Assembly: GCA_035529075.1 (NCBI GenBank)
Contig: DATKXK010000012.1
Span: 1-64,000 of the forward strand
Direction: 5' to 3'
Source: Acidobacteriota bacterium
Lineage (GTDB): Bacteria > Zixibacteria > MSB-5A5 > GN15 > FEB-12
DNA length: 64,000 nt
Positions 1 through 64,000 of this stretch are shown piece by piece; the first letter of the stretch is position 1; the number at the start of each line of letters is the position of its first letter. The position numbers were made by a program, and so were the translations under genes. A model generated the notes under the pieces. It saw only the letters and a program-made list of their open reading frames with translations, searched no databases and had not been told where the DNA came from.

Positions 1-68
1 GACAGCTCCACTTCCGCTTCCCGAAGCTTGCGGACGATACTTTCTACTGTAAATCGTTGCCTGCCCAT
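1..68 (-). CDS. IS3-family transposase OrfA, N-terminal fragment (runs off the left edge)
   Basis: Only the first 22 codons are visible, beginning MGRQRFTVESIVRKLREAEV. This matches the conserved N-terminus of IS3-family OrfA, the helix-turn-helix subunit that binds the terminal repeats before OrfAB carries out transposition. The ATG (66-68 on the plus strand) is preceded by an AGGAGG-type ribosome binding site at about 72-80. Whether the element is intact cannot be judged because the rest is outside the window. Confidence 0.75.
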   Translation of the reverse strand, partial: MGRQRFTVESIVRKLREAEVEL

Positions 69-139
69 TAGATCCTCCTTCCTCGATCCAGTCCAACATA
101 ATAACTCTCAAACTGGAACGAAATATGGGGGGCAGGTCA
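1..139 (-). mobile_element. IS3-family insertion sequence, one end (element continues left of window)
   Basis: The minus strand starts at position 139 with TGACCTGCCCCCCAT, a 5'-TG terminal end of the kind found in IS3-family elements. About 70 nt inward is an orfA start codon with a strong ribosome binding site (AGGAGG at 72-80). The element interrupts a LexA-like gene whose coding sequence resumes at 140. The other end and the orfB part lie outside the window. The exact terminus is inferred from the TG...CA rule and from where the LexA similarity begins. Confidence 0.7.
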
Positions 140-613
140 GAGAAACTCGAATCTAAGGGTTTCATATCAAGGCCAGGTCGGGGGCAAATACGGTTGCGTA
201 AGGAAAAGCCCGGAACAGATTCCCACGCCAAGACGGTAGACGTTCCTCTTGTCGGTTCAGCACCTTGCGGAACTCCTGTATTTGCTGATGAGAACATAGA
301 AGGAGTCTTCCCTGTGTCAACCAAGCTAGCTCGGGCTCCATATCGTTACTTTCTACTCCGAGCCATTGGTGATTCGATGAATCAGAAAGGTATTCAAGAC
401 GGCAATCTTGTTTTGGTTCGCCAACAACCGAGTGCCGAAAATGGCGACCGTGTTGTCGCCTTGATTGACGAGGAAGCGACTATCAAAGAATTTCATAGAA
501 CCAGTAATGCAATAATCTTGAAACCAAAATCAACTAACAAACAGCACCAGCCAATAATCCTGACCAACGACTTTCAGATTCTAGGCGTGGTGCAAACAGT
601 AATAGAATTATGA
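125..613 (+). pseudogene. LexA/UmuD-like S24 autoprotease, 5'-truncated by the IS element
   Basis: The C-terminal peptidase S24 half of a LexA-like SOS repressor is intact. It has a self-cleavage site VGSAPCG with a Cys-Gly bond (as in UmuD, rather than LexA's Ala-Gly), the nucleophile Ser in GDSMNQKG and the general-base Lys in ATIKEFHR. Only the last strands of the N-terminal winged helix remain (EKLESKGFISRPGRG), so roughly 45 residues are missing compared with a 200-residue LexA. The available ATG at 125 lies inside the IS end, so codons 1-5 are IS-derived and LexA similarity starts near 140. If translated, the product would keep protease and dimer functions but lack most of its DNA-binding domain. 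It stands just upstream of a DUF2188 gene and a CBASS operon, so it may once have regulated them; that is inference. Confidence 0.75.
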
Positions 614-624
614 GGTAGCAAATT

Positions 625-867
625 ATGTCAAACTATCACGTATCGAAAGACCAGAAATCTGGACAATGGAAAGTTCAGCGCGAGAATGCAAAGCGGGTTA
701 GCGACTTTGCCAAGACCCAACGTGAAGCAGAGCAGATCGCCAAACGACTTTCTGGAAACTCAGGTGGCGGCGAGGTTCGCATTCATGGATTAAACGGCAA
801 GATTAGGGATAGTGACACCGTCCCGCCGGGGAACGACCCCTGTCCGCCGAAAGATAAGAAACATTAA
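625..867 (+). CDS. DUF2188 family protein
   Basis: This 80-residue protein has the DUF2188 pattern: YHVSKDQKSGQWKVQRENAK, then a Tq-eAe-iA-rl helix, then GEVRIHGLNGKIRDSDTVP. The fold is a small beta-beta-alpha-beta unit of unknown biochemical role. The start at 625 follows a GAGGTAG ribosome binding site in the tail of the LexA-like remnant, 11 nt after its stop, so the two were probably one operon. The C-terminus is proline-rich (PPGNDPCPPKD). DUF2188 genes are common in accessory regions, but no function is assigned and none is claimed here. Confidence 0.7.
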   Translation: MSNYHVSKDQKSGQWKVQRENAKRVSDFAKTQREAEQIAKRLSGNSGGGEVRIHGLNGKIRDSDTVPPGNDPCPPKDKKH

Positions 868-877
868 TTAACCAAAT

Positions 878-1777
878 ATGAGCTTTGAAGATACGTTCAA
901 ATCATGGGCTTCGCCACCGAGCCAGACAGAACAGGAGAAGTGCGACAACGCCGCCAGGCAGATTAGTACCGCAATCAGAAGCTCCAGCAAACTGAGCGAA
1001 TATGACATTACAGTATTTCCTCAAGGGTCCTATCGCAACCGAACAAACGTCAGGCGCGAAAGTGATGTTGATATTTGCGTTCTCTGTACCAACGTGTGTT
1101 TCGCAGACTATCAATTCGGAGAAGGTCTCACCGACAAGGATATTGGACTCAGTGATCATCCTTACACGTATACGATGTTCAAGAACGACGCGCATGCTGC
1201 ACTGAATGATTATTTCGGGGCGTCAAACGTACAACGAGGCAACAAAGCTTTTGATATTCACGAGAATTCGTACAGGGTTGATGCGGATGTAGTGGCCTGT
1301 TTCGAACATCGGCGCTACATGAGAACCGTAAATGGCGGTCACCGGTACGAATCGGGAACCGAGTTTCGGCCAGATAATGGTGGCAGCGTAATCAACTGGC
1401 CTAATCAAAACTACGATAACGGTGTGACCAAGAATAAGAACACAAGCAAAGGTTTCAAGGCGGGGGTTAGGATATTGAAGCGTCTTCGCAATACCTTGGA
1501 AGATAACGGTTATGAAGCAGCGTCACCGATTCCATCGTATTTGCTGGAATGCCTAGCGTGGAATGTGCCTGATGAGGGATTTCATAATCAGACATACACT
1601 GCAGATGTTCGCTACATCCTTACCCATCTTATTAACAGCACCATCTCTAAGGAAAATTGTGATGAGTGGGGGGAAATCAACGAGCTTAAATATTTGTTTC
1701 GTGGGAGCCCACCTTGGACCGTTGAACAAGTACATAAGTTTGTTGTTGCCGCTTGGGACTATATAGGATTTAAATGA
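878..1777 (+). CDS. CBASS CD-NTase (cGAS/DncV-like nucleotidyltransferase)
   Basis: This 299-residue protein has the nucleotidyltransferase signature: a GS pair at residues 50-51 (FPQGSYRNRT), then the acidic pair D63/D65 in RRESDVDICVL, and a third acidic residue in VDADVVACFEH (D135 or D137). A helical C-terminal half follows (residues 190-299). CD-NTases make cyclic oligonucleotides when phage infection is sensed, and these activate a neighbouring effector. The next gene, 7 nt downstream, encodes a Cap15-type effector, so this is a minimal (type I) CBASS; no ubiquitin-like Cap2/Cap3 or HORMA/TRIP13 genes are visible. The nucleotide product cannot be predicted from the sequence. The start codon has only a weak ribosome binding site and lies 10 nt after the DUF2188 stop. 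Confidence 0.85.
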   Translation: MSFEDTFKSWASPPSQTEQEKCDNAARQISTAIRSSSKLSEYDITVFPQGSYRNRTNVRRESDVDICVLCTNVCFADYQFGEGLTDKDIGLSDHPYTYTMFKNDAHAALNDYFGASNVQRGNKAFDIHENSYRVDADVVACFEHRRYMRTVNGGHRYESGTEFRPDNGGSVINWPNQNYDNGVTKNKNTSKGFKAGVRILKRLRNTLEDNGYEAASPIPSYLLECLAWNVPDEGFHNQTYTADVRYILTHLINSTISKENCDEWGEINELKYLFRGSPPWTVEQVHKFVVAAWDYIGFK

Positions 1778-1784
1778 AGACAGT

Positions 1785-2417
1785 ATGAATTCCATTCGTG
1801 ATCAAATCTCAATTGGGTTTCAAGCAGCAGTGTTCCTGCTGATTTGGGTTGTGCTACTTGTTATTAAGGGGGTGTCATTAGAAATCGGGTGGGAAGCCGT
1901 AAAACTAATTCCAGATGTTATCGGAGTCTATGCTCTTTTGGTGTTTGTCTTTGTCAAATGGCTTTGGAAATGTTCTGTTTTCCGTAGGTGGTTAGTGACG
2001 ACACCAGTCATTCAGGGGACTTGGAAGGGAACTATGCAAACGACTTGGAAAAATCCTGACACAGGACAAATACCAGGGCCAATCGAGGTTTACATAGTGA
2101 TTCGACAAACACTTCGGACTACAAACATCACTATGTTTACGGAGGAATCGACCTCCGAAAGCGACGCGGCTGCTTTATGTATCGATGAAGAGGTTGGTAA
2201 GCAGATTCTCAGCTATAGTTATTCCAACGTGCCGAAGTCTACCGTTAGAAACCGTAGTGAAATACACTATGGTTCTGCACGACTGCGAATAAGTTTGAGA
2301 TCTGAGAAGATACTTGAGGGAGAATATTGGACAGACCGCAAGTCCACAGGTCATATGAAGCTGACTTATTACAATAAAACAAAGATCGAGCGATTCCCCC
2401 TTAATCAGGAATCATAA
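1785..2417 (+). CDS. cap15: CBASS effector, Cap15-like (two transmembrane helices plus beta-barrel, S-2TMbeta)
   Basis: This 210-residue protein has two N-terminal hydrophobic helices (about residues 10-27 and 42-63). A beta-rich domain follows, starting GTWKGTMQTTWKNP and ending with LEGEYWTDRKSTGHMKL, the characteristic pattern of SMODS-associated 2TM beta-strand-rich effectors. In the characterised family (Cap15), cyclic dinucleotide binding to the beta-barrel makes the protein oligomerise and disrupt the inner membrane, killing the infected cell. It lies directly behind the CD-NTase on the same strand. The pairing supports both calls; ligand specificity is unknown. Confidence 0.8.
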   Translation: MNSIRDQISIGFQAAVFLLIWVVLLVIKGVSLEIGWEAVKLIPDVIGVYALLVFVFVKWLWKCSVFRRWLVTTPVIQGTWKGTMQTTWKNPDTGQIPGPIEVYIVIRQTLRTTNITMFTEESTSESDAAALCIDEEVGKQILSYSYSNVPKSTVRNRSEIHYGSARLRISLRSEKILEGEYWTDRKSTGHMKLTYYNKTKIERFPLNQES

Positions 2418-2433
2418 TAAATAGGAGTCTAAG

Positions 2434-2727
2434 ATGATAGACATACAGTTCAAAATCAATGGTCGAGCAGTTAGTCCCAATAGAATTGGGGATGTCCTTG
2501 AGAAAGCAATCTATGATCACGTCATTGAGTCCGTTAAGAAGAAACTCGGCTCAGTAAGATGCCCCAAACATGGGAAATCACCTAAAGTGACAATTGTTGG
2601 GAAATCGATTGATAAGGTCGAATATCAGATTACGGGTTGTTGCCAAGATGTGATCGACCGCACTCGTAATTACTTACCGGTTAACAATATTTTGAGTAGT
2701 TATAGTGTTTTTTCGACTCCAGGATAA
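2434..2727 (+). CDS. small conserved-type protein of unknown function with C-H...CC motif
   Basis: This 97-residue protein has a good ribosome binding site (AGGAG, 6 nt before ATG). It starts 16 nt after the Cap15 gene, so it is probably co-transcribed with the CBASS pair. It has an N-terminal amphipathic helix (DVLEKAIYDHVIESVKKKLG), then RCPKHGKSP, a beta-hairpin, and ITGCCQDVIDRTRNYL. The Cys, His and Cys-Cys positions could bind one metal ion. I do not recognise an established functional family. It may be a third CBASS-linked gene or an unrelated passenger. Confidence 0.65.
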   Translation: MIDIQFKINGRAVSPNRIGDVLEKAIYDHVIESVKKKLGSVRCPKHGKSPKVTIVGKSIDKVEYQITGCCQDVIDRTRNYLPVNNILSSYSVFSTPG

Positions 2728-2842
2728 AACAGCGGAATACCACACCTCCCCCGACGCTGCTTGTAGTGAAGCTTTTAAACGTTCTCTCCCATATGACGGG
2801 ATTAAACAGATTAGGCTTTTCACACCCTATTTTGTGGAAAAC

Positions 2843-2878
2843 TCGATAATTTGCTAAAATAAGTTCGAACATTATCGA
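2843..2878. promoter_or_regulatory. 8-bp inverted repeat between convergent genes
   Basis: TCGATAAT at 2843-2850 is the inverse of ATTATCGA at 2871-2878, with a 20-nt spacer. It lies between the CHCC protein gene and the 3' end of the convergent serine recombinase, beside the recombinase-associated direct repeats. Possible roles are a recombinase binding site or a weak transcription-ending hairpin. No poly-T tract follows. Confidence 0.4.
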
Positions 2879-2891
2879 CTAAGGTCAGCCT

Positions 2892-2916
2892 AAAGTCCCA
2901 TCATTTTGTGGATAAC
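2892..2916 (+). repeat. imperfect direct repeat, copy 1 (possible recombinase attachment site)
   Basis: This 25-nt stretch matches 4699-4723 at 21 positions, including TTTGTGGA and AAAGTCCC. It overlaps the last codons of the serine recombinase. A further 12-nt copy of the core (TTTGTGGAAAAC) is at 2831-2842. The recombinase gene is bracketed by these copies in the same orientation, as expected for attL/attR-like sites. The role is inferred from position only. Confidence 0.45.
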
Positions 2917-4511
2917 GCCCAGATTTTTTGATAATAGGTTCGAACTTCGTCCACTAATCCCCGAAGCCTGGAAACAGCCCTGTCTAAAGCAGGGTTTTTT
3001 CCGTTAGGTAAGCCATGTATTAAGGGTTCGAACCGAATATTATAGGGCTTGATGGATTCTATGTGATTGAAGATATTATCAAACGGTTCTTTGGCTTGTA
3101 TTAGCAGATTTTTGTCCGTCAAAACGAGGTTCGAACCGATCTGACGTACTGCTGCTTTTTTTTCTTCGATTGACCCGGACATAAATGATTGCCTTAGTTT
3201 TGTCATGAATTTGAACGCGTCAATTGCTTCTGCTTTTGCACTGTCATATCCATCGGTGGCTTTTCTAAGTTCACGTTCCAGTAATTTCTTTTCTTTTTCC
3301 AATTCTTGTTTTTTTGACAAGAAATCTTCATCGCTCAGTAATTCTCTCAGCTTTATTTTCAGGAGTTCCGATAGATTCTTTTCATTCTGAACAATCCTTT
3401 TCTTGAGCGAAGCAATCTCCATTTTGTTATTATTTTCATGCGGGTCTTCCTGCGTTTCACTGATATGCAGAAGGAATTCGAGCAAATACTGATCGTATGT
3501 GACCGAGTGCAAGTAGGATACGAATTGTTCATTAAGCTCTCTCTCTTCGATATATCTCTGTGAACATCTTGTCCTTCTCTTGGTGCAATGATAGTAGATG
3601 TACTTGCTTCCAAAGCGATTTGTTTTGTGCTCGGCAGTTATTGAGGCTCCACATTCACCGCATTTTATCAGTCCGGTATACTGGAATCTATATTGCTTTG
3701 GTCTTGTCGAGGTTGGTGAATGAATAAAGCATTGAACTTTGTGAAACTCCTTTTTTGTGACCATTGGTTCGTGGTTGCCCTTATATAACTTTCCGTGATA
3801 TTCAAACGTACCATAATAAAACGGGTTGGAGAACATATAGTATACCGATGAATGGCTTATTGGATTGCCCCCACCGGATTTGTATATTCTGGAGCGCAGT
3901 CCATATTTGTTACTGCCGATATCCAAGACTTGCGGAAGCGTATAGCCACCTGTCAGCATCAAATCCCACATTTTTCGGATAATCTTAAATCGTTCCGGAT
4001 CAGGAATTATAGTATGATCCTCTAATTTGTTTAGGTATCCCAGCGGTGCTTGGGCAGGGTACCATCCTTTTTCCAGTTTTGCTCTTTGTCCTCGCTTAAC
4101 ATTATCGCTCAGGTCGTCAATATATTTCTTGGCCATACCAAATTCCAGTTGTAGCCAAAACTTGTCATTCCCGGAATTGAAGAATGATCTTTGTGGTGTA
4201 TGAATATGCTTGAGCTTGTTTTCTTCCATAGCCCAAATGAGAGCACCGCCGTCGATAGGGTTGCGAGCAAGTCTGTCAAGTTTCCAGCAGAGTAGTTCTG
4301 TAATCTTGTTGTTTTGTATGTCAGCATAAAGTTCGTCAAAAACTTCCCGGCCGGGAGCTTTTGCGGATTTGCTTTCAGTGAAAACCTTATCGACGATCCA
4401 GTTCATTCTAGTGGCGTGTGCTTTCAGTTCCTTGACCTGGGATTCAATAGACTGGACTTGTCTATCTTCTGATTCAGTCGATTTTCTTGCGTATATTGTT
4501 ACGTGATTCAT
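2901..4511 (-). CDS. large serine recombinase (resolvase + recombinase + zinc ribbon)
   Basis: This 536-residue protein has the N-terminal resolvase catalytic domain (residues 1-140), with nucleophile S11 in IYARKSTESED and the LDRLARNP motif. A recombinase DNA-binding domain follows (about 150-270). Next is a zinc beta-ribbon starting YTGLIKCGECGAS and closing with YYHC...RC (about 280-330). A long coiled coil (about 360-440) is typical of large serine integrases. Such enzymes catalyse site-specific integration, excision or inversion through a phosphoserine intermediate. The last codons sit inside one of two flanking direct repeats (2892, 4699). A small gene (4474-4644) overlaps its 5' end by 38 nt, so translation may be coupled. 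Confidence 0.9.
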   Translation of the reverse strand: MNHVTIYARKSTESEDRQVQSIESQVKELKAHATRMNWIVDKVFTESKSAKAPGREVFDELYADIQNNKITELLCWKLDRLARNPIDGGALIWAMEENKLKHIHTPQRSFFNSGNDKFWLQLEFGMAKKYIDDLSDNVKRGQRAKLEKGWYPAQAPLGYLNKLEDHTIIPDPERFKIIRKMWDLMLTGGYTLPQVLDIGSNKYGLRSRIYKSGGGNPISHSSVYYMFSNPFYYGTFEYHGKLYKGNHEPMVTKKEFHKVQCFIHSPTSTRPKQYRFQYTGLIKCGECGASITAEHKTNRFGSKYIYYHCTKRRTRCSQRYIEERELNEQFVSYLHSVTYDQYLLEFLLHISETQEDPHENNNKMEIASLKKRIVQNEKNLSELLKIKLRELLSDEDFLSKKQELEKEKKLLERELRKATDGYDSAKAEAIDAFKFMTKLRQSFMSGSIEEKKAAVRQIGSNLVLTDKNLLIQAKEPFDNIFNHIESIKPYNIRFEPLIHGLPNGKNPALDRAVSRLRGLVDEVRTYYQKIWALSTK

Positions 4512-4644
4512 TTCCCCTAATGATGTTTATGAGATTCAAAAACCGAGTGATGATATCCAATGCTTCTTGATCGGATATTTCTTTCTCATATCGCAATCGG
4601 TATATGTGTCGGAATGTTTGTATTTGTTTTTGTGTAATGGGCAT
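4474..4644 (-). CDS. small protein of unknown function overlapping the serine recombinase start
   Basis: This 56-residue protein starts MPITQKQIQTFRHIY and continues with SDQEALDIITRFLNLINI. It is all-helical, with a hydrophobic second helix. Small helical proteins of this kind often precede mobile-element recombinases. The reading frame extends upstream to 4689, but the Met at 4644 fits better because the extra residues look non-coding. The 3' end overlaps the recombinase start by 38 nt. Function unknown. Confidence 0.5.
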   Translation of the reverse strand: MPITQKQIQTFRHIYRLRYEKEISDQEALDIITRFLNLINIIRGNESRNNIRKKID

Positions 4645-4698
4645 GGGGGATATTATACCTATTACGTGGCTGTTTTGATAGTGAGACAAACCGGTGTG

Positions 4699-4723
4699 AA
4701 AGTCCCCCCACTTTGTGGAAAAC
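4699..4723 (+). repeat. imperfect direct repeat, copy 2 (possible recombinase attachment site)
   Basis: Partner of the repeat at 2892-2916 (21 of 25 positions identical), lying about 190 bp upstream of the recombinase start codon. The 12-nt core TTTGTGGAAAAC (4712-4723) is exactly repeated at 2831-2842. Confidence 0.45.
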
Positions 4724-4752
4724 CGATGCGATCAGTGAGCGTAGTCTGCTAC

Positions 4753-4782
4753 TTGATAGTCCGTTTTGTACCATTCTGTATT
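4753..4782 (+). promoter_or_regulatory. possible sigma-70 promoter for the XRE regulator at 4816
   Basis: TTGATA (4753-4758), an 18-nt spacer and TGTATT (4777-4782) lie 34 nt before the start codon. The -10 match is moderate. Confidence 0.4.
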
Positions 4783-4815
4783 GGAGTATATCATATATCT
4801 ATAAAGCACACAAAT

Positions 4816-5034
4816 ATGGAAAGCATTATCTATTCAAAAGAACATAAGAGACTCATAGGCCGAATTGTCAAGGCACGCAAAGAAGCCGGTTTGAGCCAGG
4901 TCGAAGCCGCAAAGCTCTTGGCGAAATCCCAGTCGTATATGTCCAAAATTGAACTCGCCCAGAGGAAGATTGATGTAATTGAGCTTAAAAGGCTGGCACA
5001 AATATACAAAAAGCCAATGAGCTACTTTTTGTAG
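4816..5034 (+). CDS. XRE-family HTH transcriptional regulator
   Basis: This 72-residue single-domain protein has a textbook Cro/CI-type helix-turn-helix: RIVKARKEAGLSQVEAAKLL, then SQSYMSKIELAQRKIDV, then LKRLAQIYKKPMSYFL. It would bind an operator as a dimer and probably sets the state of the element. The frame stays open upstream to 4567, but that part overlaps the promoter and does not resemble protein, so the Met at 4816 is chosen. It is divergent from the recombinase pair and may repress one or both directions. Confidence 0.8.
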   Translation: MESIIYSKEHKRLIGRIVKARKEAGLSQVEAAKLLAKSQSYMSKIELAQRKIDVIELKRLAQIYKKPMSYFL

Positions 5035-5363
5035 GCAATTGTAAGGTTTTCTGAAGCATCAATAGAATAATTAGAATACATGTGTAAAATGACCGCACAT
5101 GTTTTTTGTTTTAGCTGATCGGCTTCCGGTTAAATGACAAAATCGTCATTTAAAGCTAAGGCTTGCAATTTTTCGGAATATCCTGTAAAGTTATCTGTTT
5201 TTATTTGCAAAATCAAAGCTATCCTATGGAACAAGCCATTCATGGGCATTTGTCCTATTGTTCACTATTACTATCCACATTTTGGTGGTACTTCGGCTTA
5301 TTGATACTCAATAACGCATGTTTTAGGGTTACTTAAGAAAACAAAAATAAAAATCGCAAATTC
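5035..5363. other. gene-free stretch between two XRE regulators, with hairpins and a possible promoter
   Basis: No coding region is seen. TAAATGAC (5131-5138) pairs with GTCATTTA (5145-5152) around a 6-nt loop, and TTAGCT (5111-5116) pairs outside it with AGCTAA (5154-5159). A tighter hairpin is TTATTGA (5298-5304) with TCAATAA (5308-5314). TTGCAA (5163-5168), a 17-nt spacer and TAAAGT (5186-5191) could be a promoter for the next gene. The palindromes are reasonable operator candidates for the flanking XRE proteins. Confidence 0.4.
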
Positions 5364-5624
5364 ATGTCCCGTGACCTAAAAACAATTGATAGGAATCAAA
5401 TCCGAAGATACCGTAAGAAACGGTATCTTCGGCAGCGGGACGTTTCGGAACTGTTAGGACTGAAACAACCGTGTGATATCTACCGCTGGGAAACTGGTCA
5501 GAAACTACCTTCACTGAGAAATGCCCTGAAACTATCCGCTGCACTCAAATGTCCTGTCGAACTGTTGTTCTTAGATCACTATAAGCAGATTCAACATGAG
5601 ATGTACGGGGAACACTTGGAATGA
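5364..5624 (+). CDS. XRE-family HTH regulator
   Basis: This 86-residue protein has an HTH around residues 13-68: IRRYRKKRYLRQRDVSELL, then DIYRWETGQKLPSLRNALKL, then LKCPVELLFLDHY. It resembles short Cro-like regulators of integrative elements. A perfect 13-bp inverted repeat (5402-5432) lies inside the coding sequence at codons 13-23, which could be an mRNA hairpin or an internal operator. It is the first gene of the run that continues to the RuvC-like protein. Confidence 0.8.
   Translation: MSRDLKTIDRNQIRRYRKKRYLRQRDVSELLGLKQPCDIYRWETGQKLPSLRNALKLSAALKCPVELLFLDHYKQIQHEMYGEHLE
5402..5432 (+). repeat. perfect 13-bp inverted repeat inside the XRE gene
   Basis: Arms 5402-5414 (starts CCGAAGATACC) and 5420-5432 are exact inverse copies around a 5-nt loop. 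Perfect stems this long rarely occur by chance in coding sequence, and the encoded residues lie in the first helices of the HTH. Confidence 0.7.
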
Positions 5625-5664
5625 ACTATTACAGCTTTATAAATAATCACTAACCAAAACAAAC

Positions 5665-5895
5665 ATGCAAATTCAAAAGAAAGAACCGTCGTCAAAAGAC
5701 GATCTCGCAACCGAGATTGCCAAAACATTTCAGGAGGCACACCGCACCGAATTGTACCGGTACATTTTCCAAAGGCACGATGAGTCGACCATCAGAAAAG
5801 CTTTTGAGGAAACCACCAAAGTACCGGTCAGCAAAATCAGGAAGTCGAAGTCTGCCTTATTCTTTTATCTCCTGAACAAATATGCGGAAAAATAA
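5665..5895 (+). CDS. small protein of unknown function, overlapping the RuvC-like gene
   Basis: This 76-residue protein is lysine-rich at both ends and predicted helical (DDLATEIAKTFQEAHRTELY...STIRKAFEETTKVP). Its stop lies 14 nt inside the RuvC-like gene, so the two are translationally coupled and the product may be a partner of that nuclease. I do not recognise a family. The pattern of a helix pair followed by KVPVSKIRKSKSALFFYLLNKY looks like a small DNA-binding or adaptor fold, but that is a guess. Confidence 0.6.
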   Translation: MQIQKKEPSSKDDLATEIAKTFQEAHRTELYRYIFQRHDESTIRKAFEETTKVPVSKIRKSKSALFFYLLNKYAEK

Positions 5896-6418
5896 AATAA
5901 AAATCCTGGCAATTGATCCCGGAACCAGGCACATGGGATTCGCTTCTTTCGAAGGAACAGAGCTTGTCGATTACGGAGTCAAGACTATCAGACAAGGCTC
6001 GGATGTAGTAATTCTCACGCACCTTGAGGAGATTATCAGTCGCCTGATGAAAGAGAAGAAACCGGATTATCTCGCTCTGGAACGAAATACATTTTCTCAA
6101 ATCAAACAGAACTTTCGGTTAACGCTGGGTATCTCGAAAATGAAGTATATCGCCAAGAAGCTTGGTGTGCTGGTCTACGAATATGACCCCAGAACGATCC
6201 GCAAGGAGATATGCAATGACGGAAATGCCAGTAAAATCCGGGTCGCCCAGACGATTGTGATCTCGTTCGATGAACTGAAAGTGTATCTCCAGTCGGACAA
6301 AAAATGGGTCCTGAGATATAATCTGAACTTACTCGACGCTGTTGCAATCGGCTTAACCTTCATTCGCCAGAATATCAGCAGTGCCCGATCAACCCGCAAC
6401 TGGCTATTGGCCAGATAA
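5882..6418 (+). CDS. RuvC-like Holliday-junction resolvase family nuclease
   Basis: This 178-residue protein is close in length to RuvC. It has the RNase H-fold acidic set: D12 in ILAIDPGTRHMGFA, E67 in DYLALERNTF, and D152 in NLLDAVAIGLTF. An Asn (N149) sits three residues before D152, where RuvC usually has Asp or His. Such enzymes cut four-way or branched DNA with bound Mg2+. Chromosomal RuvC sits with ruvA/ruvB; here it lies in a mobile element behind an unknown small protein, so it more likely resolves the element's own recombination or replication intermediates. It lacks HNH and bridge-helix parts, so it is not an IscB/Cas9-type effector by itself. A zinc-ribbon gene and a large structured RNA-like region follow directly. 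Confidence 0.75.
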   Translation: MRKNKIKILAIDPGTRHMGFASFEGTELVDYGVKTIRQGSDVVILTHLEEIISRLMKEKKPDYLALERNTFSQIKQNFRLTLGISKMKYIAKKLGVLVYEYDPRTIRKEICNDGNASKIRVAQTIVISFDELKVYLQSDKKWVLRYNLNLLDAVAIGLTFIRQNISSARSTRNWLLAR

Positions 6419-6499
6419 TTGTGTATCTGACCAGATAGATGTTCATCTTGACAGCCCGAAACACATGTAACCCTAACCATAGGCTAATTGTAAATATCT

Positions 6500-6637
6500 A
6501 TGAGTGTTAATTTAAGAAGACGACCTTTTGGAAAGGAAAAAATCCATGTTGGTTTACCGTCAAAATGCCGAATCTGCAAACAGAAGCTTAAATTCGGCAA
6601 ACTATGCTATTACTGTAAGAAACGACGAACATCGTAA
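6500..6637 (+). CDS. 45-residue zinc-ribbon protein
   Basis: The frame ATG 6500 to TAA 6635-6637 encodes a basic peptide of 45 residues. It has two Cys pairs, CRIC (23-26) and CYYC (36-39), ten residues apart: a minimal zinc knuckle or ribbon. The ends are rich in Arg and Lys (NLRRRPFGKEK and CKKRRTS), which suits nucleic-acid binding. It lies between the RuvC-like gene and the structured RNA region on the same strand. There is no strong ribosome binding site. The four spaced cysteines and basic charge argue that it is real. Function unknown. Confidence 0.6.
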   Translation: MSVNLRRRPFGKEKIHVGLPSKCRICKQKLKFGKLCYYCKKRRTS

Positions 6638-6651
6638 GCTCCTTGAAAACA

Positions 6652-7173
6652 ATTTCAATCGGTGATTGAAATACGACCACTTGCGTCGTGGTCGTTAAAG
6701 ATAAGACGCCCCCTCGTCGGTCTGGTTCACTCCATCACTTTTCCCTTGCCAGAAGCACTAAAATTATGCTTCTTGAGAGTAGAAATGATATATTTTCATT
6801 TCTACTTTCGACAACACGTAAGGTGTTGTGAGGTAAGGGGAACGTGATGTCGCTCTCCGCCCGACTTCGCTCCCTTCCCTTGGCTCTCTGCCTAGTCTGC
6901 TTCTACCGTTAACGACGACGGATGTGCTGGTGAAACAAATCCGAAGCAGACCAGGAACCGGGAGAGCCATCGGCTTCGCCGGAAACAATGAATTGTTTCC
7001 TTACTCGGGTTTGCCCCGCATCTACATGTCAGCGGAGGGGCAAACCGAAGCGAGCGAAGTCGGGCGGACACGAATCGTCAGCCAAAAACCAGTATCCTGC
7101 GGATTTCGGTTTTTGGGACGAGTTCGGCCTCCGACGAGGGGGCGTCTAAGATAAAGATTCCGGCAAGCCGGAA
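6652..7173 (+). ncRNA. candidate large structured RNA (about 520 nt)
   Basis: The region has no credible protein gene but folds by eye into a nested architecture. Two side-by-side hairpins (6652-6672, 6673-6695) precede a perfect 17-bp closing helix (6704-6720 with 7131-7147). Inside it, helix II (6733-6750 with 6832-6849) closes a junction with three hairpins (6751-6773, 6775-6809, 6811-6829). Helix III (6856-6877 with 7047-7068) encloses helix IV (6881-6903 with 6943-6969) and hairpins at 6981-7000 and 7008-7046. A bulged hairpin spans 7071-7126. A last hairpin (7158-7173) sits before the next gene. About 140 pairs cover over 60 percent of 6704-7147. Four G-U wobbles read as pairs on the plus strand against one A-C mismatch, which favours plus-strand RNA. 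A DNA origin or transfer region is the main alternative. Confidence 0.65.
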
Positions 7174-7190
7174 ACGGGGATTACAAGAAG

Positions 7191-8294
7191 ATGACCAAAC
7201 CCACCCAAAAGAAACGACTCTCACGATATGTCCCGAATAAAGGGGCTTTCCCTGATTTGGTTTTGAGAGACCGGGATTTCATGATCCTCAGGTTGGTCTA
7301 TGACCATCGGTTCTTAAGTAGTGAGTTGCTCTGGCAACTGTTGCAGACAGATAGCCAGTCCCGCGCCGTTTCATATTCCGTTGGCTCGGACGGCAAGAAA
7401 CGTCCCACAAGCCACGGATTTGGACCACAGGCGTTGTCCAAGCGGCTAAAACAGCTTTTCAACGCTCGGTACCTGGAACGGCATTACATTACCGATCAGC
7501 CGATGGGCAGAGGGCATGGCTCGCCGCGAGCCATTTACGGTCTGGGACCGGCATGCCCGAAGATTCTCCAAGAAAGGCTCGATATTCCGCCTAGAATTAC
7601 TCAGCGGATTATCGAGAGCAACAAGGTCAAATCTCCGTTCTTAAGGCACGCTTTGGAAGTGGCTGCATTTCGAGCGATTCTTGAACTGGCCTGCCAACGG
7701 CACGAAGACAAGTTCAAGCTGCTTTTCTGGGAGCAGGGCGATTCCATCAGGGACTCTGTAATCGGAGTCAATGAAAAGGGCCAAGACGAACGGTTTCCGG
7801 TTCACGCAGATGCTTTTTTCGGTTTGGAAGTTATCGGTGAAGGCAAAACGCATTTTTTCTTGGAAGTCGATCGGGGAACCGAACCAATCGTGTCGTCAAA
7901 GCAACGCACCGACATAAGGCGGAAACTTATTGGATACCGGCTGTATCGTAAATCGAAGAAATTCCCAAAACGGTACGCGTACCGGCAGCTTCCAAATGGA
8001 CAAATTGTCGGAATCGACGCGTGTGTCGACCGCTTTATTGAAGACCGTCAGATGATTACCGGCTTTCAGGTTCTTTTTGTAACCCCCGGAGCAGTCAAAC
8101 CGGACAAACGCCTGTCGGGACGCATCGCGAGCATATTTGCGGAATTTCCGGCTCTGGGGAAGTTTTTCGTAACGAATTCGCTGTTTTGGTTCACTCCACC
8201 GGAATCATTCAGCATTAAGGAACCGGAATCGATATTTTCCAAATGCTGGATCACGCCGAACCCGCAAAACGACCTGATGAGCATGGTGGAATAA
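7191..8294 (+). CDS. replication-relaxation family protein
   Basis: This 367-residue protein matches the replication-relaxation family (PF13814). It has an N-terminal winged-helix region (about residues 25-110: RDFMILRLVYDHRFLSSELL...LSKRLKQLFNARYLERHYI) and a C-terminal alpha/beta part (about 150-300) with FFLEVDRGTEPI and a basic stretch. Family members are encoded by plasmids and integrative conjugative elements, often near a coupling ATPase, and are thought to take part in replication or mobilisation. Two heavily base-paired regions flank this gene (6652-7173 and 8301-8450), possible targets or RNA partners. The ATG follows a weak ribosome binding site (ACAAGAAG). Confidence 0.75.
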   Translation: MTKPTQKKRLSRYVPNKGAFPDLVLRDRDFMILRLVYDHRFLSSELLWQLLQTDSQSRAVSYSVGSDGKKRPTSHGFGPQALSKRLKQLFNARYLERHYITDQPMGRGHGSPRAIYGLGPACPKILQERLDIPPRITQRIIESNKVKSPFLRHALEVAAFRAILELACQRHEDKFKLLFWEQGDSIRDSVIGVNEKGQDERFPVHADAFFGLEVIGEGKTHFFLEVDRGTEPIVSSKQRTDIRRKLIGYRLYRKSKKFPKRYAYRQLPNGQIVGIDACVDRFIEDRQMITGFQVLFVTPGAVKPDKRLSGRIASIFAEFPALGKFFVTNSLFWFTPPESFSIKEPESIFSKCWITPNPQNDLMSMVE

Positions 8295-8300
8295 AATGGA

Positions 8301-8450
8301 GTTCCAGCTTCATACATTCCGTTCTCCTCGCCATTTGACCAAGCTGTCATGTAGGAGCAGAGCACGTTATAGGTGGTAGCGTTGCTCTGGTCGTTTGAGG
8401 ACTTCCGCCTCATTGAAGTCCCAGGCGATGCGGAATGATGAAGCTGGAAT
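8301..8450 (+). ncRNA. candidate structured RNA (about 150 nt)
   Basis: Starting 6 nt after the replication-relaxation stop codon, arms 8301-8321 and 8431-8450 form a 19-bp helix with a single bulged A (8314) plus one terminal G-U pair. Inside are TCGCC (8328-8332) with GGCGA (8424-8428), CAGAGCA (8358-8364) with TGCTCTG (8383-8389), and GGACTTC (8399-8405) with GAAGTCC (8415-8421). No protein frame is convincing. It may be a stand-alone RNA, a 3'-UTR structure or a leader of the next gene. Confidence 0.55.
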
Positions 8451-8485
8451 TTTACAGAAGAGACAATATTGATAAGGACTGAGAA

Positions 8486-9979
8486 ATGAAGAAGGCTTCG
8501 ATTGAATCCATTGAGGCGTATGTCAAGAAAGCGGATGACCGTTATTGGAACGACGATTTTACATCCGCTATGAAACTCTCCGAAAAGGGGTTGATACAGG
8601 CTAAAGCTTCAAAGGATTATGAACGTCAGATCGAATGCCTTCTTATCCAGATGAAGTCGCATATGTCTTCGGGAGAAGCGTCCAAAGCGAAACGCCTATC
8701 CGCGACAATCAATAAACTCGCTTCCGATAAATGTTCTCGCTCGACATACGCCAATGCCCTGATTGAGTCGGGCTACTTATACCTTCAATACTTGGAATAC
8801 AAACAAGCGGAAGAGTTCACCGTCGAAGCGTTAATTATCGCCAGAGATGAAAGTCTTCCTGATCTTGAAGCCGATGCTTTGGTACAGTTGGCTTCGCTGG
8901 ATAGCCTTCGGCAGAATTTCAAAGAAGCTTCCGTGTATCTCAGAGAAGCTCTGAAAATATCCAAGCACTTAAAACGAACCGAAGCCATGCTTGAGGCAAT
9001 TATTCAGCAAGGGCTTGTATGCGGAACGGTCGGTGACTATGACAGGGCGTTGGAATTATTCGAGCAGGTCGAATCGCTGTCCGAGAAACACAAGCTATAC
9101 GATTACCAAGTCGAGAGTATCTTAAATCAGGGCGATATATTCCGCTCAATAGGGGATTTTGACAAAGCGGAAAGGCTTTACAACAACGCCCTTGATAAAT
9201 CCGACAAGCGCAAAGTGCCGACCAAAACCGCCGAGATTCTCAGGCGAGTCGGCAATTTGCTTTTGCATAAACAGGACTTTGAGCGAGCTTTAGAGTGGTA
9301 TCGCTTTTGCGAAAAGCAAATCAAGAAATTCAAATCCGAATCCTATTTTCCTTTTGTTGCGTTGGGATTCGGAACCGCCTACAACGGTTTGGAAGATTAT
9401 AAACGAGCCGTCGAATATTTCTGGCGCGTACTCGATACGATAGCACCCAGCTATTTCCTGCACAGCAGTATCTTGAAGCAAGTTCTGGAACAGCTCAGCC
9501 TGTCATTGGGCTATCTCAATAAGAAAAGCCAGAGTAAACAGGTAGGCGAATTAGCCGGCAAAGTACGCGAGTTGACCAATACCGGAATAGATAGCTCGCA
9601 TCAGACAGGCTTATTCATTAAAAAGCTGGAGAATGAACTGAACATTCTTATTGAATCACTCAAAACCGAACAGCTCACCATGTTCTCTCGTGACGGCGTT
9701 CGTGTCGATTTGAAGACCGGAGAAATCTACGGAGACGGAAACCTACCAATAAACCATTTTTCCAATTTACAGCTGGAGATATTCAGGCTGTTAGTCGAGA
9801 ACGAAGGTACTGCCGTCAGCAACAAAAGGATTATCGGTTGCTATGAAACATACGTTGATGATTTGCAGGGAGTGCCACGTCGAGCGCATTATTTCATTGC
9901 GGAAATAAGAAACAAACTCGGTAGCAAGAAGATTATCAAGACCGAGACCGGTTCCGGTTACAAAATTCCCCGCCTCTGA
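8486..9979 (+). CDS. TPR-repeat transcriptional regulator with C-terminal OmpR-type winged helix
   Basis: This 497-residue protein has about nine to ten tetratricopeptide-like helix pairs across residues 1-390 (for example ALELFEQVESLSEKHKLYDY). A C-terminal trans_reg_C winged helix follows at about 410-497 (LQLEIFRLLVENEGTAVSNKRI...YFIAEIRNKLGSKKIIKTET, then GSGYKIP). The TPR array probably senses a peptide or protein, while the winged helix binds direct-repeat DNA. A tandem 9-bp repeat (9985-10002) lies just after its stop and upstream of the membrane protein/ATPase genes, a plausible target. No receiver domain is present, so it is not a phospho-response regulator. Confidence 0.75.
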   Translation: MKKASIESIEAYVKKADDRYWNDDFTSAMKLSEKGLIQAKASKDYERQIECLLIQMKSHMSSGEASKAKRLSATINKLASDKCSRSTYANALIESGYLYLQYLEYKQAEEFTVEALIIARDESLPDLEADALVQLASLDSLRQNFKEASVYLREALKISKHLKRTEAMLEAIIQQGLVCGTVGDYDRALELFEQVESLSEKHKLYDYQVESILNQGDIFRSIGDFDKAERLYNNALDKSDKRKVPTKTAEILRRVGNLLLHKQDFERALEWYRFCEKQIKKFKSESYFPFVALGFGTAYNGLEDYKRAVEYFWRVLDTIAPSYFLHSSILKQVLEQLSLSLGYLNKKSQSKQVGELAGKVRELTNTGIDSSHQTGLFIKKLENELNILIESLKTEQLTMFSRDGVRVDLKTGEIYGDGNLPINHFSNLQLEIFRLLVENEGTAVSNKRIIGCYETYVDDLQGVPRRAHYFIAEIRNKLGSKKIIKTETGSGYKIPRL

Positions 9980-9984
9980 TTCTA

Positions 9985-10002
9985 TCCTTACAATCCTTAC
10001 AA
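9985..10002 (+). repeat. tandem 9-bp repeat, candidate regulator binding site
   Basis: TCCTTACAA occurs twice in exact head-to-tail order, 84 nt before the next gene. OmpR-type winged-helix dimers bind direct repeats with roughly one helical turn of spacing, and the gene just upstream encodes such a domain. The link is inference. Confidence 0.4.
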
Positions 10003-10085
10003 ATCCCCTGTGTGGACATAACAGCGTCTATTACGCAATTTGATTCCGTGATTAGAACAACAACCCTTAACCGAAAGGATGAATC

Positions 10086-10289
10086 ATGGAATCACAAAAG
10101 GAAACCGGTCGCAAAGAGCAGGAAACTCCCGATATCGGAGCCTCGATCTTCGCCGGAGCGCTTGTCTGTTTGGCAGTCTATGGAGGCTACAAGCTCTTCC
10201 AGAAGGAAGTGAACCAGGCACCTCTTCTGGGAAGCGAAGTCGACTCCGAGATCCTCAGCAAGATTGTCGATCAGGAACTGAAGTCGTGA
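10086..10289 (+). CDS. small single-pass membrane protein
   Basis: This 67-residue protein has a charged N-terminus (about 16 residues), one transmembrane helix (about 18-38: GASIFAGALVCLAVYGGYKLF) and a cytoplasmic-type acidic tail. It is first in a run with the coiled-coil protein and the VirD4/TraG-like ATPase, so it may help anchor a DNA-transfer apparatus. A ribosome binding site (AAAGGATGA) precedes the ATG. No family recognised. Confidence 0.6.
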   Translation: MESQKETGRKEQETPDIGASIFAGALVCLAVYGGYKLFQKEVNQAPLLGSEVDSEILSKIVDQELKS

Positions 10290-10308
10290 CTCTGCCAGTC
10301 AAACAGGA

Positions 10309-10340
10309 AGGTAGTGCCGAGCAAGTGCTCGGCACTACCT
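10309..10340 (+). repeat. perfect 15-bp inverted repeat between two genes
   Basis: Arms 10309-10323 (AGGTAGTGCCGAGCA) and 10326-10340 are exact inverse copies separated by AG. It lies 20 nt after the membrane-protein stop and 27 nt before the preferred start of the next gene. No T-run follows, so it is not an obvious terminator. mRNA processing or stability control, an operator, or a small repeat insertion are all possible. Confidence 0.65.
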
Positions 10341-10366
10341 CTCTGGAGATGGTTCGAGGAAGGGTT

Positions 10367-10909
10367 ATGCGCAATGTTTATGACAATCCTGACCTGAGCT
10401 GGAGCCAACGAGAGAGAATCATCGAGGAACTTGATGTTCTCATTGAGAACGAGAAATGCCGTCGAGCACAACTGGCAGCCCGCCAGTGGCAGAGAGAGGA
10501 ACTGGAACACAAACTTGTGATCACCCAGAAGCAGGCGGACATATATCAGAAGTATGCGGATATCGTTAGCAAATTGAGATTGCTTAAGGCGGGGACTGAT
10601 CGAGCCATAGCACGCTACGAGCGCGACAGTCTCATGTACAAAGTAGACATAATCGAACGGCTTGTGCAGATAAAAGCCAAATACAAACCGGTTGAAAAAC
10701 AGGACGAGCATCTCAAAGAGCTATCGAAAATCAAGAAACAGCAAAAGCTGTCCGAGGCACGAGAGCAGGCGATTCTGGATTCTATCGCCAAAAGAGTCAT
10801 GAGCCGGGCAGCCTTTATCAAAATGGTAAACGAAAAGTTCCCCGATACGGCTGACGAATTTATTGACTTCTATGACCGTCAGATATTTCAGCGGGGAACG
10901 AGGAGATAA
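10367..10909 (+). CDS. coiled-coil protein of unknown function
   Basis: The 180-residue product begins MRNVYDNPDLSWSQRERIIE and is almost entirely charged helix, with heptad-like stretches (about residues 20-135), ending in FPDTADEFIDFYDRQIFQRG. The Met at 10367 is chosen because GAGGAAGG lies 5 nt upstream. A GTG at 10286 overlapping the previous stop, or an ATG at 10349, would put the 15-bp inverted repeat inside the gene or leave poor spacing. It stops 2 nt before the ATPase gene, so the two are coupled. It may be a partner of that ATPase; no family recognised. Confidence 0.6.
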   Translation: MRNVYDNPDLSWSQRERIIEELDVLIENEKCRRAQLAARQWQREELEHKLVITQKQADIYQKYADIVSKLRLLKAGTDRAIARYERDSLMYKVDIIERLVQIKAKYKPVEKQDEHLKELSKIKKQQKLSEAREQAILDSIAKRVMSRAAFIKMVNEKFPDTADEFIDFYDRQIFQRGTRR

Positions 10910-10911
10910 CA

Positions 10912-12690
10912 ATGGAACGAGGATTTAATATCGGTCAGAATACGCTGAACGGCAGACAACAGATAATTGATTATGACGATATGTTCCTACATTGGCTCAT
11001 CGTGGGCGGAACCGGCAGGGGCAAGAGCAAAATGCTGGAATTGCGGATACGGTATCATCTTGATAATAATCACGGGTTGATACTGCTCGATCCACACGGC
11101 TCACTCTACGACGACTTACTGGCGTATGTGACGGTTGCGGGCTATCGTAATCGTGTCGTTTTAATCAATCCCAATGATAATGAAAACTCAGTCGGCTTAA
11201 ATTTCCTATCGCCAAATGGCATGGACGTGTCGGCGCACGCTTCACAGGTAATGAAGGCAATTGCGAAAGTGTTCGGAGAAGCGGAAGGTGAAACAAAACC
11301 GAGATTGGAACGCTGGCAACGCAACCTTCTCATGTCTTTGATTGAGGCGAATCTGACGTTGGCGGACATGCTCGATTTCCTGTCGGTCTCAAGCTCACTC
11401 TATCGGGAATCGGTTCTGGATAATGTTCAAAATAACTATGTCAAAAGAGAGTGGCAGGGTTTCGACGCAATTACCAAACGGTCGGAAAAGGAGAATTTAA
11501 TCGAAGCTCCGTTGAATCGAGCCGCGAAGATGATTCTCTCAGACCCTATCAGACGCATTATCGGGCAAAGGGAATCGACCATCGATATTGGCGAAGCTAT
11601 CGAGAAGGGACGGATTATTCTGGTCAACCTGGCACCCCTGAAAGTTTCCAGAGAGTGCCAGCAGATTCTGGGGATTCTCTTGGTTGACCAGATTATAAAC
11701 TACGCTTTCCAACGAACCAAACGGCAGGCGAGAAAGCCGTTTTTCGTTATTGCCGATGAAGCTGCTGAGCTGACTTCCAACGACCTTCCATATTCGCTTC
11801 AGGCACTTCGCAAATTCGGAATTTACTTCACACTTTGCTATCAAACACTGACTCAGATCAAACGCATCCCCGGATACTTCGAAAACGTCATGACCAACTG
11901 TGATGTAAAGGTAGCGTTCAAGTCGAGCAGGCAGGACAGCGAAGAATTGGTCGGTGAACTGTTTGCCGGTCAGATACATGGAGACAAAATCAAGGATGAA
12001 ATCCATCACACGCTTTTGACCCCTCATGAGACGGTTCGAGAGGTAGTAAGTAGCGGAACGTCAACTTCCCGAACAAAAGGCGAGGTGAGTACCGAAGGTA
12101 CTTCCGACAGTTATGGGGGCGGTTCGGGTTCATCAAATTCATTCGGTTCGGGAAGTGCGAATCATCTTATTCCTGCCGATGGCTTTTTGTATCCGATGGA
12201 TGTTTATTCAATGACCAATTCAGAGTCATTCGGTCGCGCTTCGAATGATTTTTCTATGTCGTCATCCGGTTCCTCTTCAAGTTTCAGTGAGACTTTGAGC
12301 AACAGCGAATCGGAATCCAGCAGCAAATCCATCGTGCCGTTTTATGAGTTTATGCGAGAGCAGGAATTGTCGAGCCGTCAGTTTTACTCGATTGAAGAGA
12401 TTAAGGAGCAATATATAGCATGGGTTATGTGCCAACCCCAGCGACACGCCCAAATCAAGCTGAAAGACGACAATACCATGCCGGTATTTATCGCTTATGT
12501 CGATGAGGTTCGGGTACGAGAAAAAGACTGTCAAAAGGTGGTCGCCCGCTCCAATGAAAAGTATGCGTTACCGGCAGCCACCGTTGACAAGCTTATCGAA
12601 GAACGAAGATTGCAAATCGTTCAGAGAGAATCTACGGTCATTGACGTAACCCACGAAGAGGAAGAAATCGTAAACAGCCGTTGGCAATAG
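10912..12690 (+). CDS. VirD4/TraG-like DNA-transfer ATPase
   Basis: This 592-residue protein has a Walker A at residues 32-39 (GGTGRGKS), then LLDPHGSLYDDLL, and a Walker B around 276-284 (FFVIADEAAEL) followed by a SLQALRKFGIYFTLCYQTL arginine-finger region, the order seen in VirD4/TraG/HerA-type motor ATPases. It would pump DNA for conjugation or segregation. There is no N-terminal membrane anchor; the small membrane protein at 10086 might supply one. Residues about 380-480 are a low-complexity Ser/Gly-rich insert, unusual for the family. No relaxase or mating-pair gene is visible, so the element is probably mobilisable rather than self-transmissible. Confidence 0.8.
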   Translation: MERGFNIGQNTLNGRQQIIDYDDMFLHWLIVGGTGRGKSKMLELRIRYHLDNNHGLILLDPHGSLYDDLLAYVTVAGYRNRVVLINPNDNENSVGLNFLSPNGMDVSAHASQVMKAIAKVFGEAEGETKPRLERWQRNLLMSLIEANLTLADMLDFLSVSSSLYRESVLDNVQNNYVKREWQGFDAITKRSEKENLIEAPLNRAAKMILSDPIRRIIGQRESTIDIGEAIEKGRIILVNLAPLKVSRECQQILGILLVDQIINYAFQRTKRQARKPFFVIADEAAELTSNDLPYSLQALRKFGIYFTLCYQTLTQIKRIPGYFENVMTNCDVKVAFKSSRQDSEELVGELFAGQIHGDKIKDEIHHTLLTPHETVREVVSSGTSTSRTKGEVSTEGTSDSYGGGSGSSNSFGSGSANHLIPADGFLYPMDVYSMTNSESFGRASNDFSMSSSGSSSSFSETLSNSESESSSKSIVPFYEFMREQELSSRQFYSIEEIKEQYIAWVMCQPQRHAQIKLKDDNTMPVFIAYVDEVRVREKDCQKVVARSNEKYALPAATVDKLIEERRLQIVQRESTVIDVTHEEEEIVNSRWQ

Positions 12691-12701
12691 GAGATTGATA
12701 T

Positions 12702-12890
12702 ATGCAGAAGTTATTAAATGTTCAGGAATTGGCTGAAAAGCTAAACGTACCGGTCTCATGGATTTATGACCGGACTCGAAATGGAAGCACGGATCATATA
12801 CCGCATTACAAAATAGGCAAATATCTGCGGTTTGCAGAGGAAGAGGTTATCGATTACCTGAGAATCAAATGTGTGGACAGTCCGCAGTAG
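12702..12890 (+). CDS. excisionase-like MerR/HTH_17 DNA-binding protein
   Basis: This 62-residue protein has the helix-turn-helix_17 pattern: LLNVQELAEKLNVPVSWIYD, then a wing (YKIGKYLRFAEEEVIDYL). Such proteins act as recombination directionality factors for neighbouring tyrosine integrases, bending DNA at attL/attR to favour excision. It lies just upstream of the integrase and its promoter. A similar domain can also act as a simple regulator. Confidence 0.75.
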   Translation: MQKLLNVQELAEKLNVPVSWIYDRTRNGSTDHIPHYKIGKYLRFAEEEVIDYLRIKCVDSPQ

Positions 12891-12899
12891 CCTATGTGA

Positions 12900-12928
12900 T
12901 TGACAATGATTTGTCTAATTAATACATT
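12900..12928 (+). promoter_or_regulatory. sigma-70 promoter for the integrase
   Basis: TTGACA (12900-12905), a 17-nt spacer and TACATT (12923-12928). GACAA/TTGTC half-sites inside the promoter form a short palindrome that could be an operator. It is placed after the excisionase gene, so the integrase can be expressed on its own. Confidence 0.7.
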
Positions 12929-13041
12929 GCGGTATGCTCGCAACCGTTTACCACAATCACGAAACCAATCCGTCAGTCTTGGCACTGCCGGATATGGTTC
13001 GATTTATTCAATCTGCCACACAGAAAGGAGGTGAAAGCGAA

Positions 13042-14198
13042 TTGGCAAAAGGAAGCGTTGTGCAACGCTCTGGAAATTGGTATGCGGTTTATCGGGACGG
13101 AGGAACCCAGAAATGGGAACGAGCTGGCGGTAGCAAAAGAACCGCAGAGAAGCTCTTGGCAAAAAGGATGAATCAGATCAATGCCGGAACTTATCAGGAG
13201 TTTGAGAAGATTCTCTTCGAAGAGTATTCGGCAAAATGGTTGTCTGACTATGCCAAAATCTCTGTGAAAGCATCTACTTACAACAGCTACGAAACCATCG
13301 TGAGGCTTCACTTGAATCCTCGTTTTGGTAAGCAGTTCTTGCATCGGATATCGACGTCCGACATTCAGAAGTTCGTATCTGAAAAGATTACGAAAGAAAA
13401 GCTGACTCCGAAATCCGTTGTAAACTTTTTGGTGCCTCTTAAGGAAATGTTCAAGCATGCCGTTGCTTGGGGATTTATCAAACGTGACCCTTCACTGTAT
13501 GTGAAGCGTCCCCGTGTCGAATTGGAAGAGATGGATTTTTTCACACCCGAAGAAATTCGACTTTTCCTTGATAATGTCAATCCAAACCATTACCCGCTGT
13601 TTTTGACAGCCGTAATGACTGGCATGCGACGCGGAGAGCTTTTGGCTTTGCAGTGGGTCGATATTGATTGGAACTCCAATCAAATATCGGTCAGACGTTC
13701 GATCTATCGAGGAGAATTCGTCAATCCGAAATCGAAGAATTCAATTCGACGGATTGTTATTACTCCAATACTTCGTCAGGCATTTGAACAGCATCGTTTA
13801 CTTGGAAGAAAATCCGAATTGGGTTTGATATTCTCCAATGAAAACGGGTTTCCCCTTAATCCCGAAAACCTAATCAAGCGGGAGTTTCATTCCGCACTGG
13901 ACAGAGCAGGCTTGCGCCGGATACGCTTCCATGATCTCCGGCACTCTTACGCATCACTGTTAATCTCTCAAGGAGAGAACATTAAATTTATCCAGTCTCA
14001 ACTCGGTCATTCGTCGGCAAAAACGACTCTTGATCGCTACGGACATTTAATGCCGAACCTTGAAAACGATGCGGCTCGGAGATTAGACAAAACAGTTTTC
14101 GGAAATTTTGTTAGAAAACTGTTAGAAAATCCGGTTTCTGAAGGTATTTCCCCAAAAAAAGGAACCCCCGAAGTTGTTGAACTTCAGGGGCTTAAGCT

Positions 14199-14220
<22 letters not shown>
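13042..14220 (+). CDS. int: tyrosine site-specific integrase
   Basis: The 392-residue product has an N-terminal arm-binding region, a SAM-like core-binding domain (about residues 60-150) and a C-terminal catalytic domain. That domain carries Arg in TGMRRGELLAL, HDLRHSYASLL (H-x-x-R), and LGHSSAKTTLDRYGHL (H and the nucleophile Tyr). The start is set at TTG 13042 because a perfect AAGGAGGTGA lies 7 nt upstream; the in-frame ATG at 12934 has no such site. The last codons run into the 3' end of a tRNA-fMet gene on the other strand, so the attachment core overlaps the end of int. The 3' coding part also contains the tRNA's terminator, read antisense. Confidence 0.9.
14154..14190 (-). terminator. 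intrinsic terminator of tRNA-fMet, inside the integrase 3' end
   Basis: On the minus strand, CCCCTGAAGTT and AACTTCGGGG form a stem with one mismatch and a CAAC loop, followed by TTCC and seven Ts (14154-14160). It lies just downstream of the tRNA. It is also the last part of the integrase coding sequence, so the integrated element supplies the terminator. Confidence 0.7.
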
Positions 14221-14275
<55 letters not shown>

Positions 14276-14287
14276 ATCAAGAGGCCC

Positions 14288-14317
14288 AATATACCCTCAT
14301 CCTCAACTGCTTGTCAA
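14288..14317 (-). promoter_or_regulatory. sigma-70 promoter of tRNA-fMet
   Basis: On the minus strand, TTGACA (14317-14312), an 18-nt spacer and TATATT (14293-14288) stand 12 nt ahead of the tRNA 5' end. Confidence 0.75.
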
Positions 14318-14418
14318 GCCCCAACAATGATTCCTATCGGCTCGGTGCGAAGATCGTCGGTGATGCGGCCCTATCTCTATCCCCGGACGGTGCTTGCGGC
14401 CGGGATCACGCCGCCCGG

Positions 14419-15504
14419 CTACAGGCAGGCCGGGTCAGGCCCGCTGATGAACAGGTAGGAAATCAGGAACGTGACGTCCCCGATATCAATACCGGGGACG
14501 CCGTCCACGTCGGCCGCCGGCTCGTATGGCGGCACCGGCCCGCTGATAAACAGGTACCGGATCAGGTAGGTCAGGTCCCCGATATCCGGACCCTCGTGGT
14601 CGTCGTTGACGTCGCCGCAGAGGGCATCCAGGATCGTCACCACGCCGTCCTGCAGGGAGAGCGCAGTGGTATCGATTCGCAGGCTCGTGACGGTGTCGAC
14701 CGTGAATGAATCCGCCGGGGGTCCGGTGACTTCCAGCCAGTGAATGCACCCGCCCCCAACAGGGTCGGTCTGGAGGCACGAGTACCAGCTGGTGTCGTAA
14801 ACAGTGTCAGTGACGGTCGCGATATACAGGACGTCCTGGTCAAGGAAATAGCAATCACCGAGACCTTCGGCCTGAACGTGGATGGTCGTGGCCAGGTCGC
14901 TGAGCGTGTCGGGGTAGTCCTTGATATCGGCAATGATCTTCAGCAGCGGCGTCTCTCCGTCCTGGGGAAAGCTGATTCCGGTCGTATAGGGAGGCATGGC
15001 ACTCACCGCCGCCGTGATGACAAGGTCGGTGCCGTCACCGGCCGGCGAAACTGCCTCGAGTGCTTCCCAGCCGCCGATGAGCGTGCCGATAGTATCGATT
15101 TGTCCCAAGGCCGCCGTGGACGGGGCGGTGGTGTACCGGTCGTAGGCCCAGCATCCATAGGTTACCGAGTCGGCCGGGACGACCGATGAGCTGACGCAGC
15201 TTCCCGTCGAACTATACTCGTTGCAGATATAGTACGTGGTGTCCGTGACAGCGACGGCAGAGGTCCTGAACGCCATGATGTCGTCGCGGTCAAGCCCGAG
15301 CGTAAGCCGGAACCCGGCCACGGAGTCAGTGAGGTTGCTCAGGGACACTGAGATGACCGCCTGTTGATCCCCGGGCCAGATAGCGGTGTCCTCGACCTTT
15401 ATTTCGATTATGGGCTCGGCCTGAACAGCCGTTCCAAAACCTATGAGTGCAGCCAGCATGAACAAGGCCATGGGCGCATTCCGGGTTGAGTTCCTGCTAT
15501 GCAC
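14419..15504 (-). CDS. secreted protein with cohesin-like region and C-terminal dockerin-like repeats
   Basis: This 361-residue protein has a signal peptide (about residues 1-29, ending AVQA). A beta-rich part with a cohesin-like N-terminal pattern follows (IIEIKVEDTAIWPGDQQAVISVSLSN). The C-terminal dockerin-like pair is CGDVNDDHEGPDIGDLTYLI, repeated as AADVDGVPGIDIGDVTFLIS (about 295-358), with Asp-rich calcium loops. In this lineage such C-termini are shared by many exported proteins and probably serve surface attachment or assembly. A GGAGGAACT ribosome binding site precedes the ATG. The gene is the first chromosomal gene after the tRNA junction. Confidence 0.75.
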   Translation of the reverse strand: MHSRNSTRNAPMALFMLAALIGFGTAVQAEPIIEIKVEDTAIWPGDQQAVISVSLSNLTDSVAGFRLTLGLDRDDIMAFRTSAVAVTDTTYYICNEYSSTGSCVSSSVVPADSVTYGCWAYDRYTTAPSTAALGQIDTIGTLIGGWEALEAVSPAGDGTDLVITAAVSAMPPYTTGISFPQDGETPLLKIIADIKDYPDTLSDLATTIHVQAEGLGDCYFLDQDVLYIATVTDTVYDTSWYSCLQTDPVGGGCIHWLEVTGPPADSFTVDTVTSLRIDTTALSLQDGVVTILDALCGDVNDDHEGPDIGDLTYLIRYLFISGPVPPYEPAADVDGVPGIDIGDVTFLISYLFISGPDPACL

Positions 15505-15852
15505 AGTTCAGTTCCTCCGGCATGTTGTATTAGATTGCAGGCTGAATCGCTTCCTTGGGAAGCCGTAGACGTGTAGCCTGCTTCCTGTCTTTTGTAAAGA
15601 CGAAAAGTGTCTCTTTTTGTTCGCAAAAACAGGTACCTTGCACTGAAAAAGAACCCTATCGCCACCGCCGGAAACCGAGGCCCCGCACCCGCAACGCGCG
15701 CCGGGGCGGCCGTCGCGGAACCGGCGAAAAAATTGAACTTTCCCGTCTTAATATCGTCTATTTGGGAGAAACTGGTCTTTTGATATTCAGGCGGGCCCGT
15801 ATCCGGCCTTCGCATCTGCGCTTTCGGCCAATACGCATTAGGAGAGGACGGC
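15505..15852. other. divergent intergenic region
   Basis: 348 nt between the divergent dockerin-like and DUF362 genes. It must hold both promoters. The best candidate rightward is TTGAAC (15733-15738) with GTCTAT 17 nt later, a weak match. No RNA gene or repeat is seen; short plus-strand frames here look non-coding. Confidence 0.35.
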
Positions 15853-16866
15853 ATGGACGATAAAGAGCTTTCCCGACGGAGCTTCCTTCGCATGGTCCCG
15901 GCCGCGGTCGGGGGCATCGTCACCCTGGGAACCATTCCGCAAGCACTGTCCGCCCCCGTTCCGGCGGTTGGGCCGCGCGTGCGGGTTCCGAACCCGTACG
16001 TTGCCGCTGATTCAAAGCCGCTCCTGGTTTGCGTGGAGGGGACCGATATTCAGCGGATGCTCAAGAAGGGTCTGGACGTCCTGGGCGGACTGGGGAAACT
16101 GATTTCTTACAACCAGGACGTGTTCATCAAGCCCAACTGCAATTTTGCCGATCCCTATCCCGCCATTTCCAGCGTGGCCTGCGTCCGAGCCGTGGTATGC
16201 GAGGCAGTGGCCGTGACCGACGGTAACGTCAGGGTGGGCGATCAGGGTTATCAGCCCGATACCGCCGTCTACGGGCACATGAATCTCGAGCATCCGGTGA
16301 CGTCGGCCGGCGGCAGCCTGGAGCATCTTGAGGCGACGTACGACGTGCGGGCGAGTCACTGGAATCCGGGTGTGCCGGATCACAAGGTTTACACCCAGGT
16401 GTACGATGCCTCAGTCCTGCTGAATCTCTGTTCGCTCAAGCGCCATTTTGCGGCCAACATGTCGTGCTCGCTGAAGAACAACGTGGGCACTGTCGCAGGA
16501 CCAAATGCCGCCGCCACGCGCGCCTACCTTCACGCCATCTACAGCGAACTCGATGACGCCCCGTTTCAGCGCGAGGTCGCCGAGATTGCGGGCCTGGTGA
16601 ATCCTGACCTGAACATCGTTGATGCCCGGGCGATTCTCACGGTAAACGGTCCGTTTGCCAACCAAGGTGTTGTCGAACATGCCGACAAGCTCATCATCTG
16701 CGGTGACATGGTGGCCACGGACGCTTACTGCTCCCAGCTACTGGCCGCCCACGACGAGACCTTTGACCCCGGCGTGCTGGCGCCGTTGCTGCAGCACGCG
16801 GAAACGATCGGCCTGGGGACGTCGGAATTGGGCAATGTCGTGATTATCGAGGCGACGGAGTCCTGA
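15853..16866 (+). CDS. DUF362 family protein with Tat signal
   Basis: This 337-residue protein has a twin-arginine signal (SRRSFLRMVPAAVGGIVTLG, residues 7-26), which implies folded export, often with a cofactor. The body matches DUF362 (VFIKPNCNFADPYPAI, then SLKNNVGTVAG). DUF362 proteins are often linked to Fe-S chemistry, but no ferredoxin-type CxxCxxC is visible here, so the cofactor is unknown. The ATG follows AGGAGAGG. It is transcribed alone and ends at a shared bidirectional terminator. Confidence 0.75.
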   Translation: MDDKELSRRSFLRMVPAAVGGIVTLGTIPQALSAPVPAVGPRVRVPNPYVAADSKPLLVCVEGTDIQRMLKKGLDVLGGLGKLISYNQDVFIKPNCNFADPYPAISSVACVRAVVCEAVAVTDGNVRVGDQGYQPDTAVYGHMNLEHPVTSAGGSLEHLEATYDVRASHWNPGVPDHKVYTQVYDASVLLNLCSLKRHFAANMSCSLKNNVGTVAGPNAAATRAYLHAIYSELDDAPFQREVAEIAGLVNPDLNIVDARAILTVNGPFANQGVVEHADKLIICGDMVATDAYCSQLLAAHDETFDPGVLAPLLQHAETIGLGTSELGNVVIIEATES

Positions 16867-16909
16867 GGCTCAGTCGCGCCCGGCCGGGCGGGGCACGCGT
16901 ATTCAGGGC

Positions 16910-16941
16910 AAAAAAAAACCGGCCCCTACGGCCGGCTTTTT
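16910..16941. terminator. bidirectional intrinsic terminator
   Basis: CCGGCC (16919-16924) pairs with GGCCGG (16930-16935) around CCTAC, with an A-run on the left (16910-16918) and a T-run on the right (16937-16941). It serves the convergent DUF362 and antiporter genes. Confidence 0.75.
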
Positions 16942-16954
16942 CTTTCGCACGAGG

Positions 16955-18310
16955 TTATTTTTGCTTCTCTCCTCGAAGCAGCGACATCTTGAGCACGGGG
17001 GGCGTCACGAGCGTGGTGACGATAACCATGATGACCACCGCCGAATAGGTGCTCGTGGACACCACGGCATTGCCGTCAAGCATCAGCTTGGCCCCGATGC
17101 CGGCGAAAATCAGCCCCACTTCACCACGAGGGATCATGCCCAGGCCGACGGCGAATCGGTTGATGGCTTTATCCCAGACGGCCAGCGCGCACACTTGCTT
17201 GCCGACGATGGCGGCCAAGGTGAGCACAACGGCAAAACCGAGAATCTGCACCTGGCCGAAGGTGGTCAGGTCGACGAGCATTCCCATGCGCACGAAGAAG
17301 ATGGGCACCAGGAAGGTGGCAATGGGGGCGATCAGTTCCTGGAGTTGGTGTTCACCGCGATCCCGGAAATTCTTGGTCTGCACTTCCTCGAGAATCAAAC
17401 CGGCGGCAAAGGCGCCCACGATCGGGGCCAGGCCGACGGCACCGGCCACATACGCCAGCAGGAAACAGATCAGAAGGCTGAATGACAGAAGTACCCCGGT
17501 CCCCTTAAGTCTGAAGCCCAGCTTGAAGTAGGTGGGGAGCACCAGCGATCCGATTACAACCGCCCCGATGATAAACAGCACGGCCTTGGCCACGATCCAC
17601 AGAACGGCCGCGGAGCTGATACCCCCGGCGTCTCCTGAAGCCGTGGCCACAATAATACCTGAAACCACGGCCAGTATCACCAGGCCGAGAATGTCGTCGA
17701 TTACAGCCGCCCCCAGAATTATTTTGGCTTCCGTGCTCGTAATTTTACCGATGTCTTTCAGCACGCGCGCGGTAATGCCGACCGAAGTAGCGGTCAGGGT
17801 GGCGCCGATGAAGACATGGACCAGTGTCGGTTCGTTAGGCAGGAAGATCACCCCGACGCCCCAGCCGAGAAAGAAGGGAGCCACGACGCCGAAGACGGCA
17901 ACCATGAACGACGTCACGCCGACCTTCATCATCTCGCGGACCGTCGATTCCAGTCCCACCTCGAAGAGCAGGATAATGACGCCGATCTCAGCCAGGATTT
18001 CCAGCGTGAGGTTGTGCTTGAACGGTTCGAAGACGTCGAAGCCGATCAGGTGCAGGTTACCGATAATCATGCCCATGACCAGCTCACCAAGCACAGCCGG
18101 TTGTTTGAAACGTTCGAAGAAGTCGCCGCCCAGTTTTGCGGCAAGAAGAATGACAATCAGCTCGAGGAGTACGACGAGGACCGGCCCGCCGTGGTTGCCA
18201 CCCCCTTCGGCAGACTCAGGGCCGTTCGATGCAAAGGCAATACTGTAGCCGGCGTAAACTCCGATAATGGCGAGCAGGTGCCATAGCCGTCTGTTCGTCA
18301 GAAAACGCAA
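16955..18310 (-). CDS. CPA2-family cation:proton antiporter
   Basis: This 451-residue protein has about 12-13 hydrophobic segments after an N-terminal leader-like helix and a short periplasmic Gly/His stretch. Family marks include KQPAVLGELVMGMIIGNLHL, LLFEVGLES, TATSVGITARVLKDIGK and the AAVIDDILGLVIL segment with the paired Asp residues of the ion site. Na+/H+ or K+/H+ exchange across the inner membrane is expected. No RCK/TrkA-N domain follows, unlike Kef proteins. Ion specificity cannot be read from sequence. Confidence 0.85.
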   Translation of the reverse strand: MRFLTNRRLWHLLAIIGVYAGYSIAFASNGPESAEGGGNHGGPVLVVLLELIVILLAAKLGGDFFERFKQPAVLGELVMGMIIGNLHLIGFDVFEPFKHNLTLEILAEIGVIILLFEVGLESTVREMMKVGVTSFMVAVFGVVAPFFLGWGVGVIFLPNEPTLVHVFIGATLTATSVGITARVLKDIGKITSTEAKIILGAAVIDDILGLVILAVVSGIIVATASGDAGGISSAAVLWIVAKAVLFIIGAVVIGSLVLPTYFKLGFRLKGTGVLLSFSLLICFLLAYVAGAVGLAPIVGAFAAGLILEEVQTKNFRDRGEHQLQELIAPIATFLVPIFFVRMGMLVDLTTFGQVQILGFAVVLTLAAIVGKQVCALAVWDKAINRFAVGLGMIPRGEVGLIFAGIGAKLMLDGNAVVSTSTYSAVVIMVIVTTLVTPPVLKMSLLRGEKQK

Positions 18311-18516
18311 GCAATCACCAGAGTTGATCAGGTTGTCAATGATCTCAGTCGCTCGTTCCGTCGATCGGACCGGCGAATAATTGGGCGGAATTTACATCGT
18401 TGTGCCTACCGGGGCAAGCGCTTTTTGCGGAGATTCTTCGTTTTCGGACGGTTTTGGCCGGGGTGTACGGTAGTCCGGGCGGCCCGGCTACAGGTTTTGC
18501 CAGAATTTCCGAAAAG

Positions 18517-18522
18517 TATAAT
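18517..18522 (+). promoter_or_regulatory. TATAAT -10 element upstream of motA
   Basis: A perfect TATAAT lies 52 nt before motA. The -35 is poor (TTGCCA at 18497-18502, 14-nt spacer), so the promoter may need an activator or use a different sigma factor. Confidence 0.35.
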
Positions 18523-18574
18523 GATGGTATCGAGTACGGCGCGGAGTGTACGTTCGGGGGAAACAGGATAAAGT

Positions 18575-19432
18575 ATGTCAATATTTATCGGCCTTGCCAT
18601 TGTTCTGGGTTCGGTGCTCGGCGGCTTTCTGATTCACGGCGGTCAGATACTGGCCCTGAACCAGCCGTCAGAGTTTTTAATCATCGGCGGGGCGGCGCTC
18701 GGCTCGCTGGTTATCGCCACGCCGTTTCCCGTGATAAAAAGCATAGTCAGACAGATCAAAAGTGTTGTGGGCGGGGGGATGAAGAAGCAGGACTACCTGG
18801 AGTTGCTGGTCATGATGTATGAGGTGTTTAATGTGGCGCGTCGGGACGGTCTGGTGGGGCTTGAGAACCACATTGAGAAACCCCATGAGAGCAGCATCCT
18901 GCAGCGGTATCCCGCCTTTCTGAAGAACGAGCACGCGGTGGCGTTCTTCGCGGATACCATGCGGGTCATTATCTCCGGTTCCGTACAGCCGCATGATCTG
19001 GAAGATCTGATGGATGAGGATATTGAGGTGCTCTACGAAGAGGGGCTGCAGCCGTCGCAGGCACTGAGCACGGTTGCCGACAGCCTTCCGGGCCTGGGCA
19101 TTGTCGCGGCGGTGCTGGGCGTGGTAATCACGATGGCGGCTCTGGACGGTCCGCCGTCGGAGATCGGTCACAAAGTGGCCGCAGCACTGGTCGGAACGTT
19201 CCTTGGCATTCTGGGCTGCTACGGTTTTGTCGGCCCGCTTGCGGGCAGCTTGAAACACCGGACCCACGACCTTAAGCAGTATCTCTCGTGCATGAAACAG
19301 GCCCTCCTGTCATTCCACAAGGGAGTCGCCGGTGTGATCGCGGTGGAGTTCGCGCGCCGTTCACTTTTTGCCGAGGCACGGCCCGGGTTCATCGAACTGG
19401 AAGAGGCGTGTAAGGAAGCCAAGAAAAGGTAA
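18575..19432 (+). CDS. motA: flagellar motor stator protein MotA
   Basis: This 285-residue protein has four membrane segments (two N-terminal, two around residues 165-225). It has the conserved stator motif TVADSLPGLGIVAAVLGVVITM and the cytoplasmic loop with charged residues that touches the rotor (LKNEHAVAFFADTMRVIISG). Together with MotB it forms the proton- or sodium-driven stator. It lies 3 nt upstream of motB. No other flagellar genes are nearby. Confidence 0.9.
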   Translation: MSIFIGLAIVLGSVLGGFLIHGGQILALNQPSEFLIIGGAALGSLVIATPFPVIKSIVRQIKSVVGGGMKKQDYLELLVMMYEVFNVARRDGLVGLENHIEKPHESSILQRYPAFLKNEHAVAFFADTMRVIISGSVQPHDLEDLMDEDIEVLYEEGLQPSQALSTVADSLPGLGIVAAVLGVVITMAALDGPPSEIGHKVAAALVGTFLGILGCYGFVGPLAGSLKHRTHDLKQYLSCMKQALLSFHKGVAGVIAVEFARRSLFAEARPGFIELEEACKEAKKR

Positions 19433-19435
19433 GCG

Positions 19436-20287
19436 GTGGCAGAGCACAACGGCGAACAGCCAATAATCATACGGCGAAAGAGAAGGAGCCGTCACGGCGC
19501 ACACGGGGGCGCCTGGAAGGTAGCGCTGGCGGACTTTATGACCGCCCTGATGGCGTTTTTCCTTGTCATGTGGATGGTCGGGCAGAAGGATGACGTCAGG
19601 GAGGCCGTGGCCGGGTACTTCCGTAATCCCGCCCAGTTCTCGAGGCAAGGCAAATCGGGCGTCCTGGAGGGTTCCGCATCCGCGATAAAGTTGGATGCCG
19701 AAGAAATCGGTCTGGTGGAATCTGAGAGAAGCCGGGACTCGCGCCCCTCGAGCGCCGAAACGACACAGCTCTCGCTGGCCGCCAAGAAGATGCTGCAAGA
19801 GCTTTCCAAGCAGGACGTGTTCGACAAGCTCAAGAAGAATATCAAGGTTCACATGACCTCTGAGGGGTTGCGGATCATCCTGAACGAGTCCGAAGATTCT
19901 CCCGCGTTCTTTGAGCCGGGCTCGGCCAAACTATTACAGAAAAGCGCGATTATCCTCGTCACCATCGCCAAGGAGTTGGGGACGCTGAAAAACCGGCTGG
20001 TGGTTGAAGGCCATACGGATGTGAGCTACACGGGGCAGAAGGACTACACCAACTGGGAACTCTCGGCCGACCGCGCCAACTCAGCCAGACAATTGATGGA
20101 AGTCTCCGGCCTCTGGGACAGGCAGGTGCTCGAGGTGCGGGGGTTTGCCGACCAGTTTCCGATGATCCAGAACGACCCCACCGATTCGCGTAATCGCCGA
20201 GTGACGATTGTTGTCCTGTATGAGTCCCGGGAACGGCAGTATGACCAAATCGAGGTGGGGGCGGACCTGATGGCGGAGATACTCTGA
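19436..20287 (+). CDS. motB: flagellar motor protein MotB
   Basis: This 283-residue protein starts with GTG. A basic N-terminus is followed by one transmembrane helix carrying the ion-binding Asp (VALADFMTALMAFFLVMWMVGQ, residues about 29-50). A plug/linker comes next, then the C-terminal OmpA-like peptidoglycan-binding domain (LVVEGHTDVS...NWELSADRANSARQLM...NRRVTIVV). It couples ion flow to torque and anchors the stator to the cell wall. It is co-transcribed with motA. Confidence 0.9.
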   Translation: MAEHNGEQPIIIRRKRRSRHGAHGGAWKVALADFMTALMAFFLVMWMVGQKDDVREAVAGYFRNPAQFSRQGKSGVLEGSASAIKLDAEEIGLVESERSRDSRPSSAETTQLSLAAKKMLQELSKQDVFDKLKKNIKVHMTSEGLRIILNESEDSPAFFEPGSAKLLQKSAIILVTIAKELGTLKNRLVVEGHTDVSYTGQKDYTNWELSADRANSARQLMEVSGLWDRQVLEVRGFADQFPMIQNDPTDSRNRRVTIVVLYESRERQYDQIEVGADLMAEIL

Positions 20288-20317
20288 TCTCGGCCCGGTG
20301 CCGGGGCGAAAAAATAC

Positions 20318-20345
20318 TGAATTTTCACAATACTTTCCGTATACT
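20318..20345 (+). promoter_or_regulatory. possible promoter upstream of mfd
   Basis: TGAATT (20318-20323), a 16-nt spacer and TATACT (20340-20345). A terminator-like hairpin lies just downstream, before mfd starts. Confidence 0.3.
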
Positions 20346-20368
20346 TGGAAAGACCCTGACTGTCAATA

Positions 20369-20396
20369 CCCCGGTGCAGCAGCAACCGGGGCTTTT
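20369..20396 (+). terminator. terminator-like hairpin between motB and mfd
   Basis: CCCCGGT (20369-20375) pairs with ACCGGGG (20385-20391), followed by CTTTT. It may end the motAB transcript or attenuate mfd. Confidence 0.45.
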
Positions 20397-20429
20397 GTGC
20401 ATGCGCAGGCCCGGAATCCGGAGTTGAGA

Positions 20430-23400
20430 ATGGATGTACAGACTGTATCTTCCGCCGGACAACTGACGAGGGTCCGACGGCGCTGGTGCGAGTACTCGCC
20501 CTTCGTGCAGGTCCTCGAGCGGTTGCGCGCCGCCGGACGCCTGCCGATTACAGTCACCGGCCTGACAGGGTCTTCCGAAGCGCTCCTGCTGGCCTCTCTT
20601 ACCGAGGCCGTCGGCCGCCCGATTCTTGCCGTGACGTCGAAAGCCGAGGAGGCGCAGGAGGTCTACGAGGACCTGCTGTTTCTTCTCGGGGCGGACAAAG
20701 TCGGACTTTTCCCGGCGCGGCAGATTCTTCCGTACGATTTCCGGGCTCCGGTCGGCGAGGTGATGGGTCAGCGGATCTCGTCGCTGGCCGGCCTGCTCAA
20801 GCAATCACTTTCGGTCGTCATCTGTCCCGTTCGAGCATTGCTGGAACCGACAATCCGGCGTGACGAACTTCGGGCGAGCCTGGTCGACCTCCGGTGCGGT
20901 CAGGAAACCGATCTTGACGGGCTGGTAGCGCGTCTGGTTCGGCTGGGTTTCCGAAACGTACCGCTGGTGGAGGAGGTGGGTGATTTCGCCCGCCGTGGCG
21001 GGCTGGTGGACCTCTTTACGCCCGGGTCGCCGGTGCCCGTCCGGGTGGAGTTTTTCGGCGACGAAGTGGATACTATCAGACAGTTTGACGTCTCAACCCA
21101 GCGCACTGTCGGCCGGCTGGATCGAGTCGAAGTGCTGCCCAGGCGCGAGATTCCCATCACCCAGGAAACGCTGGAATCGTACCTCGGGCATCTGCCGGAA
21201 GAAGACGCCGACTACATCCGCGCCCGGTATCTCAACGACCCGGACCTGCCCGGCCTGGAGTGGCTGTCGGTTCTTTTTGGGCTCAGGCAGGGCTCGCTCC
21301 TGGAATACCTGAGCGAGGACAGCCTCTTTTATCTTCAGGGGTCCAACTCGCTCGAGGCGGAAGCCGAGGCCATTCTCGCCGAAGCGCACGGGCTTTACGA
21401 ACGTTTGAAAAGTCGGTTGACGAGACTGCCGACGCCCCGGGAGTACTATTGGCCCGTTGACGAAACCTTCGCCCGTCTCGGCCAGGGGGTGGTCATCAAC
21501 AGGGTGCCGTTCCGCGGCGGCCGCGCGGACATAATCGGATTTGAGTGCAAACCCCATCCGTCGTTGGGCTCGCGCCTTGATCTTCTGGCGGAGACGGTGC
21601 GGCGGTTCCATGCCGACGGTATCGCGCATTTCATCGCCACCGACAGCCAAACCCAGGCCACCCGGCTGTCTGAACTCATCACGGAAAAGACCAATCTCGA
21701 GTTGCCGGTGCACGTTGAGGTGGCTAACCTTCGAGGGGGCTTCGTCTGTCAGGCCGGAGGCATTGCCGTTCTGACCGATCACGAAATCTTCAATCGTTAC
21801 CACCGGCGAATCAGGAAGAAGAAGTTCAGGGAAGGGGTGGCCATATCCGACTACTCCAGCCTGCACCGGGGTGACTACGTTGTCCACACCGATCACGGCA
21901 TTGCCCGTTACCTGGGTCTGGAGACGATCACGGTCGATGGCCGCAACCGCGACTGCCTGGCCCTTCAGTACGCGGACAACGTTCGCCTGTTCGTTCCCAT
22001 CGAGGAATTCAACCGGGTCTCCAAGTATTGCGGCAAGGATGCCGCCCCGACGCTGACCCGGTTGGGCGGCCCGGCCTGGGACAAGCTAAAAAAGCGCACC
22101 AAGAAGGCGATTGCAGACATGGCCCAGGACCTGATCCGGTTGTATGCGGAGCGAAAGTCGAACGACGGGTACGCTTTTGGTGAAGACAGCGTCTGGCTCA
22201 AGCAGCTCGAGGCCTCGTTCCCGTATGACGAGACGCCGGACCAGCAGAAGGCCATTGGAGACGTCAAGCGGGATATGACGGACGGCCGGCCGATGGACCG
22301 CCTGATCTGCGGTGACGTCGGGTACGGCAAGACCGAGGTAGCGGTCCGAGCGGCCTTCAAGGCCATGGACGGCGGCAAGCAGGTGGCCGTTCTGGTCCCG
22401 ACGACGATTCTGGCACAGCAGCACTTTCAGACGTTCACCGAACGGCTGGCCGAGTTTCCCGTCAACATCGCCCTGCTTTCCCGTTTCCGCACCCGCAAGC
22501 AACAGGCCCACACCGTGAGCGAACTGATCAGCGGAAAGGTTGATCTCGTGATTGGCACCCATCGGCTGTTGTCGGCCGACGTGGGGTTTAAGGACCTGGG
22601 GGTGCTGATCATTGACGAGGAGCACCGGTTTGGTGTCAAGCACAAGGAAAAGCTGCGCCGGCTCAAGGCGACGGTTGATACCATAGCGATGACGGCGACA
22701 CCTATTCCGCGAACTCTGCAGATGTCGCTGATGGGTGTTCGCGACATGTCGGTGATTGAAACCTCCCCCAAAGACCGGTTGCCGATTATCACTGAAGTGG
22801 TCGAATTCGATCCGGCCATTATTGCCACGGCGGTCCTGCGGGAAATCGACCGTGGCGGGCAGGTCTTTTTCCTGCACAACCGGGTTCAGACGATCGATGC
22901 CATGTACAACTACCTTAAAAAACTGCTGCCTGAGGCTGAGATCGGTATTGCCCACGGCCAGATGCACGAAAGGTCTCTCGAGGGTGTCATGCTCTCGTTT
23001 GTGCGGGGACGGTACGATGTCCTCCTGTGCTCGTCTATCATCGAGTCAGGTCTGGATATTCCCAGCGCCAATACGCTCATCGTCAACCGGGCGGATCGGT
23101 TTGGCCTGGCCGAGTTGTACCAGATTCGCGGACGGGTCGGCCGCTCGTCCCGGCGCGCCTACGCCTACTTGATGACGCCGCCGACGCGTCTGATCAGTGC
23201 CGACGCCATGAAACGCCTTCGGGCGCTCGAGGCCCACTCGGACCTTGGCGCCGGCTTTGCCCTGGCCATGCGTGACCTGGAAATTCGCGGGGCCGGGACC
23301 ATCCTTGGCCCCAGGCAGTCCGGTTTCATCGAAGAGCTCGGGTATGATCTGTACAACCGGCTGCTCGAAGAAGCGGTGGCCGAACTGAAAGGCCACCGGA

Positions 23401-23849
23401 TTGTCAGGCTGCCGGATACCAAACTTGATATGGACATCGAAATACACCTCTCAGACCGGTACGTCCCGGACAGCCGGCAGAAGGTCGATGTCTACCGCCG
23501 GCTCGCTGACTGCCGTAACCTCGACGTGGTGGAGAGAATCCGCGAGGAGGTCACCGATCGGTTTGGCGTTCCGCCGCAGTCGGCGACCAATCTTTTCGAT
23601 GCTACGGCGGTCAAGATCTCGGCCGCCCTGCTGGAGATAGAGAGGGTCAGGATCCGTCAGGGCCGGGTTTCGCTTCTCTTTATCGAGGACCGCAAGCTGA
23701 CCCGCCGGGAAGTGGAATCGCTCCGGAAAGCCACGGATTGTCCGATGGAATTCTCTCTGACGGGACAGCAGGGCATCAGTCTTGACCTGAGCCGGGTGGC
23801 TGAAGACCGGCAGCTGAGCTACCTTCGCGGCGTGCTGGGGAAGGTGTAG
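20430..23849 (+). CDS. mfd: transcription-repair coupling factor Mfd
   Basis: The 1139-residue product is of normal length. In order it has a UvrB-homology module (residues 1-400), a CarD-like RNA polymerase interaction domain (GDYVVHTDHGIARYLGLE, near 480), a superfamily 2 translocase with Walker A GDVGYGKTE (about 628) and DEEH box IDEEHRFG (about 728), helicase motifs through QIRGRVGRSSRRAYAYL, and a C-terminal TRCF domain. Mfd removes stalled RNA polymerase from damage and recruits UvrA. The Met at 20430 is preferred over 20298 because similarity starts there and the upstream part overlaps the hairpin. Confidence 0.95.
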   Translation: MDVQTVSSAGQLTRVRRRWCEYSPFVQVLERLRAAGRLPITVTGLTGSSEALLLASLTEAVGRPILAVTSKAEEAQEVYEDLLFLLGADKVGLFPARQILPYDFRAPVGEVMGQRISSLAGLLKQSLSVVICPVRALLEPTIRRDELRASLVDLRCGQETDLDGLVARLVRLGFRNVPLVEEVGDFARRGGLVDLFTPGSPVPVRVEFFGDEVDTIRQFDVSTQRTVGRLDRVEVLPRREIPITQETLESYLGHLPEEDADYIRARYLNDPDLPGLEWLSVLFGLRQGSLLEYLSEDSLFYLQGSNSLEAEAEAILAEAHGLYERLKSRLTRLPTPREYYWPVDETFARLGQGVVINRVPFRGGRADIIGFECKPHPSLGSRLDLLAETVRRFHADGIAHFIATDSQTQATRLSELITEKTNLELPVHVEVANLRGGFVCQAGGIAVLTDHEIFNRYHRRIRKKKFREGVAISDYSSLHRGDYVVHTDHGIARYLGLETITVDGRNRDCLALQYADNVRLFVPIEEFNRVSKYCGKDAAPTLTRLGGPAWDKLKKRTKKAIADMAQDLIRLYAERKSNDGYAFGEDSVWLKQLEASFPYDETPDQQKAIGDVKRDMTDGRPMDRLICGDVGYGKTEVAVRAAFKAMDGGKQVAVLVPTTILAQQHFQTFTERLAEFPVNIALLSRFRTRKQQAHTVSELISGKVDLVIGTHRLLSADVGFKDLGVLIIDEEHRFGVKHKEKLRRLKATVDTIAMTATPIPRTLQMSLMGVRDMSVIETSPKDRLPIITEVVEFDPAIIATAVLREIDRGGQVFFLHNRVQTIDAMYNYLKKLLPEAEIGIAHGQMHERSLEGVMLSFVRGRYDVLLCSSIIESGLDIPSANTLIVNRADRFGLAELYQIRGRVGRSSRRAYAYLMTPPTRLISADAMKRLRALEAHSDLGAGFALAMRDLEIRGAGTILGPRQSGFIEELGYDLYNRLLEEAVAELKGHRIVRLPDTKLDMDIEIHLSDRYVPDSRQKVDVYRRLADCRNLDVVERIREEVTDRFGVPPQSATNLFDATAVKISAALLEIERVRIRQGRVSLLFIEDRKLTRREVESLRKATDCPMEFSLTGQQGISLDLSRVAEDRQLSYLRGVLGKV

Positions 23850-23892
23850 GCGCGGCGTCCCCCGGCGGACGAACATGCCGTCCATCACAAGC

Positions 23893-26097
23893 CTAATCCC
23901 ACTTGTCCAGTTCCGGGATCGTCCCATCCTCGACGTCGATGCCCACCCCGTAGTTGTTGGCGCCGAAAGTCGAGTCAGTCCTGGCAGGCTGAAACCACAG
24001 GGAGTTGTTCGCGGCTGTTGGATGGGGGCTGTTTTGCCCGTCCTTGAAGGAGAAATAACCGTCGTTCCCACCCACGTCGATAAACCCTCCGAAGGATTTC
24101 ACATACGTATTGTAGGTGAGCACCTTTCCGGGCCGCTCGAAATCGGCCCGCCAGGTGGCAGCGCCCATGCCGCGCGCACCCTCGGCGAAATAGTATTGGT
24201 CGTCGCCGCCGATATCGATGCATAAGGCGTTGGAACGGATTTCGGCCAGCCCGAAAGAGATCATCTTCGCGCGGTACGTGTCGTTACCCCCCTTGTTGAT
24301 GAGCAGGGCGTTGGTGTAGTCCCAGCCGAAGGCCAGGGCGGCTCCGGCGGTCTCGAACAGATCGTGGTTGTCGTTGCCGCCTTCGTCGATCAAAATGCCG
24401 TTGCAGTAGTGCGCGCCCGATCCCTGGGTAAAATAGCATGACTTATAGTGGTCATCACCGCTCCTGTCCAGAGCGATGCCGGTGCCGAACCAGTAGCCGA
24501 TGCCCAGCGTCCAGTTGCCGGAGTAATACTCGTCGTCACCCTGAATGTCAATGATAGCGCCGAGTCCGCCGGCCCAGGCGTGGCCGTCCGAGCCGTCACC
24601 GCGACGGCCGAAACCGGCCCCCTGAGCTACGTTGGCATTGATGACTTGCTCGCTGTGATAATCGCCGCGATTGAAGACCTCGGCGTACGGCTCAGCCGTA
24701 TACTTGTCGTTGCCGTCGAACGAGGCGAGGACTCCCACGCCGCCGCCGATGCCCCCCATGCCCTGGCCGTCACCGTACAGGTAGAAGTCGTCGTCGCCGG
24801 TGCCGTCCAGGCACAGGCCGATACCGAAATAGCCGCACCCCTGGGCGGATTCGTTGGCTCGATATCGATCATTTCCGCTTCGATCCAGGAGCACGCCGAC
24901 TCCGAACAGACCGGCACCCTGCGCGTATGTCGAACCGAAATAGTGATCCTTGCCTTTGGAATCGATCACGACTCCGACGCCGCAGAGACCGACGCCGGTG
25001 GTAGGGGGAAGCGGCGTATTCTCGTAGCCGTAGTAATCGTCGCCTCCGAGGTCGATCAGTACCGACACGGGGTTGGCGATCGAGGCGGTGGCGCCGGCCG
25101 ATCCGTACCAGATGCTGTTCCTGCCGAAGTCTATCACGCACAGAGTGTTGGAGGCGTCATACGCCATCCAGTCGGGTAGCGGCGCGCGTAGGGAGGAGAA
25201 GAACCCGTGCGGCAGTTTGTCGCGAAGGTAGACCGGTGAGAACATGGCTACTTTTCCGTACGGGGTGGGTATCTCGCAGGCGAAATCGTCCGGAACCTGC
25301 CGGGCCAGGGGGATGAGCTTGCGTTCGGCCCGCTCGGCAGCCGCAACGGCCTTCAGAGCCGCGTAGTGCAGAGAGGGCCAGTCGAGCGCGCGTGCGATAT
25401 CGTCAAGTTCCGAATAGTATACCTGACCGTCACCCTGGGTGGAGGCCAGATCACGGATGGATACGGCAGACTGCATGTCCTGACCGTCGCAGTTGCGGAA
25501 GGCCAGGTTGCGCCATTTGACGGCCTCGGCAAGATTCGTGATTAACTCCGCAAGGACGGTTTTGACGGTATCCGGGAGCATCTCCGTGCCGGCTCGGACC
25601 TTGTCACCGATGGTCGATACGTCGGCTTTAGCCCCGAAGGTGTAGATGTCGGTCGGCTGCCCCGCCATCACGTACAAACGTTCAAAGGCCGCGACCAGAG
25701 GCTCGTCTCCGGGCGGAGCCGGGGCCAGGTTGGCCGAGTAGCTGCGAAAGCCGCCGAGTTTTCGATCCACCCCGAGGTGATACGTCAGCTTGTACAGGCC
25801 GTTCTCAGCCGTGTCGGCGTAGCCGGGGGCGAGGTATAATTCAACGGCGTTGCCCATGGTGGCAGCGTAGTCGTACAGTCTCAACGGTTCGGCAAAAAGG
25901 TCGTCGAACGACGTCAGGCGGTAGGGAATGTCCAGGGGAAAACGGCTCCAGAATCCTTTGGGCTCGAAGCCGAGATCGCTGCGGTCAAAACCCACCTCGT
26001 TAAGGATTTTGCCGAGAATATCTTCCCCGTTCGGTACTTGTGCCGTGCACGGAATCGCTGCTGTAATGAGCAGCAATACGAAAACGCATGACTTCAT
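23893..26097 (-). CDS. secreted protein with eleven Gly/Asp-rich repeats
   Basis: The 734-residue product starts at the Met that opens a clear signal peptide (MKSCVFVLLLITAAIPCTAQ) behind an AGAGGT ribosome binding site; the frame extends upstream but that part is not protein-like. Residues 20-320 have no recognised domain. From about 320 to the end there are eleven repeats of the form (I/L)D-x-x-G-(D/N/K)-D-x-Y followed by a stretch such as QG-G-x-G-x-G-V, spaced about 22-45 residues apart (LIDLGGDDYYGY, LLDRSGNDRYRAN, IIDIQGDDEYYSG). They recall calcium-binding beta-roll repeats but are not the canonical GGxGxDxUx nonapeptide. Probably an exported or surface beta-solenoid; function unknown. 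Confidence 0.6.
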   Translation of the reverse strand: MKSCVFVLLLITAAIPCTAQVPNGEDILGKILNEVGFDRSDLGFEPKGFWSRFPLDIPYRLTSFDDLFAEPLRLYDYAATMGNAVELYLAPGYADTAENGLYKLTYHLGVDRKLGGFRSYSANLAPAPPGDEPLVAAFERLYVMAGQPTDIYTFGAKADVSTIGDKVRAGTEMLPDTVKTVLAELITNLAEAVKWRNLAFRNCDGQDMQSAVSIRDLASTQGDGQVYYSELDDIARALDWPSLHYAALKAVAAAERAERKLIPLARQVPDDFACEIPTPYGKVAMFSPVYLRDKLPHGFFSSLRAPLPDWMAYDASNTLCVIDFGRNSIWYGSAGATASIANPVSVLIDLGGDDYYGYENTPLPPTTGVGLCGVGVVIDSKGKDHYFGSTYAQGAGLFGVGVLLDRSGNDRYRANESAQGCGYFGIGLCLDGTGDDDFYLYGDGQGMGGIGGGVGVLASFDGNDKYTAEPYAEVFNRGDYHSEQVINANVAQGAGFGRRGDGSDGHAWAGGLGAIIDIQGDDEYYSGNWTLGIGYWFGTGIALDRSGDDHYKSCYFTQGSGAHYCNGILIDEGGNDNHDLFETAGAALAFGWDYTNALLINKGGNDTYRAKMISFGLAEIRSNALCIDIGGDDQYYFAEGARGMGAATWRADFERPGKVLTYNTYVKSFGGFIDVGGNDGYFSFKDGQNSPHPTAANNSLWFQPARTDSTFGANNYGVGIDVEDGTIPELDKWD

Positions 26098-26275
26098 AAC
26101 GTTACCTCTGTGCGGACGTTTCACCCTGGGCGTCAAGATATGATGTTCCGACCCGGTGAAAAAGCGATAATCAGAGGACTGCCGTGATATCAGCGCCCCG
26201 GGCAGCCGGCACAGAGCGATCCGGGCCGGCGGTCGCCGGCGCGCATGGGATTCATCGGGAAGGCAGCCGAGCGGC

Positions 26276-26305
26276 ATTAAGAAAGCCGGCCCCGGGGGGC
26301 CGGCT
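26276..26305 (-). terminator. intrinsic terminator of the BACON/Ycf48-like lipoprotein gene
   Basis: AGCCGGCCCC (26284-26293) pairs with GGGGCCGGCT (26296-26305) with a 2-nt gap. On the minus strand it is followed by TTTCTTAA, a modest T-tract. Confidence 0.5.
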
Positions 26306-26338
26306 CTGGATTGACAAAGCAGTTTTTTCGGTCCCTGA

Positions 26339-27919
26339 TCAGAACCCGCCGCTCATCGTTCGCAGCATCGTGCCCCCCTCGCCGGCTGCAAGGCCGATGC
26401 TTGCATCGAAGAAGCGTACGGCGTACAGCCAGTTCTGAGTTTCGGTGAACTGGGGCAGCCAGTTGGCGCCTCCGTCGCTGGTGTGGATGATGACTCCCTC
26501 CCGACCGACCGCCCAGCCGTGGAGGTTGTCAACGAACGTGATATCCTGTAGCTTGTCCGAGACGTCAATCACCACCGGTGTCCAGTTCGCACCGCCATTG
26601 GTCGTATGCAGCATGGTGCCTGCGCTGCCGACGATAAAGCCGTTGTCCGCGTCAATAAAGGTGACACCCCACAGATCGTTATGGATGGGGGACGTCTGGG
26701 GAACCCAGCTTCCGCCGCCGTCTACAGTGTGCAGGATGGTGGCGCTGTTTCCGACGATCCAGCCGCTGGAACTGTTGACGAACTCAATGGCCGCCAGGGA
26801 CATACTCGTGCCGCTGGTCTGAACCTGCCAGGTATCGCCTCCGTCGATGGTGCGCAGGATTTTGCCTCCGGAACCGACCGTCCAGCCGGTATCGGCGCCG
26901 ACAAAGCCGACCGTCCAAAGCGAATAAGTGGGGTCAATCGGGAGACCCGTAACGTCGTGCCACGTCTCGCCGCCGTCAGATGTTCTCATGATCACGGCGC
27001 TGTCGCCCACGACGCAACCGGACAGGCTGTTGACGAAGTGAATACCGCCGAAAGACGTCCTTGTACGGCTCAACTTGCCTTCCCACGTCCGGCCGGAATC
27101 GGAACTCTTGAACACCACTCCGGAGTGTTCCGGCGCGTTGCCGATAAAACCGACCGCCCACGCCACATCGGGAGGAAACACGAAAAGCCCTTGCAGGTCG
27201 TGAACCACCGACAATCCCTGGTTGGAGACCATCCAAGAACTGATGGTCAGGGTGACCGCCACGTGAACCGAGTCGTTCGTCGCCTCCGGGGATGAGACGG
27301 TGAGTGTGTCGACGTACGCGCCGCCGGACAAACCGACGGGATTGACCACCACACCGATGGAGTCGGGAGCCGTCCCGGATGTCCGAGTCAACGACAGCCA
27401 GTCTGCCCCTTTGCTTACATTATAGGTCATGAAGTCGCCGCCCTCGTTGACCACCTGGAAGTACTGGGTGTCCGGCTCCAGGCTCCCGGACAGCATCGAG
27501 AACGTGAGGGAGTTGGGGTTGGCTGAGATGGCGTTGGATACGGTGAACACCACCTTGATGTACTGCGGCGTGTTGCCCGCCTGAGGCGACGAGACCGGAA
27601 TGGAATCGATGTTGGTACCGGCCTGCACTCTGGCCGTGGAGACGGCGACCCTGATCGTGTCGCCGTTAGTCCCCTGCCAGTAGGACACGCTGATCCAGTC
27701 GGCCGGCGAGGTTGCGGTGAAGGTCATGTCGCCCACGCCGGCATTGACCACGATTATCCTTTGTGCCGGCGGGTTGGGTCCGCCCGCAACGGCAAAAAAT
27801 TCAAGCGAGTCCGCTGAGAGTGTCAGTATCGGTACTGCCGGCGCTGTCGGCTCGTCTTCGGAGCAACCAACCAGGGCGATGAGAATAATGAGAAAAAGAC
27901 TACACGCGATTCTGTGCAT
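26339..27919 (-). CDS. lipoprotein with BACON-like domains and Ycf48-like beta-propeller repeats
   Basis: This 526-residue protein has a lipoprotein signal with Cys19 (MHRIACSLFLIILIALVGCS). Two tandem BACON-like Ig domains follow (about 30-235; each has PADWISVS- or GADWLSLT-type motifs). A C-terminal propeller of about seven blades carries the SxDGGxTW pattern (SSDSGRTWEG, HTVDGGGSWVPQT, HTTNGGANWTPV) and WxVGxxGxI/M strands. It is expected on the outer membrane or periplasmic face. The propeller type is shared with Ycf48 assembly factors and sialidase-like proteins; no catalytic residues can be assigned. Confidence 0.75.
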   Translation of the reverse strand: MHRIACSLFLIILIALVGCSEDEPTAPAVPILTLSADSLEFFAVAGGPNPPAQRIIVVNAGVGDMTFTATSPADWISVSYWQGTNGDTIRVAVSTARVQAGTNIDSIPVSSPQAGNTPQYIKVVFTVSNAISANPNSLTFSMLSGSLEPDTQYFQVVNEGGDFMTYNVSKGADWLSLTRTSGTAPDSIGVVVNPVGLSGGAYVDTLTVSSPEATNDSVHVAVTLTISSWMVSNQGLSVVHDLQGLFVFPPDVAWAVGFIGNAPEHSGVVFKSSDSGRTWEGKLSRTRTSFGGIHFVNSLSGCVVGDSAVIMRTSDGGETWHDVTGLPIDPTYSLWTVGFVGADTGWTVGSGGKILRTIDGGDTWQVQTSGTSMSLAAIEFVNSSSGWIVGNSATILHTVDGGGSWVPQTSPIHNDLWGVTFIDADNGFIVGSAGTMLHTTNGGANWTPVVIDVSDKLQDITFVDNLHGWAVGREGVIIHTSDGGANWLPQFTETQNWLYAVRFFDASIGLAAGEGGTMLRTMSGGF

Positions 27920-28251
27920 GATATGGGCTTCCTGTCTGCTGCATCGTTGTTGACGATAGAATGGACAACTTGTTCCAATCTATTAACGGGCGGCCGGCGC
28001 GGTTGTCAAAAGAAAAAGTTGCACGCCGGCGGTGCCGGGCCGGCCGGACCTGCGGTGTTCCCCGGCTGCAGCATTCGCAGTCTTTTGCCTACCGTCATAA
28101 TCGGTCCGGATACCGGAGCCGTCCCCGTCCCCGGTGTTTCTCGCTGCACGGCAACAGGATAGGCCGACAGGCCGGAGCCGGGGAGCTGTCCTCGGCATCC
28201 GGCACAGTGTATGCTCGACTCCTCTGTGGACATGAACTGGAGCGAGGTTAG
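27920..28251. other. divergent intergenic region
   Basis: 332 nt between the lipoprotein gene (leftward) and an unknown gene (rightward). It holds the leftward promoter at 27981-28009 and a G+C-rich stretch with short inverted repeats. No RNA gene is recognised. Confidence 0.35.
27981..28009 (-). promoter_or_regulatory. candidate promoter for the lipoprotein gene
   Basis: Minus strand: TTGACA (28009-28004), a 17-nt spacer and TTAATA (27986-27981), about 62 nt from the start codon. Perfect -35, weak -10. Confidence 0.4.
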
Positions 28252-28875
28252 ATGATGTTGGACAACAGGTATCAGCGCGGTTTCACCAGCCAGCGGCTAA
28301 CGGCCATGACCGAGCCACGCGTTCGCAAGGACGACCGGGGCTATTTCATCATGTCTCTATCGGAGAACACCAAAGTCTATTTCGACGACTTTTACCGGTT
28401 TCTCGAGACCACGTACCACCATGGCCTCAAGGAGAAAGCCGTCCTGTTGCAGAAAATCCAGGTCACGCCTGCCAATTGCGTGGAGACACAGGCGTATTAC
28501 CGGGCCAAGGCCGTAATTGTCGATCTTGTTCTCAGGGCCGTTCGTCGCTTTTACACCGACGGTTCAAACTTCGGCGTTATCATGACTCCGTGGTGCTTCG
28601 GGACGGTAATCCTGGAGAAGATCGAGGTTTACCGTGATCGTCTGAGCAAGGGAGAGGTTCATGATCCCAATATCAGCGACTATCCCTATTACGTGGTCAA
28701 GTATGTCGACGAGATATACAAGGCCGAACTGCTGACCCTCTTCGATTTCCCCGAAAAGGCCTTCCAGATGCGCTGGCAGTACTCGGAGTTGCTCAAGCGG
28801 TACTCCAGAGTACTCTCCGACATCACGGTGCGTCTGAACTCGGTCCTCCAGTCGGTGAAAAACTTCGGTGCCTGA
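28252..28875 (+). CDS. protein of unknown function
   Basis: This 207-residue soluble protein is mostly helical, with a beta start (RKDDRGYFIMSLSENTKVYFDDFYRFLETTYHHG). Two adjacent Met codons follow a GCGAGG ribosome binding site. There is no signal peptide, membrane helix or recognised catalytic motif. Notable features are aromatic clusters (DYPYYVVKYVDEIYKAELLTLFDFPE) and a C-terminal helix (SELLKRYSRVLSDITVRLNSVL). The next gene on the same strand is an HD-GYP protein; a signalling link is possible but unproven. Confidence 0.55.
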   Translation: MMLDNRYQRGFTSQRLTAMTEPRVRKDDRGYFIMSLSENTKVYFDDFYRFLETTYHHGLKEKAVLLQKIQVTPANCVETQAYYRAKAVIVDLVLRAVRRFYTDGSNFGVIMTPWCFGTVILEKIEVYRDRLSKGEVHDPNISDYPYYVVKYVDEIYKAELLTLFDFPEKAFQMRWQYSELLKRYSRVLSDITVRLNSVLQSVKNFGA

Positions 28876-29052
28876 GCCCGCCGGGCCCGGCTGAACCCTC
28901 AGCCCATACCGTTATTTTCCCGCCATTCTCAGCGTCGGCTGCAGGCGCGTCTTCAAGAACGCCGACCCGAATGCCGATATACCGGGTAAGACCTTTTGCA
29001 GAAAGGCAGGGGCGGAGTACCGCAGGGATGGGCGCGCCAGCCTGATAAGGCT

Positions 29053-30036
29053 ATGTCAACAACCGCCGTCAAGACCCGGACTGACCAGAAATTCATGCCT
29101 ATCCACCTTGATTCGCTCAGGGTGGATTCGGTTCTTGATTTCGATCTTTACCTGAAAGTCGACAAGCGCTTGGTGCTTTACCGGTCGGCCAACTTGGCCT
29201 TCACCGAACGGACCCGCCAAAAGCTGCTTGAAAACAATGTAGACCGCCTGTACGTCGCCTTTGAATCCAAGCAGAAATATCAGCGCTATATCGAAACGAA
29301 TCTGGACAAGATTCTCAAGGATCCGGAGATCCAGGAGATCAAGAAGGCCGGTATCCTGTACGAGACGTCCAGCAACCTGGTCAGGGACGTGCTGAGCAAC
29401 CCCAGCTACGGGGAGAACATTCAGCGTTCGAAAGACCTGGTGTCCAATACCGTTCAGTTTGTTTTGAAAGGACGCGAGGCCTTTCTGAATCTGCTGAAAA
29501 TCACGTCCTTCGACTACTATACATATACCCACTCCGTAAACGTGTGCACTTTCGGCGTGGCGCTGGCCCAGCAACTGGGGTTCAGCGACGAGCACTTCCT
29601 GCACGAGCTGGGCACCGGGGCGCTGCTGCACGATGTCGGCAAGTCAAAAATCTCGGATCGCATCATCAACAAGCGAACCGCGCTGACACCGATCGAGTTC
29701 GAGATTATGAAGAAGCACCCGAACTGGGGAGTCGAAATCCTTCAGGAAACGGACATGATCCACGAGGCGTCGTACTACCCCGTTTTGCAGCACCATGAGC
29801 GGGGAGACCGACGAGGCTACCCCTCGGGCCTCTCACTTGACGAGATGCACATCTACTCCAAGGTCGTCGCCATCGCTGACTCGTTCGATGCCATGACGAC
29901 CGAGCGCGTTTACCAGCGGGCCATGGATACCTTCCCGGCCCTGAAGATCATGTTCTCGCTCAAGGGCGCCTACGACGAACAGATCCTTCACGCCTTTGTC
30001 GAACTCATGGGCCCTTCGGGCCTGCTTGACCTGTAA
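29053..30036 (+). CDS. HD-GYP domain protein (probable cyclic-di-GMP phosphodiesterase)
   Basis: The 327-residue product has an N-terminal region (about 1-130: MPIHLDSLRVDSVLDFDLYL...VDRLYVAFESKQKY) typical of stand-alone HD-GYP regulators. The metal-binding HD-GYP domain follows: THSVNVCTFGVALAQQLG, GALLHDVGKSKI, KKHPNWGVEIL, QHHERGDRRGYPSGL, IADSFDAMTTERVY. The signature is HHERxDRRGYP, with Arg where many members have Gly, so activity is likely but not certain. The Met at 29053 is preferred to 28996 because the earlier residues lack similarity. Confidence 0.8.
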   Translation: MSTTAVKTRTDQKFMPIHLDSLRVDSVLDFDLYLKVDKRLVLYRSANLAFTERTRQKLLENNVDRLYVAFESKQKYQRYIETNLDKILKDPEIQEIKKAGILYETSSNLVRDVLSNPSYGENIQRSKDLVSNTVQFVLKGREAFLNLLKITSFDYYTYTHSVNVCTFGVALAQQLGFSDEHFLHELGTGALLHDVGKSKISDRIINKRTALTPIEFEIMKKHPNWGVEILQETDMIHEASYYPVLQHHERGDRRGYPSGLSLDEMHIYSKVVAIADSFDAMTTERVYQRAMDTFPALKIMFSLKGAYDEQILHAFVELMGPSGLLDL

Positions 30037-30100
30037 AGGCCGTCGTTTCGGCGCCGGCCGTCCCGTGAAAGCCCCCGCCTGACGGCACCGACCGGCCGGG

Positions 30101-31003
30101 CTAGGCCAGTTTCAGGACAAAACCGATACCGAGCGTCTGTTTCAGTCGGCCTTTCCGGGTGACCTGCTTGTCATAAAGGAACTGGGTGTAAAAGTTCACG
30201 GTCAGGATTCTGGTGATCGAGGCGTTTACGATGTTCTCCCAGTTGACGTCGATGGCCTTCCAGTCATCCTCGAACGCGGTCCCTGCAACCTCGTCCTTTC
30301 CGGAAAAGAAGAACGCCCTGTACAGGGTGAGCTTTCCGGTGTACCGGAGCCGTTCACTGAGCGTGTACGTCACGTCGGTCACGGACTCGATGCCGCCGTC
30401 GGTCAGGGTTGAATCGGTCGTTGAAAGCGCGGTGGTGTCGATGATGACGTTCTTGAAAATCTGGCGCAAGGCGAAGCCGAGCCGGCTGATGACCTGGTCC
30501 GTCTCCCGCTCGTAAAACTTCCTCGTAAGTCCGGCGGACTCCGTCAGTTTCAGCGGCGTGAAAGAGCGCTTCTTGGGTTCGAAGGAAGCATCCAGGAACT
30601 GCGATTCCAGCCGGAAAGCCACGAACGGATCGAGATAGCTCTCCAGCGTGAAGCGGCCTACGTTTTCCCAGTCGATAAGGTCGGTCGACTTCCTGGGTTT
30701 GCTCCATTCCTTGGCCGTATCCTGGGTCAGGGTCTGACCGAAAGAGAGTCGGAGCGTCGAGCGGAAATCAAGCCAGGGTTTGAGTTGTTTTTCCGCGACG
30801 CCGTTGACGTTGCCGACCCAACTGACAGCTCCTGCTTCGCCGCCGACCCAGGAATCCGAGTATGCCGTTTGGGTGGCCGTAAAATCAGCTATGAGCGATT
30901 TTTTCCAGCCTGCACCGGTGCTGTCAGTGGCCGCCACAATGATTGCGGGCATCAGCAGCAGCAGGATTAAGCCCTGCGCGGTTTTTCTGATTGGGTGTAA
31001 CAT
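30101..31003 (-). CDS. DUF3078-like outer-membrane beta-barrel protein
   Basis: This 300-residue protein has a signal peptide (about 1-25). Its beta-strand-rich body has alternating hydrophobic residues and ends in a hydrophobic aromatic-poor strand (GIGFVLKLA). The N-terminal pattern WKKSLIADFTATQTAYSDSW, then GGEAGAVSWVGNVNG, matches DUF3078. Such proteins are predicted outer-membrane barrels of unknown substrate. It lies 11 nt downstream of the MscS gene and is probably co-transcribed with it. Confidence 0.65.
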   Translation of the reverse strand: MLHPIRKTAQGLILLLLMPAIIVAATDSTGAGWKKSLIADFTATQTAYSDSWVGGEAGAVSWVGNVNGVAEKQLKPWLDFRSTLRLSFGQTLTQDTAKEWSKPRKSTDLIDWENVGRFTLESYLDPFVAFRLESQFLDASFEPKKRSFTPLKLTESAGLTRKFYERETDQVISRLGFALRQIFKNVIIDTTALSTTDSTLTDGGIESVTDVTYTLSERLRYTGKLTLYRAFFFSGKDEVAGTAFEDDWKAIDVNWENIVNASITRILTVNFYTQFLYDKQVTRKGRLKQTLGIGFVLKLA

Positions 31004-31014
31004 GCCACTCCCCT

Positions 31015-31830
31015 TTAGCTTACGGTTACCTGATGCATATGGACGTCCCGCTGTGGAAACGGGATCGAAATACCCTGTTCATCAAAGGCCAGCTTCACCT
31101 TTTCGACAAGGTCGAAGTGGACCGGCCAGTAGTCGGCGGTTTTCACCCACGGGCGGACGGCGGAGTTGACGGAGCTGTCGGCCAGTTCCAGGACGGCAAC
31201 GGTCGGGGCGGGATCGGTCAGCACGCGGGAGTCCTGCCTGAGAATCTGCTCCAGCACTTGCTTGGCCTTCCTGATGTCATCGCCGTAGCCGATGCCAAAG
31301 ACGAGGTCGAGCCGGCGTATCTCTTTGGCCGAGTAGTTGGTGATGTTGTCTCCCGTTATCTTGCTGTTGGGAACGATGACTTTCTTGTTGTCTGGCGTTG
31401 TGAGAACGGTGTTGAAGATGTGGATTTCCTCCACCACGCCGGCCGTCCCGCCGGCTTCGATATAGTCTCCAGCCTTGAAGGGACGGAAAATGACCAGCAT
31501 TACGCCCGAGGCGAAATTGGCCAGTGAGCCCTGCAGGGCAAAGCCGATTGCGAGACCGGCGGCACCGATTACGGCGATGAAGGAAGTCGTCTGAACGCCG
31601 AGCGCGCCGATAGCCGCGATGACCACAAAGGTCAGCAGGGCGATCCTGGTCAGGCTGGTTACGAACCTGGTCAGGATGACGTCCGCCTTGCTTCTTGTCA
31701 TCAGGCGCCTGACAATGTTCGCAAGAACGCCCACAAGGAGGCGACCGATGATGAGTATCGCCAGGGCGCCCAGGATCTTAGTCCCGTACAGGGCACCCCA
31801 CTCGACTACCTTGTCGAGAATGTTTTCCAT
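31015..31830 (-). CDS. small-conductance mechanosensitive channel (MscS family)
   Basis: This 271-residue protein has three membrane helices (about 15-110), with the glycine/alanine-rich pore helix GAAGLAIGFALQGSLANFASGVMLVIFRPFKAGDYIEAGGTAG. The beta domain carries VVPNSKITGDNITNYSAKEIRR, and an alpha/beta vestibule domain follows. It opens on membrane tension to release osmolytes. Length and motifs match E. coli MscS. Confidence 0.9.
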   Translation of the reverse strand: MENILDKVVEWGALYGTKILGALAILIIGRLLVGVLANIVRRLMTRSKADVILTRFVTSLTRIALLTFVVIAAIGALGVQTTSFIAVIGAAGLAIGFALQGSLANFASGVMLVIFRPFKAGDYIEAGGTAGVVEEIHIFNTVLTTPDNKKVIVPNSKITGDNITNYSAKEIRRLDLVFGIGYGDDIRKAKQVLEQILRQDSRVLTDPAPTVAVLELADSSVNSAVRPWVKTADYWPVHFDLVEKVKLAFDEQGISIPFPQRDVHMHQVTVS

Positions 31831-32245
31831 TTTCCTCTCCTTTTACCAGCTGCTTTCTGCCACACGCGCAGGGCCTGCGATCTCCGTGCCGCGAGCCTCG
31901 ACGTCCGTTCAGCCGATGCTCGTTCGCGTCCGACTGGTTCTATACGACGCTCCGGACGGAAGATCGGTAAAGCCGCTACGAGGTAGCGTTTAAGGCGACG
32001 CGTCAGGCAGCGTGTCGGTTCCTTTACTTATTGAATTAGCACCTTTGGGATGTCCGGCGAGCAGAAAGGCACACCGCCAATGTTATGTCCGGGCCTTACG
32101 TAATGCAAGAGGAAAGCGCCGGCTCCTTCCGGGAGAGGGGTCGGCAGGGGGAGTCCGGCCGGTCAGCCGGGCGATGAAATAATCGTTTGTCTCGGCCGGC
32201 GGATTGGCGATATATTGGACCGAAATTCCACGCTGGGAGATATAT
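31831..32245. other. divergent intergenic region
   Basis: 415 nt between mscS (leftward) and ridA (rightward). The ridA promoter candidate lies at 32187-32216. A leftward promoter for mscS must be here but no good -35/-10 pair stands out. No RNA gene or repeat is recognised. Confidence 0.3.
32187..32216 (+). promoter_or_regulatory. candidate sigma-70 promoter for ridA
   Basis: TTGTCT (32187-32192), an 18-nt spacer and TATATT (32211-32216), 30 nt before the start codon. Confidence 0.5.
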
Positions 32246-32635
32246 ATGAGACAGACCATCAGAAGCGACAAGGCCCCGGCGGCGGTCGGGCCGTACTCGC
32301 AGGCCGTGAGCACGACGTGTGCCACTATGTTGTTTTGTTCCGGTCAGATAGCCCTTGATTCCGGGACGGGCGAGATGGTGGGCAGGACTGCCGCCGAACA
32401 GTGTCGGAAGGTAATGGAGAACCTTGGAGCCGTGCTGGAGGCGGCCGGGGCTGATTTCGATGACGTTGTCAAGACGACCATTTACTTGGCTGATATGAGA
32501 GATTTCGGCGCCGTCAACGACGTGTATGCCTCCTGCTTTGCGTCCGATCCCCCGGCCCGGGTCACCGTACAGGTCGCCGGTCTGCCGAAAGAAGCCAGGG
32601 TGGAGATTGACGCGATTGCAGTTGTACGTTCATGA
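32246..32635 (+). CDS. ridA: RidA family reactive enamine/imine deaminase
   Basis: This 129-residue protein has the RidA (YjgF/YER057c/UK114) pattern: APAAVGPYSQAV near the N-terminus, FCSGQIALDSGTGEM, and the C-terminal PARVTVQVAGLPKEARVEIDAIAV containing the catalytic Arg. It hydrolyses 2-aminoacrylate and related imines from PLP enzymes, forming a homotrimer. The Met at 32246 follows GGGAGA; the upstream in-frame Met at 32204 overlaps the promoter. Confidence 0.9.
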   Translation: MRQTIRSDKAPAAVGPYSQAVSTTCATMLFCSGQIALDSGTGEMVGRTAAEQCRKVMENLGAVLEAAGADFDDVVKTTIYLADMRDFGAVNDVYASCFASDPPARVTVQVAGLPKEARVEIDAIAVVRS

Positions 32636-32694
32636 TTCAAGACGGGTTGCAGGGCAGTTCCCGGCACGTTGCCGCACGGTGGAATCCTGATCTG

Positions 32695-32723
32695 TTGACA
32701 TCGCAGCGGCCGGGTGGTACAAT
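32695..32723 (+). promoter_or_regulatory. sigma-70 promoter of the Rieske/cytochrome operon
   Basis: TTGACA (32695-32700), a 17-nt spacer and TACAAT (32718-32723), 36 nt upstream of the Rieske start codon. Near-consensus. Confidence 0.8.
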
Positions 32724-32759
32724 GACGCGATTCATGCAGGCAAACCACAGGAGGGCTAA

Positions 32760-33212
32760 GTGGCGGAAAGGGAATCTTCCCGGCGCAACTTCCTCAACGC
32801 TATTCTGAGCGGCGGCACTCTGGCTACTCTCGGCGCCATTGCGTACCCGGTGCTCAGGTTCATCAAGCCGCCGGAATCGGGTGAACCCAACGTGAACCAG
32901 ATGAAGCTTCCGTTCAAACGGGCGGATATCGAGGCTGAGCCGTCCCGGGCCAAGACGTTCAAGTTCGGCCGCAATCTCGGCCTCATCCTCGTGACGGAAG
33001 CGGGCAAGCTCAAAGCGCTGGCGGCCACGTGCACACACCTGGACTGCACCGTCCAGCACCGGCCCGATCTCGGTATCGTCTGGTGTTCCTGCCACAACGG
33101 ACGCTATGATCTCGACGGCAAGAACATATCGGGCCCACCACCCAGGCCGCTGGAGCAGTACGTTGTCAACGAAGTCGGTGAGGACATTTTCATTGCCCGG
33201 GAGGTGGGGTGA
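32760..33212 (+). CDS. Rieske iron-sulfur protein of a bc-type complex
   Basis: This 150-residue protein uses a GTG start behind a GGAGGG-type site. The N-terminus has SSRRNFLNAILSGGTLATLG, a Tat-like anchor and transmembrane helix that is usually uncleaved in Rieske proteins. The [2Fe-2S] ligands are in CTHLDC and CSCHNGRYD (two Cys and two His). It moves electrons from quinol at the cytochrome b site to a c-type acceptor. Its stop overlaps the next gene, so the two are translationally coupled. Confidence 0.9.
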   Translation: MAERESSRRNFLNAILSGGTLATLGAIAYPVLRFIKPPESGEPNVNQMKLPFKRADIEAEPSRAKTFKFGRNLGLILVTEAGKLKALAATCTHLDCTVQHRPDLGIVWCSCHNGRYDLDGKNISGPPPRPLEQYVVNEVGEDIFIAREVG

Positions 33213-34339
33213 TGGCGACCGGTGCCGGGAGGCAGAATGACGGCGCGGCCGGCCGCGCGTTTCAGTGGCTCGATGACAGGTTTCAGATCGGGGGACTGCT
33301 TGAGTACTTCGGCCACAAGGTGGTCCCGGTGCATTCGCATTCCATGTTCTACTACCTGGGCGGAGTCTCCCTCTTTCTGTTCATGGTGCAGGTGGTGACG
33401 GGCATTCTGCTGCTGATGTATTACCGTCCGGGGGCTGACAGCGCTTACGAATCGGTCCGGTTCATTGTCTCGGAGGTCAAGTTCGGCTGGTTGATCCGGT
33501 CCGTGCACGCCTGGTCGGCGAATCTCATGATTCTGGCCGTCTTTGTTCACATGTTCACGGTCTTCTTCACCCACGCCTATCGCAAGCCGAGGGAGTTAAG
33601 CTGGATAACAGGCATTGTCATGCTGGGGCTGGCTCTGGCCTTTGGGTTCTCCGGTTACCTGCTGCCGTGGAATGAGCTGGCCTTTTTCGCAACCCGGGTG
33701 GGGACGGGCATGGCCGGCGCCATACCGGTAATCGGCAAAGAACTGCTGGTGGTCCTGCGCGGCGGGGAGGAAGTGACCGGGGCGACGATCGGCCGCTTTT
33801 TCGGTCTGCACGTCGCGATTCTGCCGGGGATCTTTACCGTCTTCCTGGCCGGTCACCTGGTCGCCATCCAGCGGCAGGGGATGAGCGAACCGCTGTCCTG
33901 GCAGAACATGCCGCCGTCAGAGAAACGGTACATGAAGTTCTTTCCTCATTTTATATATCGCGATCTGCTCCTGTGGCTCATCGTGCTGAACGTGCTGGCG
34001 CTGATGGCGGTCTTTTTTCCGGACGGCATCGGCGCCATGCACTGGCCGCTCGGCACCAAGGCTGATCCGTTTGCGCCGGCGCCGCCCGTGATTCGGCCCG
34101 AATGGTACTTCATGTTTGCTTTCCAGGCCCTGAAGTTCCTGCCGGCACACGTGTGGTTCGTCGAGGGGGAACTGTTCGGCGTGATCGTCTTCACGGTCGG
34201 CGGCCTCGTCTGGACGGTCATACCGTTTTTCGACAGAAAATCGGTTCACGGGGAGAAACCCCGGTTCATCGTCCTGATCGGAGCGCTGGTGCTGGCGTTC
34301 GTAGTGGTCATGACCGTACTTGGATACATTCTGGAGTAG
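33212..34339 (+). CDS. cytochrome b (b6 and subunit IV in one chain)
   Basis: This 375-residue membrane protein has paired heme ligands in the N-terminal half (RSVHAWSANLMILAVFVHMF and GLHVAILPGIFTVFLAGHL) and the Qo-site motif PEWY (IRPEWYFMFAFQALKFLP) in the C-terminal half. Both the b6-like and subunit IV-like parts are therefore in one protein of about 8 helices, as in bc1 complexes, though its size and separate Rieske gene recall b6f-type clusters. A GTG at 33209 is an alternative start; the ATG at 33212 overlaps the Rieske stop. It oxidises quinol and passes electrons to the Rieske centre. Confidence 0.9.
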   Translation: MATGAGRQNDGAAGRAFQWLDDRFQIGGLLEYFGHKVVPVHSHSMFYYLGGVSLFLFMVQVVTGILLLMYYRPGADSAYESVRFIVSEVKFGWLIRSVHAWSANLMILAVFVHMFTVFFTHAYRKPRELSWITGIVMLGLALAFGFSGYLLPWNELAFFATRVGTGMAGAIPVIGKELLVVLRGGEEVTGATIGRFFGLHVAILPGIFTVFLAGHLVAIQRQGMSEPLSWQNMPPSEKRYMKFFPHFIYRDLLLWLIVLNVLALMAVFFPDGIGAMHWPLGTKADPFAPAPPVIRPEWYFMFAFQALKFLPAHVWFVEGELFGVIVFTVGGLVWTVIPFFDRKSVHGEKPRFIVLIGALVLAFVVVMTVLGYILE

Positions 34340-34348
34340 GAGGCAGCC

Positions 34349-35716
34349 ATGAGAATCCCGTTGTTGTTTCTTTTCCTGGTGCTCGCGGCTGGCCCCGGAC
34401 TCCTATCTGCGGCGGATGATAACTGCCGGACCTGCCACCGCGATTATGAGGATGAAGACGGCCCGTCGCACAAGTTCGTCCGGGACGTTCACTCCCTGAA
34501 GGGGCTTGGATGCGTCGACTGTCACGGCGGCGACGGTTCGCTTGGCGACATGGATGAGGTTCGCCGCGTGGAAGGCTATCGCGGTGTACCGACTGCTGGG
34601 GAGGTGCCGCGCTTCTGCGCCCGCTGCCACAGCGATCCGGCCTATATGCACGAGCATAATCCGTCACTGCCGACCGACCAACTGGCCAAATACGGGACTT
34701 CCGTGCACGGCCGACGCCTTCTCGAGAGTAAGGATACCAGGGTGGCCACGTGCATATCGTGTCATACGGTGCACGAGATCGGTGACGCCAAAATGCCGCA
34801 CTCGAGCACCTATCCGCAGAACATCCCCGGCACCTGCGGTAAGTGTCACGCCGACCCGGAGTATATGGCCGGATACGATCTGTCAACGGCCCAGGTTGAG
34901 GACTACGTCCAGTCGGTTCACGGCATGGCACTGATGAGCATGGAGACGGTGCGGGGGCTTGCCCGGGAACTGGATCTGGCGCTCGGCGATGATTTCAAGC
35001 TTGTTCTGACGGGCGGTGATCCGGCCTCGGCCGGCGACTCCGCGCGCTATTTTGAAGTACTCGGCTACCTGGAAAGGAAGGAGTTGGGCGCGCCTGCCTG
35101 CAACGACTGCCACGGCAACCACGGTGCGGCCCCTCCGGGTGTGGTCTCTCTTTCGGCCGTTTGCGGCAACTGTCACGCTCTCGAATCGGAGATGTTCGAC
35201 AGATCCCCTCACAAGGTCGCCTTTGACGAAAACGACCTTCCCGAGTGCGAAACCTGCCATTCCAACCACCTGGTCATGAAACCGTCCGACGCCATGGTCG
35301 GCCCGACTGAGCCGGGTCTGTGCGTGGACTGCCACGACATCGACGACGGCACGAGGGGCCTGGCCGTGGCCGACAGCATGCTCACGGCCATTCTAAACCT
35401 GCTCTCGGTCCGGCGGGAAGCGCAGGCGTCGCTGGAGGACGCAGTAACTAGGGGCATGATGACCACTGACGAAGAGCTGCGCATAAAGGACGTCGACCAG
35501 GCGCTGATTCAGGCGCGCACGCTCGTGCATTCATTCAGCGCCGATGAGGTGACGTCGCGTGCGCTCGCGGGGGTGCAGGTTGCCGACACGGTGAAACTCA
35601 ATTCGCTGGCGCTGGTGGACGAATACTACTACCGCCGGTACGGGCTTGCCGTGGCGACCTTGTTCATCACGATTCTTGCGGTCGGGCTGTACTTCAGGAT
35701 CCGGCGCCTGGACTGA
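34349..35716 (+). CDS. membrane-anchored nine-heme cytochrome c
   Basis: This 455-residue protein has a signal peptide (residues 1-22) and nine CxxCH heme sites: CRTCH, CVDCH, CARCH, CISCH, CGKCH, CNDCH, CGNCH, CETCH, CVDCH. A helical stretch follows, then a C-terminal transmembrane helix (YGLAVATLFITILAVGLYF) with a short basic tail. It lies 9 nt after the cytochrome b gene in the same operon, so it most likely replaces cytochrome c1 or f as electron acceptor of this complex. Its downstream partner is unknown. Confidence 0.9.
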   Translation: MRIPLLFLFLVLAAGPGLLSAADDNCRTCHRDYEDEDGPSHKFVRDVHSLKGLGCVDCHGGDGSLGDMDEVRRVEGYRGVPTAGEVPRFCARCHSDPAYMHEHNPSLPTDQLAKYGTSVHGRRLLESKDTRVATCISCHTVHEIGDAKMPHSSTYPQNIPGTCGKCHADPEYMAGYDLSTAQVEDYVQSVHGMALMSMETVRGLARELDLALGDDFKLVLTGGDPASAGDSARYFEVLGYLERKELGAPACNDCHGNHGAAPPGVVSLSAVCGNCHALESEMFDRSPHKVAFDENDLPECETCHSNHLVMKPSDAMVGPTEPGLCVDCHDIDDGTRGLAVADSMLTAILNLLSVRREAQASLEDAVTRGMMTTDEELRIKDVDQALIQARTLVHSFSADEVTSRALAGVQVADTVKLNSLALVDEYYYRRYGLAVATLFITILAVGLYFRIRRLD

Positions 35717-36098
35717 CCGGCTGAAACCGGCCTTTCAGACGGTGGTCGGTCCTTACATTGCTGGACGGCGTAGCCTGAGGTCCACAGGGGGGTCGTTCGT
35801 TTAGCAGACGGCGAGGTGCTTCCGAGGCGGCGTTGGACAAACATCGTGCCGCACGCTGTGCGTCGTTCGAGTACGGCGCGTCCTGTGTGCTATGTTAGTT
35901 AGTACAAACTGCGCTGTCGGCAAAAGGCGGGACCGGGCAACTTTGTACTTACGGTATTTGTTGTCGTCAAACGAGTTGACACGACGGAAAAAGCCGAAAA
36001 AAGCGCTTGACTTCGCTCGAAAACGACCTTTCTTGCGCAGTCAAAACGCGTGCACACGGTCACACCTCTGAGTCGAACGGGCAGGAAAAACGGACAGC
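35717..36098. other. intergenic region upstream of the nuo operon
   Basis: 382 nt with no credible gene. It contains two TTGAC-type -35-like hexamers (35976-35981 and 36007-36012) but no well-placed -10. A-rich stretches (35987-36004) could be an UP-like or regulator-binding region. The nuo promoter must lie here or the operon reads on from the cytochrome genes. No terminator is obvious after the nine-heme gene. Confidence 0.35.
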
Positions 36099-36452
36099 AT
36101 GTCGGAGTATTTGGCGGTTCTCATATTCCTTTTAGTTGGGACAGGAATTGTCCTGTTTACGTTTTTTCTGTCAAGTCTGATCAGGCCGTCAAATACCTAC
36201 CCCGAGAAAAGTGTGAACTACGAGTGCGCGGAGTTGCCGATCGGCAGTTCGTGGATACGGTTCAATAACCGTTTCTATATTTTCGCCCTGATTTTCGTGA
36301 TTTTCGACGTCGAGGTCGTATTCCTCTTTCCGTGGGCGGTGGCTTTCGGGCAGCTCGGCCTGTACGCGCTAATTGAAATGGTCATATTCATCGTGATTCT
36401 CTTCTACGGCCTGTACTATGCCTGGAAGAAGGGGGTGCTCCGGTGGGTGTGA
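36099..36452 (+). CDS. nuoA: NADH-quinone oxidoreductase (complex I) subunit A
   Basis: This 117-residue protein has three membrane helices and the conserved motif [20 protein letters not shown], then [19 protein letters not shown]. NuoA helps form the membrane arm next to the quinone site. It opens the 11-gene run nuoABCDHIJKLMN, whose genes mostly overlap or are separated by a few bases, and overlaps nuoB by 10 nt. Confidence 0.95.
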
Positions 36453-36961
36453 TCAGGAAGCTGCCTCTATACGCCGAGCGCATACCCGGCGGGTCACTGG
36501 TGATGACCAGCCTTGAGGCGGTTCTGGGTCAGGCGCAGGCCAAGTCGCTGTGGTATTTGCTCTTTGGTACCGCCTGCTGCGCCATCGAACTGATGTGTAC
36601 CGGTGCGTCGCGGTACGATTTCGACCGCCTCGGTATGATTTTTCGCGCCACCCCGCGACAGTCCGACCTGATCATCGTCGCCGGAACCATCACCAAGAAG
36701 ATGGCCCCGAGGTTGCGCCGTCTGTACGACCAGATGGCCGAGCCGCGCTACGTGATCGCGATGGGCGGCTGCACCATAAGCGGGGGTCCCTTTTACTACG
36801 ACTGTTACTCGGTGGAGAAGGGCATCGACCACATTGTCCCCGTCGACGTGTACATACCCGGATGCCCGCCGCGACCGGAATCACTGATGGAAGGTTGCAT
36901 TCACCTACAGGAAAAGCTCAAGAAGACCAAGCTTGGAGACTGGCAGGAAAAGCAGGCGTGA
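36443..36961 (+). CDS. nuoB: complex I subunit B
   Basis: This 172-residue protein starts with GTG. It carries ligands of cluster N2 in [23 protein letters not shown] and PGCPPRPE. N2 passes electrons to quinone in the connecting arm. Its stop codon overlaps the GTG of nuoC. Confidence 0.95.
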
Positions 36962-37428
36962 CCAGGGACGAGTTGAAGAGCCATATCGCCGGCCGGTTCG
37001 AGGGCAGGATGACCCTTCTTGACACCGGTCGCTACGACCCGATGTACGAAGTGAAGCGGTCCGACCTTCTCGAGGTGGCTAAAGCCCTGCGTGACGACGA
37101 GCGTGTAAAGTTCGATTTTCTCTGCAACCTGGGCGGCGTGGACACCGGTGAGCGGTTTGAGATAGTCTACTCTGTGGCGTCCACCATTAACAACCTGCGC
37201 CTGGATTTCAAGGTTATCCTGCCGTATGAGGCGGCCGAGATCGAGTCGGTTCAGGAGGTGTGGCCGGCCGCCAACTGGCACGAACGGGAGATGTGGGAGC
37301 TTTACGGCATCAACGTGCTCAACCATGAAAACCTGACACGTTTTCTGCTGCCTGACGACTGGGATCAGGGCTATCCGCTGCGTAAGGACTGGGATGCTCC
37401 CGATTTTGTCCGCATGCCGGAGCTGTAA
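36958..37428 (+). CDS. nuoC: complex I subunit C
   Basis: This 156-residue protein carries the 30-kDa subunit motif [17 protein letters not shown]-type sequence (here [16 protein letters not shown]) and GYPLRKDW near the C-terminus. The GTG at 36958 shares bases with the nuoB stop (GTGA), which sets the start. It is a separate gene, not fused to nuoD as in some bacteria. It stabilises the quinone-reducing module. Confidence 0.9.
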
Positions 37429-38531
37429 TGGATGGCCTGAGGACCGAGGAATTCGTCGTCAATATGGGGCCGCACCACCCCGCGACCCACGGTGTCTGCC
37501 GACTCATGCTGACCATGGACGGCGAGAGAGTCATGAGGATCGAGCCCGTTATCGGTTACCTTCATCGCTCCCTTGAAAAGATCTGCGAGAATCGCACCTA
37601 CGCCCAGTGCATCCCGATCCTCGACCGGTTTGAATACGTCACGTCCATGTCGTGCAACCAGGCGTTTGCGCTGGCCGCCGAGAAACTGGCCGGTATCGAG
37701 GTCCCCGAGCGGGCGGAGTACCTGCGTGTCATCATGCTCGAACTGAACCGGATTGCGTCGCACCTCATCTTCTACGGCGTCACGGCCATGGACATCGGTG
37801 CACTCACCCCCTTTTTGTACGGACTTCGCGAGCGGGAGGGCATCATCGATCTGTTCGAGATGACCTGCGGTCAGCGTCTGACTTACAACTATATCCGGAT
37901 CGGCGGTGTCTCAAAGGACATTCCCGCGCAGTTTGTTCCGCAGTGCCGCACGGTTCTCAGCACCATAAGGGAGAAGCTCCACGACTACGAGGGGTTGTTA
38001 AACGAGAACCCGATCTGGCTGGTGCGCACAAAGGGTGTCGGTTACCTGGCGCCCGAAGTGGCGATCGCCTACGGCGTGTCCGGCCCGGTGCTGAGGGCTT
38101 CGGGCGTCAACTACGACATCCGCCGCAACGACCCCTACTCGATCTACGACCGCTTTGACTTCCAGGTGGCCGTCCGTCCGAACGGTGACTGCTACGACCG
38201 CTACCTGGTTCGTCTGGATGAGATCAAGGAATCCATCAAGATTATAGAGCAGGCCCTCGACGGGCTGCCGGACGGGCCCATCTCGGCCAAGGTGTCGCCC
38301 AACTTCAAGCCGCCGCCGGGAGAAGTTTACTCACGAGTCGAGAACTCTCGCGGCGAGTTAGGGGTATACATACAGTCGGACGGGGGCAAGAAACCACTTC
38401 GAGTCAAAACGCGGGGCGGGTCATTCAATCAACTTCAGGCACTTCCGGTATTCGGCACGGGGGGACTGATCGCAGACCTGGTGGCCATATTTGCGACTCT
38501 GGACGTGATCATGCCGGAGGTTGACCGATGA
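37428..38531 (+). CDS. nuoD: complex I subunit D
   Basis: This 367-residue protein is the 49-kDa subunit, related to hydrogenase large subunits. Motifs: NMGPHHPATHGVCRLML (quinone-site His), IGYLHRSLEKICENRTYAQ, and the C-terminal PVFGTGGLIADLVAIFATLDVIMPEVDR. It forms the quinone pocket with NuoB. Its ATG overlaps the nuoC stop and its end overlaps the nuoH start by 4 nt. Confidence 0.95.
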   Translation: MDGLRTEEFVVNMGPHHPATHGVCRLMLTMDGERVMRIEPVIGYLHRSLEKICENRTYAQCIPILDRFEYVTSMSCNQAFALAAEKLAGIEVPERAEYLRVIMLELNRIASHLIFYGVTAMDIGALTPFLYGLREREGIIDLFEMTCGQRLTYNYIRIGGVSKDIPAQFVPQCRTVLSTIREKLHDYEGLLNENPIWLVRTKGVGYLAPEVAIAYGVSGPVLRASGVNYDIRRNDPYSIYDRFDFQVAVRPNGDCYDRYLVRLDEIKESIKIIEQALDGLPDGPISAKVSPNFKPPPGEVYSRVENSRGELGVYIQSDGGKKPLRVKTRGGSFNQLQALPVFGTGGLIADLVAIFATLDVIMPEVDR

Positions 38532-39592
38532 GTTGGCCGGTGGCCGTGGGCGAACTGCACGGCGTGTTCAGGTGGCTGTACGGGCTCCTGGCGGATACCG
38601 GCTTGCCCCAGCCGTGGCTGGATATCCTGACGTACACGGTTCTGGCGGCAATGGTGTTCGGTGTCCTGGCCCTTATCGCCCTGTACCTTGTCTGGTGGGA
38701 GAGGAAGATCTCCGCCCACATCCAGCAGCGGTTCGGACCGATGCGCCACGGCTGGCACGGTTGGTACCAGACCGTGATGGATGCCGTCAAACTCCTCCTG
38801 AAGGAGGACGTGAAGATTGCCACGCGTGACCGGGTGATATTTTTCTGGGCGCCGGTGATGTGTTTTGTGGCGGCTTTCCTCGCCTACGTGGCCATTCCGT
38901 TCGGTGACGGGCTGATTGTGGCTGACCTCAACATCGGCATTCTCTACATCATGGCGGTGACCACGTTTACCGTTATTTCGTTGCTGATGGCCGGCTGGGG
39001 GTCGAACAACAAGTATGCCCTGCTGGGCGGCATGCGCTCGGCAGCCCAGATTGTCAGCTATGAAGTGCCGATGGTGGCGTCGGTCTTGGTGGTCATAATT
39101 TTTGTGGGTTCCCTGTCCATGGTTGACATCGTGCGGTCACAGTCGGGACTTGTTTTCAACTGGTTTGTCTTTCGTCTTCCGTTCGGCCCCATAGCCTTCG
39201 CCACGTATATCGTCGCGGCCACGGCCGAGGTCAACCGTGTTCCGTTCGACATTCCGGAGGCAGAACAGGAGTTGGTGGCCGGATATAACGTCGAGTATTC
39301 GGGGATGAAGTTCGCCATGTTTTTTCTGGCCGAGTTTGTGAACATGTTCACGGTCTCGGCGATCGGGGTGACGCTCTTCCTGGGGGGCTGGTCAGGACCG
39401 TTCCTGCCTTCGTGGCTGTGGTTTCTGGTCAAGGTGCTGGCCGTGATCCTGCTGCTGATGCTGTTTCGGTGGACCTACCCGCGTCTTCGGGTGGACCAGT
39501 TGATGGAGTTCGCGTGGAAGTTTCTGGTGCCGGTGACGTTTGCCAACCTGATTCTGGCCGCTCTGGTCAAGCACCTGGGGTGGTACTGGTAG
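38528..39592 (+). CDS. nuoH: complex I subunit H
   Basis: This 354-residue protein has about 8-9 membrane helices and the conserved motif WWERKISAHIQQRFGPMRHG, plus the acidic loop AEVNRVPFDIPEAEQELVAGYN. NuoH links the quinone site to the proton channels. Length is normal. Confidence 0.95.
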   Translation: MSWPVAVGELHGVFRWLYGLLADTGLPQPWLDILTYTVLAAMVFGVLALIALYLVWWERKISAHIQQRFGPMRHGWHGWYQTVMDAVKLLLKEDVKIATRDRVIFFWAPVMCFVAAFLAYVAIPFGDGLIVADLNIGILYIMAVTTFTVISLLMAGWGSNNKYALLGGMRSAAQIVSYEVPMVASVLVVIIFVGSLSMVDIVRSQSGLVFNWFVFRLPFGPIAFATYIVAATAEVNRVPFDIPEAEQELVAGYNVEYSGMKFAMFFLAEFVNMFTVSAIGVTLFLGGWSGPFLPSWLWFLVKVLAVILLLMLFRWTYPRLRVDQLMEFAWKFLVPVTFANLILAALVKHLGWYW

Positions 39593-39605
39593 TGAGGATG
39601 GACTG

Positions 39606-40187
39606 ATGCCGAAGCTGTTGAAAGACATCAAGAACCTGGTCCGGGGTTTGGGCATCACCGGAAAGCACCTGGGTCGGCACGCCATTACGATCCAGTATCC
39701 CGAAGAAAAATGGACCATGCCGGAGCGCTCACGCGGGATCGTGGTGCTGCTCTCCGACAAGGAGACCGGCGAACTGAACTGCACGTCGTGTATGCTGTGC
39801 ATGCGCGCCTGTCCCACGGGGGCGATACGGATTGACGCTCCCCGCGGCGAAGACAAGAAACGGCGCCTGATATCGTTCGTCGTGGATAACGGCATCTGCT
39901 GCTTCTGCGGCCTGTGCGAGGAAGCGTGCAATTTCTGTGCGATCAAAATGGCCACGAAATACGAGTTTTCCACCGTGAACAAGGACGATCTCGTCTGGGA
40001 TATGCGGAAGTTGCAGGAAATGGGCCGGGACGTTGATTACGTTGACACGCGCAAGAAGAAGCCGGCCCGCGCTGATGTTGCCGGTCCGGCCGGCCCCGCC
40101 TCGTCCTCGGAGAAAAAGCCCCCGGCCGACGGACAGCCGGGCCCGGACGGTGCCGGCCAGGACCCGAAGACAGAGGGAGAAGCGTGA
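39606..40187 (+). CDS. nuoI: complex I subunit I (two [4Fe-4S] ferredoxin)
   Basis: This 193-residue protein has two cluster motifs: CTSCMLCMRACP and CCFCGLCEEACN. The second ends in Asn where Pro is usual, followed by FCAIKM. After about residue 145 there is a low-complexity tail of about 45 residues rich in Pro, Ala, Gly and Lys (PAGPASSSEKKPPADGQPGP), absent from typical NuoI. The tail may be a linker for a partner that stands in for the missing NADH module; this is speculation. Confidence 0.9.
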   Translation: MPKLLKDIKNLVRGLGITGKHLGRHAITIQYPEEKWTMPERSRGIVVLLSDKETGELNCTSCMLCMRACPTGAIRIDAPRGEDKKRRLISFVVDNGICCFCGLCEEACNFCAIKMATKYEFSTVNKDDLVWDMRKLQEMGRDVDYVDTRKKKPARADVAGPAGPASSSEKKPPADGQPGPDGAGQDPKTEGEA

Positions 40188-40190
40188 GCC

Positions 40191-40700
40191 ATGGCTGAAT
40201 CATCGGGCGTTTCAGTGGTTTTCTGGATATTGTCCGCCGTCATCCTGGTGTCGGGGTTCCTGGTAGTCAGCCTGCGGAACATTTTCCACTGCGCCATTGC
40301 CCTGGTGCTCTGCCTGGCCTCGGTGGCCGGGATATTCATCCTGCTGGGTGCGGAGTTCCTGGCCGCGGCGCAGGTGCTGATTTACGTCGGGGCGGTGGCC
40401 GTCCTGATGATCTTCGCGGTCATGCTGACCTCGAATCTGGCCTCGCGCGAGATTGTGCAGACTAACCAGAACGCCCTTGTCGCGTTCTTCGTCTGCCTGA
40501 CGTTCGCCATGGGCACCATCATCCTGATCGGGGGTACGAAGGTCTGGCAATTCACCAACGAGGCCCTCCCGGCCGAGAACGTGCTGGCCATCGGCAAGCT
40601 GCTCATGACCGAGTTCATGCTCCCGTTCGAGGTGGTTTCGGTGCTGCTTCTGGCGGCCATGATCGGCGCCATCGTGCTGGCGAGGGGGGAGAGGTCCTGA
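40191..40700 (+). CDS. nuoJ: complex I subunit J
   Basis: This 169-residue protein has five membrane helices, with LGAEFLAAAQVLIYVGAVAVLMIFAVML, the pi-bulge helix typical of NuoJ. It contributes to the E-channel half. Its stop overlaps the nuoK start (TGATG). Confidence 0.9.
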   Translation: MAESSGVSVVFWILSAVILVSGFLVVSLRNIFHCAIALVLCLASVAGIFILLGAEFLAAAQVLIYVGAVAVLMIFAVMLTSNLASREIVQTNQNALVAFFVCLTFAMGTIILIGGTKVWQFTNEALPAENVLAIGKLLMTEFMLPFEVVSVLLLAAMIGAIVLARGERS

Positions 40701-40999
40701 TGGTCTACTATCTCGCGCTGGCGGCGGTGCTGTTTTCCATCGGCCTGTTCGGTGTCATCACCCGGCGGAACACGATCGGGATTCTCATGTCGCTGGAGTT
40801 GATGTTCAACGCCGCCAACATCAACTTTGTCACCTTCAACAAGTACATTATGAGCGACGGCCTGACCGGGCAGATGTTCGCCATCTTCATTGTCGTGGTG
40901 GCGGCGGCCGAGGCCACGGTGGGCCTGGCCATCGTTCTGCTTATCTACCGTAACTGGCGCGGTATCGACAGTGAAAACTTCACAATCATGAAATGGTAG
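40700..40999 (+). CDS. nuoK: complex I subunit K
   Basis: This 99-residue protein has three helices, conserved Glu residues in SLELMFNAANINFV and VVVAAAEATVGLAIVLL, and the MrpC-like fold. It forms the half-channels next to NuoN with NuoJ. Confidence 0.95.
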   Translation: MVYYLALAAVLFSIGLFGVITRRNTIGILMSLELMFNAANINFVTFNKYIMSDGLTGQMFAIFIVVVAAAEATVGLAIVLLIYRNWRGIDSENFTIMKW

Positions 41000-41009
41000 C
41001 GCGAAACCG

Positions 41010-43121
41010 ATGACCCCGTATGCATACATCATAGCCCTGTTGCCGCTTCTGGGCTTCCTGGTGATTGTCTTTTTCTTCCGCTGGAAGGAAGCGCTGTCGG
41101 CGGGGTTCTCGGTGGCCATGATACTGGCCAGCGGGGTGCTGTCGGTCGTTGTCCTGATCGAGACACTGGCCCGCCACGGGGCCGCCTATGAAGCATCCGT
41201 GGCGATCACGTCGTTTGCCGCCCTGAATTTCGAGTTCGGCATCCTGATCGACCCGCTCACCGCGATCATGCTTATGGTGGTCACGATCGTCGGCTCGTGC
41301 GTGCAAATCTATTCCATCGGGTACATGAAGGGTGACCCGCGATTCAGCCGCTTTTTCGCGTACCTTTCGCTTTTCTGTTTCTCCATGCTCGGCCTGGTCC
41401 TGGCCAACAACTTCTTCATGATCTTCATCTTCTGGGAGCTGGTCGGGCTGACGAGTTACCTGCTGATCGGTTTCTGGTTTGAGAAGAAGTCGGCCGCCGA
41501 CGCCGGCAAGAAGGCGTTTATCACCACCCGCATCGGTGACCTTGGCTTTATCGTGGGGTTGCTGATGATTGCGGTTTACGCGGGCACCTTCAACTACGGC
41601 CAGGTTTTTGACAGTGTCGCCGCCGGGGCCATTCCGGCCGGTATCCTGACGGTCATCTGCATCTTCGTGTTCTGCGGCGCCGTCGGCAAATCCGCCCAGT
41701 TCCCGTTGCACGTGTGGCTGCCGGATGCCATGGAAGGTCCCACGCCGGTTTCGGCGTTGATTCACGCCGCGACGATGGTGGCGGCCGGTGTATACCTGGT
41801 GGCGCGGACGATGTCGCTATTTGTCGGCTCGGCCGAGGCGTCGCTGGTGGTTGCCATAATCGGTATAGTTACGTCGCTCATCGCGGCCTCGATCGGCCTC
41901 GTGCAGAACGACATCAAACGGATCCTGGCCTACTCGACCGTTTCGCAGCTCGGGTACATGATTATGGCGCTCGGCCTGTACGGCCACGACACCGCCCTGG
42001 GCCAACATTCGCCCGGGTACACGGCCGGAATGCTCCACCTGATGACGCACGCCTTCTTCAAGGGCCTTCTCTTTCTGGGCGCCGGTTCCGTAATACACGC
42101 CGTGCACACCAATGACATCCAGGAGATGGGCGGCCTGGCCCCGAAGATGAAGACGACGGCCATCACGTTCATGATCGCCTCGCTGTCGATTGCCGGCATC
42201 TTCCCGCTATCGGGATTCTGGTCCAAGGACGAGATCGTCGCCGCCACGCAGCACCACCCGGTCTTTATGTTCTTTACTCTCGCGGTGGCGTTCATGACGG
42301 CCTTTTACATGTGGCGGCTGTGTTTTCTGACGTTTTTCGGCAAGCCGCGGGACCAGCACCGCTTTGAGCATGCCCATGAATCGCCGCGGTCGATGACCTG
42401 GCCGCTGGTGCTGCTGGCCTTTCTTTCGATCTTCGCGGGCTGGGTGGCGCTTCCCTGGCTCCATCAGGGCTTTTCGTCCTTTATCTATCACGGGGAGGTA
42501 CACCATGCGGCACCGAACTACCTGCTGATGGTGATCTCAACGGTGGTGGCGGTCAGCGGCATCGGGCTGGCCTATCTGATTTATTACAAGCGGACAATCT
42601 CCGCCGAGCGGCTGGCCGAACGGTTCAGGCCGCTGTATACCCTGCTGTACAACAAGTACTATTTCGACGAGCTGTATGATCTCGTCATAATCCGGCCGGC
42701 GCTGGCGCTGGCCCGGTTTATCTGGACGTTTGACGACAGGATCGTCGACGGCCTCGTGAACCTGGTCGGGCGGCTGACGATTCTGTGGTCGGATGTCAAG
42801 ATGTGGTTCGATACGTGGATTGTTGACGGTGCGGTCAACGGCGCGGGCTGGCTCGTTCAGCAGGGGTCGTCGCTGCTGAGGTTCCTTCAGACCGGCGTGG
42901 TGCAGTCTTATGCCCTGTTTATCCTGGTGACCGTTCTGATAATCTCGCTGGTCAAGTTCGAGGTTGTCCTGATCGACGTCAGCTGGCCGGTCATGTCCGT
43001 GGTATTCATCGCCGGACTCATCGTTCTGGCGATCCTGACCAGGTACGCGGCGGCGAGAGAGAGAAAAGCGCAGGTGACGGCCCGGATGCTCGGCAGCGGA
43101 GCCAGCCAGCTGGAAGAATAA
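41010..43121 (+). CDS. nuoL: complex I subunit L
   Basis: This 703-residue MrpA-type antiporter-like subunit has GPTPVSALIHAATMVAAGVYLV, the DIKRILAYSTVSQLGYM helix and the long lateral helix near the C-terminus. The C-terminal 150 residues include extra helices and a soluble tail (AARERKAQVTARML). It is the distal proton pump of the membrane arm. Confidence 0.95.
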   Translation: MTPYAYIIALLPLLGFLVIVFFFRWKEALSAGFSVAMILASGVLSVVVLIETLARHGAAYEASVAITSFAALNFEFGILIDPLTAIMLMVVTIVGSCVQIYSIGYMKGDPRFSRFFAYLSLFCFSMLGLVLANNFFMIFIFWELVGLTSYLLIGFWFEKKSAADAGKKAFITTRIGDLGFIVGLLMIAVYAGTFNYGQVFDSVAAGAIPAGILTVICIFVFCGAVGKSAQFPLHVWLPDAMEGPTPVSALIHAATMVAAGVYLVARTMSLFVGSAEASLVVAIIGIVTSLIAASIGLVQNDIKRILAYSTVSQLGYMIMALGLYGHDTALGQHSPGYTAGMLHLMTHAFFKGLLFLGAGSVIHAVHTNDIQEMGGLAPKMKTTAITFMIASLSIAGIFPLSGFWSKDEIVAATQHHPVFMFFTLAVAFMTAFYMWRLCFLTFFGKPRDQHRFEHAHESPRSMTWPLVLLAFLSIFAGWVALPWLHQGFSSFIYHGEVHHAAPNYLLMVISTVVAVSGIGLAYLIYYKRTISAERLAERFRPLYTLLYNKYYFDELYDLVIIRPALALARFIWTFDDRIVDGLVNLVGRLTILWSDVKMWFDTWIVDGAVNGAGWLVQQGSSLLRFLQTGVVQSYALFILVTVLIISLVKFEVVLIDVSWPVMSVVFIAGLIVLAILTRYAAARERKAQVTARMLGSGASQLEE

Positions 43122-43149
43122 CGCATGACTGTGGAGGATGGACTATAAG

Positions 43150-44640
43150 ATGCAGTTTCCAATACTGAGCTTGCTGGTATTCATACCCTTGATCGGCATG
43201 GTCGCGGTGATGGTCATACCCAGAGAGCGCAAGTGGGCCATCCGGTGGACGGCCACGATCGCATCGTTTATCCCCATGGTGCTGTCATGCTGGCTCGTCT
43301 GGGATTACTATTTCCGGTATTCCGGTTCGTCGGCCATGGCCTACGCGGAGGGGCCGTTCAACTGGATCCCGTCGCTGAATATCCAGTACCTCCTCGGCGC
43401 GGACGGTATCAGCGTACCGCTGCTGTTCCTGACCGGGTTGCTGTCGACCCTGTCGCTGATCGCCTCCTTTAACATCGAAAACCGGGTCAAGGAGTATTTC
43501 GCCTTCTTTCTCCTGCTCGAGACCGGCATGATGGGCGTGTTTGTAGCTCTGGATTTCTTCCTGTTCTATGTCTTCTGGGAAGTGATGCTGGTGCCGATGT
43601 ATTTCCTCATCGGTGTCTGGGGCGGTCCCCGCAAGGAGTACGCGGCGATCAAGTTCTTCCTGTACACGCTCTTCGGATCGATTTTCATGCTGGTCGCGAT
43701 CCTGATCCTGTATTTCACCAGCGAGCCGCATACGCTGAACATGCTGACGCTGATTCAGACGGGGCCCGGCCTGGGCCACACCCTGCAGGTGGTCTGCTTT
43801 GTGTTCTTCTTCATCGCCTTTGCCATCAAGGTTCCGGTCTGGCCGTTCCATACGTGGTTGCCGGACGCCCACGTGGAGGCGCCGACGGCGGTATCCGTCA
43901 TCCTGGCCGGCGTCCTGCTGAAGATGGGGACCTACGGGATGCTCCGCGTTTCGTGGCCGATGTTTCCCGAGGCCCTGCGCCAGTTGTCCTTCTGGATTGC
44001 CCTGCTCGGGGCTATTTCGATCATCTACGGGGCGCTCGTCTCCATGGCGCAGAAAGACCTGAAAAAGCTGGTGGCGTATTCGTCGGTGTCGCACATGGGG
44101 TACTGCATGCTGGCGCTGGGGGCGTTCTCGTCGGTGCAGGCGATTACCGGCTGCATGTTCCAGATGCTTTCGCACGGCCTGATCACGGGCGCGCTGTTCC
44201 TCCTGGTGGGCGTTCTGTATGATCGGGCGCACACTCGCGAGATTGCCGCCTTTGGCGGGCTGGGCGTGAAAATACCGGTCTACACCAGTATCATGGTGTT
44301 CTTCTCGATGGCTGCCCTGGGGCTGCCCGGGATGTCGGGCTTTGTTTCGGAGTTCATGGTGTTTATCGGGGCCTTCGGCGCCCTTAACAAGGTACTCGTG
44401 GGCATTTCGGTTCTTGGTGTCGTGCTCGGCGCGACCTATATGCTCCGCATGGTGCAGCACATGTTTCTCGGCGATTTCGATCTCTCCCGGTGGGGAGGGC
44501 TGACGGAGATCAACGTGCGCGAAATCATCACCGTGGCTCCCCTGATGGTGCTGACGCTGGCGATCGGCATCTATCCCAAGCCGCTCAGCGCTCTGATGTC
44601 GGCCACGCTGGAAAATCTGATCAACCTGATGGCTCGGTAG
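43150..44640 (+). CDS. nuoM: complex I subunit M
   Basis: The 496-residue product has EAPTAVSVILAGVLLKMGTYG and LKKLVAYSSVSHMGYCM, plus GSIFMLVAILILYF. An ATG at 43138 abuts the GGAGG ribosome binding site with no spacing, so the in-frame ATG at 43150 (12-nt spacing) is preferred; either is possible. It is the middle proton-pumping subunit. Confidence 0.9.
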   Translation: MQFPILSLLVFIPLIGMVAVMVIPRERKWAIRWTATIASFIPMVLSCWLVWDYYFRYSGSSAMAYAEGPFNWIPSLNIQYLLGADGISVPLLFLTGLLSTLSLIASFNIENRVKEYFAFFLLLETGMMGVFVALDFFLFYVFWEVMLVPMYFLIGVWGGPRKEYAAIKFFLYTLFGSIFMLVAILILYFTSEPHTLNMLTLIQTGPGLGHTLQVVCFVFFFIAFAIKVPVWPFHTWLPDAHVEAPTAVSVILAGVLLKMGTYGMLRVSWPMFPEALRQLSFWIALLGAISIIYGALVSMAQKDLKKLVAYSSVSHMGYCMLALGAFSSVQAITGCMFQMLSHGLITGALFLLVGVLYDRAHTREIAAFGGLGVKIPVYTSIMVFFSMAALGLPGMSGFVSEFMVFIGAFGALNKVLVGISVLGVVLGATYMLRMVQHMFLGDFDLSRWGGLTEINVREIITVAPLMVLTLAIGIYPKPLSALMSATLENLINLMAR

Positions 44641-44644
44641 TACG

Positions 44645-46156
44645 ATGGACGTGCAGTTGCCGGAATACTCGATTCGGATGATGCTGCCGGAGATCTTCCT
44701 GTTCCTCTGGGCGCTGGTGGTGGTCACTTTTGACGTGCTCAGCAAGCGGAAGTCGGGGTCGGCGGTGGGGTATCTGGCCCTGTCGGGGTTGGTCATATGC
44801 GGTGTGATTCTCTCCGTCACCGGCTATGGCCGGGGTTTTGGCGTGATGTTCTTCAATGATCCGATGGCCGTCTTTTTCAAGGTGATTTTCCTGGGCGCCG
44901 CCTTCATGGCCATCGGCAGTTCCTTCGGCCTGACCCGACAGAAGATCGTCAACCATCGCGGCGAGTTCTTCGGTCTCATTCTGCTTTCGACGGTGGGCAT
45001 GATGTTCCTGGGGTCGTCACAGGAGTTGCTGTCACTGTACATCGGCCTGGAGCTGACCACGATTCCGCTGTACGTGCTGGCGGCCTTCTTCAAGGACGAT
45101 CGCAAGTCCGTTGAGGCGGGGATCAAATACCTGATTGTCGGCGCTCTCTCCTCGGCGTTGCTCCTGTACGGGATTTCTTTCCTGTACGGCCTGTCCGGCA
45201 CGACGGACATCGTCCAGATGAAGATCAACCTGGCGGTCACGCAGTTGGTCCATGAAGGCGACATCGGTGTTATCCTGATCCTGGCGACGGTGGCCATACT
45301 GGCCGGGATCGGATTCAAGCTGGCGCTGCCGCCGTTCCACCAGTGGGTGCCCGACGTGTACGAGGGATCGCCGACGCCGGTAGCGGCCTTCCTCTCGGTC
45401 GGTTCAAAGGCGGCGGGGCTGGTGGCTTTCGCCAAGATTGTCGTCAACGGGCTGTATGCTTTTTACGATCCGGTAATGAGCCCCAACGACTGGGGGGTGC
45501 TTGTCGGCGTGCTTGCCGCGGCGGCCATGATTCTGGGCAACGTCGCGGCCATACGCCAGACGAACATCAAACGGATGCTGGCTTATTCGACCATCGCCCA
45601 GGCCGGGTACATCATGATCGGGATGGTGGCGATGAACGAGTTGGGCCTGGCCGCGGTAGGTTTCTACACCTTTGCCTACCTGTTTGCCAACATGGGCGCT
45701 TTTGCGGTCGTGGCGCTGGTTGAAGATCAGACCGGGTCGTGCGAGATCGCGACCTACTCGGGCCTTGCCCGCACGTCACCTTTCCTCTCGATCACGCTCT
45801 CCGTCTTTCTGCTGTCGCTGGCCGGGATACCGCCCCTGGCCGGTTTCTTCGGCAAGTACTACGTATTTGCCGCCGCCATCAGTCTGGCCGGCAGCGGACA
45901 GGGGTACAGCTGGCTGTACTGGCTGGTCGGCATCGGGCTCCTGACGTCGGTGTTTGCCCTGTATTACTACGCCAACGTAATCAAGATGGCCTGGTTCGCC
46001 AGGGAAGCCTCGCCGCACAGGATTCGGTATTCGGGTCCGGCCCTGGCCGTTCTCGTGATCGGACTGGTCGGCGTGCTCATCGTCGGGCTCTACCCCGAGC
46101 CGGTGGTGCAGTTCGCTTCGAAGATTCCCTTCTCGTTCGGCTTTATCCCCCACTGA
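44645..46156 (+). CDS. nuoN: complex I subunit N
   Basis: This 503-residue protein carries PPFHQWVPDVYEGSPTPVAA and NIKRMLAYSTIAQAGYIM, with the expected 13-14 helices. It is the third pumping subunit and the last gene of the operon. Between 36099 and 46156 there is no nuoE, nuoF or nuoG, so no NADH-binding flavoprotein is encoded with the complex. Confidence 0.95.
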   Translation: MDVQLPEYSIRMMLPEIFLFLWALVVVTFDVLSKRKSGSAVGYLALSGLVICGVILSVTGYGRGFGVMFFNDPMAVFFKVIFLGAAFMAIGSSFGLTRQKIVNHRGEFFGLILLSTVGMMFLGSSQELLSLYIGLELTTIPLYVLAAFFKDDRKSVEAGIKYLIVGALSSALLLYGISFLYGLSGTTDIVQMKINLAVTQLVHEGDIGVILILATVAILAGIGFKLALPPFHQWVPDVYEGSPTPVAAFLSVGSKAAGLVAFAKIVVNGLYAFYDPVMSPNDWGVLVGVLAAAAMILGNVAAIRQTNIKRMLAYSTIAQAGYIMIGMVAMNELGLAAVGFYTFAYLFANMGAFAVVALVEDQTGSCEIATYSGLARTSPFLSITLSVFLLSLAGIPPLAGFFGKYYVFAAAISLAGSGQGYSWLYWLVGIGLLTSVFALYYYANVIKMAWFAREASPHRIRYSGPALAVLVIGLVGVLIVGLYPEPVVQFASKIPFSFGFIPH

Positions 46157-46169
46157 CGGCGCATTGCTG

Positions 46170-46198
46170 TTGACATTGCTTTGAGCGGCGGCTATAAT
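46170..46198 (+). promoter_or_regulatory. consensus sigma-70 promoter
   Basis: TTGACA (46170-46175), a 17-nt spacer and TATAAT (46193-46198): a perfect match, 33 nt upstream of the DUF502 gene. It separates this gene group from nuo. Confidence 0.85.
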
Positions 46199-46230
46199 CA
46201 GTTCGCTTTGAATGGAAGGCAGGCCACCGG

Positions 46231-46860
46231 ATGTCGGCAGTCAGCACTGTCATCGATACAGTCAAGCGGTATTTTATCAGCGGCGTTTTGGTCGTGGTTC
46301 CGGTCATTCTGACCTTTATCGTCCTGCGGTTTCTGTTCCAGGCTGTCGACGGTATTCTTGAAACGTACCTTCACGACATCCTTGGCTACTACCGGACCGG
46401 GCTGGGTGTTCTGACAATCACGCTGCTGATACTGCTTTTCGGAGTGCTCACGCGCAACTGGATCGGCCGCCGGATCTATCGGGCGGGAGATCGTTTGCTG
46501 GTTCGGATGCCCATTATCCGGCCGATCTATTCCGCAGCCAAACAGCTCCTGGAAGCAGTTACTACCACCACCGAGGGCGGATCGTTCAAGGAAATCGGTC
46601 TGGTGGAGTATCCGCGCAAGGGTGCCTACCAGATCTGCTTCGTCAGCCGCCGGTTGGAACTGAACGTCGGCGGCGAAAGGCGGCGTTTCATATCGGTATT
46701 TGTGCCGTCCACGCCCACACCGGTCTCCGGAATGGTGGTGATCGTGCCGGCCGACGAGGTGGTCCTGCTTGACATGACGGTGGAAGACGGAATCAAATTC
46801 CTGGTTTCCGGCGGCGTGGCTTCGCCCGCGCTGCTCAATGAGAAAGTAACTCACGCGTGA
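46231..46860 (+). CDS. DUF502 family membrane protein
   Basis: This 209-residue protein has two N-terminal membrane helices (about 15-35 and 54-72) and a C-terminal soluble beta-rich domain (VFVPSTPTPVSGMVVIVPADEVVLLDMTVEDGIKFLVSGG), the DUF502 pattern. No biochemical role is established. It is first in a possible operon with the EIIA-CBS gene (21 nt gap). Confidence 0.8.
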   Translation: MSAVSTVIDTVKRYFISGVLVVVPVILTFIVLRFLFQAVDGILETYLHDILGYYRTGLGVLTITLLILLFGVLTRNWIGRRIYRAGDRLLVRMPIIRPIYSAAKQLLEAVTTTTEGGSFKEIGLVEYPRKGAYQICFVSRRLELNVGGERRRFISVFVPSTPTPVSGMVVIVPADEVVLLDMTVEDGIKFLVSGGVASPALLNEKVTHA

Positions 46861-46881
46861 CCAAATGCTGAGAGGTGTCCT

Positions 46882-47787
46882 GTGAAACTCGCCAATCTCC
46901 TGATGGAGCGCCGCGTCAACATGAATCTCAGGGGACGGACCAAGGATGAGGCGGTGCGGGAACTGCTGACGACTATCTGCGAAGAGGGATTCGAGTGCGA
47001 CTATGACAAGGTGCTGCTTTCGGTGCGCGAACGGGAGGAGGTCGAAGGCACTTCGTACGGTCACGGTTTTGCCTTCCCGCACGCCCGGACCGACGCGGTA
47101 AAGGAACTTTACATCCTGGTCGGCGTTTCGCAAGACGGGCTGGAGGACAAGACACCCGACGGGATTCCCGTGTACGTAGTCTGCCTGCTGCTGACACCGT
47201 CGACCATCGCCAAACTGTACCTGCAAACGCTCTCCGGGCTGGCCCGGTTCGCGCGGGCTGAGGGGGTTCTGGAGAAAATCCGGAACATGACCAGCAAGAG
47301 CGACCTGATCAAGCTGATCTCCGATTCGAACGTCATGATCGACAAGGAGCTGATGGTCAAAGACGTCATGCGGCACAAGGTAGCCATGGTGACTCCCGAC
47401 GACACGCTCAAGGAAGTGGCTAACCAGATGTTCTGCAACCGGCTGTCGGCCCTGGCCGTGGTGGACGAGTCAAACCGCCTGGTGGGGGTGATTAACGACC
47501 GGGACCTTATCAAGGCGGCGCTGCCGGACTACAAGTCGCTGATCTCGAACCTCAACTACTCGATGGATGTCGAACCGTTCGAGGAATTGCTCAAGAAAGA
47601 GGACAAGATCAAGGTGTCGCAGCTCTATCGCGACGACTTTGAGGTTACGACCCCTGATACGAGGATTGTCGAGGTTGCCGCGATGATGATTTTCAAGGAT
47701 ATCAGCCGGGTCTTCGTTATCTCGGGCGATCAGCTTGTTGGCGTTCTGCTCCGGAAGGACATTGTCAACATGATCATTCGCGGTTGA
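46882..47787 (+). CDS. EIIA (PTS nitrogen/fructose type) fused to a CBS-domain pair
   Basis: This 301-residue protein starts with GTG. An N-terminal PTS EIIA domain (residues 1-150) has the phospho-acceptor His67 in GHGFAFPHARTDAV. Two CBS domains follow (about 157-300; DVMRHKVAMVTPDDTLKEVA...GVINDRDLI and VSQLYRDDFEVTTPDT...VGVLLRKDIV), which usually bind adenine nucleotides. No PTS EI/HPr or sugar-permease genes are near. A regulatory role sensing energy charge, possibly toward the downstream exchanger, is the best guess. Confidence 0.8.
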   Translation: MKLANLLMERRVNMNLRGRTKDEAVRELLTTICEEGFECDYDKVLLSVREREEVEGTSYGHGFAFPHARTDAVKELYILVGVSQDGLEDKTPDGIPVYVVCLLLTPSTIAKLYLQTLSGLARFARAEGVLEKIRNMTSKSDLIKLISDSNVMIDKELMVKDVMRHKVAMVTPDDTLKEVANQMFCNRLSALAVVDESNRLVGVINDRDLIKAALPDYKSLISNLNYSMDVEPFEELLKKEDKIKVSQLYRDDFEVTTPDTRIVEVAAMMIFKDISRVFVISGDQLVGVLLRKDIVNMIIRG

Positions 47788-47825
47788 GGCAGCCGCGGCC
47801 GCAGGGCTTACCTCTTGGCTGACCT

Positions 47826-49037
47826 ATGACGGGTTCCCAGAACAAACACGAGGTGCAAGCCTCTTTGTACGTTTTCCTTTGCCTGGCTATCCTCGGGTCG
47901 CTGCCGGGGCTGTACCTGGGCACGGTCTCGGTGCATGTCGGTCCGGTGGTCGGGGCGCTGCTGTTCGGGACGGCCATATTCGCTGCGGCCTTCCTGCTTT
48001 CGTGGGCGGCCGAGGCGGCGCAGATCGACATCTCCCAATCGCTGGCTATAGCCATTCTGGCTTTGATCGCGGTGCTGCCGGAATACGCCGTCGATTTCGT
48101 ATTTACCTGGAAAGCGGCCCATGATCCTCAACAGGCCCACTACGCGATTGCCAACATGACCGGCGCCAACCGCCTTCTGGTCGGGCTGGGCTGGCCGCTC
48201 GTGCTGCTGCTTTTCGTCCTGGCCAAGAAACGACGGGCCATCGTCCTGGAGAAATCGCACCGGGTAGAAATCTTCTACCTGGCCATGGCAACCATCTATT
48301 CGTTCACCATTCCCCTCAAGGGAAGTCTGAATCTGGTTGATACCGCGATTCTGGTTACCCTGTTTGTCCTTTACACGCGCCGTGCGGCCAGGATGGAACA
48401 CGTAGAGCCGGAGATAGTCGGTCCGGTCAAGATTCTGGCGAACATGTCACGCGGGTACCGCCGGGCGGCAACGATTGTTTCGTTCCTGTATTCCGGGCTG
48501 GTGATCTTTTTCGTCGCCGAGCCGTTCGCGGAGTCGCTGGTTGCCTCGGGAAGGACCCTGGGGTTAAACGAGTTCCTTGTCGTGCAATGGCTGGCGCCGA
48601 TAGCGTCGGAGGCCCCGGAGTTCATTATCGCCGCAACCTGGGCGCTGCGCGGGGCCGCCGGTGCAGCTCTTCATGCCCTGATATCTTCGAAGGTCAATCA
48701 GTGGACGCTGCTGGTCGGGACCATCCCGCTGGTGTACGCGATTTCAGGCTCGGCGGTGCGGCCGTTTGTGCTCGACAGCCTGCAGGATCACGAACTGATC
48801 CTGACCTCGGCGCAGTCGCTGTTCGCGGTGGCTGTTCTGGTGAATCTCCGGCTGACCCGCCTGGAGGGCGTGCTGCTGGCAGGGCTCTTTCTGCTGCAAC
48901 TGTTCATCGCGGACATCCGCCTCGAGGTCACGGCGGTTTACATCGTGCTCGCCCTGTTTTTTCTCGTGCTGCATCGCGGCTGCCTGGTGCCTGCCACCAG
49001 GATGGGGCTGGGGCTCAGAGAGAAGTCAGACGTCTAG
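47826..49037 (+). CDS. CaCA-type sodium/calcium (or proton) exchanger
   Basis: This 403-residue protein has about 11-12 membrane helices in two related halves. Alpha-repeat-like motifs occur at AVLPEYAVDFVFTW / ANMTGANRLLVGLGW and at APIASEAPEFIIAATWALRG / ISSKVNQWTLLVGTIPL. The acidic residues within helices are the ion ligands in this superfamily. The 3' end overlaps the convergent DUF47 gene by 4 nt. The transported ion is uncertain. Confidence 0.75.
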   Translation: MTGSQNKHEVQASLYVFLCLAILGSLPGLYLGTVSVHVGPVVGALLFGTAIFAAAFLLSWAAEAAQIDISQSLAIAILALIAVLPEYAVDFVFTWKAAHDPQQAHYAIANMTGANRLLVGLGWPLVLLLFVLAKKRRAIVLEKSHRVEIFYLAMATIYSFTIPLKGSLNLVDTAILVTLFVLYTRRAARMEHVEPEIVGPVKILANMSRGYRRAATIVSFLYSGLVIFFVAEPFAESLVASGRTLGLNEFLVVQWLAPIASEAPEFIIAATWALRGAAGAALHALISSKVNQWTLLVGTIPLVYAISGSAVRPFVLDSLQDHELILTSAQSLFAVAVLVNLRLTRLEGVLLAGLFLLQLFIADIRLEVTAVYIVLALFFLVLHRGCLVPATRMGLGLREKSDV

Positions 49038-49717
49038 GCCTTGCCGCTCTTTTCCTTCTCACGGAATCCGATTCTCGGGAACGGATTCACAATCGAACTG
49101 GCGATATTGGTCAGGTGAGCGTTGACGCGCTTGAGATACCGCGCGTACATGGCCAGGGTCACGGCGTCGCGCCGTGAGAGCCCCTGATCCTCTTCGCCGA
49201 TCATGTCGTTGACGATCTGGTCGCTGGTTCTGCTTATCGTCTGCTCGATCTGCATCACTTCCCGGGCCCGCTGTTTGTCCTGGCTCTTGAGCAGCTCGAT
49301 GAGTTTGGGGAAATTCTGCTCGATAGCCTGCTCGATCGACACGAGGGCGCTCTCGTGGTCGCCAGCCTTGAGCTTATCCTTGTGCCGCGCGGCCAGGCTG
49401 GCAATGTTCTTGGTGTAGTCTCCAATACGCTCGACGTCGATTACGATCGACACCAGCACCAGCCCCGGGACCAGGTTCTGTGTCCCGGCCACCGTCAGGT
49501 GCGTCAGCACGTTGCGGCGGACCTCGCGCTCGTACTTGTTGATCTTCCGGTCGGTCTTCTTTATGTCGAATGGAAGTTCGTCGGTGTCCGAATCGCGGAG
49601 GACCTTGCGCGACGCTTCGTACATATCGTAGTCGAACTCGAGCATTTTGAGAGTCGTGCGGTAGGCGGCCTCAAGCAGATTCTCGGAACTGAACAGCTCT
49701 TTGAATTTCTCGAACAT
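49034..49717 (-). CDS. DUF47/PhoU-like phosphate transport regulator
   Basis: This 227-residue, mostly helical protein has repeated acidic/basic helix pairs (DIKKTDRKINKYEREVRRNVL, VIDVERIGDYTKNIASLA, MYARYLKRVNAHLTNIASSIV) with the E/D-x-x-x-D and NxxR metal-site pattern of PhoU-type bundles. It lies 4 nt after the Na/Pi cotransporter gene, as in many phosphate uptake pairs, and probably controls its activity. Confidence 0.8.
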   Translation of the reverse strand: MFEKFKELFSSENLLEAAYRTTLKMLEFDYDMYEASRKVLRDSDTDELPFDIKKTDRKINKYEREVRRNVLTHLTVAGTQNLVPGLVLVSIVIDVERIGDYTKNIASLAARHKDKLKAGDHESALVSIEQAIEQNFPKLIELLKSQDKQRAREVMQIEQTISRTSDQIVNDMIGEEDQGLSRRDAVTLAMYARYLKRVNAHLTNIASSIVNPFPRIGFREKEKSGKA

Positions 49718-49721
49718 ATTG

Positions 49722-50846
49722 TTACCTCGTCAGCAGGATTATCACGCCTGGTATAAGAAAGAACACGATTAGAATATATACAATGGGTATCATCTTCGAT
49801 CGAGCGGCGGCCGCCCCCAGTTTGGAGGCCAGGAAGAGCGGGACCACCTTCAACGGCCAGAATATGGCCATGCCGAACAGGTTGAATATCAGGTGGGCGA
49901 AGGCCACGGCTACCGCCTCGGGCGACCCGGTCACGAAAGAGGCCAGGAAGGCGGTGACGGTGGTGCCGATGTTGGCCCCCAGCAGGTACGGGTAGATCTG
50001 CTGGACGCTGATGACGCCGGCGGCGACAAGGGGGATGATTATCGACGTGGTTATCGAAGAGGACTGGATTATCGACGTCAGCACAATGCCCAGCAGAAGA
50101 CTGAGCGCCGCCGTGCGGAATATGTAGCGCTGGAAGAACCGCTCCACCCGGGCCAGCACCATCGACTTGAGTACCACTACGATGTAGCGGAGGGCTATAA
50201 AGAGCAGGAGAAACGCGATCGCCACGCACAGCCAGCCGGTATCACCGGTGAGGTGCATTATTCCGCCGGCCACCGGTTTCGTGATGACGGCCAGCGGTGA
50301 AGCGAACGTCATCCCGCCGAACTGTTCAAAGAACTGCTCCGCCCATCTGGCCACCGCCCCGATGATATTGAACCATAGCTGTAGCGGCAGCAACACGATT
50401 ACCGCACAGATATTGAAGAAGTCGTGCACCGTCGAAGCGGTATAAGCTCGCTGGAATTCCTCTTTTCGAGAGATGCTGGCGAGCGAGACGATCGTGTTGG
50501 TGATAGTGGTGCCGATATTGGCCCCCATGACCATCGGAATCGCGTTCTCGAACGACAGCACTCCCGAGGCGACCAGACCCACGATCAGGGAGGTGGTGGT
50601 TGACGACGACTGGATGATTGCCGTCACGACAACGCCGATGACCAGGCCGACTATCGGATGGGAGGTGGTTCTGAAAATGGCCTGGGCGAACCCCCCGCCC
50701 AGAAGCTTAAACGACCCCCCCAGCAGCGTGATCGACAGAATGAAAAGGTACACCAGCGCGAACAGGACAAGGATCTTAAGCGGTACCGCGTCACGGATGG
50801 CATAGCGGGGGCTGGTGGCGGCCGATTGCCCGGGATCTGGTGTCAT
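49722..50846 (-). CDS. Na+/phosphate cotransporter (NptA/PNaS family)
   Basis: The 374-residue product has 8-9 membrane helices in two inverted repeats, each with the QSSS signature (IIQSSSTTTSLIVGLVASG and SIIQSSSITTSIIIPLVAAG). It imports phosphate with sodium. The frame opens at 50888, but a promoter -10 sits at 50887-50892, so the Met at 50846 is taken as the start. It forms an operon with the DUF47 gene. Confidence 0.85.
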   Translation of the reverse strand: MTPDPGQSAATSPRYAIRDAVPLKILVLFALVYLFILSITLLGGSFKLLGGGFAQAIFRTTSHPIVGLVIGVVVTAIIQSSSTTTSLIVGLVASGVLSFENAIPMVMGANIGTTITNTIVSLASISRKEEFQRAYTASTVHDFFNICAVIVLLPLQLWFNIIGAVARWAEQFFEQFGGMTFASPLAVITKPVAGGIMHLTGDTGWLCVAIAFLLLFIALRYIVVVLKSMVLARVERFFQRYIFRTAALSLLLGIVLTSIIQSSSITTSIIIPLVAAGVISVQQIYPYLLGANIGTTVTAFLASFVTGSPEAVAVAFAHLIFNLFGMAIFWPLKVVPLFLASKLGAAAARSKMIPIVYILIVFFLIPGVIILLTR

Positions 50847-50886
50847 CAGTGGGTCTTTTTCAGATATCTCTTTCGGTTCGGGCGGC

Positions 50887-50914
50887 AATATAACCGGTGG
50901 CCGACGCCGGTCAA
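50887..50914 (-). promoter_or_regulatory. sigma-70 promoter of the Na/Pi cotransporter-DUF47 operon
   Basis: Minus strand: TTGACC (50914-50909), a 16-nt spacer and TATATT (50892-50887). Its position rules out the upstream in-frame ATG at 50888 as translation start. Confidence 0.7.
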
Positions 50915-50954
50915 GTGAAAAACCGGCGTTCGGGCGGCTGTCCCGGCTGGCCGC

Positions 50955-53723
50955 TTACGGCCGTCGCCCGGCGGTGGCCAGGACATAGGTGTCCGTGCGG
51001 AAATACCGTGAAGCCGCGCGGCGGACGGATTCGATGTCGACCTGTTCCAGCTGTCGGACAAAGACCGAGTCGTGACCGACGTCCCGGCCGAGGTAACCGT
51101 CGACCCCGAGGTAGAAAGCCTGATTCACCCGGGACAGGCGGGAGCTCAGCATGCGCCCCCACGTCTTGTTTCTGGCCCGCATGACTTCACGCTCGGTAGG
51201 GCCGTCGAGCTTGAGCTTGTCTATTTGCAGCAGCAGCCCGTCCAGGGCGGTCCGGTAGTTGTTCGAGGCCGTACCGATCGTACAGTAGTACCAGCCGAAA
51301 TCGCGGTCGAAATGCGCGCTGGCTCCGGTCGAGTAGGCCAGCCCCTGTTTCTCGCGCAGGTTGAGAAACAGGCGCTCGGAGAGGATTGACGTCGCTACCG
51401 CCAGCGCCACGGCATCGGCACTACCGGCCCCGGGCAACGCCGATCCGAGGTAGATGCTGACCTGTTCCTTGGCCAGATCGACGTGCCTCTCCTTGACGGT
51501 TGCAAGCGGATCGGCCTTTTCCGCCGTTCGGGAAACGAATTCGACGGGCGTGACTCGTCCCAGTGTCGCCCGGACCCACCCGCGGACCTCCTCGACGCTC
51601 AGGTTTGTGACGATGGAGAGAATCACGTTTTCAGGAGAATACACGTTGGCGTGATGTCGGCGGAGGTCCTCTCTCGTGATACCGGCTATCGAGCGGGCGC
51701 TGCCCATGATCGGCTGGGCGTAGGGCTTGTTCTCGAACAGCGCCTGGTAGTACGACTCGCGGGCCACGTTGGTCGGCGAGGTGGCGTCGCGGCCGATTGT
51801 GCCGAGCATCCGGGCGCGCACTTTCTCCACTTCCGCAGAGTCGAACGCCGGGTACAGAAGCATGTCCACGAGAAGGCCGAATCCCCGCCCGGCGTATTCG
51901 TCGATGGTCTCGAACTTGATGAATGAATAGCCGCGGGTAGTGTACCGGTCGTCAAACGGTATCCACGGGTTGTCGTACAGCGTCAGGTTGGCGCCGATCC
52001 GGGCCAGGTCCCGGCTGAATTCCGACGCTGACCGCGTAAGCGTCCCTTTTTCAAGGCATCGATTCACAAAGTCCGTTATTCCGGCCTTTCCTTCCGGCTC
52101 GTTGACCGTCCGGCCCTTTCCCAGGACGGTCATTCCGAACACGCGGCTGTCCGGCCCGGACTTGATTATGAGAGTCAGGCCGTTTTCCAGGACCTCGCTG
52201 ACGTAGCTTGCCCGGTCGTCCAGCTCGAATTTCACCGAGTCCGTCGCCGGGAAGCTCAGCGCCGGTAAGGCAGTCAGGTCATACTGTGGCAGCGTAACGG
52301 TATCGAAGTACCCGGTCACTTCTTCGGCCATAATCTCGTCCGGCACGTACGGAGGCTGGCCGGATTCCCCCACCGGCCTGACGGTGGTGGCCACGAAGTC
52401 CGGCTGATCGAGCCACTTATGCGCCGCCTGCTGACACTGCGCCCAGGTGACCCGGCTCAGCAGGTCCGGGTATTGCTCGATGAAATCCCAGCCGGCGGTC
52501 ATGATCATCGGGGCGATTATGAAACCGTAATAGTGCAGCTTCTCGGTGTTATAGATATTGCTGCACTTGACCGAGGTTTTTATTCCCTCAAGGGCCTCCG
52601 GATCGGCGGCGCGTGAACCAAGCCCGGACAGTTCTCCAACCACCGTTTCCACAACGCGGTCGGCACGGTCCGTGTCTTGCAGTATCACCGACACCTCAAG
52701 CCGGGAGAACTCGCTTCTTGTCACCAGTGACACCGACACCTCCGTCGCCAGAGGGTCGGCACCTGCGGTCAGGGCCCGCTTGAGTGGCGAGATTTCGTCC
52801 AGAGCGAGGTATTCCGTCAGCAGGTTGAACGGCACGTAGTCCTGATCCTGGTAATGCGGCGCGGCAAACGAAAAATCGACGTATGTCGACGTCACGTTGG
52901 CCACGGTGTCGTATACGTTCCGGCCGCTGAGACCGGCGCCGAGAATTACCTGCGGACCTGACCGGCTTTCGGCGCCCGGCAAAGCCGCCGGAGAATCTGC
53001 AGCAGCCATTCCCGAAAAAGCGCCGAAAAGGCCCGTCACGGTCTCTTTCATCTGCCCGCTATCGAAATCGCCGATCACGAGCATAATCATGTTGTCCGGC
53101 GTGTAGGCCTGTTTCCAGTAAGCGATGATGGCTTCCCTGGGGATGTTTTCGATGAACGGCTTGAAACCGAGAACCGGCCGGCTGTACGGTGTCCCGGCAT
53201 ACGCCTTTTCGGTAAAAAAGGCCTGGGCGGCCGATCCGGGATAATCGGCGGAACGGTTTATCTCCTCCATGACGACCTTACGTTCTTTGGGCAACTCTTC
53301 CTCCGGGAGGGTGGAGCAAAAGAGCATGTCGGCCTGAACCGCCAGGCCGTATTCAATGAACTGTTTCGGCAGCAGAACGAGGTAGCCGGTCATGTCCTTG
53401 GCCGTAAACGCGTTTATATAGCCGCCCAGGTCGCTGATGGAGGCGTCCAGTTCCTCCCGCGACTGGTTGACCGTACCGTCGAACAGCAGGTGTTCAAGGA
53501 AGTGCGTGATGCCGTTTTCAAAGTTGGACTCGTACTTGCTGCCGGATTTGACGAATACGACGCTGGCCACCATGGGCGAACTGTGGTTCTCTTTAAGGAT
53601 TACCTCCATGCCGTTTTCGAGGCGGAAGGTTTCGGTGTTCGCCGTGACCCGTACCGTCAAGGCTGTCACGACGAGGACTGCGACCAGGACGGTGATAGAC
53701 ACGGTTCGTGCGGCGGCTGACAT
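50955..53723 (-). CDS. M16-family zinc metallopeptidase, exported
   Basis: The 922-residue product has an N-terminal signal or anchor (residues 1-28). The first M16 domain has the HxxEH zinc motif (HFLEHLLFDGT, H74, E77, H78) and the downstream Glu region. A second M16 pair (about residues 480-920) lacks this motif and forms the other half of the clamshell, as in pitrilysin-type enzymes. The Met at 53723 is chosen for its strong AGGAGGTG ribosome binding site with 5-nt spacing. It probably degrades peptides in the periplasm. Confidence 0.9.
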   Translation of the reverse strand: MSAAARTVSITVLVAVLVVTALTVRVTANTETFRLENGMEVILKENHSSPMVASVVFVKSGSKYESNFENGITHFLEHLLFDGTVNQSREELDASISDLGGYINAFTAKDMTGYLVLLPKQFIEYGLAVQADMLFCSTLPEEELPKERKVVMEEINRSADYPGSAAQAFFTEKAYAGTPYSRPVLGFKPFIENIPREAIIAYWKQAYTPDNMIMLVIGDFDSGQMKETVTGLFGAFSGMAAADSPAALPGAESRSGPQVILGAGLSGRNVYDTVANVTSTYVDFSFAAPHYQDQDYVPFNLLTEYLALDEISPLKRALTAGADPLATEVSVSLVTRSEFSRLEVSVILQDTDRADRVVETVVGELSGLGSRAADPEALEGIKTSVKCSNIYNTEKLHYYGFIIAPMIMTAGWDFIEQYPDLLSRVTWAQCQQAAHKWLDQPDFVATTVRPVGESGQPPYVPDEIMAEEVTGYFDTVTLPQYDLTALPALSFPATDSVKFELDDRASYVSEVLENGLTLIIKSGPDSRVFGMTVLGKGRTVNEPEGKAGITDFVNRCLEKGTLTRSASEFSRDLARIGANLTLYDNPWIPFDDRYTTRGYSFIKFETIDEYAGRGFGLLVDMLLYPAFDSAEVEKVRARMLGTIGRDATSPTNVARESYYQALFENKPYAQPIMGSARSIAGITREDLRRHHANVYSPENVILSIVTNLSVEEVRGWVRATLGRVTPVEFVSRTAEKADPLATVKERHVDLAKEQVSIYLGSALPGAGSADAVALAVATSILSERLFLNLREKQGLAYSTGASAHFDRDFGWYYCTIGTASNNYRTALDGLLLQIDKLKLDGPTEREVMRARNKTWGRMLSSRLSRVNQAFYLGVDGYLGRDVGHDSVFVRQLEQVDIESVRRAASRYFRTDTYVLATAGRRP

Positions 53724-53841
53724 GGCAGCACCTCCTGCTACTTGGTGGCTGGGTCGGCCAACCAATAGTATCTGTAACGAGTTCAATGGGTTAACCTACG
53801 GTCTGCGGGCGGTGCTGTCAAGCTGCGCGTCGATAAAAGCA

Positions 53842-53869
53842 TTGACTGAGCTATCGAAACGACTATATT
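53842..53869 (+). promoter_or_regulatory. sigma-70 promoter upstream of the secDF region
   Basis: TTGACT (53842-53847), a 16-nt spacer and TATATT (53864-53869). Transcription would begin near 53876, giving either a short mRNA for the small secreted protein or a ~540-nt leader ahead of secD. Confidence 0.7.
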
Positions 53870-53882
53870 GGTCCGACTCTTT

Positions 53883-54320
53883 ATGGAGATGAAACTCTTC
53901 AACCGTTGGCTGGCGCTCGTTGCGCTTACGGCTGCTATGGTCATGCTGGCCGGGGGGACAGTTACGGCTTCGCCGGCCACCGTGCGGACCTTCGCTGATC
54001 CCGCCATGACGGACCCCGGCGGTGATTTCCCGTCCGAACAGGTGAGTGCCTGTACCGATTCGGGTAGTGCCCGTGGGGAGATGGCGAGCACCGGCGGACC
54101 GGTCGGAGGGGCCTCGGGCTCGCTTCTGAGGGTCTGCTGGCTTCAGAGTCAAAGCCCCGAATCGCGCTCGGGCGGCAGGCCGGGAGTTACTGTCGAGGCG
54201 GGCCTTTCGCGGACTTCGTTCAGGCCCGCGTGCCTGCCCCGCAGTTCGGTGTGCCTGATATCGACGATGCTCGGTCGTCGATTGACGCTGGTCGGAGCCA
54301 AACCTTCCGGCACCGGCTGA
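53883..54320 (+). CDS. possible small exported protein upstream of secD
   Basis: The 145-residue frame begins MEMKLFNRWLALVALTAAMV, a good signal peptide. The rest is low-complexity, rich in Gly, Ser, Pro and Arg, and has no recognised domain. The ATG lies about 7 nt after the predicted transcription start and has no ribosome binding site, so if translated it is nearly leaderless. A second ATG is at 53889. It may instead be a non-coding leader with G+C-rich hairpins (for example GCGGGCCT pairing with AGGCCCGC near 54195-54230). It ends 93 nt before secD. Confidence 0.4.
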   Translation: MEMKLFNRWLALVALTAAMVMLAGGTVTASPATVRTFADPAMTDPGGDFPSEQVSACTDSGSARGEMASTGGPVGGASGSLLRVCWLQSQSPESRSGGRPGVTVEAGLSRTSFRPACLPRSSVCLISTMLGRRLTLVGAKPSGTG

Positions 54321-54413
54321 GTACGCACTCACCAACGCCCGTCCGCAGCGGCGGGAGAATCGATATTCACACAGAAGATAAGATGGAACATTAGAGTATA
54401 GAAAGGACCGTTT

Positions 54414-56126
54414 ATGCGTGGTCAAAGATGGCGTATCGGCATCACCCTTCTGATCATCGTCCTTGCCTGCCTGGCGTACTGGGACACGTTCAGGCTCTGG
54501 ACGATGAGTGACGAGGAACAGCAGGCGATGCAGGACAGAGACCCCGGTGAGCTTCTCGAGTTGCAGCAGAAAGCGATCAGGCTGGGGCTTGATCTGCAGG
54601 GCGGCATACACGTGGTCCTGCGGGTCAAGACCGAGGAGATTGACCTGGGTGCGCGTGACGGTGCGGTCGAGCGGGCCATCCAGATTATCCGGAATCGTAT
54701 CGACGGTCTGGGCGTCGCCGAGCCGGTCATTCAGAAGCAGGGCCAGGACAGAATCATTGTGGACCTTCCCGGGTACACCGACGAGGAGCGTGCCGAGCAG
54801 TTGATCGGGCAGACGGCTCAGTTGGAGTTCAAGCTGCTCGAGAACTTCGAGAACTCATCGCTGCTTGTCACCAAGATCGATTCGGCCGTGTACGCCTACG
54901 AACTTGGCCGGGCCGGCATCAGCCCTGACAGCCTGGCCAGCCTGCAGGCCGATTCGTCCTCCGCCGACAGTGTCGAAGAGCGGGATATCATGGCCGAACT
55001 CATGGGTGATTCGGCAGTGGACACACTGGATTTCGCTTTTGACGAAGAACTCGGCCCGGAACAGGACACGCGTCCGCTGTCGACTCGTCTGGAACTCGCC
55101 CTGTACAATCGCCGGACGGCCACCAACTGGCCTGGTTTCGCCGTCGAGAAGAGGGACCGGCCGAAGATCCAACGGTGGCTGGAGCTTCCCGAGGTGAAAC
55201 GCCTGATCCCGGTCGACGTTGAGTGGTCCTGGTCGACCCGCTCCGAGGTCCGGAACCAGCGCGAAGTGTACTATCTGTACCTGCTCAAGCGGAAAGTGGT
55301 CTTTCTGGGCAAGTTCCTCAAGAACATCACCCTGAGTCGGGACCAGTTCGGCGGGTACACGGTCCCCTTCCGAGTGGTCGGTGACGGCGCCGGCAGGTTT
55401 GCACAACTGACCGGAGCCAACCTTCAGAAACCGCTGGCGGCCGTGATCGACAACAAGGTGGAGTCGGCCGCGTTCATCAATTCCAAGATTCGGGACAACG
55501 GGCAGATTGACATGGGTTCGTCGGCTTCCATCAATGAGGCCCGAAACCTTGAGATCGTGCTCAAGGCCGGTGCGCTGCCGGCGCCGGTTGAGATCATAGC
55601 CAAGAACGTGGTTGGTGCTACGCTGGGGATCGATTCCATCAAGAAGGGGTTTTTCTCCGCCATGGTGGGCCTTCTGCTGGTGCTCCTGTACGTTGCCGTG
55701 TACTATCGTCTCTCCGGCGTGATTGCCGATATCGGGCTGATCTTCAATATCTTTTTCCTCCTGGCGATCATGGCCGGGCTGGGGGCTACCTTGACCATGC
55801 CGGGTATCGCCGGGATCATCCTGACCATTGGTATCTCGGTGGATTCCAACATCCTGATATTCGAGCGAATCCGTGAGGAACTCCGGACCGGCAAGACGAT
55901 CCGGGCGTCCATCGACGCCGGCTACAGCCGGGCGTTCGTGGCTATCTTCGACTCGCACGTGACTACCCTGATAACGGCCGGGGCGCTGTTCCTGTTCGGT
56001 TCCGGTCCCATTCGGGGGTTTGCCGTGACCCTGTTCTGGGGCGTTTTGATTTCATTATACACCGCGTACGTTATAACCAAGGCGATCTTCGATATCCGTA
56101 AGGGATACCGGACGCTGAGCATATAG
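54414..56126 (+). CDS. secD: protein translocase subunit SecD
   Basis: This 570-residue protein has a first membrane helix, a large periplasmic region (about 30-380) with LGLDLQGGIHVVLRV and the P1-type fold, and a membrane domain of five helices with DSNILIFERIREELRTGK and the conserved Gly-rich motif. It uses the proton gradient with SecF to pull proteins through SecYEG. The ATG follows GAAAGGACC. A short Asp/Ser/Glu-rich insert (about 155-200) is lineage-specific. Confidence 0.95.
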   Translation: MRGQRWRIGITLLIIVLACLAYWDTFRLWTMSDEEQQAMQDRDPGELLELQQKAIRLGLDLQGGIHVVLRVKTEEIDLGARDGAVERAIQIIRNRIDGLGVAEPVIQKQGQDRIIVDLPGYTDEERAEQLIGQTAQLEFKLLENFENSSLLVTKIDSAVYAYELGRAGISPDSLASLQADSSSADSVEERDIMAELMGDSAVDTLDFAFDEELGPEQDTRPLSTRLELALYNRRTATNWPGFAVEKRDRPKIQRWLELPEVKRLIPVDVEWSWSTRSEVRNQREVYYLYLLKRKVVFLGKFLKNITLSRDQFGGYTVPFRVVGDGAGRFAQLTGANLQKPLAAVIDNKVESAAFINSKIRDNGQIDMGSSASINEARNLEIVLKAGALPAPVEIIAKNVVGATLGIDSIKKGFFSAMVGLLLVLLYVAVYYRLSGVIADIGLIFNIFFLLAIMAGLGATLTMPGIAGIILTIGISVDSNILIFERIREELRTGKTIRASIDAGYSRAFVAIFDSHVTTLITAGALFLFGSGPIRGFAVTLFWGVLISLYTAYVITKAIFDIRKGYRTLSI

Positions 56127-56140
56127 GCAGGAGAGACACG

Positions 56141-57067
56141 ATGTTCAGAATAATCGGAGAGACAAACATAGACTTCATCGGCAAGCGCCGGTTCGCGTTT
56201 GTCCTATCGCTGGCTCTGGTCGCCCTTGGTCTGTTCGCGTTCATAATGATCGTTGCGGGCAAAGCCAACATGGGGATCGACTTCGCCGGCGGGGTGATGA
56301 TCCAGGGCCACTTCCAGGAATCGGTGGCCATCGATGAACTCAGGAGCGCTCTGACCACACCGTATCCCGACATTCAGGTCACCGCGCTGTCCAAGTTCGA
56401 GAAACCCAACGCGTATATCATCAAGACCAAGAATCCCGAGACCGAGGCCGCCGGCGAAGAGCGCCGTGAGGGGATCATGCAGACCCTGACCGAGGCTTTT
56501 CCCGGCAACGCCTTCGAGAGGGATTATACCGAAGTAATCGGCCCGGCCGTCGGCGAGACGCTCAGGGACAAGGCTCGCTGGGCGATCCTCATTTCCCTTA
56601 TCGGCATTCTGATTTATATCGGGTTCCGGTTCGATTTCCGTTCCGGGGTTGCCGCGACGATAGCCACGTTCCACGACGTCCTTGCCGTGACCGGAGTCTT
56701 CTACCTGCTGAACGTGGAGTTTGACCTTCTCATCATCACCGCGCTGCTCACCCTGGCCGGGTACTCGCTGACTGACACGGTGGTGGTCTATGACCGCATC
56801 CGTGAGAACCTGCGAAAGTTCCGCAGCAAAGGTGAGTTTGTCGGCACGGTGAACCGGTCGATCAACGAGGTGCTTTCGCGTACCTTCAACACCTCGATCA
56901 CCGTGCTTTTTGTTGTCGTGACGTTGTTCTTTTTCGGGGGAGAAGTGCTTGCGGACTTCTCGCTGGCCCTTATCCTTGGCGTCATCATCGGGACCTACAG
57001 TTCCGTTTTCGTGGCCAGCCCGATCGTCGTCGAATGGGAGGCCCGCCGGCCCAGGCGATTCAAGTAG
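56141..57067 (+). CDS. secF: protein translocase subunit SecF
   Basis: This 308-residue protein has six membrane helices and a small periplasmic domain. Motifs: GIDFAGGVMIQG, then YSLTDTVVVYDRIRENLRK and SINEVLSRTFNTSITVLF. It starts 14 nt after secD as a separate gene and forms the SecDF complex. A terminator follows at 57090. Confidence 0.95.
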   Translation: MFRIIGETNIDFIGKRRFAFVLSLALVALGLFAFIMIVAGKANMGIDFAGGVMIQGHFQESVAIDELRSALTTPYPDIQVTALSKFEKPNAYIIKTKNPETEAAGEERREGIMQTLTEAFPGNAFERDYTEVIGPAVGETLRDKARWAILISLIGILIYIGFRFDFRSGVAATIATFHDVLAVTGVFYLLNVEFDLLIITALLTLAGYSLTDTVVVYDRIRENLRKFRSKGEFVGTVNRSINEVLSRTFNTSITVLFVVVTLFFFGGEVLADFSLALILGVIIGTYSSVFVASPIVVEWEARRPRRFK

Positions 57068-57089
57068 CGATACCAACTGACCTGATGAC

Positions 57090-57124
57090 AAGGCCGCCAG
57101 CCGGGATGGTTGGCGGCCTTTTGT
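57090..57124 (+). terminator. intrinsic terminator after secF
   Basis: AAGGCCGCCA (57090-57099) pairs with TGGCGGCCTT (57111-57120) around an 11-nt loop, followed by a short T-run. Confidence 0.6.
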
Positions 57125-57190
57125 CCTGGTCGGTGGCGTATATTCGACATTTTTTCATCGCAGCCTGTCGGCCGGACGTATATTAAGTAC

Positions 57191-57928
57191 ATGAGTAAGG
57201 GCAAGCCTAAACTCCTGCCGGCGGCGCTACTGGTCGCCGCGCTTCTGACGGTGAGCGCCCGGGCGCAGCCCGGTGTCCGCGGGTCTGGTCCGAGCCTTCA
57301 GCCGTACCTGTCCGAGCAGTTCCACCCCGACCCGTCGGCGATCAAAGTGGCTCGCCTGCACTATTCCGGGGGGGGAGACTGGTACTGGGGAAGTTCGGCG
57401 GTGCCGAATTTCCTGAAGTTCGTCCGGGACAACACGCTGTTTCCGGTGGATACGCTCCCGCGAGAGGTGGCAATCATGGACGCCGACCTGTTTCAGTACC
57501 CGTTCCTGTTTGCCACCGGTCACGGCGTGATCTCGTTTTCGGCGGAGGAAAAGGAACGGCTTCGAACCTACCTGGCCGGGGGCGGGTTCCTGTTCGTCAA
57601 CGACTCGTACGGCATGGCGGGGAGTTTTCTCAAGGAGATGCAGTCGTTGTTTCCTGAGCGGGAGGTGGTGGAACTGCCCTTCGATCACCCCATTTACCAC
57701 TGTTTTTACGATTTTCCCGGCGGGCCTCCGAAGGTACACGAGCACGACGGCAAGCCGCCGCGCGGGCACGCCGTGATTCTGAACGGGCGGGTAGTGCTGT
57801 ATTTCCTCGTGGAGTCCGATATTGGTGATGGGTGGGAGGATCCGCAGGTACACAACGACCCGCCTGAGAAGCGGACCGAGGCGCTGAAGATGGGACTAAA
57901 CGTTCTTACATACGCTCTGTTATATTAG
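57191..57928 (+). CDS. DUF4159 family exported protein
   Basis: The 245-residue product starts at the Met that opens a signal peptide (MSKGKPKLLPAALLVAALL, ending ARAQ); the frame upstream is not protein-like. The DUF4159 fold shows AIKVARLHYSGGGDWYWG, GGFLFVNDSYG (glutamine-amidotransferase-like shape) and a C-terminal GLNVLTYALLY. The family is often found with MoxR ATPases, DUF58 and DUF4175 proteins in cell-envelope clusters. It lies 82 nt upstream of the DUF4175 gene. Confidence 0.8.
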   Translation: MSKGKPKLLPAALLVAALLTVSARAQPGVRGSGPSLQPYLSEQFHPDPSAIKVARLHYSGGGDWYWGSSAVPNFLKFVRDNTLFPVDTLPREVAIMDADLFQYPFLFATGHGVISFSAEEKERLRTYLAGGGFLFVNDSYGMAGSFLKEMQSLFPEREVVELPFDHPIYHCFYDFPGGPPKVHEHDGKPPRGHAVILNGRVVLYFLVESDIGDGWEDPQVHNDPPEKRTEALKMGLNVLTYALLY

Positions 57929-58010
57929 TACCGACGCATGTGTTCCTGCCATGGCCGGTGAGCAATAGCACGGGTTTGCAAAGCTGAAGTTTTCTCATGA
58001 GGTGAGCGAC

Positions 58011-61000
58011 ATGGCTCAAGTCAGATCAACCGCCGAACTGGTCGACCGGCTCCGGTCGATCCTGCGCCGACAGCGGCTCGTCTTTTTTGGTGCCGGTCTG
58101 CTGGCCACGATCGCGGCCGGGCTGGCTGCGGGGATAATCCTGTCCCTGCTGGCCAATCTGATGGTGCTCCCGGTCTGGCTCAAGATATCTCTGGTTGTGC
58201 TGGCGGCTCTGACGGCGCTGTACGTCTTTGCGCGTTTCGCGCTGGCGCTGCTGTTCCGGGGCGACATAGAACGCGTCGCCGTCCGGCTGGAGGAACGTCA
58301 CCCGGAATTTAAAGGTCGTCTGATAGCCGCCGTGCAGTTTGCGCGCGCTCGACCATATCGGGCCTACTCGAGTCAACTGGTGGCCCTGACCGAGCAGCAG
58401 GCGCTTGAGCGCGCGGCCGCCATAGACTTCGGTGAGGTCGTCTCATTTCACGCCGTGCTGCGCGCCGGGCGCGTCTTTTTCGGATCCGTTCTTGTCGCCG
58501 TTGCCCTGCTGGTGCTGTTCCCCGGGCTGTTCACGTACTCGTACGAAGTGTACTCCAACGTGACGACCGAAGTGGCCCCGCCTCTGGCGTACGAGGTGGT
58601 GCCGATTCCCGGCTCCACGGAATGGGTGAAGTATCGGGATATCAACATTGGAGCCGCGGTTGTTGGCCGGCGCCTGCCCGAACGCGCCTACATCTACCAC
58701 CGCCTGGCCGGCGGCAACTGGCAGAAGACACGGGTTGACCTGGGAGCCATTCCGCCGCTGGCGACCGAGCGCGGCGATTCGGTTCAGTTCGGTATCCTGC
58801 TGCGGCAGATCAGCAGGTCGTTCGACTACTACGTCGAAGCCGGTCGATTGAGGACCGAGGTGCAATCGGTGGACGTGGTCGACCGCCCCCGCGTCACCGG
58901 AATCACGCTGACCATCTTCTACCCGGATTACACGGGCTTGGCGCCGCTGACTATCGACGAGAACAACGGTTCGTTTTCGGCGGTCGTGGGAAGCCGTGTC
59001 ACCATGAAGTTGACCACGAACCTTTCCGTTGAAACGGCAGCCCTGGTCTTTGAGGATTCCAGCCGGACACCGCTTGCGCTCGACGGCAAGACGGGGACGG
59101 TTGCGCTGCAGGTGGACAGGTCGCGCTCGTACTCGGTCGAGCTTGTCGACCGTCTCGGCGAGTACAACCCGGATCCGATTGAGTATTACGTGACGGCGGT
59201 GCCCGATGAATTCCCGACGGTCGACGTTGTCCGCCCCGGTTTCGACGCCAATCTCAGCGAGGAGATGATCCTGCCGTTCAAGGTGAGGATTTTCGATGAC
59301 TACGGTTTTTCGTCGCTGGTGCTGAAGTACACGGTTGTCACGCGGGGCAGGTCGTCGGAAGAGCACGTCGCCGTCATTCACTTCCCGGACTGGATCAAGA
59401 CCGAGGGAGAGATCGAGTTCAACTGGGACATGGAACCGCTCAACCTGTTTCCGGGTGACTGGGCGGAGTACTACTTCGAAGTCGCCGACAACGACAGGAT
59501 TTCCGGCCCGAAAATCTCCCGATCCCGCCGGTATATCGCCCGCCTGCCGTCTCTCGATGAGTTGATCGCGCAGACCGAGGCCGAGAGCGAGGGGCGAATC
59601 GTCGACACGGAAGAGCTGATCAAGTCCGGCAGGGAAGCGATTCAGCGGCTGCGAAACGTCGCCCGCAAGCTCGACGCTGAGCGCGAAACAAGCCGGCAGG
59701 CCGACTGGCAGGAGAAAAAGGAGTTGCAGTCTATCGCCGAGAAGAACGCCGAGATGACTGACCGGATCGAGGAGGTTGCCGAGCAGATGCAGAGCTCTCT
59801 GGAGCAGATGCAGAACAGTTCACTGCTGAGCCGACAGATTTTAGAGAGGCTGGCGGAGATACAGAAGCTCTTCGAGGAGGTGGCCACGGAGGAAATGCGG
59901 GAAGCCCGCCAGAAGCTCATGGAGGCCCTGCAAAAGATGGATCGCCAGCAGATTCAGGACGCCTTGAAGGATTTTGAGCTTTCTCAGGAGGAACTGCTTC
60001 AGCGTCTCGAGAGGACCCTGGCGCTGCTCAAGCGGCTCCAGTTGGAGCAGAAGATGGAGGCCATGATTCGGCAGACGGAGCAGCTTGTCGAACAGCAGAA
60101 GAATCTCAACGACGACGCGGCGGCGGCTGAAGAGAAGGCCCTGCCGGGCATGAGTGAAAGCGAGGACGAGATCCGGCAAGGCCTGGACGAGCTGAAAAAG
60201 GACGCCGGAGAATTCCGGCAGTGGATGGCCGAGGCGGGCATGGCCGAATCCCCGGAAGCACAGAAGTTCGCCCAGGCCGTTGAGACTACCGATGCCGACC
60301 AGAACATGGACAGGATGTCGCAGTCATTAAGGGAGCAACAACGGGCGGAGGCTGTCGAGCAGGGGAAGGAAGCGCACGGCAAGCTGACGGAGATGCTCGG
60401 CCAGATGCAGCAGCAGCAACTGGCCATGCAGGGCGGCAGCGCCGAGGAAATTCAGAAAGCCATGCGCAAAGCCATTGACGACGCCAACTACCTGTCACAG
60501 CGGCAGGAGGAGCTTATTCGCGAGGCGGCGGCGCTTGACCAGCGTTCTCTGCGCCTGCAGGAGATGGCCAGAGCCCAGCAGGATCTGTCGGCCGCGTGCA
60601 ACGGACTGAAAAACACGATCGCCGACCTCGGTAAAGAGACGCCCTTCATTGCCGCAGAGCTGCAGAGCCTGGTCAACAATGCCGTCCAGAGCATGGACCT
60701 GGCCACCCAGCAGTGTGAGAACCGTGACGGTCCGGCGGCCTGGAATAGTCAGCGAGACGCCATGGTCAACCTGAACCGCGCCGCTATCCGCCTGATGGAA
60801 TCTCTCGACCAGCAGAGTCAATGCAACAGTGGCAAGGGCTGCAACAACCAGGGGATCGCGAAGCTGGAGTCCCTGTGCAACAAGCAGAACCAACTGAACC
60901 AGCAGACGCAAAACCAGTGCAACAACCCTACGCCGGGATCAGGCCGGGAGGCACAGGAGCAACGGGCGGCTCTTCAGCGGCTCGCGGCGGAGCAGGGCTC

Positions 61001-61439
61001 GATTCGCAAGTCTCTCGAGCAACTGGCCACGGAGTTCGGCGATTCCCGTCAGGTTCTCGGTCGCCTGAGCGATATCGCGCGCGAAATGTCTGACGTGGAG
61101 GAAGGGTTGGTGTCAGGAGAGGTCGGTGACCAGGTGACGCAGCGTCAACTCAAGGTACTGTCGCGGATGCTCGAGGCGAGCCGGTCGCTTCAGCGGCGGG
61201 ACTTCTCCGAACAGCGCAAGGCAACCACCGCCGGCGAGCAGCCGGTCTACCTTCCGCCGGCACTGTCGACCGACCTCCTTAACGACAGAGTTCAACTTGA
61301 GGACCGTCTGCGGCAGTTCCTCGGCAGCGGCTATCCTCCGCAGTACGAGGAGCAGATCAAGGCGTATTTTCGGGCCCTTCTGAAGGCGCAGACACAGCTG
61401 AACGCGCAGCCGCAATCCGGTGAGGCCCGGCAGCGATGA
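58011..61439 (+). CDS. DUF4175-like membrane protein with long coiled coil
   Basis: The 1142-residue product has two N-terminal transmembrane helices (about 30-75) and a third (about 155-180), then Ig-like beta domains (about 190-480). A very long Gln/Glu/Leu-rich coiled coil (about 515-1010) follows, including a stretch with several Cys (CNSGKGCNNQ, CNNPTPGSG). The Met at 58011 has GAGGTGAG upstream. Overall it resembles DUF4175 proteins that go with DUF4159, but it is longer. It overlaps the following TPR gene by 4 nt. It may act as a periplasmic scaffold; function unknown. Confidence 0.7.
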   Translation: MAQVRSTAELVDRLRSILRRQRLVFFGAGLLATIAAGLAAGIILSLLANLMVLPVWLKISLVVLAALTALYVFARFALALLFRGDIERVAVRLEERHPEFKGRLIAAVQFARARPYRAYSSQLVALTEQQALERAAAIDFGEVVSFHAVLRAGRVFFGSVLVAVALLVLFPGLFTYSYEVYSNVTTEVAPPLAYEVVPIPGSTEWVKYRDINIGAAVVGRRLPERAYIYHRLAGGNWQKTRVDLGAIPPLATERGDSVQFGILLRQISRSFDYYVEAGRLRTEVQSVDVVDRPRVTGITLTIFYPDYTGLAPLTIDENNGSFSAVVGSRVTMKLTTNLSVETAALVFEDSSRTPLALDGKTGTVALQVDRSRSYSVELVDRLGEYNPDPIEYYVTAVPDEFPTVDVVRPGFDANLSEEMILPFKVRIFDDYGFSSLVLKYTVVTRGRSSEEHVAVIHFPDWIKTEGEIEFNWDMEPLNLFPGDWAEYYFEVADNDRISGPKISRSRRYIARLPSLDELIAQTEAESEGRIVDTEELIKSGREAIQRLRNVARKLDAERETSRQADWQEKKELQSIAEKNAEMTDRIEEVAEQMQSSLEQMQNSSLLSRQILERLAEIQKLFEEVATEEMREARQKLMEALQKMDRQQIQDALKDFELSQEELLQRLERTLALLKRLQLEQKMEAMIRQTEQLVEQQKNLNDDAAAAEEKALPGMSESEDEIRQGLDELKKDAGEFRQWMAEAGMAESPEAQKFAQAVETTDADQNMDRMSQSLREQQRAEAVEQGKEAHGKLTEMLGQMQQQQLAMQGGSAEEIQKAMRKAIDDANYLSQRQEELIREAAALDQRSLRLQEMARAQQDLSAACNGLKNTIADLGKETPFIAAELQSLVNNAVQSMDLATQQCENRDGPAAWNSQRDAMVNLNRAAIRLMESLDQQSQCNSGKGCNNQGIAKLESLCNKQNQLNQQTQNQCNNPTPGSGREAQEQRAALQRLAAEQGSIRKSLEQLATEFGDSRQVLGRLSDIAREMSDVEEGLVSGEVGDQVTQRQLKVLSRMLEASRSLQRRDFSEQRKATTAGEQPVYLPPALSTDLLNDRVQLEDRLRQFLGSGYPPQYEEQIKAYFRALLKAQTQLNAQPQSGEARQR

Positions 61440-63280
61440 ACAGCCGTGTTGTCCTTGCCCTGCTTGTTCTCCTGGTGAGCGCCGGACCTGCGGTCGGCCA
61501 GGACGGTGGCCCGGCCCGGCCGAGCGGCGTGCTCAGGCCGGCTGACCGAGGCTCCCAGGAGACGGAGGTCAAGTTGACGGTGGCGCGACAGCTTCTCCGA
61601 GCAAAGAACTACGCGGGGGCATCGGCGATCCTGGAAGGGCTGTACGAATCCGACCCGGCGGACGAAATGGTCCAAAACCTGCTGCTGAACTGCTACCTGC
61701 AGATGCAGCTTTACACCAAGGCGGAAACGCTCACGCGGCGGCGGGTTGAGCAGCGGCCCAACAGTTTGGCGCATCGGCTTACCCTGGCCGAAGTGGTGGC
61801 CAGGCTGGGCAGGATGCAGGAGGCTTTGGCCGCCTACGACACGGCCATGACGCTGGTTCAGCCGGGCGACACGGGCCGGCATCTGCTCCTGATACGCAGT
61901 CTTATCTCCCACAGCTTCGAGAACAGGGCCCTGGAGTTGATCGATTCGGTTCGGGCATGGGCTTTGGATTCGATGGTTTTCGCCCTTGAGCGCGGTTCGA
62001 TTCTTGAGAGTCAGAAGGAATACGCCCGGGCTGCCGCCGAGTACGTGCCGTTGCTGGCCGCAGATACGGCCGCCGCCGCGCGCGCGGCGGAACGGCGGCT
62101 GCTGGCGCTTTTGTCCTTCGCCGAATCATCCCCCGCCGTCGAGCAGGTTCTCCTGGTTGAAGCAGGCAGAACCGATAACGTCCGCACCTTGAGGTTGCTG
62201 TCCCTGCACTACCTGAACGGCGGCCGTTTCGAGGATGCGTTCGGGACGGCGCTGCGGCTGGATTCGATGGAGAACCGTGACGGCCTGGCTCTGGTTCAGT
62301 ACCTGCGGCAGTGCCGGGAGCACAAATCCTGGTCGCAGGTTGTGATGATGGGCGAGTATATAGGGCAGCGATATCCCGAGAGCCCCTTTGTTTCGGAGGT
62401 ACTTTTCCAGTATGCTGACGGGCTGACCCGCACCGGAAACGTCCGGCAGGCGATTGCGACGTACCGGCGGATCATCGGGTCCTACCCGGATACCGAAAGG
62501 GTGACCCAGGCCCTTTACGCCATCGGTGCCATCTACTTCGACTATCTCAACGAATGCGATACGGCGCTGGACTATTTCGACTCAATCGTGGCCGGGCCGG
62601 TCCGCGATATCAGCTTCCTGAAGGCGCTGCAGGCAATGCCCCGTTGCCATGTAAGGCTCGGCCGGCTCGACCGGGCAAAGGAGGGATTCGAAGAACTGCT
62701 GCGGCTCAACGTCAACGACGACATTTCCGAGGAGGCCGACTACCACCTGGCCCTGATCGGGTTCTACGAGAAGCAATATGATTCGGCCGAGGTGGCCCTT
62801 CGCAGGCTGATGGTCGACTACCCGAGGGGTTTCTTCGTGAACGACGCCCTGCACCTGCTGCTGGTGCTGGATGCGGCAGAGGGGTCGGAGGACGTCCTGT
62901 ACGACTACTCGAACGCGCTGTACTTCGAGGAACGGCTGATGAACGATTCGGCGCGCGTGCGCCTGGAGAGGCTCTCGGGTATGGAAGGCGGGGTCCTGGC
63001 GGACCTTGCCCTGTTCCGGCTGGCAGAACTGGACCTCGCCCGGAGCGACACGGCGGTCGCAGTTCAGAACATCGACCTGCTGGCCGAGCGGTTTCCCGAC
63101 TCGTACTACCTGCCGTACGGGATGAAGATCAAGGCTGACATACTGGCGTTGGATCCTGAAACGCTGGATGAGGCCAGGGCGCTGTACGCGCTCCTGCTGG
63201 AAAATTACCCCGACTGTCCGTTCGTGTCCGACGTCCGTCGCCGCCTGCGGGAACTGGACGTCGATCGGAAGATCGGCTAA
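61436..63280 (+). CDS. exported TPR-repeat protein
   Basis: This 614-residue protein has a signal peptide (residues 1-22) and about 12-14 tetratricopeptide-like repeats across the rest (VKLTVARQLLRAKNYAGAS..., AEVVARLGRMQEALAAYDTA..., IATYRRIIGSYPDTERVTQA...). Several match the TolA-binding or YbgF-type TPR_6 pattern. Translation is coupled to the DUF4175 gene (4-nt overlap), so the two proteins probably work together at the envelope. Confidence 0.8.
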   Translation: MNSRVVLALLVLLVSAGPAVGQDGGPARPSGVLRPADRGSQETEVKLTVARQLLRAKNYAGASAILEGLYESDPADEMVQNLLLNCYLQMQLYTKAETLTRRRVEQRPNSLAHRLTLAEVVARLGRMQEALAAYDTAMTLVQPGDTGRHLLLIRSLISHSFENRALELIDSVRAWALDSMVFALERGSILESQKEYARAAAEYVPLLAADTAAAARAAERRLLALLSFAESSPAVEQVLLVEAGRTDNVRTLRLLSLHYLNGGRFEDAFGTALRLDSMENRDGLALVQYLRQCREHKSWSQVVMMGEYIGQRYPESPFVSEVLFQYADGLTRTGNVRQAIATYRRIIGSYPDTERVTQALYAIGAIYFDYLNECDTALDYFDSIVAGPVRDISFLKALQAMPRCHVRLGRLDRAKEGFEELLRLNVNDDISEEADYHLALIGFYEKQYDSAEVALRRLMVDYPRGFFVNDALHLLLVLDAAEGSEDVLYDYSNALYFEERLMNDSARVRLERLSGMEGGVLADLALFRLAELDLARSDTAVAVQNIDLLAERFPDSYYLPYGMKIKADILALDPETLDEARALYALLLENYPDCPFVSDVRRRLRELDVDRKIG

Positions 63281-63525
63281 TACTCCGCCAGTTTTTTCTG
63301 TCCCTGCTTCAGGGTATTGACTTCCTGCTCCAGGGAGAATATGCGTTTTTCGTAGTTCTCGAACTTCTGTTGCTTCATCTTGGTAGTCGTCCTGATCAGC
63401 AAGCCGAGCGAAATCAACATGAACACGACCGAGTTCACCTTGCGGAAGATTTCACCCATGCTGACAAGGGAGTCCACGAAGGCCAGTATTCCCAGGGCCA
63501 GCAATACTGCGCACCAGATAAGCAT
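63277..63525 (-). CDS. small two-helix membrane protein with C-terminal coiled coil
   Basis: This 82-residue protein has two membrane segments (about 3-21 and 32-46) and a charged coiled coil (KMKQQKFENYEKRIFSLEQEVNTLKQGQKK). It is convergent with, and overlaps by 4 nt, the TPR gene. Its upstream region (63526-63679) is shared with the divergent DUF2723 gene. No family recognised. Confidence 0.55.
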   Translation of the reverse strand: MLIWCAVLLALGILAFVDSLVSMGEIFRKVNSVVFMLISLGLLIRTTTKMKQQKFENYEKRIFSLEQEVNTLKQGQKKLAEY

Positions 63526-63679
63526 AGGTAGCGCCTCCGTTTTTTTGAGCCGGTGGCACGGCCCGCCGGTAAAATTATCACTGGTCTTGCCGTACCATTT
63601 GTTATATCTTCCGCTTCGCTGTCGCGGAAGGTTTATCCAGGGTATCGGAAGGGTGTGGCACTTGCTTTAGGAGGAGACG

Positions 63680-64000
63680 TTGCCCAACAGTATGCCGGTT
63701 GTCAGCAGGAGCTTCGATAGGACGAATGCCGTCCTGGCGGGCCTGGTGTTCGTGGCCGCCTTTGTCGTCTATTCGCTCACCGTGCAGCGGTCCCTCTCGT
63801 TCTGGGATTGCGGCGAATTTATAGCGTGTTCCTATACTCTCGGTATCCCTCACCCCCCCGGGACGCCGCTGTACATTCTGCTGGGGCGGGTTTTTTCGCT
63901 GATACCGATTGTCGGGGACATATCCTGGCGGGTAAACTACCTGTCGGTGCTCTCGTCGTCGTTCACGGCCATGTTCAGTTACCTGCTGGCAGTGCGATTG
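63680..64000 (+). CDS. DUF2723 family membrane protein, N-terminal part (runs off the right edge)
   Basis: The visible 107 residues hold two to three membrane helices and the DUF2723 signature SLSFWDCGEFIACSYTLGIPHPPGTPLY. The family resembles GT-C-type glycosyltransferases with the acidic catalytic loop after the first helix (here DCGE). The TTG at 63680 follows AGGAGG with 5-nt spacing and is preferred; the ATG at 63692 has no well-placed site. The C-terminal part lies outside the window. Confidence 0.85.
   Translation, partial: MPNSMPVVSRSFDRTNAVLAGLVFVAAFVVYSLTVQRSLSFWDCGEFIACSYTLGIPHPPGTPLYILLGRVFSLIPIVGDISWRVNYLSVLSSSFTAMFSYLLAVRL

Follow-up and report, generated by a model that had tools for sequence, protein, structure and literature searches.

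A large, conserved structured element upstream of a MOBC-family relaxase gene in Zixibacteria

GOLLD, ROOL, OLE and HEARO are RNAs of about 0.5 kb with many conserved helices, some of them carried on mobile elements. The single-strand origin (sso) of rolling-circle plasmids, which is much smaller and simpler, is a structured, strand-specific, noncoding region near the initiator or relaxase gene. Among integrative mobilizable elements (IMEs), Salmonella Genomic Island 1 (SGI1) requires for its transfer a self-encoded sgm-sRNA from its mobilization module (PMC9299015). PF13814 represents the MOBC relaxase family, whose members in streptococcal IMEs are accompanied by a VirD4 coupling protein (PMC5357655). 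These relaxases have PD-(D/E)XK nucleases as relatives, and the relaxase binding site of pAD1, the MOBC prototype, consists of five direct repeats (PMC12857230).

The window analyzed here (64,000 nucleotides of contig DATKXK010000012.1, assembly GCA_035529075.1) contains, at 6652-7173, one copy of a conserved multi-helix element that is selected for its fold. The element is genuine, new, large and structured, and is absent from Rfam. Like GOLLD, ROOL, OLE and HEARO it spans about 0.5 kb and has many conserved helices, but its gene neighborhood is different and the covariance models of these four RNAs give no match. With the sso it shares a structured, noncoding character and a position near a relaxase gene, the sso being far smaller and simpler. 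The closest functional precedent is the SGI1 sgm-sRNA, a several-hundred-base RNA in an IME mobilization module near a relaxase-type gene and oriT; SGI1 uses the tyrosine-recombinase-like MpsA (PMC9299015), whereas the element described here lies beside a MOBC-family relaxase gene. As in the MOBC systems (pAD1 TraX, CloDF13 MobC; PMC12857230, PMC5357655), a PF13814 relaxase is accompanied by a VirD4-type coupling protein, a combination comparable to streptococcal IME class 8. Unlike the pAD1 oriT, however, the region is large and folded and lacks direct repeats, with no direct-repeat family found in 6400-7250.

A conserved fold absent from Rfam

Folding of 6640-7190 yields minimum free energies of -270.5 kcal/mol for the plus strand and -265.9 kcal/mol for the minus strand, against approximately -169 ± 6 for dinucleotide shuffles (z = -15.0 and -16.3, respectively), and none of 100 shuffles is equally stable. 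Folding with DNA parameters gives the same picture (z ∼ -16). The true intergenic gap runs from the zinc-ribbon stop codon to the start of the relaxase gene at 7191 (6638-7190), and 6652-7173 contains no convincing gene, its open reading frames being at most 76 aa long and overlapping the helices. An earlier note, made from the sequence, had described a large, highly paired region without a convincing protein gene; the comparison with shuffled controls and the short reading frames bear this out, the 17-bp outer helix and the inner helices lie where that note had placed them, and at least seven hairpins are present.

Structurally, the fold comprises an outer helix (P1) that closes P2, P3 and P4 (Table 1). 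P1 is present in all 11 complete copies of the element, including a distant one (L053). The stem base of the middle P2 hairpin (AGTAGAA/TTCTACTTT) is conserved in sequence, and the base of the P3 helix (CCGCCCGACT/AGTCGGGCGG) is nearly invariant. P4 retains a conserved 2-nt bulge, carries a 4-pair extension (7094-7097/7101-7104) and is joined at its base, in some relatives, by an extra hairpin, P5. Invariant bases cluster in P1, at the base of the middle P2 hairpin, in P3, at the P3/P4 joint and in P4/P1; they are 120-190 nt apart in the linear sequence and are brought together at the junction by the fold.

Table 1. Coordinates of the structural features and neighboring genes in the window
Feature	Position	Strand	Basis or detail
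RuvC-like Holliday-junction resolvase	5882-6418	+	PF02075, E = 4e-8; profile matches solved RuvC
Zinc-ribbon protein, 45 aa	6500-6637	+	Translation; ends just before the structure
Flanking hairpin B (ATTTCAATC/GATTGAAAT)	6652-6672		Fold
Flanking hairpin A (ACGACCAC/GTGGTCGT)	6673-6695		Fold and homologues; conserved with compensatory change
P1, 5' strand (perfect 17-bp outer helix)	6704-6720		Pairs with 7131-7147
P2 domain	6733-6849		Helix 6733-6750/6832-6849, 17 pairs, one mismatch
P2 hairpins (three)	6751-6773, 6774-6810, 6811-6829		Fold
P3 domain	6856-7068		Helix 6856-6877/7047-7068, 21 pairs, one mismatch
P3 arms (three)	6881-6969, 6972-7000, 7008-7046		Fold
P4	7071-7126		Helix 7071-7090/7108-7126, 18 pairs with bulge
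P1, 3' strand	7131-7147		Pairs with 6704-6720
Hairpin beside the relaxase ribosome-binding region	7156-7175		Terminator-like on the minus strand
Long Replic_Relax protein (MOBC-family relaxase)	7191-8294	+	PF13814, E = 4e-17, above curated cut-off
VirD4/TraD-type coupling ATPase	10912-12690	+	PF10412, PF12696
Tyrosine integrase	12934-14220	+	Ends inside tRNA-Met 14199-14275 (attachment site)

Selection for the fold is evident in a segment-anchored alignment of ten copies, for which RNAalifold gives consensus energies of -253.4 (minus) and -240.8 (plus), about half of the energy coming from covariation. An R-scape-style per-pair test has no power at ten sequences, and an aggregate tree-based test was used instead, in which substitutions were re-placed randomly along the tree 200 times while their number and kind per branch were kept. 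At the 113 pairs that the predictions for the two strands share, 88.3% of the pairings are Watson-Crick, compared with 47.5 ± 2.0% in the simulations (maximum 0.528). Because this alignment also served to predict the structure, the test favors the structure over the controls, but an effect this large far exceeds what we would expect from such a bias. The covariation in homologues whose absence the earlier note had named as a refutation is present: 52 pairs occur in at least two Watson-Crick types, against 20 ± 4.2 in the simulations (maximum 35). Sliding the partners by 1-3 columns lowers the Watson-Crick fraction to 0.26-0.37, and pairing is maintained in copies that have diverged to about 50-55% identity.

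At the gathering score, Rfam 15 identifies only tRNA in the window, and a permissive Rfam search returns no credible match there; eight loci of relatives give none either. The earlier description of the region as an undescribed structure holds, with no match to any Rfam 15 family, GOLLD, ROOL, OLE and HEARO included. A relationship to HEARO, the omega RNA of IscB, was considered and rejected, the neighboring protein being a plain RuvC of 178 aa (PF02075 only) and not an IscB with RuvC and HNH domains.

Gene module, host elements and distribution

The structure is embedded in a gene module with the order HTH protein, 76-aa protein, RuvC-like protein, zinc ribbon, structure and Replic_Relax protein, followed by a TPR regulator, a VirD4/TraD-type ATPase, a small possible excisionase and a tyrosine integrase. 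D12, E67 and D152 of the RuvC-like protein are invariant in 11 members, and the zinc-ribbon pattern C..C...CYYCxKRRTS is conserved in 10 intergenic regions. The relaxase also matches the PHROG family 'replication initiation by nicking', and its PF13814 assignment together with the VirD4-type coupling protein gives the composition of a MOBC module. An AlphaFold model of the relaxase built from ten sequences (pLDDT 69) resembles winged helices in its N-terminal part (residues 22-133; Z ∼10 over 77 residues); at this pLDDT, fold searches matched the N-terminal winged helix only, with no match to a PD-(D/E)XK nuclease.

The end of tRNA-Met is repeated on another contig of the assembly (G000:C4:52949-52996; 48 bp, 90%), so that the element in the window probably spans a contig break. 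In a relative (L044/L191, G029:C1:81769-108653), a complete element of 26.8 kb extends from tRNA-Met to a 63-bp repeat and has genes for restriction-modification, an SNF2/PLD helicase, and SMC-like and ArdC-like proteins as cargo; most of the large cargo genes that were searched are of defense type (restriction-modification, helicase and anti-restriction), and no VirB-type gene is among them. An integrase, a tRNA attachment site with repeats, a relaxase and the lack of a mating-pair T4SS of their own are the features of integrative mobilizable elements, and by this gene content the host elements of the structure look like mobilizable elements. At 878-2417 of the window, a gene for a CBASS-like oligonucleotide cyclase is followed by one for a 2TM effector, and the mobile element that holds the structure probably carries this pair as cargo.

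DNA and protein searches covered 132 Zixibacterial genomes. The covariance model R1 detects 10 loci in 8 of them and misses L053 (in G012), a distant complete copy in which the outer helix and the P3 base helix are plain. In total there are 11 complete copies and two partial ones, namely L052 (the 5' half, at a contig end) and L056 (a remnant), with a length of about 0.45-0.54 kb across copies. Every complete copy is followed immediately by a gene for the long Replic_Relax relaxase, and 10 of the 11 lie between this gene and that for RuvC, in most cases with the zinc ribbon. The exception is L053, with the order RuvC, short Replic_Relax gene, structure, long relaxase; a second round of searching with its relaxase retrieved no additional members. 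Two matches were found among genome contigs, both Zixibacterial. Plasmids and phages yielded no match (blastn, and tblastn with the relaxase), and viral contigs no homologue (RuvC and relaxase profiles, three DNA patterns).

The same RuvC family also occurs with a short Replic_Relax paralogue in a second group of elements (L100-L105) in G039, G062, G063 and G087, with three copies in G039. Between RuvC and the short paralogue there is no room for the structure in L100, L101 and L103-L105, which indicates that the structure goes with the long relaxase and not with RuvC. L105 contains one over-stable stretch, but its excess stability is modest (z -4.5) and its structure is not of the kind described here.

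Several candidates on viral contigs were discarded. The RuvC matches L057-L059 are remote, the pattern matches L120-L122 are due to chance, and L106-L119 are simple AT-rich hairpins; R1 finds no element in L106-L122. The hairpins of L106-L119 share the stem base AAAGTAGAAT/ATTCTACTTT and have paired variable tips, with the rest of the element absent, and are probably unrelated to it.

Separately, some assemblies end in or beside the structure (end of G003:C20 and start of G003:C21, start of G085:C27, end of G004:C317), and counts from draft genomes are therefore probably too low.

Two copies from the same genome, L046 and L047 (both G095), differ by 11% in the structure, 14% in RuvC and 37% in the relaxase. 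The relaxase and the element therefore need not co-evolve closely, and the sequence differences suggest an exchange of modules at the border between structure and relaxase. Comparison of the distance matrix of the structure with those of RuvC, relaxase and HTH protein was not decisive.

Strand and nature of the functional molecule

The earlier note had inferred a plus-strand molecule from wobble pairs. For the copy in the window this argument is roughly right, with three G.T against two A.C within helices (plus letters), but it fails across the family. In Watson-Crick-only folds common to both strands, isolated helix mismatches in the 11 copies number 18 A.C against 4 G.T in plus letters (14 against 5 under slightly different rules; about 12 against 4 with shared events merged by eye). 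In RNA controls from related genomes, read on the sense strand, the A.C:G.T ratio is 7:17 for RNase P and 0:8 for tmRNA. Of the two strands, the minus strand has the better fold in 9 of 11 copies; in the controls it is the sense strand, in 25 of 26 cases for RNase P and 22 of 22 for tmRNA. Unpaired bases of the plus strand are rich in T and C (T.336, A.254, C.231, G.179), while those of the minus strand are A- and G-rich and C-poor, like those of RNase P. The mismatches, the loop composition and the relative stability of the two strands thus tend toward the minus strand, with exceptions among the lineages, and the plus-strand inference of the note is probably wrong.

Terminator-like signals show a similar tendency. 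On the zinc-ribbon side, the minus strand has terminator-like hairpins with T-rich tails in L048, L049, L050, L051 and L052, and the site of flanking hairpin B holds a minus-strand hairpin with a T-rich tail in several members; on the plus strand, a terminator-like hairpin occurs on this side only in L053. The minus strand carries another terminator-like hairpin on the relaxase side, where a minus-strand RNA would have to start, and no conserved promoter better than those in shuffles was found on either strand. The strand bias is similar in size to that of the RNA controls, with no minus preference in L048 and in the window's own cluster. In the aligned pairs, the two wobble types are about equally scarce (24 against 32 of 1101 cells, 2-3%), and structured RNAs usually have more G-U pairs than this. 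The minus strand is thus favored, rather than established, as the functional strand.

The explanation that we tentatively place first is that the minus strand gives rise to an RNA of about 0.5 kb with a role in the mobilization or replication of the mobile elements. The functional molecule would be the minus strand, most likely as RNA, with the P1/P3/P4 junction as the conserved core and outer arms that vary. At one further remove, it may take part when the excised element is mobilized or replicated, possibly in recruitment of the relaxase, in control of nicking or in control of relaxase or replication gene expression, with the dependence of SGI1 transfer on its self-encoded sgm-sRNA as the precedent. 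The weakest step of this explanation is the choice of RNA over single-stranded DNA; of the earlier reading as a structured RNA, the real, selected structure stands, and the RNA nature is the less certain part. That the element represents a new class of large minus-strand RNA forming an essential component of the IME transfer or replication machinery appears doubtful at present.

The main rival, which we regard as somewhat unlikely, is a single-stranded DNA that works in folded form, either as a large origin of transfer or as a site of single-strand initiation. After nicking by the relaxase, the displaced or transferred strand would fold and be recognized by the relaxase, RuvC, the coupling protein or an RNA polymerase or primase. 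The region sits between RuvC and the MOBC relaxase, where a transfer origin is expected, its folds with DNA parameters are equally extreme, wobble pairs are rare on both strands, and the minus strand has hairpin triloops of the GNA type, which are favored in DNA. Against this, relaxase-binding direct repeats of the pAD1 type are absent, the asymmetry in wobbles and loops resembles that of the RNA controls, and the terminator-like tails lie on one strand. Transfer origins of this size and complexity are also not known.

A plus-strand leader RNA controlling the relaxase mRNA, for example by occluding the ribosome-binding site until a protein binds, would account for the position of the structure immediately upstream of the relaxase start codon and in the same direction, with the last hairpin (7156-7175) near that start; it is nevertheless improbable, as the strand statistics point to the minus strand and the size and closed P1 domain exceed what a leader needs. 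Least probable is a cruciform in double-stranded DNA that the RuvC-like resolvase of the element would bind or use as its own built-in substrate. The RuvC-like gene, with its catalytic residues intact, adjoins the structure in nearly all members, but the P1 arms are 410 bp apart, which makes extrusion from duplex DNA unfavorable, elements with the same RuvC and a short relaxase have no structure between those genes, and the strand asymmetry speaks against a symmetric duplex role.

Mobile elements have few large structured RNAs, most of them without an assigned function. For the element described here, the accompanying gene module (RuvC, zinc ribbon, MOBC relaxase and coupling protein) is defined, and this opens its function to experiment. 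Should it prove to be an RNA needed for mobilization, it would, together with the SGI1 sgm-sRNA, suggest that DNA-transfer machines contain RNA parts more often than has been assumed; should it act as DNA, the relaxase locus would harbor a folded single-strand device of unusual size.
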